Assembly (NCBI GenBank): GCA_030605565.1
Contig: JAUWIB010000010.1
Location: forward strand, 1-37,551
DNA: 37,551 nucleotides
Direction of reading: 5' to 3'
From: a bacterium
Lineage (GTDB): Bacteria > Zixibacteria > MSB-5A5 > GN15 > FEB-12
Both the position numbers and the translations under genes were made by a program. The notes below the pieces were generated by a model. That model had not been told where the DNA came from. It was given only the letters and a program-made list of their open reading frames with translations, and searched no databases. This document shows, piece by piece, positions 1-37,551 of this stretch. Numbering within the stretch: the stretch's first letter is position 1; each line of letters opens with the position of its first letter.

Positions 1-125
1 TCATGAGCTACATTGACCAACACAACAGCGATCCGAAACCGTTCATCTGGAGAAAAACCGCGGAAGAGATCATCGACAAGGTCGGCCGGGCGAGGCTCGC
101 CCTGGATAATGCCCCAACAGGATGA
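1..125 (+). pseudogene. IS630-family transposase, C-terminal end (cut by window edge)
   Basis: An open frame enters from the left edge and stops with TGA at 123-125. The 40 visible residues start SYIDQHNSDPKPFIW and continue with an alpha-helical KTAEEIIDKVGRARLAL tail. This matches the conserved end of IS630/Tc1-type DDE transposases, where 'N..PKPF.W' followed by 'T..eI..ki.ra' closes the protein. The catalytic residues lie outside the window, so completeness cannot be judged. No terminal inverted repeat could be assigned in the sequence immediately after the stop. The nearby nested repeat at 176-360 may be unrelated. Confidence 0.7.
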
Positions 126-175
126 ATCACACCACTAGCGAGACCTGTTGAGGATGTCAGGAGTCGGAGGCCCGC

Positions 176-360
176 GGGCTTGGAGGCTGTCCCACAAGTC
201 GCCTTTTCTATCGCGTAGCGGCGGGCCTTGTGTCCGCCGACCACAGGTGGTGTTCACTGGGGCGACGCAAGGCCGCCCCCTACGCGGGGTTAGGTGATGT
301 ACTTATGAACAGCATTATTCATCACCTTAGTGCGGCAAACTTTTGAGACGGCCTGCTTGC
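176..360. repeat. Nested inverted-repeat, MITE-like intergenic element
   Basis: The outer imperfect inverted repeat pairs 184-199 with 339-354 (13 of 16 positions). Inside it lie two further inverted repeats. One pairs 212-238 with 260-286 (21 of 27 positions, GC-rich). The other pairs AGGTGATG near 291 with CATCACCT near 321. There is no plausible coding frame. The left end, 176-198, recurs with two mismatches at 37392-37414, so this end belongs to a dispersed family. Small size, no ORF and terminal inverted repeats suggest a MITE or folded extragenic repeat; target-site duplication is not clear. The rest of 126-478 holds only the possible promoter at 390-418. Confidence 0.55.
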
Positions 361-389
361 GGATGAACCACTCGGCCACTAAACCCTCG

Positions 390-418
390 TTGCTCACGGC
401 ACCGGGAATCCGTATCAT
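390..418 (+). promoter_or_regulatory. Possible sigma-70-type promoter for the glycosyltransferase
   Basis: TTGCTC at 390-395 and TATCAT at 413-418 are separated by 17 bp and lie 60 bp before the GTG start at 479. Similarity to the consensus is moderate. Confidence 0.3.
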
Positions 419-478
419 GTCGGCATGTTGTCTTTGTAATCTCCACCTTGGTTTGAGATGCCACAGGAGTAATCACAA

Positions 479-1636
479 GTGAGCGCGGATGCAAACAACC
501 CCCAACCGGCCAACCGAGATTACTCGATAGGCCTGCTCTGCGCCTCCGGTTCCTGGGGCGGGCTGGAGATGAATGTCCTGAAGCTGGCTCTCTGGCTGAA
601 GGAGCGCGGTTGGAAAGTGACCTTGTACGGTCAGAAGGCCACGCGGCTGTTTGAAAACGCTGAGGCCGGCGGGATATCGGTCAGGCATCTGAACTCAACA
701 TTCAAGTACGGCGACCTGGTCAACGCCCGGCGGCTGGCGCGCTATGTCAGACAGGATAACGTCCAACGGCTCATTATCAATTATGGCAAGGACCTTTTTC
801 TGGCGGTGCTGGCCAAGTGTTTATCCGGTCGTTTTTTCAAACTTCTGATGCAGCAACATCTGCACGTCGGTGGCGATAAGAAGGATCTCTTCCACACCTG
901 GGAGTATCGACACCTCGACGCCTGGATAGCGCCGCTTGAGATGTTTGCCGACCGCCTGAAACTAAACACGAGACTGGACCCCGGAAAAATCCGTATCATA
1001 CCGTTTGGGCTTGAACTGGATCGGTTTACCACTCTCCGTCCGGACAAATCGGCGGCGCGACGAGCATTTGATCTGCCCGAAGATGCCGTCATAGCCGGGA
1101 TCGTTGGACGTCTTGATGTCAAGAAAGGTCAGGACGTGCTGATCCGCGCCGCTCACCTGGTGCATGAGGTCGGGTGTCCGTTGCATCTTTTGATCGTCGG
1201 CGACCGGACGGCCAACGACCCCGAAGGATTCTTCGAGTTACTGGAGAGTCTGACAGAGCAGTTCGGTATGAAATCGTGCGTGCACTTTCGCCCTCATCAG
1301 GCAGATGTGGAGCAGGTCTATGCGGCCATGGACATCTTCGTTCTGGCCTCGCACTCGGAGACTTACGGCATGGTCACGATTGAGGCGATGGCCAGTCGGC
1401 GACCGGTGATCGGTACCGCCGAGGGCGGTACTGTCCAGATCATCAAGGACGGTGTCAACGGACTCATGGTGCCTCCCCAGCATGACCGAAAGCTGGCTGA
1501 AGCAATTCTCAAGTTGGTCGATGATCCCAGCCTCGCCGAAAAACTGGCCTCGCAGGCTGAGTCGGATGCCATTAGTCGATACTCACACAATCGTCAGGTC
1601 ACGCTGGTGGAGGCGTTGTTTGACAGCCTCGGCTGA
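479..1636 (+). CDS. GT4-family glycosyltransferase
   Basis: The product is 385 residues and has the GT-B fold of retaining sugar-nucleotide-dependent glycosyltransferases, the type that builds LPS, capsule or other cell-surface glycans. The N-terminal half opens with IGLLCASGSWGGLEM, the acceptor-side Rossmann strand and Gly-rich loop. The C-terminal half begins at GRLDVKKGQDVL (about 210). It contains the EX7E donor motif, E294 to E302 in SETYGMVTIEAM, followed by a GG(T)VQIIKDGVNGLMVPP loop. The start is GTG with AGGAG at 464-468, 10 bp upstream. It stands alone: the next gene, uvrA, is 530 bp downstream across a repeat-rich gap. Neighbouring surface-glycan genes, if any, lie outside the window, so the substrate cannot be predicted. 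Confidence 0.9.
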   Translation: MSADANNPQPANRDYSIGLLCASGSWGGLEMNVLKLALWLKERGWKVTLYGQKATRLFENAEAGGISVRHLNSTFKYGDLVNARRLARYVRQDNVQRLIINYGKDLFLAVLAKCLSGRFFKLLMQQHLHVGGDKKDLFHTWEYRHLDAWIAPLEMFADRLKLNTRLDPGKIRIIPFGLELDRFTTLRPDKSAARRAFDLPEDAVIAGIVGRLDVKKGQDVLIRAAHLVHEVGCPLHLLIVGDRTANDPEGFFELLESLTEQFGMKSCVHFRPHQADVEQVYAAMDIFVLASHSETYGMVTIEAMASRRPVIGTAEGGTVQIIKDGVNGLMVPPQHDRKLAEAILKLVDDPSLAEKLASQAESDAISRYSHNRQVTLVEALFDSLG

Positions 1637-1688
1637 GTCATAGGTCAAGAGCCTTGGGCTCGGGTTACTGCAGTTTCAACAATTGCTG

Positions 1689-1763
1689 GTCAGGTTCCTT
1701 GGAACCTGACAGGCAAGCGTGCTTCTCGCGTTACTCGCGCGGCAGGATCACAGGGATCCTGCC
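1689..1763. repeat. Two adjacent strong palindromes
   Basis: GTCAGGTTCC (1689-1698) pairs perfectly with GGAACCTGAC (1701-1710) around a TT centre. GGCAGGATC (1741-1749) pairs perfectly with GATCCTGCC (1755-1763) around a 5-nt loop. Neither is followed by a T-run, so a classical intrinsic terminator is not supported. They could be extragenic palindromes or processing sites after the glycosyltransferase. Confidence 0.6.
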
Positions 1764-1953
1764 CATACGCGCTAACTTTAGTCGACAGAGACCCAGAAAT
1801 ATGTGTCCCCACCCGGCGTTCCACCTCTGGCTTCACTCTGGGTGGGCTACCGGATGCTGCCTAAGTTAGCGCACATGGTCGAAACCCCTGGCCCTCAGGG
1901 TCGCCGAAGGTGGGTTTTGACATCCGTGGCGGATCAGAGACTTGTCAGGTATT

Positions 1954-2026
1954 GTGCGAGGCGGACGTCCTCGTCTACCTCGAAATGTCACACCGACCGC
2001 CGATGCACGAGGATGTACACCGGCCA
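1954..2026 (+). repeat. Dispersed intergenic hairpin repeat, copy 1
   Basis: Two arms share the core ACGTCCTCGT or its complement. The first is GACGTCCTCGTCT (about 1965-1977) and the second is GCACGAGGATGTACACC (about 2003-2020). The reverse complement of 34711-34765 aligns to the same order of blocks, including the GACGTCCTCGTCT core and an ACGAGGAyGTACACC block. The two sites are therefore copies of one repeat in opposite orientation. Confidence 0.6.
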
Positions 2027-2110
2027 CATAACATGGGTAGGTCTTTATGCAGGCTACTCAAGGGACAGAATGCTATACCAGATTGTGATACCGAAGACTC
2101 TAATTCCCCT

Positions 2111-2138
2111 TTGAATCAGGCTGGGCATGTCCTATATT
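2111..2138 (+). promoter_or_regulatory. Sigma-70-type promoter, probably for uvrA
   Basis: TTGAAT (2111-2116), a 16-bp spacer, then TATATT (2133-2138), 27 bp before the uvrA ATG. The same TATATT -10 box recurs at 5201, 18947 and 26331 in this window. No clear LexA-type operator was seen. Confidence 0.5.
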
Positions 2139-2165
2139 TCAGGTTACATTTTTTGACGAGTTGAG

Positions 2166-5057
2166 ATGGCAAATAGTCAGCGAAACAGAAAAAACCAGCA
2201 GTATCTGCACGTAAAAGGTGCTCGCGAGCACAACCTTCGCAATATCGACGTCCGGATTCCGCGCAACAGCCTCACCGTAATCACCGGCCTGTCCGGTTCG
2301 GGCAAGAGCTCGCTGGCTTTTGATACCATTTACGCCGAGGGGCAAAGGCGATATGTCGAGTCGCTGTCGGCCTACGCCCGGCAGTTTTTGGGTTTGATGG
2401 AGAAGCCGGATGTCGACTTCATCGAGGGATTGTCGCCCGCCATTTCCATCGAACAGAAGGGAACGGCCAAGAATCCCCGCTCGACGGTCGGCACCGTGAC
2501 AGAGATTTACGACTACCTGAGGTTGTTGTTCGCGCGGGTGGGCGTGCCGCACTGTGTCAAGTGCGGTCAGCCGATCACGCAGCAGACGGTGGAGCAGATT
2601 GTTGACTCGGTGCTGACCTTCGAGGAAGGCGCCCGGCTGATGGTTCTGGCGCCGCTGGTGCGGGGCAAGAAGGGGGAACACAAAGAGATTATCGATGAGG
2701 CATTGCGCGGGGGATTCGTTCGGCTGAGGGTCGATGGTGACGTAGTCGAAACCGACAGCGAGATCGAACTCGACAAAAAAAAGAAACACACCATCGAAGC
2801 GGTGATTGATCGACTGATAGTCAAAACCAAATCGAAACGGCGGCTGGCTGATTCAGTAGAGATCGGTCTGAAGACCGGCGGCGGCGCCGTGCTGGTGAAC
2901 ATCAAGGGAAAGGACCTGCTCTTTTCCGAACAGTTTGCCTGTCTTAACTGCAATATCTCCTATGACGAACCGAGCCCGCGCCTGTTTTCGTTCAATTCCC
3001 CTTTCGGCGCCTGCAAGGTGTGCGATGGTTTGGGACAGAAGATGAAGATCGACCCCGATCTGGTGCTGCCCGATCGCTCCCTGTCGATATCCGGAGGTGT
3101 GATCCGTCCCTGGGGTGGCGCCGAAATGTCCAATTGGTATCGCTACCAGTTGAAAGGCGTGGCCAGGCATTACGATTTCAAATTCGCAACGCCGTTCAAT
3201 CAACTGTCGCAAAAGGTCCAGCAAGTCATTCTATATGGTTCCGGTCGCGAAGAGATTACCTTCCTGTTTGAGCATGTCTCCGGCAAAGGTAGAGGTTCCG
3301 GTGTCTACACATCGTCGTTCGAGGGCGTGATTCCGCATCTGGAACGTCGCTACAAACAGACCGAATCGGCCGGCGTGCGGCAGTGGATTGAAACCTACAT
3401 GTCGATCACCGACTGCCCATCATGCCACGGCGCGCGGCTGCGACCGGAAGCCCTGTCGGTCATTCTTGATCGCGAAACGATCGACAGTCTCACGGCCAAG
3501 TCGATCAAGGATATCCGCAACTTCTTCCGACGGATCAACCTGACCAAGCGACAGCAGCTTATCGCCCGCCAGATTCTCAAAGAACTCAGAGAGCGTTTAG
3601 GTTTCCTTTGTGACGTTGGCCTGGATTATCTCACCCTCAGCCGTGCCGCGGCGACGCTGTCCGGCGGCGAGGCCCAGCGCATTCGGCTGGCCACCCAGAT
3701 CGGGTCGCGTTTGGTCGGTGTGCTCTACATTCTCGATGAACCGTCGATCGGCCTGCACCAGCGCGACAATCGCAAACTGCTCAACACTCTCACCGAACTG
3801 CGCGATATCGGCAACACTGTACTGGTTGTTGAACACGATCGCGAAACAATCGAGTCCGCCGACTATGTCATTGATCTGGGACCCGGCGCCGGTGTTCAAG
3901 GTGGCAGGGTCGTGGTGGCCGGGCGGCCGAATGTGATCAGAAGGTGCAAGAAGTCTATTACCGGGCAGTACCTCTCCGGCGAGCGCTCTATCGAATCGCC
4001 GAGCTTCCGCCGCGAACCTAACGGCAATTTCATCAAGCTGACCGGCGCTACCGGTAATAACCTCAAGAACGTCGACATAGACCTTCCCCTCGGTATTTTC
4101 GTCGTCGTGACGGGCGTATCCGGTTCGGGTAAATCGACCCTGATCAACGAAACCCTCTATCGTCTGATGGCCCGACGTTTCTACAGCAGCCGCAAAGCGC
4201 CCCTGCCCTATGACAGCATCAATGGGCTGGAACACATCGACAAAGTTATCGACATCGACCAATCTCCGATCGGGCGCACCCCGCGTTCCAACCCGGCCAC
4301 CTACACCGGCGTGTTTACGCATATCCGTGACCTCTTTGCCGGTTTGCAGGAGGCGCGGGCGCGTGGATACCTGCCGGGACGGTTTTCGTTCAATGTCAAG
4401 GGCGGTCGCTGCGCCGCCTGCGATGGTGACGGCATCATCAAGATCGAGATGCACTTCCTGCCCGATGTCTACGTACGATGCGATATCTGCAAGGGGAAGC
4501 GCTACAACCGCGAGACGCTGGAGGTAACGTTCAAAGGGAAGTCGATTGCCGATGTGCTCGATATGACCGTCGATGAAGCCCTCACATTCTTCGAGAACAT
4601 CCCGCGCATCAAGAAGAAGCTGTTGACCCTGGCCAACGTCGGATTAGGCTACATCCGCCTGGGACAGCAGGCAACCACCCTCTCCGGCGGTGAAGCCCAG
4701 CGGGTCAAGCTGGCTACGGAGCTATCGAAAGTGGCTACCGGCCGCACGTTGTACATCCTCGATGAACCGACCACTGGGCTGCATTTTGAAGACATCCGGA
4801 TGTTACTGAACGTTCTCAATGAACTGGTCGACCGCGGCAACACGGTGTTAGTGATTGAGCACAACCTTGATGTCATCAAGACGGCCGACTGGATAATCGA
4901 CATTGGTCCCGAGGGTGGCGACGAGGGCGGTCGCATTCTTGCCACCGGCACGCCCGAAGAGGTGGCCGAGGTGCGCAAATCCTACACCGGGCAATACCTG
5001 AAGCAGGTACTGGGAGAGCATACGACGGTCAGAGAGAAGGTCGGCATCGTAACCTGA
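2166..5057 (+). CDS. uvrA: UvrABC excinuclease subunit A
   Basis: The product is 963 residues, a normal UvrA length. It is the damage-recognition ATPase of nucleotide excision repair, which dimerises and loads UvrB on damaged DNA in the cytoplasm. Two ABC ATPase modules are visible: Walker [10 protein letters not shown] with K47, and GVSGSGKST with K656. Each has an LSGGEAQR signature and an ILDEP Walker B. Two CX2C-X18-20-CX2C zinc modules are complete: C259/C262/C283/C286 and C749/C752/C772/C775. Length, order and motifs are intact, so a functional protein is expected. The ATG has a weak GAG-type ribosome site. It appears monocistronic, with its own promoter and a separate promoter before the next gene. 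uvrB and uvrC are not in the window. Confidence 0.98.
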
Positions 5058-5176
5058 CAGGCTTTTGGTCGGGAAGTTCGTTGGGGGCACTGGTAATCGG
5101 CTGTCGCATGAGGACGCCTGCCGCGACTGCGCCGGATTAGTGACCGTTTTTGGGGAAAGTCCTGCTGACCGACCGG

Positions 5177-5206
5177 TTGACATGGCCACCGGTTCGCGCC
5201 TATATT
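5177..5206 (+). promoter_or_regulatory. Sigma-70-type promoter for the two-component operon
   Basis: TTGACA (5177-5182) and TATATT (5201-5206) are separated by 18 bp, with the kinase GTG start 48 bp after the -10 box. The -35 element is a perfect consensus match. Confidence 0.6.
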
Positions 5207-5254
5207 CACAGGATGCGACACCTGAACTCGAAAATCCAAACAGGTTGAGATTGC

Positions 5255-6967
5255 GTGAAGCAACCGGCTGACATCCAGGCGCTGTCAAAACGCATGTTAG
5301 AGTGCGCCGGCAGTGGTGTGCCTCGAGCACAGTTCCTCAAGGAAGTATCTCAAATGCTGATCGATCATGTCGGTTGCGACGTGGTGAGGTTAGTTCTCAG
5401 GGATCATGGCCGACGCTACCGATCTGAACTCACTTGCGATACAAGCCTGCCCTTCCGCTTTGAGGCGACACCTGGTTTTCAGGATGGCGGTACGGAGCTC
5501 CTTTGGAGTTCAGGGGATAATGACGCTTTGGAGCAGTTGTGTCGTGACATATTGCACCGACGTATAGATCCGTCGGAGCCATGGTTTACCGACCACGGCA
5601 GCATGTGGACGGGCAACATCAACTCCGTTCCGATTACCGGCTTGCGCCAAAAAAGTACGGACAAAGGGTTGGGAATACGAATTGATGAGGATTGCACTTC
5701 TTTGGCTCTGATGCATTTCGAGGCGGGTCGGGAATATGTCGGCCTCGTACAGTTGGCATCAAAGGCAGAGGACTTCTTCAGGCGGCAGGAGATTGAATCT
5801 TATGAACATCTGACTCAGGCTATCGGACTGGCCCTGAGTCATCGGCGACTGCAAGTGGCATTGCGGGAGCGGGTCAAGGAGTTGACCTGTCTTTACGGTA
5901 TCGCCAAGCTGGTCGGGCGACCGGGGATTTCTCTGGACGAACTGTTACAAGACGTAGTTGAGTTGCTTCCACCGGCCTGGCTTTATCCCGATGTCGCCTC
6001 GGCCAGGATTGTTCTGGATGGTCGCACCTTCTTGACCGGTGGTTCCATGAAACCGGTTCAGAGCATGAATGCCGATATCGTAGTGAACGGAGAAAGGCGC
6101 GGTCTTATCGAGGTTGGTTATGCCTGGGAAAAACCACAGATCGACGAAGGGCCGTTCCTGAATGAAGAGCGCAACCTCATTGACGCTATCGCCCATGATG
6201 TTTCGATCATCGTTAAGCAGAAACAGGCCGAAGAAGACAAATTGAGGCTACAGGAGCAGTTGCGGCATTCCGACCGACTGGCGACAATCGGCCAGCTTGG
6301 AGCCGGACTGGCCCATGAGTTGAACGAACCCTTGGCCGGTATTCTGGGTTTTGCCCAACTGGTAACCAAGGATCAAAGTTTGTCCGACCGATCCCGCCAG
6401 GATATCGAGAAGATCATCTCACCGGCTTTACATGCTCGCGAGGTAATAGCAAAACTTTTGGTTTTTGCCAGAGAGACAACTCCGGAGAAAACCCGGATAA
6501 ATCTCAATTCTCTGGTTAAGGACGACCTGCGCTTTCTGGAGTCCAGATGTGCCAGGGAGGGCATCGACATGTTGCACAACCTCTCCGAAGATTTGCCGCT
6601 GATCACTGCCGATCGTGGTCAGTTGCTTCAGGTGTTGACTAACCTCGTTGTCAATTCGATTCAAGCAATGCCGGAAGGTGGTCGCCTTACCATCAGCACC
6701 CTCTGTGATGATGGTCATGTGCTGCTGGTTGTTGAGGACACCGGCATCGGCATGAGCGAAAAGGTGATGGAGAAGATATTCAATCCCTTTTTCACCACAA
6801 AGGACATTGACCAGGGAACGGGACTGGGTTTGTCCGTTGTTCATGGCATAGTTACTTCTCACGGCGGCGCCATTGACGTCGAAAGCGAATTGGGTCAGAG
6901 CACAAAGTTCACCGTGCGGTTACCTGTGGACGCATCGGCGAACAAGGGAGAAGAAAGTGATGGCTAA
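5255..6967 (+). CDS. Soluble sensor histidine kinase with two GAF-like modules
   Basis: The product is 570 residues with no transmembrane segment, so it should sense a cytosolic signal. Residues 1-200 look like a GAF domain. Residues 203 to about 325 form a second module that begins LRERVKELTCLYGI and ends with GPFLNEERNLIDAIAHDV. The same module forms the N-terminus of the PEP-binding protein at 15782. The kinase core follows: H-box AHELNEPLAGILGFAQL with H354, N-box TNLVVNSIQAMPEGG (about 462-476), then VVEDTGIGM, NPFFTTK and GTGLGLSVVHGI. The start is GTG. The stop overlaps the response-regulator ATG by 8 bp, so the two are translationally coupled and a cognate pair. The ligand is unknown; redox or energy status is a guess from the neighbouring genes. 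Confidence 0.92.
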   Translation: MKQPADIQALSKRMLECAGSGVPRAQFLKEVSQMLIDHVGCDVVRLVLRDHGRRYRSELTCDTSLPFRFEATPGFQDGGTELLWSSGDNDALEQLCRDILHRRIDPSEPWFTDHGSMWTGNINSVPITGLRQKSTDKGLGIRIDEDCTSLALMHFEAGREYVGLVQLASKAEDFFRRQEIESYEHLTQAIGLALSHRRLQVALRERVKELTCLYGIAKLVGRPGISLDELLQDVVELLPPAWLYPDVASARIVLDGRTFLTGGSMKPVQSMNADIVVNGERRGLIEVGYAWEKPQIDEGPFLNEERNLIDAIAHDVSIIVKQKQAEEDKLRLQEQLRHSDRLATIGQLGAGLAHELNEPLAGILGFAQLVTKDQSLSDRSRQDIEKIISPALHAREVIAKLLVFARETTPEKTRINLNSLVKDDLRFLESRCAREGIDMLHNLSEDLPLITADRGQLLQVLTNLVVNSIQAMPEGGRLTISTLCDDGHVLLVVEDTGIGMSEKVMEKIFNPFFTTKDIDQGTGLGLSVVHGIVTSHGGAIDVESELGQSTKFTVRLPVDASANKGEESDG

Positions 6968-8306
6968 GTCCAAGACGAAACATCGTATTCTGGTTGTGGA
7001 TGATGCCCTGGAGACACTGGAAGTACTCCAAAGAAACCTGGCCTCACAAGGTTACCAGGTGTATACGGCGCCCGGAGTGAACGAGGCGCTCCAGGTTCTC
7101 GACACGGTGGCTGTTGATCTCATCATAACGGATTACAAAATGCCTCAGGTCAACGGGCTTGATCTGGTCAGACATGTCCGCGAGAACCTCAAGGACGCTG
7201 AGGTTATGATGATCACCGGTTATGCCTCGATCGGCGGAGCGGTAGAGGCGGTCAAGTACGGGGCCGAGGATTACTTGGCCAAACCATTCACTGACGAGGA
7301 GCTTTTCAGCGCCGTGGAGCGCGCTCTGGACAAACTCCATGCCCGACGGGTGGGCCGGGTCGGGGCTGACAAAGAGAGTTCGGAATCGTACGGCATCCTG
7401 GGTGAGTCGGGAGTGGTGCGCAAGGTATTCAGCGCTATCAGCAAGGCGGCCAAAACACCCGCGACTGTTCTCATAACAGGAGAAAGCGGAACCGGAAAAG
7501 AACTCGTAGCGCGAGCTATTCACTATAGTAGTGCGCGCGTCTCGGCTCCATTCGTTCCGGTTAATTGCGGCGGTATCCCTGAAGGTTTGCTGGAAAGCGA
7601 ACTGTTCGGGCATGTGAAGGGCGCTTTCACAGGAGCCACTGAAACCCGCGCCGGCTTTTTCCAGACTGCCGACGGCGGCACCATCTTTCTGGATGAAATC
7701 AGCGAAACCAGTCTCGCTATGCAGGTCAAGCTTCTCAGGGTGCTGCAGGAGAAGGAAGTCTGCATGGTTGGAGACGCTCGTTCGCGAAAGGTCGATGCGC
7801 GCGTTCTGGCTGCCACCAACAAGGACCTCCGCAGTTTAATGGACAAAGAGCTTTTTCGTGAGGACCTCTATTTCCGCCTCAGTGTCATCACCGTTGATGT
7901 TCCCCCCCTGCGCGAGCGAGGGGACGACATTCTGCTCCTGGCTCACGATTTTGCTGCGAAATTCGCGAAAGAACTGGACAAACCGCCGGTAAGGTTTTCT
8001 GATGACGCCCTGAGAACCCTAAAGGGCTACTACTGGCCCGGCAATGTAAGGGAGTTGGAAAACGTCGTCCAGAGACTGGTGGTGATGACCGACAGCGAGG
8101 TTATCGCAGCGTCCGACCTGCCGGAGTTGATGCGTTTCTCCGCCTTGCGACACACCGGCTTGCATCGTTCCCTTGACGAAGTGGAAAAAGAGCACATCCG
8201 CAACGTACTAGCCGATGTTAACGGCAACAAAACGCGAGCCGCCGAGATACTTGGCATCGACCGCAAAACTCTCAGAGAGAAGTTGAAAGAGAACAAGACC
8301 TCCTGA
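6960..8306 (+). CDS. NtrC-family sigma-54-dependent response regulator
   Basis: The product is 448 residues. An N-terminal receiver domain carries phospho-acceptor D58 (LIITDYKMP) and a conserved YLAKPF lysine. The AAA+ domain has Walker A GESGTGKE (174-181), the sigma-54-contacting loop GAFTGA (221-226), and DGGTIFLDEI as Walker B. The C-terminus is a Fis-type helix-turn-helix, NGNKTRAAEILGIDRKTLREKL. All elements needed to open sigma-54 promoters are present. I chose ATG 6960, preceded by GGGAG at 6946-6950, over in-frame starts further upstream, which would lie inside the kinase gene. Partner: the kinase immediately upstream. Likely target: the sigma-54-like promoter at 8522-8537 driving the redox genes. 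Confidence 0.95.
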   Translation: MAKSKTKHRILVVDDALETLEVLQRNLASQGYQVYTAPGVNEALQVLDTVAVDLIITDYKMPQVNGLDLVRHVRENLKDAEVMMITGYASIGGAVEAVKYGAEDYLAKPFTDEELFSAVERALDKLHARRVGRVGADKESSESYGILGESGVVRKVFSAISKAAKTPATVLITGESGTGKELVARAIHYSSARVSAPFVPVNCGGIPEGLLESELFGHVKGAFTGATETRAGFFQTADGGTIFLDEISETSLAMQVKLLRVLQEKEVCMVGDARSRKVDARVLAATNKDLRSLMDKELFREDLYFRLSVITVDVPPLRERGDDILLLAHDFAAKFAKELDKPPVRFSDDALRTLKGYYWPGNVRELENVVQRLVVMTDSEVIAASDLPELMRFSALRHTGLHRSLDEVEKEHIRNVLADVNGNKTRAAEILGIDRKTLREKLKENKTS

Positions 8307-8319
8307 ATCCGACCAGTTT

Positions 8320-8342
8320 CACCGGGGAATTTCTCTCCGGTG
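8320..8342 (+). terminator. Terminator-like hairpin after the response regulator
   Basis: CACCGGGGA (8320-8328) pairs with TCTCCGGTG (8334-8342), with one G-U pair and a 5-nt loop. The sequence after it has only short T stretches (TTCGTATTT), so termination may be weak. Confidence 0.45.
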
Positions 8343-8521
8343 GTTCGTATTTCCCCGTTTATGTCTACTTATTCTGGACAAGATTGAGAGGCAATCGTCC
8401 TGTCCGGTGATTTCCTCCGACTAAACTCCCCATCGCATCGCATTGCAATACAATGAGATAATCTCCACGGCAGCCCATCTCACTTGCTCACGGCAGTCGC
8501 CCGAACTTGCAACGCATACAT

Positions 8522-8537
8522 CGGCATACCTATTGCT
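8522..8537 (+). promoter_or_regulatory. Sigma-54 (RpoN)-type -24/-12 promoter
   Basis: CGGCAT (8522-8527), five bases, then TTGCT (8533-8537), compared with the consensus TGGCAC-N5-TTGCW. The invariant GG and GC are present with the obligatory 10-bp gap between them. It lies between the gene for a GAFTGA-containing activator and the redox cluster, the place expected for its target. Confidence 0.5.
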
Positions 8538-8780
8538 GATGAGGCCGAGTGTGAGTGCCAGGGTCGACGCATTCGGCGCCACCGGTAGGAGATAAAGACA
8601 GGTTGGAATTCTTGAGGATGAGCAGACGTCAACAGCTTCTAAACAGACTGACAGGGAGAAGCACGGATCACATGTTCTTTGTGTCAGGTTTGCGATGAAC
8701 GAGAGTATCTGCAGCCGGAGGAGGTAGCAAGAATGCCGGGCGCAAGAGTGAATGGAGCCGGGCCGGAGGAGGAATTTATA

Positions 8781-9065
8781 ATGTCAAGTTCTCATATATT
8801 TATCGGACTTTGTGCAACGTGCAACAACGCCGCGGACTGCGTCTACCGGAAACGTCGTGGGACAGATGCGATAGACTGCGAGATGTTTGATGGTTACGCG
8901 CGTCCAAATGGCGACAACGGCAAGGGTGTCGCTACCATTGTGACGACACCGGAAATCGCGAAATCCACTGAATTCAAAGGCCTGTGTGTGAATTGTGAAG
9001 ACCGTGATACCTGTAAGCTTCCCAGACCGGAAGGTGGTGTCTGGCATTGTGAGGAATACAAATAG
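8781..9065 (+). CDS. Small Cys-rich protein with two tandem Cys motifs
   Basis: The product is 94 residues. Two similar halves are visible: GLCATCNNAADCVYRK ending in IDCEMFDGY, and GLCVNCEDRDTCKLPR ending in WHCEEYK. Each half is C-x2-C-x5/6-C-x(n)-C-E, four cysteines that could bind zinc or an Fe-S centre. I do not recognise a named family. Comparable small proteins sit next to anaerobic NADH/ferredoxin oxidoreductase genes in other anaerobes, from memory and unverified. The chosen ATG has GGAGGAGG at 8765-8772 with an 8-base gap. An upstream in-frame ATG at 8733 has an identical GGAGGAGG (8717-8724) with the same 8-base gap and would add 16 residues. It is 22 bp upstream of the NuoE-like gene and probably co-transcribed. 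Confidence 0.75.
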   Translation: MSSSHIFIGLCATCNNAADCVYRKRRGTDAIDCEMFDGYARPNGDNGKGVATIVTTPEIAKSTEFKGLCVNCEDRDTCKLPRPEGGVWHCEEYK

Positions 9066-9087
9066 CCCATGCGGATGAAAGGGAGAA

Positions 9088-9939
9088 ATGGCATCTGAGG
9101 AAATATCGACGATTGTAGAAAAGGTCGGCTCCAGCAAGGGAGGGCTTATCTCTATTCTGGAGGAGATACAGGCCAAGTACAGTTACCTGCCCGAGGACGC
9201 TCTGCGAGCCGTTGCAGAAGAGACCGGTCGCTCACTCGTCGACATATACGGTGTGGCGACCTTCTACCGAGCGTTCAGTCTCAAACCCCGAGGAAAGCAC
9301 CTCATCTCTGTTTGTCTGGGAACGGCTTGCCACGTTCGGGGTGGACCGGCCATTGCGGAGGAGATCGAACGGCAGTTGGGAATCAAAGGCGGTGAGACGA
9401 CTTCAGACAATGAGTTCACGCTGGAAACGGTCAACTGTCTGGGAGCCTGCGCCCTTGGTCCGGTGGTTGTCGCCGACGGGCACTACTTCTCCAAAATGAA
9501 AATCTCGATGGTCAAGGGGATACTTGACAAGGTACGCGTCGGTCTGGATCGGGTTGAAATCGATACGGATCAGCGCGTGTTTCCGCTTGAGGTCAGTTGC
9601 GCCCGGTGCAACCACAGCCTGTTGGATGCGCGGAACGTGATTGACGGCCACCCGTCCATTCGCATAACGGTGTCTTTCGGCAACAAGCACGGTTGGTTCT
9701 GCCTGTCGAGTCTCTATGGAAGCTACGAAGTGTCCTCGGAGTATGATATACCCACCGACACCATCGTTAACGTGTTTTGCCCTCATTGCCACGCTGAACT
9801 GATCGGTGGCGCCAAATGTGGTGAATGCGGTGCGCCCATGGTGCCGATGATCGTCCGCGGTGGTGGTGTGGTCCAGATTTGCTCTCGTCGTGGCTGTAAG
9901 GGCCACTTGCTGGATCTGGGAGGCGCCGCGTCGGAATAA
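9088..9939 (+). CDS. NuoE/HydC-like [2Fe-2S] subunit with zinc-ribbon C-terminus
   Basis: The product is 283 residues, much longer than the 150-170 usual for NuoE. Residues 1-150 are the thioredoxin-like [2Fe-2S] subunit of NADH-oxidising complexes: an N-terminal helical bundle (ILEEIQAKYSYLPEDAL), then cluster ligands C76 and C81 (CLGTAC) and C117 and C121 (CLGAC). It passes electrons to or from the NuoF-like flavin subunit. Residues 160-283 add a tail with CARC, CPHC, CGEC and ICSRRGC motifs, arranged like one or two zinc ribbons. The ATG at 9088 follows AAAGGGAGAA. The gap to the next gene is 44 bp. Cytoplasmic; no membrane segments. Confidence 0.92.
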   Translation: MASEEISTIVEKVGSSKGGLISILEEIQAKYSYLPEDALRAVAEETGRSLVDIYGVATFYRAFSLKPRGKHLISVCLGTACHVRGGPAIAEEIERQLGIKGGETTSDNEFTLETVNCLGACALGPVVVADGHYFSKMKISMVKGILDKVRVGLDRVEIDTDQRVFPLEVSCARCNHSLLDARNVIDGHPSIRITVSFGNKHGWFCLSSLYGSYEVSSEYDIPTDTIVNVFCPHCHAELIGGAKCGECGAPMVPMIVRGGGVVQICSRRGCKGHLLDLGGAASE

Positions 9940-9983
9940 CGCTCGGACCCAATCCGTCACGAGGTATGAGGAGAGATCAATAA

Positions 9984-12900
9984 ATGAGAAAGCTTGCGTC
10001 AGTAGAGGGACTTGGCGATTTCCGCCGCCGGGTTCTTGCAGAAAAGGATGTTGTATATGATCGGCCAACGCTGGTGGTATGTGCCGGGACAGGAGGGCAG
10101 GCAAGCGGCGCCAACGATGTCATCAGGATCATCAAACGATATGTTCTTAACCGGAGCATGCAGGAGAAAGTCGCGCTCAGAATTACCGGTTGCCAGGGTT
10201 TCTGTGAGATGGACCCGTTCATCTTGGTTGAACCCGGCCGTCATTTATATCCCAAACTCACGATGGAAGATGTCCCGAGAGTTATTGAGGCCGCTGTGGG
10301 CGGTTACGTGGATGAGGGCTTGATTTACAAGGAACCGCGTACAGAAAAACATTATCACGATCAATTGGACATCCCGTTTTTCAAAAAGCAAACGCGCACT
10401 ATTCTCGGCTATAACCAGAACCTGGATCCGATAAGAATTCTCAACTACATCGAACTGGGTGGCTATGCAGCGGCGGAGAAAGTCCTGTCCAATCCCGATC
10501 CGGAGTGGATCATCCGAGAAGTTCAGAAGGCCGGCATAAGGGGCCGGGGCGGAGCGGGCTTCCCGACCGGCAAGAAATGGGAACTGGCGAGAGCTTCCGG
10601 CAACGGCCGGGGACAGAAATATGTTGTCTGCAACGCCGACGAAGGTGACCCCGGCGCTTACATGGATCGCAGCCTCCTCGAGGGTAACCCGCATGCCATC
10701 ATCGAAGGAATGCTTATTGCAGGTATCGCTATCGGCGCTACCGAGGGCATAGTATACGTACGCAGCGAGTACCCGTTGGCTATCAAGCACACTCTGATCG
10801 CCCTGCGTCAGGCGCATGATGCCGGCCTTCTGGGCAAGAATATCCTCGGTACAGGTGTCGATTTCGACATTGAGATCGTCCGCGGCGCCGGCGCTTTTGT
10901 TTGCGGTGAGGAAACGGCGCTGATCAGATCAATAGAAGGATTCATAGGAGAACCCCGTCAGCGGCCGCCATACCCTATCGAGAAGGGTCTCTGGGGTCGT
11001 CCCACCTGCATCAACAACGTGGAAACACTGGCTAACATCCACGTGATCATCGACCACGGCGCCGAAGCATACGCCAAGGTGGGGGTGCCGGGCAATACCG
11101 GAACAAAGATTTTCTCTTTGGTAGGAAAGATCAAGAACACCGGTCTTGTCGAGGTCCCGTTGGGTATGAAGCTCAGCGAGGTAGTATACGACATCGGCGG
11201 TGGCCCGGTCGGCAATGCGAAGATCAAGGCCGTGCAGACAGGCGGACCATCCGGTGGCTGCATACCCGCCAAAATGTTTGATATCTCCATCGATTACGAG
11301 AGCCTTGCCAAAGTTGGATCGATGATGGGCTCCGGCGGCATGATTGTCGTAGACGACAACACCTGCATGGTTGATTTCGCCAAGTATTTCATGTCCTTCC
11401 TCAAAGACGAGTCATGCGGCAAGTGTTTTACGTGTCGGAAGGGCACGCAGCGCATGCACGAAATCCTCGACGACATTTGCAAAGGCAAGGCGACCTTTGA
11501 GGATCTCGACTTGCTCGAGGAGTTGGCGCATGTCGTGAAAGATACCACCATGTGCGGCCTGGGACAGACGGCGTCCAACCCGGTTCTCAGCACCCTGCGA
11601 TATTTCCGGGAAGAATACGAGCGACACATCAGGGACAAGAGATGCGATGCCTTCGTCTGCAAGGAATTGGTGGGCGCCCCCTGCCAGTCCGCCTGTCCGC
11701 TCGGCACCGAGGCCTGGCGCTACGTGGCCCACATCTCGCGCGGCGAGTACGATGAAGCTTACACCGTCATCCGCGACGCAAATCCTTTCCCGTCCGTGTG
11801 CGGCCGGGTTTGCCATCACCCCTGCGAAGAAAGGTGTCGCGCCGGTACGAGTGGTGGCGACGCCATAGCTATTCGGTCGCTCAAGCGCTTCATTACCGAC
11901 CGCGTCGATCCATCGCTATACAAGCCGCAAAGAGTGGCGTGGACCGATGGTGAGCCTCCCCAGATTGCGGTAATCGGCGCAGGTCCCGCCGGCATAACCA
12001 CCGCCCATTATCTCTCCCTGCGGGGTTACAAAGTGACTATCTTTGAGGTCGAACCGGAGCCGGGCGGGATGCTTTACTGTGCAATTCCGACCTATCGTCT
12101 GCCGCATGAGATCATCAGAAGCGAGATAAACGCCCTGTTGGATGAAAACATCACCCTCAAATGCAACACCGCCCTAGGCCGTGATATCACGGTGGACGGG
12201 CTGTTTGAGGACGGTTACAAGGCGGTCCTGCTGGCCCTGGGCGCACACAAGAGTAAGCCGCTCAGTCTTGAGAACGAAGATGCGGACGGTGTCTATCCGT
12301 CCATCGAATTTCTCAAGGCCTTGAACATGAGAGGTGAGCATCTGGCTCGAGGTCGGGTTGGTGTTATCGGCGGCGGGAACTCCGCCATTGATGCTGCTCG
12401 GATGGCATTGCGTCAGAAAAACGTCGACAGTGTCACGATCCTATACCGTCGAACACGCGAAGAGATGCCTGCCTTTGCCGAAGAGATTGAAGCTGCCGAC
12501 CAGGAAGGGATCAAGATAGAGACCCTGGTTACTCCTACCAAAGTCATCGCCAAGGACGGACACTTGTCCGGTCTCGAATGTGTCCGGAACGAGTTGGGCG
12601 ATGTCGACTCCAGCGGTCGGCGGCGACCGGTTCCAATAAACGGCACCGAGCGTGTCATTGAACTTGATACGCTGGTTGTGGCTATCGGCGAGGACTCCGG
12701 GATCGACGCTATTGGTCCTGCTCGTTTGAGCCGTATCGAGACGACCCGGTGGAACACGGTGAAAGCTGATCGAACTACCCTTCTTACTAATCGGCCGGGA
12801 GTATTCGCCGCCGGTGATGTCGTCACCGGTCCCAATACGGTGGTTGAAGCCATCGCCGCCGGTAAGCGAGCGGCGGTGATGATCGACCGGTTTGTACGCA

Positions 12901-13181
12901 ACGAGGAGATGGTGCAGCCGGTTGAACCATATTTGCCGAAGGTCTACATCGAGCCGGTCAGGATGGACACCGAAGATGCGCAGCCGGCTGATCGCGTTGA
13001 AACCCCCCGGGCGCCGGCGGAATGGCGCACGCGCAACTTCTCCGAAGTGGAGGTGTCACTCTCTGTCGATGAGGCAACCCATGAGGCTTGTCGGTGCCTT
13101 CGGTGCGATCTGGAGTTTACCAAACCCAAGGAAGCAGAGACTGAAACCGAGGCCAAGGCTGTCGCGACTGGAGGAAAATGA
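9984..13181 (+). CDS. NuoF/HydB-like NADH-binding subunit fused to GltD-like NADPH oxidoreductase
   Basis: The product is 1065 residues. Domain order: (1) thioredoxin-like [2Fe-2S]-type domain, about 25-120; (2) NuoF FMN/NADH domain with RGRGGAGFPTGKKW and a [4Fe-4S] site C478-x2-C481-x2-C484 plus C524 (TTMCGLGQ); (3) a Fe-S linker (CQSACPLG, CGRVCHHPCEERC); (4) a GltD/NfnB-type module with FAD motif VIGAGPAG (about 663) and pyridine-nucleotide motif VIGGGNSAIDAA (about 795), followed by YRRTREEMPA. In GltD proteins the YRR arginines favour NADPH. The first domain has CAGTGG where family members have C-x4-C, so one cluster ligand is missing. GAGGAGAG precedes ATG 9984. It should exchange electrons among NADH, NADPH and the Fe-S partners; direction is unknown. 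Confidence 0.92.
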   Translation: MRKLASVEGLGDFRRRVLAEKDVVYDRPTLVVCAGTGGQASGANDVIRIIKRYVLNRSMQEKVALRITGCQGFCEMDPFILVEPGRHLYPKLTMEDVPRVIEAAVGGYVDEGLIYKEPRTEKHYHDQLDIPFFKKQTRTILGYNQNLDPIRILNYIELGGYAAAEKVLSNPDPEWIIREVQKAGIRGRGGAGFPTGKKWELARASGNGRGQKYVVCNADEGDPGAYMDRSLLEGNPHAIIEGMLIAGIAIGATEGIVYVRSEYPLAIKHTLIALRQAHDAGLLGKNILGTGVDFDIEIVRGAGAFVCGEETALIRSIEGFIGEPRQRPPYPIEKGLWGRPTCINNVETLANIHVIIDHGAEAYAKVGVPGNTGTKIFSLVGKIKNTGLVEVPLGMKLSEVVYDIGGGPVGNAKIKAVQTGGPSGGCIPAKMFDISIDYESLAKVGSMMGSGGMIVVDDNTCMVDFAKYFMSFLKDESCGKCFTCRKGTQRMHEILDDICKGKATFEDLDLLEELAHVVKDTTMCGLGQTASNPVLSTLRYFREEYERHIRDKRCDAFVCKELVGAPCQSACPLGTEAWRYVAHISRGEYDEAYTVIRDANPFPSVCGRVCHHPCEERCRAGTSGGDAIAIRSLKRFITDRVDPSLYKPQRVAWTDGEPPQIAVIGAGPAGITTAHYLSLRGYKVTIFEVEPEPGGMLYCAIPTYRLPHEIIRSEINALLDENITLKCNTALGRDITVDGLFEDGYKAVLLALGAHKSKPLSLENEDADGVYPSIEFLKALNMRGEHLARGRVGVIGGGNSAIDAARMALRQKNVDSVTILYRRTREEMPAFAEEIEAADQEGIKIETLVTPTKVIAKDGHLSGLECVRNELGDVDSSGRRRPVPINGTERVIELDTLVVAIGEDSGIDAIGPARLSRIETTRWNTVKADRTTLLTNRPGVFAAGDVVTGPNTVVEAIAAGKRAAVMIDRFVRNEEMVQPVEPYLPKVYIEPVRMDTEDAQPADRVETPRAPAEWRTRNFSEVEVSLSVDEATHEACRCLRCDLEFTKPKEAETETEAKAVATGGK

Positions 13182-13183
13182 GC

Positions 13184-13861
13184 ATGGTCACACTCTACAT
13201 AAATGGCCTGAAGGTCTCGGTGGAAAAAGGCACGACGCTTCTGGAGGCGGCTCAGTTCCTTGGATTCCCTATTCCTACTCTGTGCCACATGGAAGGGCTT
13301 TCCCCTTATGGCGCCTGTCGTCTCTGTGTGGTTGAGATCGGGGAAGGTCCAAGGGCCAAACTGGTTTCCTCGTGTACCTATCCGGTTGAGGAAGGCTTGA
13401 AAGTTCGCACCGCCTCGAGTCGTGTCATCAGGGCTCGCAAGATGGTTCTGGAACTCCTGCTGGCGTCATGTCCACAGTCCAAAATCATACAAGACCTTGC
13501 CGCCGCTCACGACATTCGGAAGCAGCGGTTTCGGCAGGAATATGAAGACTGCATTTTGTGTGGGCTGTGCGTGCGCATGTGTGAAGAGCAGATGATGGCC
13601 AAGGCCATCGGCTTTCGTGGACGCGGCCAGAACCGGAGTCTCGGCACACCATTCGACATGAACTCTGATGTCTGCCGCCAGTGTGGTGGATGCATGTACG
13701 TCTGCCCCGCCTGCTCACTCAGGTGTACCTACACCGAACCGGAGAAGGCGATCTGCGGCGGATGCGCCAATCTGAGCCCGCCCTGTCTTGAAAAAGAAGA
13801 ATTTGATGATATGATGTGTTATATGCAGCCTTGTGTCGCATGTGAGATCAAGAAGAACTGA
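13184..13861 (+). CDS. Short NuoG/HydA-like Fe-S (ferredoxin) subunit
   Basis: The product is 225 residues. It has a plant-type [2Fe-2S] domain with C34, C45, C48 and C64 (LCHMEGLSPYGACRLC, then SSCTYP). Two [4Fe-4S] motifs follow, CILCGLCVRMC and CRQCGGCMYVCPAC. The His/Cys cluster of full-length NuoG and the H-cluster of HydA are both absent, so this is an electron-wire subunit, not a hydrogenase. The last 40 residues hold six further cysteines (CGGC, C, C, CVAC). An in-frame ATG at 13178 overlaps the upstream TGA, but GGAGG (13170-13174) is better spaced for ATG 13184. It is translationally coupled to the NuoF-GltD gene and probably forms a complex with it. Confidence 0.9.
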   Translation: MVTLYINGLKVSVEKGTTLLEAAQFLGFPIPTLCHMEGLSPYGACRLCVVEIGEGPRAKLVSSCTYPVEEGLKVRTASSRVIRARKMVLELLLASCPQSKIIQDLAAAHDIRKQRFRQEYEDCILCGLCVRMCEEQMMAKAIGFRGRGQNRSLGTPFDMNSDVCRQCGGCMYVCPACSLRCTYTEPEKAICGGCANLSPPCLEKEEFDDMMCYMQPCVACEIKKN

Positions 13862-13883
13862 GGCTGACAATGGAGGAAAGACG

Positions 13884-15473
13884 ATGTCCATAACACTGTC
13901 GAGAGTAAACTCATCGGCCGCAACTTTGACCAAGAATCGGACCGAAGGTTCGGTTTCGCCTGGATCAGGCATGTGCGTCACCTGTGTGGATGGCTGCATC
14001 GGGATGTGCGAAATAGGAAAATCAGCTTATCGCGGACACGAAGTGATTTATCCTCAACCTTTCGGCGTAATAACAACCGCGTCGGAAAAAACCTACCCGG
14101 TTGACTATTCCCACTTCAATATCATGGGTACCGCCGTGGGCGCTCATGGTATCGAAGCCGACAGCGACAAGGCGATATTCCCCAATGTCAATCTCGAAGT
14201 TACCTTCGGACACGACAAGGGGTTGAAGTTCCGTTTGCCGTGGATTATTCCCGGAATCGGTTCCACCGACATCGCCAAGAACAACTGGGAAGGACTGGCG
14301 ATCGGTACCGCTCTGGCCGGCACCGGGCTGACTATCGGAGAGAATGTCGTCGGCATGGACCCGGAGGCGACGTTTAAGAATGGGAAAATTATTGATACTG
14401 TGGATCTTAAACGACGTGTGAAGCTGTTTACGGATAACCAGCGCGATGGATACGGCGCCACTATCGTACAGGCAAACGTCGAGGACACACGTCTCGGTGT
14501 TCAGGAGTATGCGATCAATGAACTGGGTGTCGAGGTTGTGGAGCTCAAGTGGGGCCAGGGCGCCAAGAACATCGGCGGCGAGGTCAAGGTCAAGAACCTC
14601 AAGAAGGCTCAGATGCTTTATGACCGGGGTTATGTGGTCTTGCCGAACCCTACCGACCCGGCCGTCATCAAGGCGTTCGAGCGCGGTTCCTTCAAGGAGT
14701 TTGAGCGGCATTCGCGCTTAGGCATGGTTTCCGAAGAAGGGTTCGCCAAAAGAGTTGAAGAACTGCGCAAGGCCGGAGCCAAGTATATTTTTCTCAAAAC
14801 CGGTGCCTATGGACCGGCGGATCTGGCCCGGGCAGTCAAGTATACCTCAAAGTACAAACTCGATCTTCTCACGGTTGACGGCGCCGGCGGCGGCACCGGT
14901 ATGAGTCCCTGGCGGATGATGAATGAGTGGGGTATGCCACCCGTAGAACTGCACTCGTTGTTGTACCAGTATACCAAACGCCTCGCCGACAAGGGTGAAT
15001 ATGTTGCCCCGCTCGCCTTGGCAGGCGGATTCACTTTCGAGGATCACATCTTCAAAGGCCTGGCTCTCGGAGCGCCGTTTGTCAAGCTGATCGGTATGGC
15101 TCGGGGTCCGATCGCGGCCGTCATGGTTGGCAAGACGATCGGCATGGCTATCGACGCCCATCAATTGCCGGTGTATGTAGAGCGCTTCGGTCAGACCCGG
15201 GATGAGATTTTTGTCACCGCCGGCGAATTGCGCGAGGAGATCGGAGACAAGGAATTCGAAGCCCTGCCGGCCGGGGCCATTGGTCTCTATACCTACTACG
15301 AGCGCCTGGCCCAGGGCTTGCGCCAGCTTATGTGTGGCAGCCGCAAGTTCAGCCCGGAATACATCTCGCGTGATGATATCGCCGCCCTGACCCCCCAGGC
15401 GGCAAATATAAGCGGCATTCAGTATGTTATGGATGTTGGAAAAGAGGAGGTCGACGAGATCCTCAACAGTTAG
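13884..15473 (+). CDS. GltB-like FMN-binding (glutamate synthase-type) protein without glutaminase domain
   Basis: The product is 529 residues. The central body is the FMN-dependent TIM barrel of glutamate synthase large subunits: ELKWGQGAKNIGGEVK, LLTVDGAGGGTGMSPWRMM, and the closing LMCGSRKFSPEYISRDDI. The class II glutaminase domain and GXGXG beta-helix of bacterial GltB are absent. The N-terminus carries a Cys cluster, MCVTCVDGCIGMCEIG (C-x2-C-x3-C-x3-C), perhaps an Fe-S site. I chose ATG 13884, with GGAGGAAAG upstream, over ATG-less extensions. Bifunctional glutamate synthesis would need another ammonia source. With a GltD module fused to the NuoF-like subunit next door, it likely receives electrons from that complex. 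The true substrate is unknown. Confidence 0.88.
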   Translation: MSITLSRVNSSAATLTKNRTEGSVSPGSGMCVTCVDGCIGMCEIGKSAYRGHEVIYPQPFGVITTASEKTYPVDYSHFNIMGTAVGAHGIEADSDKAIFPNVNLEVTFGHDKGLKFRLPWIIPGIGSTDIAKNNWEGLAIGTALAGTGLTIGENVVGMDPEATFKNGKIIDTVDLKRRVKLFTDNQRDGYGATIVQANVEDTRLGVQEYAINELGVEVVELKWGQGAKNIGGEVKVKNLKKAQMLYDRGYVVLPNPTDPAVIKAFERGSFKEFERHSRLGMVSEEGFAKRVEELRKAGAKYIFLKTGAYGPADLARAVKYTSKYKLDLLTVDGAGGGTGMSPWRMMNEWGMPPVELHSLLYQYTKRLADKGEYVAPLALAGGFTFEDHIFKGLALGAPFVKLIGMARGPIAAVMVGKTIGMAIDAHQLPVYVERFGQTRDEIFVTAGELREEIGDKEFEALPAGAIGLYTYYERLAQGLRQLMCGSRKFSPEYISRDDIAALTPQAANISGIQYVMDVGKEEVDEILNS

Positions 15474-15781
15474 AAAGCAACAAAGAACGATAGCCTGTGA
15501 ACCGACTTCAGGGTTTTGCCTTGAAAATCGGTGAAGGTTGGTCCTGACGAAATCAACCTTCTAATGTCTCCGGCTATTTTCTCCTCAAGAAAGCCTCCTG
15601 CCGCGAGAATCGGTTGTAAAATCCCGCTCGTGGCAGGATGGCTTATTATTCCCGATAAGGTTGATGATGCGCACAACGCTTGAAACCTTTCACAGTTCGC
15701 CGGCAAACCGTTCACTCCACAGTGAGCTGATTCAGATATGGATATGCTTCTGCGAGGCTGTCGGCAAGGGGCGGTTGTCGA
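15474..15781. other. Intergenic region with two hairpins
   Basis: AAGGTTG (15534-15540) pairs with CAACCTT (15554-15560). CCTGCCGCGAG (15597-15607) pairs with CTCGTGGCAGG (15627-15637), with one mismatch. Neither has a clear T-run. No gene is supported. The region separates the GltB-like gene from the PEP-binding gene, so the latter may have its own promoter, though none is convincing. Confidence 0.5.
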
Positions 15782-18535
15782 ATGACTGAGCGGAAGAAGT
15801 CAAAAGACAAACTCTTTGAGTCCCTGAGGGAGCGGGCCAGGGAACTCGATTGTCTGTATCAGATCGAAGAGATCCTAAGCGATCCCGACCGGCCTCTGGA
15901 TGAGGTTTGCCCAAAGATCATCGAGGTGATTCCATCGGGCTGGCAATATCCTGATGTTTGCCGGGCCAAAATCTCGGTAGGAAACAACACCTATTGGTCA
16001 TCCGACTTCGTGGAATCAGCCTGGATGCAGACCGCGAACATCAGAATCAAGGACTCTATAGTAGGTCATATCAGCGTCAGTTACACTCAGGAACGACCGG
16101 CCGCTGATGACGGTCCTTTCCTCGGGGAAGAGACAAAGTTGATTCGAGCGATAGCCGGGCAGCTTAGTAGCCTCATCGAGTACCAGAGGTTGTCCGTAGA
16201 CATTCAGGAACTGCAGGAAGCAGCCGTCCCCAGTGCGGAAAAAAGAGGCGCCAAGTGGCAAAAGGTGTTGGAGATTCTTGAACAGACCGATCGAGAATTG
16301 TTCTTGAACATTACGCGAAAGTTGAAGAATCACCTGTGCATGAGCGGCATTGCCGATGCTGAGAGGTTTCTCCAGCCGTTCGGGTCGGAGCAGGTCGGAG
16401 CGGGCGACGAATTGCGGGAGGATTGGAATGTCCCCCACCATCCAAGAAAGAAGGAACTGTCCGGTGATTTCAGCGCGCTGGCGCTTAAGATCGCAGCCGA
16501 ACACCTTAGTGACGACAAGATTCAAAGCCTGATTGAGAAGTGGCTTCAGGAGGACAAACTAAGCGCCCTTGAGAGAATCATCAGTGGCAGCTACTCATTG
16601 AGTGAGATCGCTAACGCAATAGAGCGCTTTTACCCGGTTGATGACGAGACCAGTCCCTCGGCCAGCAAGAAGGGGATACGTGTTTCGCTTATTCGCAGGT
16701 TCCTCTCAGATCAACTGCAGTATATCAAGGTTGCCAGAGATTTCATAGGTGTCCGTGACGTATCCGATCTGCTTGAACGTGTCATTTCCTGTGCGGAGAG
16801 CAAAGGCAAACTCGGGGGGAAAAGCGCCGGGATGCACCTTGCCGCCAATATCCTTAAGGCAAAAGGCAAAGACAATGAGCTGCTCGCAAATGTAAGGATC
16901 CCCAAAACCTGGCATATAACCTCAGACAGTATACTACATTTCGTGCGATACAACGGCCTTGACGACGTTGTAGAGCAGAAATACAAAGAGCTTGACCAGA
17001 TCTATGCTGAGTACCCCTATATCGTGCAGACTTTCAAGTGCGCTCGACTCCCCGCCGAGATCATCAATGGTCTGACCATGGCTCTGGATGATTTCGGAGA
17101 ACACCCGATCATAGTCCGTAGCTCCAGCCTGCTGGAAGACAGAGTCGGGGCCGCCTTCTCCGGCAAATACCGAAGCCTGTTTCTGGCGAATCAGGGCAGC
17201 AAACATAACCGACTTGATGCTCTGGTTGATGCGGTTGCAGAGGTCTATGCGTCGACATTCTGTCCCGATGCGATTGAGTACAGAGCTGAGCGGGGGTTGC
17301 TCGATTTCGTAGAAGAGATGGGCATTATGATCCAAGAGGTGGTTGGGACCACGGTCGGCAAGTATTTTCTGCCGACTTTCGCCGGTGTCGCGTTTAGTGC
17401 CAACGAATTCCGATGGTCTCCTCGTATCAGGCGCGAAGACGGCCTCGTACGCCTCGTGCCCGGCATGGGAACCCGTGCCGTTGATCGCGTGGGCGACGAC
17501 TACCCGGCTCTGATAGCTCCCGGTCAGCCGGGGCTGTGTGTCAATATCGGTGTCGATGAAATCGTCCGTTACTCCCCCAAGAAGATCGACGTCATAAACC
17601 TGCAAACGAACAGCTTTGAGACCCTGGATATCGAAGCCTTCCTAAAAGAGGTCGGAGAAGAAATCCCGGGATTCAACAATATCGTTTCGGTCCTCCATGA
17701 GGACGGTGTGATTAGACCTGTCGGGTTAACCACCGATCTCGCCCATGAGACGTTAGTGGTGACCTTCGATGCGTTGTTTCGTCGTACATTCTTTATCGAA
17801 CAGATACAGACCATTCTCAGAACCCTGGAACAAGAGATCGGTACACCCGTTGATATCGAGTTCGGCTCTGACGGCCATAACCTGTATCTTTTACAATGTC
17901 GTCCCCAGAGTTCCTCCGATCAAAGTGCACCGGCCCCGATTCCCAGAGACGTCCCCAGAAATCGGATCGTTTTCTCGGCCAACCGCTTTGTCTCCAACGG
18001 TAGTGTTCCGGATATCACCCACATCGTGTACGTAGTCGGCAGCGAGTACGAGAAACTTGCCGGCCGGTCGGAAATGGTCTCAGTTGGAAGAGCTGTCGGA
18101 AAACTCAACAAGCGTCTGCCAAAGAGAAAGTTCATACTAATGGGACCGGGACGCTGGGGTAGCCGGGGGGATATCAAGTTGGGCGTCAACGTGACCTACT
18201 CAGATATCAACAACACAGCCGTCCTGATTGAGGTTGCCCGTAAGAAGGGCGACTATGTTCCCGACCTTTCGTTCGGCACCCATTTCTTTCAGGATCTTGT
18301 AGAATCGAATATTCGCTATCTGCCCCTCTATCCGGACGACGCCGGGATCGTCTTCGATGAGCAATTCCTGGACAAATCCCGCAACATTCTGGCCGATATC
18401 CTGCCCGAATTCGCCTGGTTGTCGGACACTGTTCGGGTCATCGATGTACCCGGAAGCAGCGACGGTATGGTACTGAAGGTGTTGCTGAATGCCGACCTTG
18501 ATGAAGCGATGGGATTGTTGGCGCCTCAGTCATAA
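15782..18535 (+). CDS. PEP/pyruvate-binding-domain protein with GAF-like sensor module
   Basis: The product is 917 residues. Residues 14-140 (LRERARELDCLYQIEEIL to GPFLGEETKLIRAIAG) are homologous to residues 203-325 of the kinase at 5255. The middle is an ATP-grasp PEP/pyruvate-binding domain like the N-terminus of PEP synthase and pyruvate phosphate dikinase: GGKSAG with K347, IIVRSSSLLED with R446, and the ATP-site end IEFG...LYLLQCRPQ. The swivelling phosphohistidine domain (TSH motif) and the C-terminal TIM barrel of those enzymes are absent. A C-terminal domain instead contains MGPGRWGSRGDIKLGV and FGTHFFQDLVE. It is therefore not a complete PEP synthase. It may be a phosphotransfer or regulatory enzyme controlled by the same signal as the kinase; this is inference. 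Confidence 0.85.
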   Translation: MTERKKSKDKLFESLRERARELDCLYQIEEILSDPDRPLDEVCPKIIEVIPSGWQYPDVCRAKISVGNNTYWSSDFVESAWMQTANIRIKDSIVGHISVSYTQERPAADDGPFLGEETKLIRAIAGQLSSLIEYQRLSVDIQELQEAAVPSAEKRGAKWQKVLEILEQTDRELFLNITRKLKNHLCMSGIADAERFLQPFGSEQVGAGDELREDWNVPHHPRKKELSGDFSALALKIAAEHLSDDKIQSLIEKWLQEDKLSALERIISGSYSLSEIANAIERFYPVDDETSPSASKKGIRVSLIRRFLSDQLQYIKVARDFIGVRDVSDLLERVISCAESKGKLGGKSAGMHLAANILKAKGKDNELLANVRIPKTWHITSDSILHFVRYNGLDDVVEQKYKELDQIYAEYPYIVQTFKCARLPAEIINGLTMALDDFGEHPIIVRSSSLLEDRVGAAFSGKYRSLFLANQGSKHNRLDALVDAVAEVYASTFCPDAIEYRAERGLLDFVEEMGIMIQEVVGTTVGKYFLPTFAGVAFSANEFRWSPRIRREDGLVRLVPGMGTRAVDRVGDDYPALIAPGQPGLCVNIGVDEIVRYSPKKIDVINLQTNSFETLDIEAFLKEVGEEIPGFNNIVSVLHEDGVIRPVGLTTDLAHETLVVTFDALFRRTFFIEQIQTILRTLEQEIGTPVDIEFGSDGHNLYLLQCRPQSSSDQSAPAPIPRDVPRNRIVFSANRFVSNGSVPDITHIVYVVGSEYEKLAGRSEMVSVGRAVGKLNKRLPKRKFILMGPGRWGSRGDIKLGVNVTYSDINNTAVLIEVARKKGDYVPDLSFGTHFFQDLVESNIRYLPLYPDDAGIVFDEQFLDKSRNILADILPEFAWLSDTVRVIDVPGSSDGMVLKVLLNADLDEAMGLLAPQS

Positions 18536-18870
18536 AAAACGTATGGACCTCTCTGAGTTCCGCCTCTCTCAGTGATATCACCATCCCAATCCTGATTCCA
18601 CACTGCACCGCGTGTTTCGCTGCGTGACAACCGATTAGACAGTAGCTCTCCAGGCTGGACGTTATCAGAACTTTCCAGGAGGTCATGGAGTACCGGAAAC
18701 GCGCGGTTTGAGGCGGTTCGGAGTTCTCGCTTGCCGGAGAAACTGGCAGGAGCTGACCACGTGACAGCTCTGTTTCGACTCCAAAGTCCCCAAATCGCTC
18801 TCGGCGCTGCCAAAGTCCGCTCTCGCACAACCACTTACACCCCAACCGCCGGAGAGGACCCCAGGGAGGA

Positions 18871-18901
18871 TTGACAGGCGCCGGAAAACAGGGCGTATAA
18901 T
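18871..18901 (+). promoter_or_regulatory. Sigma-70-type promoter, upstream of tandem pair
   Basis: TTGACA (18871-18876) and TATAAT (18896-18901) are both perfect consensus boxes. The spacer is 19 bp, longer than optimal. Confidence 0.5.
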
Positions 18902-18924
18902 GTGAGTGCAGGCCCACAAAGGGC

Positions 18925-18952
18925 TTGACTTAGCGCCGTAGACCCCTATATT
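18925..18952 (+). promoter_or_regulatory. Sigma-70-type promoter, downstream of tandem pair
   Basis: TTGACT (18925-18930), a 16-bp spacer, TATATT (18947-18952), about 200 bp before the ATG at 19152. Confidence 0.5.
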
Positions 18953-19151
18953 CAACATGACGAGTTAGTTAATCCTGCTCACGTTACTGCTTTAGATAAT
19001 CGCTCGTTGGAGACAGAGCAGGGAGCGCTCAAGGCAAGGCTGTTAATTAAGTGTCTTGAGTTGCTGTAATCCGACATCAGTGCCGCTGCAACTTGGAGAA
19101 CATTAAGAACAGCCATAGGTGGACGCCTATTGGCGAGTTCCGAGGGACGTT

Positions 19152-22100
19152 ATGTTAGGTAGTTATTGCTCGACAACCGTGTGGAAATGTACGGGGGCGA
19201 TCCGTACGGTTCCATCAATCCTGCTAAGCACCATTGCGTTGGTGGTGATTCTCGGCGCCAGTTCATTTGCAGCCGAGGTAGTCACCGACTCAACGGTTTA
19301 TGATGTGGGGTCAATCGTCGGCATTGACGGCTTCACATTTGGCTCCGGCGAGACCGTTACTCTCCAGGTCACCGAACTGGACGGAACGCCCATCACCGGC
19401 GACGCCGGTCTGCCCTGGGACGCCACCAGTGACGGCACCGGGGATTTCGGTACCTCCTGGATTCTGGACTACCAGGGGACCAGCAGCGAACTTTCGGTCA
19501 CGGCGGTCGGCCACACCTCCGGCCTGGTTGCTACCACCAGTTTCGTTGCCGGCGCCACCAATCTCGACCAGTTGCAGAACGGTACTGAGACTACGCCTCC
19601 GGAGTGGTCCAACGGCAATATCAACTCCTCTAACTCCTGCTACAGTGAGGGGGCCGCCGTACCGTATCGGGCCTTTATCCGTGATGAGGGATCCGGAACA
19701 CCCCACTATTTCACAATCGAGATGGAGTGGACGAAGGCTGGCATCCATGCTTTTGACTTCCTGGGCAGCTACGACTTCAGCGAGGACTCGGCGATTGATC
19801 TGGCCGGCGGACCTTGCGGTAACGTGGGTACTTCGGCGCCCGAAGATTGCACCGATCCCGCCGACTCTCTGGAGTTCCCGGACCCGACCTTGACCTCGAA
19901 CTACTCCGGGTCGATCCCGTCGGATTTCTACACAACGGTCAATCCCACTTGGGAATACAACGATATTCATTACCTGATGGCCTACAACGCCGTTATCGAC
20001 TCGGTCGGTGATTACTACTTCGGCGGTACCGCCTTGAACCGTACTTGGGCCGTAGAGGTTTACTACACGCAGGTTGATACCGGTACGGTTGGCTTTTACT
20101 GGGGTGGTCACCTGGCTCAGGGGGACCCGGATCATTGGGGCTATGGCAACGGCTCGGCCTCGGTCAGCGGCGCGCCTTACCACATGCGGATGAAGAGCTT
20201 CGACGGTGGTGGTGGCGCCGGTCAGGACCGCAGTATTCAGAACGGCACCATCTGCCTGCCGCCTGCGGCGATAATAATCATTGACGCCGACTCGCTCTGC
20301 TTTGATATCGATACCACCTATATCGCCTATGACACCTCCGACGCCAATGACTGGCTCTGGCGGGTTACCGGCGGCACCATCATTGGCGACAGCACCCTCA
20401 GTTCGGTCGAGTTCTCGGTCGATTCCACAGCGAGCACGGTCACAATTGAGTTGGTTGCCTGCAACACCAACGGCGGCTGCCCCGGCGATTTCTGTTGTAC
20501 CGACGTTACGCTAACGCTGCCGACCGCGAGCTGCAACCACCCGCCGGAGGTGTACTGTGCTGCGGATGATTCCCTTTTCGTGTGTGAGCTTTCGGATATC
20601 TGCGTGACTGGCTTCACCAGCTACGATGCCGACGGGGACGCGCTGACTTGCACGGTGTGGGTGAACGACCAAGTAGACAACATTGACGGAGACAGTGTTT
20701 GCTTTACGCCGGTCGAGGGCGACAACGTAATCACCTACATCTGCACCGATCCGTACGGTGCCGCCGACACCTGCGAGACGCTGATACATGTCGATCTCAA
20801 CAGTCCGCCGACGGCGAGTTGTCCACCCTCCGATACGGTCTTCTTGTGCGAGCTTCCGCCGACCTACTGTCTGGACGGCTTTAGCTGCGACGATCCGGAT
20901 GGCAATGTGGTTTCCTCGACTGTCAACGGAGTTCCTTTCGGTGGCGGTCAGTACTGCTTCACGCCGGTGGAGGGTGACAACAACCTGCAATTGATCTGTG
21001 TCGACGCCTGCGGTGAAACCGACACCTGCCAGACGACGATCACGGTGAGGCTCAACAGCGCTCCGGTGGCTGACGCCGGCCCTGATCAGTCGGTCTTCCT
21101 GGCGGAGCCTGCTGAGATTTGCTGGCCAGCATCCTGCAGCGACGTCGATGGGAACCTGACCGGATGTGCGCTAGTGGAAGGCCCCGGCATCTATGACAAT
21201 ACGAATATCTGCTTTACAACGGACACGCCCGGTGTTTACGTGTTTGTCCTTGAGGCTACTGATGACTGCGCTCCCGGCCGCGCTATAGGTTACACCGACC
21301 GCGACACGGCTGTCATCACGGTGACCTACAATAGTCCTCCCGTAGCTACCTGTCCGGGTGATACGTCGATATTTCTCTGTGAACTGAGTGAGATCTGTAT
21401 TCCCGGCTTTAGCTGTAGTGATGTAGACGGCAACCTGGCCAGTTGTGTTTCTTCGATTGGTACGCTTGTCGGCGACACGGTTTGCTTCACTCCAACCGGT
21501 GTGGGTGTATACACCATTACTTTAATCGCCACTGACTCCTTGGGTGTGGCCGACACTTGCGCCACTAATGTAACGGTTACTGTCAACAGTCCGCCGGTGG
21601 CGAGTTGTCCCGGTGACACGGCACTGTTTGTTTGTGATCTGAGTCCCATTTGTATCACCGGCTTCAACTGTAGTGATGTAGACGGCAACCTGGCCAGTTG
21701 TGTTCCTTCGATAGGGACGCTTGTCGGCGACGTGGTTTGCTTCACCCCGACCGCTGAGGGCGCCTACGATATTATTTTGACGGCCACCGATGACTGTGAT
21801 GAGGTGCACGCTTGCACCACTCAGGTGACGGTTGATCTGAACGAAGCCCCGGTGTGTGATAACTGCCCGACAGATGATACGGTGTTTGTCTGTGATCTGA
21901 GTGAGATTTGCATCGGCGGCTTTGAACCGTGCTTTGACCCCGACTACAACTTGGACTACTGCTATGCTTCGCCCGGCACTTTGACCGGCAGCACGGTCTG
22001 TTTAGATCCGGTGGAGGGAGACAACACGATTCTCTTCATCTGCGTCGACTCCTGTGACGCCGCCGATACCTGTGAGACAGTGATACATGTTGTCCTCAAC

Positions 22101-24338
22101 AGTGCCCCGGTAGTTACCTGTCCTCCGAATGATTCGATGTTCCTGTGCAACCTGTCGGATACTTGTATCTCAGGTTTCAGCAGTTACGACCCGGATGACA
22201 ACCTCGATTACTGCTACGCCATTGGCGGCACGCTGAACGGCGATACGGTTTGCTTCACGCCGGTTGCGGGCGCTAACACGATCACCTACGTCTGCGTTGA
22301 CTCTTGTGGTGATTCGGCCTACTGTCAAACAACCATCTGGGTCGATACCAACAGCGCCCCGGTAGCGGGTTGTCCCGGTGACACTACGCTGTTCGTCTGC
22401 GACCTGACGGAGACATGTCTGTCTGGCTTCAGTTGCACCGATGTAGACGGCAACCTCAAGAGTTGTGTTGCTACGGGAGGAACGCTCAATGGTAACCAGG
22501 TTTGCTTCACTCCGACCGGAGAGGGCGCCTACGATATTATTTTGACGGCCACCGATGCCTGTGATGAGGTGCACGCTTGCACCACTCAGGTGACGGTGAC
22601 TTTGAACCGTCCGCCTGAGGTGACCTGCCCGGATGACTCGACCATTGTTACCTGTCATATCGATAATACGGTTTGTGTCTACGGCTTTAGCGCCACCGAC
22701 CCTGACGGTAACCTGAAGTCCGTCACCCTCAACGGGCAACCATATACACCGGGCACTGAGTATTGTTTTGTCCCCGACTCCGGCCTGAATTACCTCGTCC
22801 TCGTGGCCGTTGATTCCTGCGACGCCAGTGCGGTGTGTACGACCATTGTCGACGTCGTGGCTGAAGATCCTGAAGTGTGCATCAGTTGTCCCATCGTGAC
22901 GATTGAAAAGACACACGGAACGATTCAGGGTCAGCATGAACTCGTCGACGTGACAATCGATAGTCTCTACAACCTCCCGGATGGCGGCATGGGTGGCTAC
23001 GACTTCCTGATTGCCTTCGACGCCTCGGCTCTGGCGTTGCAGGCGGTTATCCCCGGTCCGCCGTTCTACGATCCGGTGCCCAACGGTTGCGGCTGGGAGT
23101 ACTTCATCTACCGCTTTGGCCCTTGCGGCAGTTGCGCCAGCGGCTGTCCCACCGGCATGGTCAGGGTATTCGGACTGGCCGAAACCAACAACGGTCCCAA
23201 CCACCCGGATTGCTTCGAGCCTGACCCTCAGCCGGCCACTCTCTTCACGCTGGACTTCCTGGTCACCAACGACCGCACGTTCGAGTGTCAGTACATCCCA
23301 ATCTATTTCTTCTGGTGCGACTGTGCCGACAACACCATATCTGACTCCACGGGTAACCACCTCTACCTGGATGAGATCATCTATGACTTCGAGGGTCGCC
23401 TTATCTGGGATGAGGACGATGACGATGAGTTCCCCGAGGATGCGCGGATACCCTGGGTAGGCGCCCCGGATTACTGCATCGATCCCGATCCGGGTAAGCC
23501 CACACCCATTAGGTGCCTTGACTTTTGGAACGGCGGTATCGACATTGTCTGCGCCGACTCCATCGACGCCCGCGGTGACATTAATCTCAACGGCACCTCA
23601 AACGAAATCGCCGATGCGGTGTTGTTCAGCAACTACTTCGTCAAGGGCATCTCGGTGTTCAATGTCAATGTCAACGGTCAGATTGCGGCTTCCGACGTCA
23701 ATGCCGATGGTCTCACGCTGTCGGTCGCTGATCTTGTCTACCTGATCCGGATCATCGTCGGTGACGCGGCTCCGTACTTCAAGCAGGCTCCGCTTGTCAT
23801 CAAAACCGATCTGACCGATGGCGTGCTGAGCGTTGGGGCCTCGCTGGGCGCCGCCTGGGTGGTTCTGGATGGTGAGCATGAACCGGAGTTGCTCGCGCCC
23901 CAGATGGAAATGAAGTACCACTACGATGCCGAAAGCGACCTGACTCGGATACTGGTGTACAGTATGAAGAAGGGTCACACCTTCGACGGAGCCTTTCTGG
24001 CCGGACTCGAAGGTAAGGTCGTAACATTCGAGGCCGCCACCTACGAGGGCGCACCCGTGGCGGCGCGGCTGGTTCCTGATCAGTTCGCGCTGCATCAGTG
24101 CTACCCCAATCCCTTCAACCCGACGACAACAATCTCCTTTGCCCTGGCCGAGGCGTCGGACTACAAGCTGACCGTCTACAACACCTTAGGCCGCGAGGTA
24201 CAGTCCTTTACCGGCCACGGACAGCCTGGTATTGTGGAGATACAGTGGAACGCTGATGGCCATGCCAGCGGCATCTACTTCTACCGGTTGACGGCAGGGG
24301 ACTTCACCGACACCAAGAAAATGGTGCTGTTGAAATAA
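19152..24338 (+). CDS. Giant secreted multi-repeat protein with cohesin-like, dockerin-like and NPFNP sorting domains
   Basis: The product is 1728 residues. ATG 19152 follows GAGGGA (19142-19147). The N-terminus has a basic stretch, then a hydrophobic core (ILLSTIALVVILGASSFA), a signal peptide with cleavage near AA-EV. After a unique region come nine tandem Cys-rich repeats of about 86 residues (20535-22862), most starting N-(S)-(P/A)-P-(V) and containing D-x-D-G-N-L and a late V-C-F-T-P, Ig/HYR-like. A cohesin-like domain follows (GGYDFLIAFDASALALQAVI), then a dockerin-like segment with D-x-N-x-(N/D)-G loops (RGDINLNGTS, SDVNADGLTLS). The last 80 residues begin CYPNPFNPTTTISF and end GIYFYRLTAGDFTDTKKMVL, a type-A-like C-terminal sorting domain. 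It is probably surface-anchored or released; the role may be adhesive or structural. Repeat DNA is partly near-identical. Confidence 0.9.
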   Translation: MLGSYCSTTVWKCTGAIRTVPSILLSTIALVVILGASSFAAEVVTDSTVYDVGSIVGIDGFTFGSGETVTLQVTELDGTPITGDAGLPWDATSDGTGDFGTSWILDYQGTSSELSVTAVGHTSGLVATTSFVAGATNLDQLQNGTETTPPEWSNGNINSSNSCYSEGAAVPYRAFIRDEGSGTPHYFTIEMEWTKAGIHAFDFLGSYDFSEDSAIDLAGGPCGNVGTSAPEDCTDPADSLEFPDPTLTSNYSGSIPSDFYTTVNPTWEYNDIHYLMAYNAVIDSVGDYYFGGTALNRTWAVEVYYTQVDTGTVGFYWGGHLAQGDPDHWGYGNGSASVSGAPYHMRMKSFDGGGGAGQDRSIQNGTICLPPAAIIIIDADSLCFDIDTTYIAYDTSDANDWLWRVTGGTIIGDSTLSSVEFSVDSTASTVTIELVACNTNGGCPGDFCCTDVTLTLPTASCNHPPEVYCAADDSLFVCELSDICVTGFTSYDADGDALTCTVWVNDQVDNIDGDSVCFTPVEGDNVITYICTDPYGAADTCETLIHVDLNSPPTASCPPSDTVFLCELPPTYCLDGFSCDDPDGNVVSSTVNGVPFGGGQYCFTPVEGDNNLQLICVDACGETDTCQTTITVRLNSAPVADAGPDQSVFLAEPAEICWPASCSDVDGNLTGCALVEGPGIYDNTNICFTTDTPGVYVFVLEATDDCAPGRAIGYTDRDTAVITVTYNSPPVATCPGDTSIFLCELSEICIPGFSCSDVDGNLASCVSSIGTLVGDTVCFTPTGVGVYTITLIATDSLGVADTCATNVTVTVNSPPVASCPGDTALFVCDLSPICITGFNCSDVDGNLASCVPSIGTLVGDVVCFTPTAEGAYDIILTATDDCDEVHACTTQVTVDLNEAPVCDNCPTDDTVFVCDLSEICIGGFEPCFDPDYNLDYCYASPGTLTGSTVCLDPVEGDNTILFICVDSCDAADTCETVIHVVLNSAPVVTCPPNDSMFLCNLSDTCISGFSSYDPDDNLDYCYAIGGTLNGDTVCFTPVAGANTITYVCVDSCGDSAYCQTTIWVDTNSAPVAGCPGDTTLFVCDLTETCLSGFSCTDVDGNLKSCVATGGTLNGNQVCFTPTGEGAYDIILTATDACDEVHACTTQVTVTLNRPPEVTCPDDSTIVTCHIDNTVCVYGFSATDPDGNLKSVTLNGQPYTPGTEYCFVPDSGLNYLVLVAVDSCDASAVCTTIVDVVAEDPEVCISCPIVTIEKTHGTIQGQHELVDVTIDSLYNLPDGGMGGYDFLIAFDASALALQAVIPGPPFYDPVPNGCGWEYFIYRFGPCGSCASGCPTGMVRVFGLAETNNGPNHPDCFEPDPQPATLFTLDFLVTNDRTFECQYIPIYFFWCDCADNTISDSTGNHLYLDEIIYDFEGRLIWDEDDDDEFPEDARIPWVGAPDYCIDPDPGKPTPIRCLDFWNGGIDIVCADSIDARGDINLNGTSNEIADAVLFSNYFVKGISVFNVNVNGQIAASDVNADGLTLSVADLVYLIRIIVGDAAPYFKQAPLVIKTDLTDGVLSVGASLGAAWVVLDGEHEPELLAPQMEMKYHYDAESDLTRILVYSMKKGHTFDGAFLAGLEGKVVTFEAATYEGAPVAARLVPDQFALHQCYPNPFNPTTTISFALAEASDYKLTVYNTLGREVQSFTGHGQPGIVEIQWNADGHASGIYFYRLTAGDFTDTKKMVLLK
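20535..22862 (+). repeat. Nine tandem about 86-codon Cys-rich repeats in the secreted protein gene
   Basis: Nine units run from NHPPEVYC to the VDVVA before EDPEVC. At DNA level, 21756-21831 and 22521-22596 (76 bp) differ at one base. A 37-bp block starting at 21413 and at 21668 is identical. Unit 3 has lost several of the otherwise conserved cysteines. Confidence 0.85.
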
Positions 24339-24365
24339 CCACCGCCAACACACAGCATTTCTTTA

Positions 24366-24399
24366 GGGACAGCGCCGATCGACGCTGTCCTTTTCTTTT
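24366..24399 (+). terminator. Intrinsic terminator of the secreted protein gene
   Basis: GGACAGCG (24367-24374) pairs perfectly with CGCTGTCC (24383-24390), followed by TTTTCTTTT (24391-24399). It begins 28 bp after the stop codon. Confidence 0.85.
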
Positions 24400-24538
24400 G
24401 CCGCTGTCGGTGATGACCCTCATGCCGCTTTTTTCTTGAAGCGTCGCTTTAGTACGAGACGAACAGGTAGCGCCCCAATGTTTTGTGCGGACGCGCGAAT
24501 CACGCCTGTGGTCTGCAACCTATTGCGGCACAATACAA

Positions 24539-24580
24539 TGGCTCCCCCGGCTGGACTTGAACCAGCGACCCACTGATTAA
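24539..24580 (-). pseudogene. Orphan 3' half of a tRNA-Asn-like gene, with encoded CCA
   Basis: Read on the minus strand from 24580 to 24539, this is the 3' anticodon strand, variable region, a fully paired T arm (GCTGG/CCAGC around TTCAAGT), the acceptor 3' strand, and CCA. 24541-24580 matches the 3' part of the intact tRNA-Asn (24870-24909) at 35 of 40 positions. Four of the five differences are two compensated T-stem pairs, so it derives from a distinct functional tRNA. The 5' half is absent; a perfect 7-bp palindrome (24581-24596) and the nuclease gene replace it. Confidence 0.75.
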
Positions 24581-24849
24581 TCCCGCCTTGGCGGGACTCT
24601 ACCAAGATCGTCAAGATAGCGCTTGATGCCCCGCTTCTTGATCTGTCTTTCCGGTTTCATCGCTTCCGAACGTGTTGGACAGGCTCGTTCCCACCCCAAC
24701 ATCCAGGGGCCGGCGAATCGCTTGGTCGTCTTTGTACCGTGGTAATCGGGATCGTTGTGCTGCTTTAACCTTCGGCTCAAACTGCTTGTATGTCCACAGT
24801 AGTATCGTGAAGTGGTACTGCTTCTGAGTATGTAAACGTGAAAAGACAT
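24577..24849 (-). CDS. Small GIY-YIG nuclease (UPF0213/YhbQ-like) lodged between tRNA sequences
   Basis: The product is 90 residues, a minimal single-domain GIY-YIG endonuclease. It has VYI at 5-7, YYCG at 16-19, RR at 26-27, H31, and a likely catalytic Glu at E67 (EAMKPERQIKK). ATG 24849 opens a frame starting MSFHVYILRS. A 101-residue alternative from 24882 would begin inside the tRNA and is less likely. The gene starts 21 bp after the 3' end of intact tRNA-Asn, on the same strand. Its last codons (GRVPPRRD) run into a GC palindrome, and its TAA stop lies inside the orphan tRNA 3' half. It is probably co-transcribed with the tRNA. Proteins of this type nick or cut DNA; the role of this one in mobility is inference. 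Confidence 0.8.
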   Translation of the reverse strand: MSFHVYILRSSTTSRYYCGHTSSLSRRLKQHNDPDYHGTKTTKRFAGPWMLGWERACPTRSEAMKPERQIKKRGIKRYLDDLGRVPPRRD

Positions 24850-24870
24850 CAGGGACCAGCCAAAACTAAG

Positions 24871-24943
24871 CTCCCCCGGCAAGACTTGAACTTGCGACCC
24901 GCTGATTAACAGTCAGCTGCTCTACCAACTGAGCTACAGGGGA
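24871..24943 (-). tRNA. tRNA-Asn (anticodon GTT)
   Basis: The 73-nt cloverleaf is complete. The acceptor stem TCCCCTG pairs with CGGGGGA (one G-U), the D arm contains AGCTCAGTTGGTAGAGCA-like sequence, the anticodon loop is CTGTTAA, and the T stem GCAAG/CTTGC encloses TTCAAGT. The discriminator is G. CCA is not encoded (CTT follows), unlike the orphan 3' half downstream. A consensus promoter precedes it on the same strand. Confidence 0.95.
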
Positions 24944-24976
24944 GTGTCGTAATGGTACCCATATTGGGCAGGTTCC

Positions 24977-25004
24977 ATTATATTCTTTCTCGGCGTTTTG
25001 TCAA
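24977..25004 (-). promoter_or_regulatory. Consensus sigma-70-type promoter for tRNA-Asn
   Basis: On the minus strand, TTGACA (25004-24999), a 16-bp spacer, then TATAAT (24982-24977). Both hexamers are perfect, and transcription would begin about 27 nt before the mature tRNA 5' end. Confidence 0.75.
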
Positions 25005-25191
25005 CCGGTTTTACCAGCCGTTTTCTTCATGTCGATATTCCAGCAGCCCCGCACCTGCAAACGACTCGTGGAGGCGATCTGAATCGCGCACTGGTGCAAC
25101 GGCGCCCCAGTGTCCCAAATGAAACTCCACACCATAGTCATCGTATAAACAAGCAAAGATATCACATTGGACTGAACCCTGAGGTGACAAG

Positions 25192-26223
25192 ATGAAATGT
25201 TTCCTGAAGATAACTCTGGTAGTGCTGGCCCTGGCGGCCCTGGTGTTCGGCGCCGCCATTGCCAAAAGCTCTCGCTCCGACCGCGGCGCGTGGCTCGGTG
25301 TGGTAACGCAGTCGGTCGACTATGACCTGGCTGAGGCCTTCAATCTTGAGGTCAAATACGGTGTTATCGTAAATGAAGTGGTCGACGACTCCCCGGCGGA
25401 AGAGGCCGGGCTGGAGAACGACGACATTATTGTCTCGGTCGACGGTGAGCGCATCACCGATTACGATGATCTGGTCGATATGCTGACTGAGCATGGGGAG
25501 GGGGAGCAGATCACAATCGGTCTGATCCGTGACGGCAAAGCGCTTGATGTTCAGGTCGAACTGGCCAAACGACCCCGCGGCCGAGGTGATCTGGACTGGC
25601 ATTCTCAGTTCAGTTATGATTACAAAGTCCCGTTCGGACGGAGCCATTCCTATATCGGCGTTCAACTCAGCGATCTCACCGATCAATTGGGTGAGTTCTT
25701 CGGAGTCGAGCGAGGTCGGGGCGCCCTGATCCGGGATGTTGAGAAAGATTCACCGGCTGCAGATGCCGGATTGAAAGCAGGCGATGTTATTGTCTCGATT
25801 GACAGCGACAAGATGCGCGACGCCGGTGATGTGGTCGAGTATATACTCGATACCGACCCTGGCGAGCAGGTCAGTATCACCGTGATGCGTGACAAAGCCG
25901 AGCTTACCGTGGAGGTCGAGGTCGATGAGTCGCCTGGCGGCTCTCGATACGGCAACATCTTCCATGGTTTTAATGGTCTGTCCAGCCTGCGCCACCTGGA
26001 CGCGCTGGATGAGTTGGACGACCTGGACCATGGTCTGAATATCCGCATTCCGAATCTGCATGCCCCGTTGGTCACCGGCTATTTCGATCCGGACGATTTC
26101 GATGGCGGCGAACTCAAGCGTGAGATGAAGAGACTTCGCAAGGAAATGCTGGATATGCAAAAGGAGTTACGTCACGAGATAAACCAGGAACTCGACGAAC
26201 TCCGCGAAATGATCGATAACTGA
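25192..26223 (+). CDS. Exported protein with two PDZ domains and a C-terminal coiled coil
   Basis: The product is 343 residues. An N-terminal signal peptide is clear (MKCFLKITLVVLALAALVFGAAIA). Two PDZ domains follow. The first is about 32-127 (AWLGVVTQ, GVIVNEVVDDSPAEEAGL, NDDIIVSVDG). The second is about 150-245 (SYIGVQL, GALIRDVEKDSPAADAGL, AGDVIVSIDS). The DegP/HtrA serine-protease domain normally found N-terminal to such PDZ domains is missing. A C-terminal helix of about 45 residues (LKREMKRLRKEMLDMQKEL) is highly charged and likely coiled coil. It may be a periplasmic scaffold or a regulator of a separate protease. GAGGTGA lies upstream of ATG 25192. Monocistronic, with its own terminator. 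Confidence 0.88.
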   Translation: MKCFLKITLVVLALAALVFGAAIAKSSRSDRGAWLGVVTQSVDYDLAEAFNLEVKYGVIVNEVVDDSPAEEAGLENDDIIVSVDGERITDYDDLVDMLTEHGEGEQITIGLIRDGKALDVQVELAKRPRGRGDLDWHSQFSYDYKVPFGRSHSYIGVQLSDLTDQLGEFFGVERGRGALIRDVEKDSPAADAGLKAGDVIVSIDSDKMRDAGDVVEYILDTDPGEQVSITVMRDKAELTVEVEVDESPGGSRYGNIFHGFNGLSSLRHLDALDELDDLDHGLNIRIPNLHAPLVTGYFDPDDFDGGELKREMKRLRKEMLDMQKELRHEINQELDELREMIDN

Positions 26224-26265
26224 TTACCTCCGACTTGGACCAGTCATTAAACGGTCTGCTTGTAA

Positions 26266-26298
26266 GAAGCCCCGCCCCCTGCGGGGCTTCGTTTTTGG
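26266..26298 (+). terminator. Intrinsic terminator after the PDZ protein gene
   Basis: GAAGCCCCGC (26266-26275) pairs perfectly with GCGGGGCTTC (26281-26290) around CCCCT, followed by GTTTTTGGTTTTT. Confidence 0.9.
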
Positions 26299-26308
26299 TT
26301 TTTCTTGC

Positions 26309-26336
26309 TTGCTCCCCCTGCGCCCCCCTGTATATT
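26309..26336 (+). promoter_or_regulatory. Promoter of hprK, implying a leaderless transcript
   Basis: TTGCTC (26309-26314), a 16-bp spacer, TATATT (26331-26336). The hprK ATG is at 26345, only 8 bp after the -10 box, so transcription would start at or within a base or two of the start codon. No Shine-Dalgarno sequence precedes the ATG. Confidence 0.45.
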
Positions 26337-26344
26337 GATTGCGT

Positions 26345-27313
26345 ATGTCCAGTATCACTGTTGACAAGTTTTACAGTTCGCGTAACCAGGATCTGGAACT
26401 CACCCTTCTCAATGCTGAGGCGGGACTGAGGAAGGTCATTACCAGTCCGGAATTGCATCGACCCGGGCTGGCACTCACCGGATTCTTTGAGCGGTTTGTC
26501 GGTGAACGGGTACAAGTGCTGGGCGAGACGGAACTCGCATATATTCGTGATCTCGAGCCGGAACGACTGAGAGAGGTCTCCAGTCTGCTGTTTGAGCATG
26601 ATGTGCCGATGGTCATCATCTCCAAGGGCTTTGTCCCGCCGAGTGGATTTCTTGAAGAGGCCGACGAGCACAGTACGGCGGTGTTCTCCAGTCGCCTGAC
26701 CACGGCCGAATTGACCAATCGGCTTTCGGGCTTTCTCGATTTGCTGTTCGCCCCTACCATCAACGTGCATGGGTCGCTGGTCGATGTTTACGGTGTGGGA
26801 CTCCTCTATACCGGCAAATCCGGTATCGGCAAATCGGAGGTGGCGCTGGATCTGGTCGAACGCGGCCATCGCCTGGTGGCGGATGATGTCGTCAAGATAA
26901 CGCGCACAGCGCCCGATGTTATCATCGGTACCAGTTCCGAACTTCTGGGACATCACATGGAAATCCGGGGCGTAGGGATCATTGACATCGAGGAACTGTT
27001 CGGCATCCGAGCCATTCGCATGCAGAAACGAATCGAAGTCGAGGTCAATCTGACCCTGTGGTCGGATAACGAGGAGTATGAACGGTTGGGTATAGAGGAC
27101 AAGCTCACAACGGTACTCGGCTGCGAGTTGCCGGTGGTGAAGGTACCGATATCACCGGGAAAGAATATCACCGTCATCTCCGAAGTAATCGCCATGAACC
27201 ACATGCTGAAAGTGTATGGCGAGAATTCGGCCTTGAAATTCACCAAGAAACTGACGCAGAAAATCAGCCGTCAGTCGCAGACAATGGATTACCTGGAAGC
27301 GGATTACGAGTAG
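26345..27313 (+). CDS. hprK: HPr kinase/phosphorylase
   Basis: The product is 322 residues, typical length. It phosphorylates and dephosphorylates a regulatory serine of HPr-like proteins, linking carbon status to regulation in the cytoplasm. The C-terminal kinase domain has P-loop GKSGIGKS (157-164), the ADDVV catalytic segment (about 178-182) and the family signature EIRGVGIIDI (about 206-215). An N-terminal HprK domain precedes it. No HPr (ptsH), EI or RapZ gene lies nearby, as in other Gram-negative lineages with incomplete PTS. ATG 26345 is preferred to the TTG two codons upstream. It sits just after a strong terminator and has its own promoter. Confidence 0.95.
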   Translation: MSSITVDKFYSSRNQDLELTLLNAEAGLRKVITSPELHRPGLALTGFFERFVGERVQVLGETELAYIRDLEPERLREVSSLLFEHDVPMVIISKGFVPPSGFLEEADEHSTAVFSSRLTTAELTNRLSGFLDLLFAPTINVHGSLVDVYGVGLLYTGKSGIGKSEVALDLVERGHRLVADDVVKITRTAPDVIIGTSSELLGHHMEIRGVGIIDIEELFGIRAIRMQKRIEVEVNLTLWSDNEEYERLGIEDKLTTVLGCELPVVKVPISPGKNITVISEVIAMNHMLKVYGENSALKFTKKLTQKISRQSQTMDYLEADYE

Positions 27314-27347
27314 CCCTCAGCGCCATACTCCCCATCGGCAAAAGAAC

Positions 27348-27376
27348 TTGGCAATTCAGGCTATATATCATATACT
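27348..27376 (+). promoter_or_regulatory. Promoter of the parvulin-S4 operon
   Basis: TTGGCA (27348-27353), a 17-bp spacer, TATACT (27371-27376), 84 bp before ATG 27461. Confidence 0.5.
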
Positions 27377-27460
27377 GTCTGCTCCCGATCCTCCAGGTGG
27401 AGGAACCGGATGGTGTATGCCTTGTAAAAGATAGGATAAAGAATCAAAGGTAGGTATTGA

Positions 27461-29182
27461 ATGATGCAAGCAGGTAAAGCAGTAATACTCATTCTAATCG
27501 TGTTCTTATCGGCCATACTGTCGGGTTGCGGCTCAGGTGGCCGGACGGTTGCAGTTGTGGACGGCTTTGAGATTACGTCCGAGGAGTTTGAGAACTTCTA
27601 CCCGGTGACGTACTATGCCTTTGGCAGCGCTCAGGATGAGTTCGATAAGAAGCGGGAGCGACTGGACAGTCTGATAATAATCCGCATGCTCATCCAGGCT
27701 GCTTACGAACGGGGTCTCGACAGATCAGAAGAACTGGCCCGAGTAGTGCTGGCGAATAAGGACAAGTTCCTCCTGGACATATTGTACCAGAAGGAAGTTG
27801 TGGATAAGGCCTCCGTCAGTGACGCCGAAGTCCATGATTTCTGGGACCATCTTGAATACAAGATTCGCGCCTTGCATATTGTGGTGAGCGATTCCGATAC
27901 GGCCCAGTCTCTTCTTGAGCGCCTTACGAGTGGTGAGAGTTTTGAGAAGCTCGCCTATAAGTATTCAATTGATCCCTCGGCCAGGAAAAACAAGGGTGAC
28001 CTGGGCTATTTCACATGGGGGGCGCTGGTGGATGAGGTGCAGGAAGTTGCCTTCAAGATGGAACCGGGAGAGCTATCCCCGCCAGTCAAGTCTAACCTTG
28101 GTTACCATCTGGTCAAGCTGGTGGACAAGCTGCCGAACGAGCAACGCCGCGAGTTCGAGTCGATGAAGGTCGATTTGCGGCAGCAGATCATCCAGCGCAA
28201 ACAGTACATGCGCCAACGGAAATTCTTCGATGAGATCAGCGAGAAGTACCCGGTGACGATCGACACCACTACTTGTGCCTACCTGCTGCACAAGCGCTCT
28301 GATATGTACCCACCAATGCTCCTGGAGACGCTTCCCAGGAACGATTTCGATCTGGAGCAGCTTGATCGCAATGAACGAGAGTTGATACTCGGTTCATGGG
28401 ACGGCGGCCAGGTGACGGTCCTTGAGTACCTGACCGAAATCCAGAAAATCCCATCCAACCTGCGACCTGATCTGGACTGCTATGACTCATTGGCCCTGGT
28501 CATCTCGGCCATCAAGCGCTCCGACGTCCTGGTGACCATGGCTCACCGACGCGGGCTCGACAGTGATCCCCAGGTGATCCGCAAGCTCAGGCTGTTCAAA
28601 GAGTATACCATGGCCGACCTGATGCGTAGCGACTCGATTCCCAAGCCGCCGCCGCCCGATGACGGCGTCATCCGAATGTACTATGATAAGCATTCGGAGG
28701 AGTTTACCAATCCGGCCACGTATCATGTCTATGAAATACTTCTGGCCGACGAATTGAAGGCGCTTGATCTCAAGAAGAACATCAAGAACGAAGCGAAATT
28801 CAGAGAGACGGCGCTGGAACTTTCAGAACGTCCGGGCAAACGCGTCCTTGAAGGGGATCTCGGTTACATCACGCGCAGAAAGTATCCCGAAATCTACGAC
28901 CTGGCGCGCAAAACCCCGGTGGGGACGATTGGTGGGCCGGTGGTGACTCGAGGCAAGTACTCCATCTTCTGGGTGACCGATAAGACCGAGTCCGAGTTGA
29001 AGGACTATCTTGGAGTCAAGCGAGATATTTCTCAGAAGCTAAGCGTACAAAATGAACAGAAGGCTTTTGCAGCCTGGGTCGAACAGCGTGGCCAGGAAAC
29101 CAGCATCGAGATCTATGAGGACGCCTTGTGGAGCACGATAAACATGGACAAGTATCCTGATGAGGAAGAATCGGGCTCATAA
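27461..29182 (+). CDS. Peptidyl-prolyl isomerase lipoprotein with two parvulin-type domains
   Basis: The product is 573 residues. A lipoprotein signal peptide ends in the lipobox LSGC (Cys about 23), so it is probably anchored to the periplasmic face of a membrane. A SurA-N-like helical region follows (SLIIIRMLIQAAYERG). The first parvulin domain is about 130-225 (IRALHIVV, GDLGYFTWG, GYHLVKLVDK). A second, more divergent one is about 420-520 (YHVYEILL, EGDLGYITRRKYPE). It probably assists folding of exported or outer-membrane proteins. AAGGTAGG lies upstream of ATG 27461. The 3' end overlaps the next gene by 23 bp, so the two are coupled. Confidence 0.9.
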   Translation: MMQAGKAVILILIVFLSAILSGCGSGGRTVAVVDGFEITSEEFENFYPVTYYAFGSAQDEFDKKRERLDSLIIIRMLIQAAYERGLDRSEELARVVLANKDKFLLDILYQKEVVDKASVSDAEVHDFWDHLEYKIRALHIVVSDSDTAQSLLERLTSGESFEKLAYKYSIDPSARKNKGDLGYFTWGALVDEVQEVAFKMEPGELSPPVKSNLGYHLVKLVDKLPNEQRREFESMKVDLRQQIIQRKQYMRQRKFFDEISEKYPVTIDTTTCAYLLHKRSDMYPPMLLETLPRNDFDLEQLDRNERELILGSWDGGQVTVLEYLTEIQKIPSNLRPDLDCYDSLALVISAIKRSDVLVTMAHRRGLDSDPQVIRKLRLFKEYTMADLMRSDSIPKPPPPDDGVIRMYYDKHSEEFTNPATYHVYEILLADELKALDLKKNIKNEAKFRETALELSERPGKRVLEGDLGYITRRKYPEIYDLARKTPVGTIGGPVVTRGKYSIFWVTDKTESELKDYLGVKRDISQKLSVQNEQKAFAAWVEQRGQETSIEIYEDALWSTINMDKYPDEEESGS

Positions 29183-30497
29183 GGGCAAATCCTTTTCGAC
29201 CATCTGGCGACGATCCCTGTTCTGGGTGATTGCGCTGTCATTGGTGGCGGCTGCGGGTCGAGGCCAGCGCGAACCGGTCGACAAGATAGTGGCGATCGTC
29301 GGTGATCAGGTGATACTGGCCTCAGAACTGGCCGGGCAGATCCAGTTCGTGGCGCTGCAGACGGGAAGAGAACCCAAAACCGAGCGCGAATTGGAGGAGT
29401 TTCAGTTCGAGGTGCTGGATCAGATGATCTCCGATCAGCTTTTCCTGATTGCCGCGCGCAAGGATACCGCTATAAGCGTGCGCGATGATGAGGTCGATCA
29501 GGCCCTTGACGAACGCATCGCTGCCATTTCGAAGAACTTCCCCACCGAGCAGGCTTTTCTCGACGCCGTGGCTGCCGAAGGACTCACGCTTCGCGATCTC
29601 AGGAAACGGTTCCAGTCTGAAGTCAAGAATCAGATGCTCAAACAGCGATTCATCCAGAAGAAGTTGTCTGGTGTCTCTATTTCGCGGCACGAAGTGGAGC
29701 AGTTTTACGACCAGTTTCGCGACTCTATCCCGGTCCAACCGGAGGCAGTCAAGATGGCTCATATCCTCCTGACCGTCCAGCCGTCTTCGGAGGTTGAGGA
29801 CTCCGTTAAGGAACTTGCAACGCGCTTGCGTCAACAGATTCTTGACGGCGCCGACCTCGCCGCCGTGTCCGAGGAACATTCGTCGCTGGGTGCCGGCCAT
29901 AATGGCGGCGACTTGGGCTGGATTTCCCGTGATGATGTCGTGGAGGAATTCGCCCGCCCCGCTTTTCAGTTACAAGTGGGTGATATCTCGGGCGTAGTGC
30001 GCACACCCTTTGGTTTTCATGTGATCAAGTGCGAGGGCAAACGTGACGATCGACTGCGGCTACGACACCTGCTATTGGCCGTGCCGCCGTCGGTCGATGA
30101 CACCACCCGCACCGCAGCTTTGGCTGATTCGTTGCTGCATGCCGTACGCGAAGGCGCATCGTTTGAGGAAACGGCCAAGATGTTCTCCGTCGACAACGAA
30201 ACCCGTGCTCAAGGGGGTGAATTGGGCTGGTTTGCGCTGACCAACCTTCCGCCTGAGTTTGCATCCGCCGTGGCCGGCTGGAAAACGCCCGGGGAACTGC
30301 GAGGTCCGGTGGCGACCCAGTACGGAATGCATATTCTCAAGTTGCTTGAGTATCAGGCGGAAAAAGAATATACCCTGGAAGACGACTACGACGCCATCAA
30401 AGAACTTGGCCGCCAGGACAAGACCGGACGGTTAGTCGACGAGTGGATTGAGCAGATCAAAGCTGAGACCTTCATCGAGAATCGCATGGTGAACTGA
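29160..30497 (+). CDS. surA: SurA-like periplasmic chaperone/peptidyl-prolyl isomerase
   Basis: The product is 445 residues, close to SurA length. The N-terminus has a basic then hydrophobic stretch (SLFWVIALSLVAAAG), a signal peptide or anchor. The SurA core opens with VDKIVAIVGDQVILASEL and is followed by helices (LDQMISDQLFLIAARKD). Two parvulin domains lie at about 200-295 (MAHILLTV, NGGDLGWISRDD, FGFHVIKCEG) and 300-400 (RLRHLLLAV, GGELGWFALTNLPPEF, GMHILKLLEY). It should escort outer-membrane proteins across the periplasm. It overlaps the preceding lipoprotein gene, and its TGA shares one base with the next gene's ATG, so the three form one coupled operon. Confidence 0.93.
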   Translation: MRKNRAHKGKSFSTIWRRSLFWVIALSLVAAAGRGQREPVDKIVAIVGDQVILASELAGQIQFVALQTGREPKTERELEEFQFEVLDQMISDQLFLIAARKDTAISVRDDEVDQALDERIAAISKNFPTEQAFLDAVAAEGLTLRDLRKRFQSEVKNQMLKQRFIQKKLSGVSISRHEVEQFYDQFRDSIPVQPEAVKMAHILLTVQPSSEVEDSVKELATRLRQQILDGADLAAVSEEHSSLGAGHNGGDLGWISRDDVVEEFARPAFQLQVGDISGVVRTPFGFHVIKCEGKRDDRLRLRHLLLAVPPSVDDTTRTAALADSLLHAVREGASFEETAKMFSVDNETRAQGGELGWFALTNLPPEFASAVAGWKTPGELRGPVATQYGMHILKLLEYQAEKEYTLEDDYDAIKELGRQDKTGRLVDEWIEQIKAETFIENRMVN

Positions 30498-30748
30498 TGC
30501 GTATCGATGACTTTCTTTCGACCGTTGGCGTGATCAAACGGCGTACCATCGCCAAGGAACTGGCCCGGAACGGTCTCGTCCATGTTAACGACCGCCGAGT
30601 AAAGCCGGCTTACCAGGTCAAGCCGAATGATATCATTGCCATCCGGGGTACGCACCCGACTACGGTCGAAGTGCTCGATATCCCCAGCGGTTCGGTGCCG
30701 AAGGAACGCCGCGAGGAATTTTTTCGCCAACTGCCCCTCAAAAAGTAG
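30497..30748 (+). CDS. Small S4-domain RNA-binding protein (Hsp15/RqcP-like)
   Basis: The product is 83 residues, almost wholly one S4 domain: MRIDDFLSTVGVIKRRTIAKEL, then NGLVHVNDRRVKPAYQVKPNDII. Stand-alone S4 proteins of this size (Hsp15, RqcP) bind rRNA or stalled large ribosomal subunits. Which function applies here cannot be told from sequence alone. The start overlaps the stop of the surA-like gene by one base (TGATG). It ends the operon. Confidence 0.9.
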   Translation: MRIDDFLSTVGVIKRRTIAKELARNGLVHVNDRRVKPAYQVKPNDIIAIRGTHPTTVEVLDIPSGSVPKERREEFFRQLPLKK

Positions 30749-30921
30749 ACCGACATTATCCACGTAAGCTCGTGCTGTCCTTGCCCTTAGCAGTCTTGTC
30801 AACCATCGCCCTACTGTAACAACTCGGGAAGACCGCCCTGTGCTTGACTTCGGTCAAGGGGATATATGGATCCATGCCGTATACTCTTGAAAACGAAAGT
30901 GGTTTTGTCTAAGGAGAAAGC

Positions 30922-31695
30922 ATGGCCGTAAGAAAAATAATCTTGATTGACGAAGAAAAGTGCGATGGTTGTGGAGATTGTGTAACTGCCTGTGACGAAG
31001 GCGCCATAAAGATCATCGACGGCAAGGCGAAGCTGGTCGGCGATATTCTCTGTGACGGTTTCGGCGCCTGTCTGGGTGAGTGCCCTCAGGGAGCGTTGAC
31101 AATTGAGGAGCGTGAGGCGGTGGCTTTTGATGAGCAAGCTGTAGAGCAGCACCTGGCCCGTATGAATCAGCCATTGCCCGCTGCGCCACTGACCGGTGGC
31201 TGCCCCGGTACGGCTATGAGACAATTCAAGGCGCCGGTGGCGACACCGGTGGCAGCACCGTCCGCAGCTTCGACCAACGTATCACAGCCGGTTTACCCCT
31301 CGCTGTTGGGCCACTGGCCGATCCAGCTGATGTTAGTGCCGCCCGGTGCCCCGTTCTTGCAGGGCGCGGATTTGGTGGTCTGTGCCGATTGTGTGCCGTT
31401 CACGGTGCCGGATTTCCACGCTCGGTATTTGCAGGGACGAGCCATACTGGTCGGTTGTCCCAAGCTTGACGATTTGAACTATTACTGCGAGAAACTGCAG
31501 GCAATCTTTCAGCAGGCGAAGCCGAGCCGCATCACCGTGCTGCGGATGGAGGTCCCATGCTGCGGCGGGATCACCGATGCTGTCTTACAGGCGCGGGAAC
31601 GGAGCGTGCCGCACGTGCCGACCGAGGTGCATACGATTGGCGTGCGAGGCGGTATCCGTCAGGAGGCGGTGGCGGCTGGAACGACCGGGAATTGA
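30922..31695 (+). CDS. 4Fe-4S ferredoxin-domain protein of an anaerobic redox/stress operon
   Basis: The product is 257 residues. The N-terminus is a two-cluster ferredoxin, CDGCGDCVTAC and CDGFGACLGECP. A Pro/Ala-rich linker (about 100-125) leads to a C-terminal domain with conserved cysteines: CADCVPF, GCPKLDD and VPCCGG. That domain is common in proteins annotated only as 4Fe-4S ferredoxin in strict anaerobes. It likely donates electrons to the membrane polyferredoxin encoded 20 bp downstream or to a cytosolic acceptor. AAGGAG precedes ATG 30922. A TTGAC-TTCG-GTCAA hairpin (30844-30857) lies in the upstream region and could be an operator. Confidence 0.85.
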   Translation: MAVRKIILIDEEKCDGCGDCVTACDEGAIKIIDGKAKLVGDILCDGFGACLGECPQGALTIEEREAVAFDEQAVEQHLARMNQPLPAAPLTGGCPGTAMRQFKAPVATPVAAPSAASTNVSQPVYPSLLGHWPIQLMLVPPGAPFLQGADLVVCADCVPFTVPDFHARYLQGRAILVGCPKLDDLNYYCEKLQAIFQQAKPSRITVLRMEVPCCGGITDAVLQARERSVPHVPTEVHTIGVRGGIRQEAVAAGTTGN

Positions 31696-31715
31696 GGATA
31701 CCATTCGAGGATTGT

Positions 31716-32870
31716 ATGGACGGCGACATCGAGACCACGACTGCAGCGCCCTATAGCAGTCAGACGAAAAACTATCGCCTCGAGGCGCCGATCGGCAAGT
31801 ATCGCCTGGCCGTTCAAGTCGCTTTCGTTCTCGTTTGTCTCTGGATCGGGATCGAGTTTCATTACTTTGTGCGCTATCTGGAGTCGGGCGGGTTGGCCAC
31901 ATGGGTTGCTCGTCCGCCGGGTGCGGAGGCGTTCCTGCCCATCAGTTCGTTGATGAGCATCTATTACTTCGCCCTCACCGGCGAGATACATCCGGCCCAT
32001 CCGGCCGGGTTCTTCATTCTTATCGCCATCCTGGTAGTATCGCTGCTGTTCGGTAAATCATTCTGTTCGTGGATATGTCCGGTCGGTTTGCTTTCAGAGT
32101 CACTGGGCGACTGGTCGGAGAAACTGTTCGGTCGCAAGATGAAACTCGCACGCTTTCCGGACTACCCGCTAAGGAGCATCAAGTATCTGCTCTTAGCCTT
32201 CTTTGTCTACGCCATCTTCTTTCTGATGACGGCCGCATCTCTAAAGAGCTTTTTGGATAGCGACTACAACCTGGTCGCCGATGTCAAGATGTACTACTTC
32301 TTCGCCGACATTTCGTCGTTCGTGCTGTGGACGCTGATCGTACTATTTGTGCTGTCGTTCTTCGTGCGCAACTTCTGGTGCCGGTACTTGTGTCCATACG
32401 GCGCGCTCCTGGGCGCACTCTCATTGTTGCGACCGTTCAAGATCCGTCGTAATCTATCTTCGTGTATCGACTGCGCCGAATGTGCCAACGTGTGTCCTTC
32501 AAACATCAAGGTGGACAAAGTCATTAGTGTCGTCTCTGACGAATGCACCACCTGTCTTAGCTGTCTTGATGTCTGTCCGGTGCCCCAGACGCTCGAACTC
32601 AAATCAAGTCCGAGAGGCTTCAACGTATCCAGAAAAACGGTCGCCATCGGTGTGGTGGCAGTTTATATTGTGGTTTGTGCTATCGGGTTAATTTCCGGTA
32701 ATTGGGACAACAATCTTACTCGAGACGAATACTTGTATCATCAGAAGTACCTGCAAAGCTATGGCCACCCTACCGGCATGGCTGAGATCGATGAACTGAA
32801 TGAGCAGTCCAATGAGACTAACACTGCCGACCCCGGCTCTCAGGGTCAGAGCGAGAATCCGGGTCGGTAA
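31716..32870 (+). CDS. Membrane-bound polyferredoxin (NapH/NosR/CcoG-like 4Fe-4S protein)
   Basis: The product is 384 residues. Five to six transmembrane helices are visible (for example LAVQVAFVLVCLWIGIEF, FFILIAILVVSLLFG, FVLWTLIVLFVLSFFV, IGVVAVYIVVCAIGL). Cys motifs FCSWICPVG and WCRYLCPYG flank the central helices, as in NapH/NosR-type proteins. Two [4Fe-4S] motifs follow, CIDCAECANVCP and CTTCLSCLDVCPVP. It should pass electrons between the quinone pool or membrane and the ferredoxin encoded upstream. ATG 31716 has GAGG 5 bp upstream. A longer frame from 31557 would lie inside the ferredoxin gene and is rejected. Confidence 0.88.
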   Translation: MDGDIETTTAAPYSSQTKNYRLEAPIGKYRLAVQVAFVLVCLWIGIEFHYFVRYLESGGLATWVARPPGAEAFLPISSLMSIYYFALTGEIHPAHPAGFFILIAILVVSLLFGKSFCSWICPVGLLSESLGDWSEKLFGRKMKLARFPDYPLRSIKYLLLAFFVYAIFFLMTAASLKSFLDSDYNLVADVKMYYFFADISSFVLWTLIVLFVLSFFVRNFWCRYLCPYGALLGALSLLRPFKIRRNLSSCIDCAECANVCPSNIKVDKVISVVSDECTTCLSCLDVCPVPQTLELKSSPRGFNVSRKTVAIGVVAVYIVVCAIGLISGNWDNNLTRDEYLYHQKYLQSYGHPTGMAEIDELNEQSNETNTADPGSQGQSENPGR

Positions 32871-32915
32871 CTAATAGGGAGAGGTACACAAGGCTCCCCA
32901 ACCGAGGATAAACCC

Positions 32916-34154
32916 ATGAGCGAATTGATCGACAACGCCCGGAAGCGACGCGAGTTGCTGAAACACATGATACTTCAACTCCACAAAGGTGAGGTGCCGG
33001 ATGCGATCAGAAAACAACTGATCCGGTTGTTGGGTGAGGTGCCCTACAACGACGTCGTCGAGGTGGAACAACAGTTGATCTCCGAGGGTCTGCCCACCGA
33101 GGAGGTGCTGAAACTGTGTGACATTCACGCCGAGGTCCTCAAGGGTCAGATAGACTTGTCTGAATCATCCGCGGCGCCGCCTGGCCATCCGGCGCATACT
33201 TTCAGACAGGAAAATCGTGCGCTGGAAGGGGAACTGGCGCTGCTCGACAAGCTGTTTGCGACTATAGATCAGTGGCCTCCGGAGGTCGATGCCACCGAAA
33301 TCATGGCGCAGGTACGGGTACGAATGAATGCGTTGTCTGATGTCGAGAAGCATTACCAGCGCAAAGAGAACCTGCTGTTTCCGTTTCTCGAAAAGCACGA
33401 GATCACGGGACCACCCACCGTGATGTGGGGTAAACATGACGAAACGCGCGAACTGATGAAGGGAGCCATCGAGGCTCTGCAAAACATGCCGGACATCACG
33501 GCCGAAGAGGCTCGCACCGTCACCGAAGCGGTCATCAAGCCGGCCTCGAAGTCGATTAGTGAGATGATCTACAAGGAGGAAGAGATTCTCCTGCCCATGT
33601 CTCTGGACACGCTCACCGAAGCCGAATGGTTGGACATTTACAACCAGAGCTTGTCGATAGGTTTCTGTCTTTATGACCCCACCGACGAGTGGCGACCGCA
33701 GATCGACGGCGACACAGATGCAACCGCCGACCAAGAGGAGCGCATCCAACTGCCGTCCGGCAGTTTCAGTCCGACCGAACTCACCGCCATCCTCAATACC
33801 ATACCATTTGACCTGACCTTTGTCGACAAGGATGATACCGTACGCTATTTCACGCAGGGTCGTGAACGGATCTTTCAGCGCAACCGCGCCATTCTTGGGC
33901 GCAAAGTACAAATGTGTCATCCTCCCAAGTCTGTTCATATTGTGGAGAAGATCCTGGAAGATTTCAAGAGCGGTTCACAGGACCAGGCGGCGTTCTGGAT
34001 AAATCTTGGCGAGCGGTTTGTGCATATCGAGTACTATGCGCTGCGCGATGGGCAGGGCGGATACCTCGGCACTCTTGAGGTCAGCCAGGACCTGACCGAT
34101 AAGCGCGCTCTCACCGGCGAGCAGCGATTGCTAAGTTACGATAGTACCAACTGA
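32916..34154 (+). CDS. DUF438-hemerythrin-PAS protein
   Basis: The product is 412 residues. The N-terminus (1-85) is a DUF438 helical domain, ending SEGLPTEEVLKLCDIHAEVL. A hemerythrin-like (HHE) four-helix domain follows. Its likely di-iron ligands are in HPAHTF, KHYQRKENLLFP, WGKHDE and YKEEEILLP. The C-terminus is a PAS domain (LNTIPFDLTFVDKDD to YLGTLEVSQDLT). Such proteins are thought to sense or bind O2 or NO in anaerobes; the ligand here is not known. No output kinase or DNA-binding domain is fused. GAGGATAAACCC precedes the ATG at 32916. It is in the same operon as the polyferredoxin and DUF1858 genes. Confidence 0.9.
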   Translation: MSELIDNARKRRELLKHMILQLHKGEVPDAIRKQLIRLLGEVPYNDVVEVEQQLISEGLPTEEVLKLCDIHAEVLKGQIDLSESSAAPPGHPAHTFRQENRALEGELALLDKLFATIDQWPPEVDATEIMAQVRVRMNALSDVEKHYQRKENLLFPFLEKHEITGPPTVMWGKHDETRELMKGAIEALQNMPDITAEEARTVTEAVIKPASKSISEMIYKEEEILLPMSLDTLTEAEWLDIYNQSLSIGFCLYDPTDEWRPQIDGDTDATADQEERIQLPSGSFSPTELTAILNTIPFDLTFVDKDDTVRYFTQGRERIFQRNRAILGRKVQMCHPPKSVHIVEKILEDFKSGSQDQAAFWINLGERFVHIEYYALRDGQGGYLGTLEVSQDLTDKRALTGEQRLLSYDSTN

Positions 34155-34693
34155 TGGACCAAGCGACTGCAAAACCGACTATTACACCGGAAATGAAAGT
34201 TGCCGCGCTGCTCGATGCGTACCCCGATCTGGAGGCGCTGCTTTATAAGATCGCGCCGGCTTTTGCGAAACTGCGCAATCCGCTGCTTCGCAAGACGGTT
34301 GCCAAAGTCACCACTCTGCGCCAGGCCGCCAGGGTGGCCGATGTTGAACTTGCTACTATGATTAACCAGTTGCGCCGGGCTGTGGGTCAGTCGCCGGGCG
34401 ACGACCTCTCTACCGATAAAGACTCGGAGTCGACCACACCCGCTTGGATAGACCAAAGTCGAGTCGTGCAAACCTTTGACGCGCGCTCAGCGATTGAGCA
34501 GGGTGAGCAGCCTATGGGTCGCGTCATGGCCGAACTAAAGAAGCTCAACGACGGGGAAGTCTACGAACTGATCACGCCGTTTGTTCCGGCGCCGCTGATC
34601 GATATGGCTGCGAAACAGGGGTATGAGGCATGGTCCGCTGATTCCGGCGATGGTGTGATCCGCACCTATTTTCGACAGAGGTCCGAGCGTTAG
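34154..34693 (+). CDS. DUF1858/DUF2249 protein
   Basis: The product is 179 residues. The N-terminal half is a DUF1858 (ScdA-N-like) domain: ITPEMKVAALLDAYPDLE, RKTVAKVTTLRQAARVADV. The C-terminal half is DUF2249-like: TFDARSAIEQGEQPMGRV, LITPFVPAPLIDMAAKQG. These domains often occur with hemerythrin and DUF438 proteins and with nitrosative-stress repair proteins (RIC/ScdA). Function is inferred only from that association. The start shares one base with the DUF438 gene stop, so they are coupled. Convergent with the minus-strand flavoprotein gene. Confidence 0.85.
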   Translation: MDQATAKPTITPEMKVAALLDAYPDLEALLYKIAPAFAKLRNPLLRKTVAKVTTLRQAARVADVELATMINQLRRAVGQSPGDDLSTDKDSESTTPAWIDQSRVVQTFDARSAIEQGEQPMGRVMAELKKLNDGEVYELITPFVPAPLIDMAAKQGYEAWSADSGDGVIRTYFRQRSER

Positions 34694-34710
34694 GAGGTTT
34701 GTGTGTGGTG

Positions 34711-34765
34711 TACGTCCTCGTGTGCCACATGGATACAGGGGCAGACGAGGACGTCTGCCGCCCAC
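34711..34765 (-). repeat. Dispersed intergenic hairpin repeat, copy 2
   Basis: GGCAGACG (34740-34747) pairs with CGTCTGCC (34752-34759) around AGGA, and both arms also pair with GTACGTCCTCGT near 34718. The reverse complement aligns with copy 1 at 1954-2026. It sits between convergent genes, where it could act as a bidirectional transcription stop, although no T-run is present. Confidence 0.6.
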
Positions 34766-34823
34766 AAAACCCCGAGAGGCGTCATTGCACGACCGCGCGA
34801 AGCGCGAAAGAGTGGCTTGCCAC

Positions 34824-37352
34824 TTAGAACAAATCATCCAGATCATCGCCACCGACGCCACCACCCGGCAACTTGCCGTGTACCTGGAGATACTGCTGGA
34901 TCAGTTCGCTTTCACGTTTTGTAAACATCGGATCTTCCTCGAATATGAAGAACACCGCCTCTCCGGGGCTATCCAGTTTCTCGCTGAGGCTCTGATGCAG
35001 ATCAAGGTTGCCGGTTATGGCGAGGACGTTTTTCTCAGCATCCAGAAGTTGGAACACTCCTTCGACGGGCGGCACAGCCGCCACTGCCTCGGCGTTGAAC
35101 GGTAGCCATAGCTCTGGCGGCAGCACGACCGGGCTGATCATCTGCCGAAGGTGACAACGCAGGCATCGATCCGCCTCGGATCTCGCCGTCTGAGCCGAGT
35201 AGGTTTGCTCAATCATGCGAAAATCAGATTTGCGCTCATCAGGTGCGGAAACGATGGCGCTCTGGCGCCCGCGCTGCATCGCCTCACTGGAAGTGTCCAG
35301 CACAGCTTCATCGGCGGCAGCGGTATCGACCTGAGCGTCGGGCAATCCCGAGCCGCCCAGGTAAGCGTCGATCTTCTCGGCGACACAGCGACCGTCAGCC
35401 ATCGCATCGACCACCGAGGATGGTCCCCGCACAACATCGCCGGCCGCAAAGAGACCGTCGAGCCCCAGCGCGTTGTTTTCGTCAACTATTAGTGTGCCTC
35501 CGGGTCCAGGCGTAGCGCCTCCAACAGCAGACGACAGGTCCTGATCAGTCTCCTGACCGATTGTTACTACGATAGCCTTGGCATCAAGGTGGTCAGTTTC
35601 GCTGTCGTCAAACTGTGGACTGAACCGTCCCTGCTCGTCGAACACATTCGTGCAGCGCACCAAGTCTACTCCTGTCACTCTGCCACCCTCTGCCGTGAAT
35701 CGCTTTGGACCCCATGAGCAGTGAACGACTACGCCTTCCTCTTCGGCTTGAGCGATCTCCCATTCGTGGGCGGGCATTTCGGCTCGTGATTCCAGGCACA
35801 CCAGATGGACCTGCTCAGCGCCGAGACGCACTGCTGTCATGGCGGCATCGATCGCAACATTGCCGCGGCCGAAAATGATAACCGATCCCGTGAGCTTGGG
35901 TTCATGCGATAACTTGGCCGATCTGAGAAACTCCAGCCCCGGATAAACGCCTTCCAACTCTCCGCCCTCGACCGGTAGCTTCTTGCTGATTGGCGTTCCG
36001 GTGGCTATCAGAACAGCGTCATAACCTCGGGACCTAAGTTCATCAACCGTCAGATCATGACCGATACGGCTGTTGTTGTGGAATTCGATTCCAAATTTCC
36101 ACAGGAATTCCATTTCACGATCAAGAATCTCCGGCGGCAGTCGGTAGTCCGGGATAGCGTGACGCAGCATCCCGCCCGGCTGATCACTGTTGTCAAAGAT
36201 GGCCACCTCGTGACCAACCCTCGCCAGATAGTAGGCAGCCGTAAGACCGGCCGGCCCGGAACCGATAATAGCCACTCGCTTGCCACTGTCCGGCTGCTTG
36301 GTGAGCAGCAAGCTTTCGCCATCAGCTTCCGCCTCGGCCACGAAGCGCCTGAGCGCACAGATAGACAGCGGCTGGTCGAGTTCGCCGCGACGGCAGACAT
36401 CTTCGCACGGGTGGAAACAGACATAGCCCAGGATAGCCGGAAACGGCGTGCGCGACCGAATAAGTTCCAGCGCCCGATGGTCCTGACCAAGCGCTATCAG
36501 TCGCACGTAGCGTGGGATGTCGATACCCAGCGGGCAGGCGGATGCGCATGGCGCTTCCTGCTTCGCCGCGCCCTCTTTGTCCATCAGCGCGCCGGTAGGA
36601 CATACCTCCACGCAGGCGCCGCAGAAGCGGCATTGTGCTTCTTTCAACCCCTCGCCATTGAGCGTTCCCACCCAGGCGCGGTCGTCCTTCCAGACAGCAC
36701 CGAGGATATCGGCTCCTCTGACATCGCGACAGACACGCACGCACCGCAGGCAGCCGATGCACAGGTTGAAGTCACGTTCGATGAGCGGACCATCTTTGTC
36801 GATCGGATACTGCTTTGGTACATACTTGGGCGTGTCGCCGGGGATACCGATGAAGTCAGCCACCTTTTCCAGTTCGCAATTGCCCAGCAGTTTGCAGCAT
36901 CGCTCATCGACCGGAACATTCGAGGAACAATCGACGCGGCTGCATCCTTGCTTCTGGGCGCAGGTGAGACAGGCGTGCGGATGGTCAGCCAGTATCTTGG
37001 CAAGACTCTCCTTGCGACGCCGGGACACAGCGTCGCTGTCGGTGTGAATGACCATCCCGGCTTCAACCGTGGTGAGGCAGGCGTTCACCGGCTCGGGGAC
37101 CCCTTCGATCTCGACCAGGCAGAGGTTGCAATATCCGTCATCATCGATCTTTTCCGCCGATATTTCGCATTCTATCTTGTGATCGACCTGGTAGACAACC
37201 TCCGATCAGCCTACCTTGCTTGCCGGAGGAAGATCAGGGTGATGGCACAACCGGGGGATATAGATCTCCGCAGCATCGGCCGCCTCGAGGAGAGTCATCC
37301 CCGATGTGCACTCAACGATAAGTCCGTCGATGGTGATGGAAATATCTGTCAT
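34824..37352 (-). CDS. NuoG-like/GltD-like Fe-S flavoprotein, interrupted by an in-frame TGA
   Basis: Read from ATG 37352, the frame has 843 codons including the stop. Codon 49 is TGA (37206-37208), with homologous sequence in the same frame on both sides. Order: plant-type [2Fe-2S] domain with LCHHPDLPP, YCNLC and ACLTTVEAGM, NuoG-type extra cluster region (HPHACLTCAQKQGC), two [4Fe-4S] motifs (CIGCLRCVRVC, CRFCGACVEVCP), then a GltD-type module with FAD motif IIGSGPAG and nucleotide motif IIFGRGNVAIDAA. A C-terminal tail starts GVFQLLDAEKNVLAITG and ends in DDLDDLF. Downstream initiation at GTG 37088 gives 754 residues without most of the [2Fe-2S] domain. It resembles Geobacter-type SfrB/GltD-like NADPH oxidoreductases. 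It could be a pseudogene, a recoded gene or a sequencing error. It converges on the DUF438 operon. Confidence 0.85.
37206..37208 (-). other. In-frame TGA within the [2Fe-2S] domain of the flavoprotein gene
   Basis: TGA sits between PASKVG and SEVVYQ. TGATCG (37208-37203) could pair with CGATCA (37185-37180) 17 nt later, forming a small stem that includes the stop codon. The position is not one of the visible cluster ligands, so selenocysteine is not favoured. Confidence 0.8.
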
Positions 37353-37391
37353 TGTCTACCTGTTCAGGAACATTATGTCTTCGGTGGCCCA

Positions 37392-37414
37392 GGGCTTGGA
37401 GGCTGTCTCGCAAG
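37392..37414 (+). repeat. Second copy of the 176-198 element end
   Basis: 23 bp match 176-198 at 21 positions (GGGCTTGGAGGCTGTC in common, then two substitutions). Similarity stops on both sides. The rest of 37353-37551 holds no supported gene. Confidence 0.55.
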
Positions 37415-37551
37415 GGTTGTTATGATGCGCGAAAAATGACGGACTTTTCGATTGCGGTGATTGCGGTTTCATTGTTCCGATCAGTTCGTCCGGTTGGATG
37501 AGGACTTTGCTGTTGGCCGTAGGTATCTGAGATTTCGGCCTCATCTGTTCA

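Follow-up and report, generated by a model that had tools for sequence, protein, structure and literature searches.

What is a very small nuclease gene doing between an intact tRNA gene and part of a second copy of that tRNA, and how did it come to be there? The question is raised by a locus in the window, which is the whole 37,551-nucleotide stretch of Zixibacteria DNA that was analysed. A sequence-only reading of the window had given the minus-strand order as promoter, tRNA-Asn without CCA, 90-residue GIY-YIG nuclease and orphan tRNA-Asn 3' half with CCA, and had proposed that the nuclease entered and rebuilt the tRNA gene. The coordinates of that order are right (Table 1), and the proposal is correct in its main lines and narrower than the phenomenon itself. 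In the window there is probably a single copy of a small, homing-type selfish element that is resident on tRNA genes and consists of a solo GIY-YIG gene and a pseudo-tRNA interrupted by a palindrome.

Table 1. Features of the tRNA-Asn locus, in window coordinates.
Feature	Position	Strand	Evidence and remarks
tRNA-Asn promoter	24977..25004	(-)	-35 TTGACA 25004-24999, -10 TATAAT 24982-24977, 16-bp spacer; read by eye
Intact tRNA-Asn(GTT)	24870..24943	(-)	ARAGORN; CCA not encoded; 3' half is the presumed incoming copy
Single-domain GIY-YIG nuclease	24577..24849	(-)	90 aa plus stop; ATG 24849, TAA 24579-24577; PF01541 E 1.7e-16
D-arm piece of pseudo-tRNA-Asn, TTGGTAGAG	24597..24605	(-)	Sequence; relatives show the same joint
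Palindrome TCCCGCC-AA-GGCGGGA	24581..24596	(-)	Perfect, 7-bp stem; stands in for tRNA nt 25-34
Displaced native (probable) tRNA-Asn 3' half, encoded CCA	24539..24580	(-)	Begins TTAATCAG, ends GAGCCA; matches congener tRNAs
PDZ-domain gene, outside the element	25192..26223	(+)	Divergent neighbour; adjoins tRNA-Asn across the genus; marker for empty sites

Over the whole window, the intact tRNA-Asn(GTT) is the sole tRNA called by ARAGORN, and 20 nt separate its end from the nuclease ATG. The second copy overlaps the 3' end of the nuclease ORF, such that the C-terminus of the protein, GRVPPRRD, is encoded inside it. A 3' half with CCA is present in this copy, as had been described. The remnant as a whole is, however, a pseudo-tRNA made up of a D-arm piece, a palindrome and a 3' half, and a bare 3' half was rejected because the other two parts stand before it. 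In the occupied locus the pseudo copy has its anticodon arm replaced, with an intact tRNA still beside it. A recount of the intact and orphan 3' halves agrees with the earlier figure of 35 matches in 40, with compensated differences in the T-stem. Rfam returned only intact tRNAs above its cut-off when the pseudo-tRNA region was searched. The palindrome was also considered as an intrinsic terminator and rejected, no T-run following it. Convergent with the cassette is a 1739-aa ORF (window 19119-24338, plus strand) that has a C-terminal Por secretion sorting domain and ends about 200 bp past the cassette.

Sites without the nuclease are found in the same genus. Beside the same PDZ gene, four congeners (G001, G002, G004 and G005) have one complete tRNA-Asn each and no nuclease, and the tRNA is preceded by a promoter homologous to that of the window. 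These sites support the entry of a nuclease-only cassette into this tRNA-Asn locus, and with a single tRNA-Asn here in all four there is no support, among the available relatives, for two complete tandem genes and a later deletion. Uninterrupted genes that match the orphan half, which the sequence-only reading had suggested looking for, do exist: the match is 40/40 in G004 and 38/40 in G005, the closest relative by identity of the neighbouring PDZ protein (94%). In the window's intact gene, the 3' half instead resembles that of G002, differing at one position in 40. For these reasons the native 3' half is probably the orphan one, and that of the present intact gene the incoming one. By eye, no resemblance to the 3' flank of the locus in the window is apparent in G001, G002 or G004, and the G005 contig ends 3 bp past the tRNA. 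The contigs of the two closest relatives break in or just after tRNA-Asn (G006:C355:1-43 and the end of G005:C259), as expected if repeats are present there.

The arrangement is not confined to the window. The eight nearest homologues of the nuclease in the phylum (52-63% identity, five families) are all at tRNA-Asn, and pseudo-tRNA-Asn copies bearing this type of palindrome adjoin nearly all of them. This clade is present in 9 of the 132 phylum genomes, the window's genome counted, which rules out a fixed core gene. A scan of approximately 85,000 species identified 34 loci, seven of them identical to phylum records already found, in Desulfobacterota, Myxococcota, Acidobacteriota, Sumerlaeota, Fermentibacterota and Calditrichota. 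An intact tRNA-Asn is no more than 420 bp away at 23 of 36 distinct loci, and two more, in Calditrichota, are at tRNA-Pro. The remaining 11 mostly have contig ends close by, and 10 of them carry tRNA-Asn sequence; the genomes are mostly MAGs, and in several cases the contig ends within or next to the locus. The joint of D-arm, palindrome and anticodon-loop TTAA recurs beside homologous nucleases in dozens of genomes and is thus not a chance feature of the window. A strict-pattern search for the Asn joint gives at least four genomes, since TTAACC variants are missed by it.

What had been described as a single case is therefore a family across at least six phyla, with two insertion forms and with other tRNA isoacceptors, and tRNA duplications flanking GIY-YIG genes, for which a survey had been proposed, recur clade by clade beside homologous nucleases. 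The tie of the window's clade to tRNA-Asn, together with the uninterrupted, nuclease-free tRNA-Asn of the congeners, is the site-specific insertion expected of a homing endonuclease. Mobility is suggested by the patchy presence in 9/132 genomes, by the mixing of phyla in the Asn clade, by the empty sites in congeners, and by one pseudo-tRNA that is present in G018 and absent from its congener G064. A phage origin was rejected, no relative of the nuclease being found among 50,697 phage records or in viral contigs. Orphan tRNA-Asn 3' halves are also found away from the tRNA gene in two genomes (G062:C1:3597651-3597692 and 2963162-2963204; G054:C244:10703-10744), and these are perhaps att sites of ordinary islands or additional copies of the element.

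A search between D-arm GGTAGAG and anticodon-loop TTAAYC that imposed no palindrome requirement gave 38 distinct sequences, nearly all of them self-complementary. Both sides of the stem vary together (TCCCGCC/GGCGGGA, TCCCGCT/AGCGGGA, TCCCGAT/ATCGGGA, TTCCGAC/GTCGGAA), and the pattern in its tRNA context is TYCCG..CGGRA. In Asn-clade loci, 56 of 62 palindromes abut a tRNA loop (anticodon 40, T 13, D 3) and, at the opposite end, 38 come after the D-stem GAG and 8 after TTAA; the search behind these 62 required a palindrome, making their pairing, though not their positions, a matter of construction. More than one tRNA arm is touched in L116 and L119. In the downstream pseudo-tRNAs of L109, L123, L126 and L137 the remnant of the anticodon arm is separated from a second palindrome, at the T loop, by an additional hairpin-like segment (about GGCTGAGGCGACAGCC), which is similar across organisms.

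Two insertion forms can be distinguished. The right-hand form, found in the window and in L079, L081, L109, L118, L120 and L123, has the intact tRNA, the nuclease and then the pseudo-tRNA. In the left-hand form (G061, G062 and G114) a copied promoter and the pseudo-tRNA come first, followed by the nuclease and the intact tRNA. In six right-hand loci the duplicated 3' half is 40-41/41 identical, with the terminator also duplicated in some; the window agrees with the proposal that its two halves have different lineages of origin, but divergence between the halves is therefore not a general feature. Pseudo-tRNA copies also form arrays (L133; L123), some genomes have them in the absence of a nuclease (G018, G020, G063), and in several loci the nuclease lies beyond the tRNA terminator.

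Both forms could arise by one route. The nuclease would cut a tRNA gene not yet invaded, at a stem-loop or close to one; the joints suggest a position just before the TT of the loop. Recombination through the tRNA segments flanking the palindrome would install the cassette. A crossover 3' of the palindrome would give tRNA, nuclease and pseudo-tRNA plus the displaced native 3' half, as in the window; one 5' of the palindrome would give pseudo-tRNA, nuclease and an intact tRNA with a copied promoter, as in G061, G062 and G114. Repeated events would generate the tandem arrays. Either crossover would always leave one intact, host-promoted tRNA, and the host would therefore survive. Most likely, the palindrome deprives the pseudo copy of its cleavage or structure target and prevents the nuclease mRNA from folding as a tRNA; it may also be the recognition target of the nuclease. 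The intact tRNA beside the nuclease would itself be a target; cutting would therefore have to be rare, or the target elsewhere, or repair would have to restore the gene.

Other tRNAs have sister clades of the nuclease. GIY-YIGs at 29-47% identity are found, with pseudo-tRNA pieces, at tRNA-Met, Asp/Val, Ala, Gly and Thr. The palindrome is TCCCGAT..ATCGGGA in the Ala and Val pseudo-tRNAs, TCCCGACC..GGTCGGGA in those of Asp, AATCCGCC..GGCGGATT in those of Met, and TGGCGC..GCGCCA in the tRNA-Pro copies of Calditrichota. In a tree of 79 nucleases the tRNA-linked group is set apart from the non-tRNA GIY-YIGs with an SH-aLRT of 99. Each nuclease clade is tied to particular tRNAs, that of the window to tRNA-Asn: tRNA type changes 9 times among the tRNA-linked rows, and shuffles of all labels never give a number that low. 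The Asn clade itself, in which phyla are mixed, has an SH-aLRT of only 89, and fine branching is unreliable because the tree has only 82 columns. Of the tRNAs within 420 bp of a nuclease, 60 are on the same strand and none is on the opposite strand.

Related nucleases are also found away from tRNAs. This is the case for three of the four solo GIY-YIGs in the window's genome, and two of these (L002:1076-1294 and L004:1501-1716) are bracketed by CGTC-type palindromic repeats. For one such gene there are 29 further relatives in the phylum (L173-L201), of which only two have a tRNA at the locus (tRNA-Ser and tRNA-SeC). A repeat common to both 400-bp flanks, mostly GTCATTCC-stem-GGAATCCAG, is present in 23 of the 29, compared with 4 of 214 random segments, and tRNA-Asn pseudo-copy loci account for 3 of these 4. 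The repeats of this non-tRNA clade have cores very similar to the palindromes of the tRNA clade, ATTCCCGC..GCGGGAAT. Among six records from a plasmid collection, four have repeats on both sides (Neisseria, Sinorhizobium, Shinella and Azospirillum; L202, L203, L206 and L207) and those from Photobacterium and Rhizobium have them on one side only. On the Azospirillum lipoferum plasmid AZO_p3 (L207), the GIY-YIG gene and its flanking palindromes lie between sufB and sufC, apparently splitting the suf cluster.

CGTC REPs have been stated to be without a dedicated transposase, and in 2013 the enzyme that mobilises them was reported as missing (PMC3733652). The non-tRNA solo GIY-YIG is a candidate for this enzyme. 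The REP/RAYT system and the CGTC REPs share with the window's family short GC-rich palindromes tied to one small nuclease, and the cores of the CGTC REPs are similar to the family's palindromes (PMC3733652). RAYTs are tyrosine (HUH) transposases (PMC3733652), whereas the partner here is a GIY-YIG and the palindromes are inside pseudo-tRNAs. A REPtron would have an HUH transposase and GTAG-tagged palindromes; the window's family has a GIY-YIG gene and TYCCG..CGGRA palindromes in a tRNA context. It is plausible, though short of probable, that solo GIY-YIGs are the autonomous partners of an entire class of palindromic repeats in bacteria, with a branch that mobilises CGTC REPs and a sister tRNA branch that has specialised clade by clade, puts palindromes into tRNA stem-loops and always leaves one working tRNA.

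The nuclease itself belongs to the GIY-YIG superfamily, as its PF01541 match and its catalytic Tyr, Tyr, Arg, His and Glu indicate. Residues Y7, Y18, G20, R28, H32 and E68 are invariant across clades in a 14-row alignment, by whose numbering they are given and which has one extra N-terminal residue relative to the window ORF. The AlphaFold model (pLDDT 84.5) is a bare GIY-YIG domain, and known homing endonucleases differ in having a separate DNA-binding domain, of which the 90-aa protein has none. Its nearest solved folds are UPF0213 and Slx1, with UvrC and I-TevI weaker. Slx1 is a branched-DNA nuclease, and for this reason recognition of hairpins or cruciforms is a serious rival. The enzyme would then be structure-specific, recognising DNA hairpins, either the palindromes or the cloverleaf of single-stranded tRNA DNA, and joining palindrome ends to loops as a mobiliser of REP type, with tRNA genes favoured as landing sites because they are runs of stem-loops. 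That palindromes abut the loops of all three tRNA arms, and that related non-tRNA GIY-YIGs are bracketed by repeats with very similar cores, fits this explanation as well as the fold does. The fidelity of each clade to its tRNA isoacceptors argues for some sequence recognition, and we consider the structure-specific explanation a real but lesser prospect.

The nuclease is under purifying selection, with dN/dS of 0.12-0.20 in the three Asn-clade pairs of finite dS and 0.08 in a Gly pair, other pairs being saturated. Selection of this kind, the same-strand layout, and stems that vary on both sides yet stay paired would also suit a module that benefits the host, one for regulated RNA processing or stress within the tRNA operon with the pseudo-tRNA as decoy or leader. 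This is improbable given a distribution that is patchy and horizontally mixed, congeners that lack the cassette, and those loci in which the nuclease is past the tRNA terminator, where expression would therefore be low.

Integrative elements at tRNA 3' ends leave a reconstituted tRNA and a displaced 3' half, both of which are seen in the window. A tyrosine-integrase island could have left attL and attR at the tRNA 3' end and lost all but the nuclease, and in L079, L081, L110 and L118 the duplication does begin at the anticodon loop, extend slightly beyond the tRNA 3' end and then diverge, as att cores do. This origin is already disfavoured and very unlikely. The same minimal layout with the nuclease as sole cargo is found in dozens of genomes and in arrays, the tRNA 5' half and, in left-hand forms, the promoter are copied too, and the att sites of integrases do not typically have palindromes. 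Reading of the loci and of the window, part of whose proteins were scanned, revealed no integrase gene near the tRNA. Least credible of all, and already contradicted by the recurrence, is a tandem tRNA duplication that decayed and received a nuclease by chance: sister genomes do hold pseudo-tRNA copies without the nuclease (G018, G020, G063), but no congener has two complete tRNA-Asn genes here, a palindrome that varies yet stays paired is not a decay product, and the 60 to 0 strand bias and clade-tRNA fidelity are against it.

The preferred reading, a selfish homing-type element on tRNA genes, has partial counterparts elsewhere. In fungal mtDNA, mobile endonuclease ORFs (mORFs) make gene hybrids, in atp6 of Allomyces and in atp6, atp9, cox2 and nad3 of Glomus (PMC3630166). 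As is probably the case in the window, a free-standing endonuclease gene brings in a 3' end of foreign origin in place of that of the host gene, and the native end is displaced downstream and best matches close relatives (PMC3630166). The reasoning by which the window's orphan half is taken as native is the one applied to these hybrids (PMC3630166). The mORFs are in mitochondrial protein genes, the detailed example being a LAGLIDADG ORF (PMC3630166), whereas the window has a bacterial tRNA gene, a solo GIY-YIG and a palindrome at the joint. SegB is a GIY-YIG homing endonuclease of T-even phages, often associated with tRNA genes, that causes a tRNA segment to be amplified in tandem through homologous recombination (PMC13096335). 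This is comparable to the pseudo-tRNA arrays described above and makes it plausible that arrays in the window's family are nuclease-driven. SegB differs in being phage-borne, and the consulted passages report no palindrome-bearing pseudo-tRNAs (PMC13096335); the window's nuclease is bacterial and had no match in the phage records and viral contigs searched. In the journal literature, mostly open-access, no report was found linking GIY-YIG to CGTC repeats or to bacterial tRNA pseudo-copies, and the family of selfish elements on tRNA genes is apparently undescribed.

If this reading is correct, the tRNA genes of many bacteria are host to dedicated minimal selfish elements of about 300-400 bp, which copy pieces of host tRNA and rebuild the tRNA that they invade. 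Such elements would account for the presence beside tRNA genes of tRNA fragments, of pseudo-tRNAs in tandem and of GC-rich hairpins, and would be a source of natural tRNA replacement between species. They would also point to a candidate enzyme for CGTC-tagged REPs that can be tested (PMC3733652). Should the association of GIY-YIGs with palindromic repeats as a class be true as well, these would form a third category of small selfish elements in bacteria, alongside IS/MITE and RAYT/REP.
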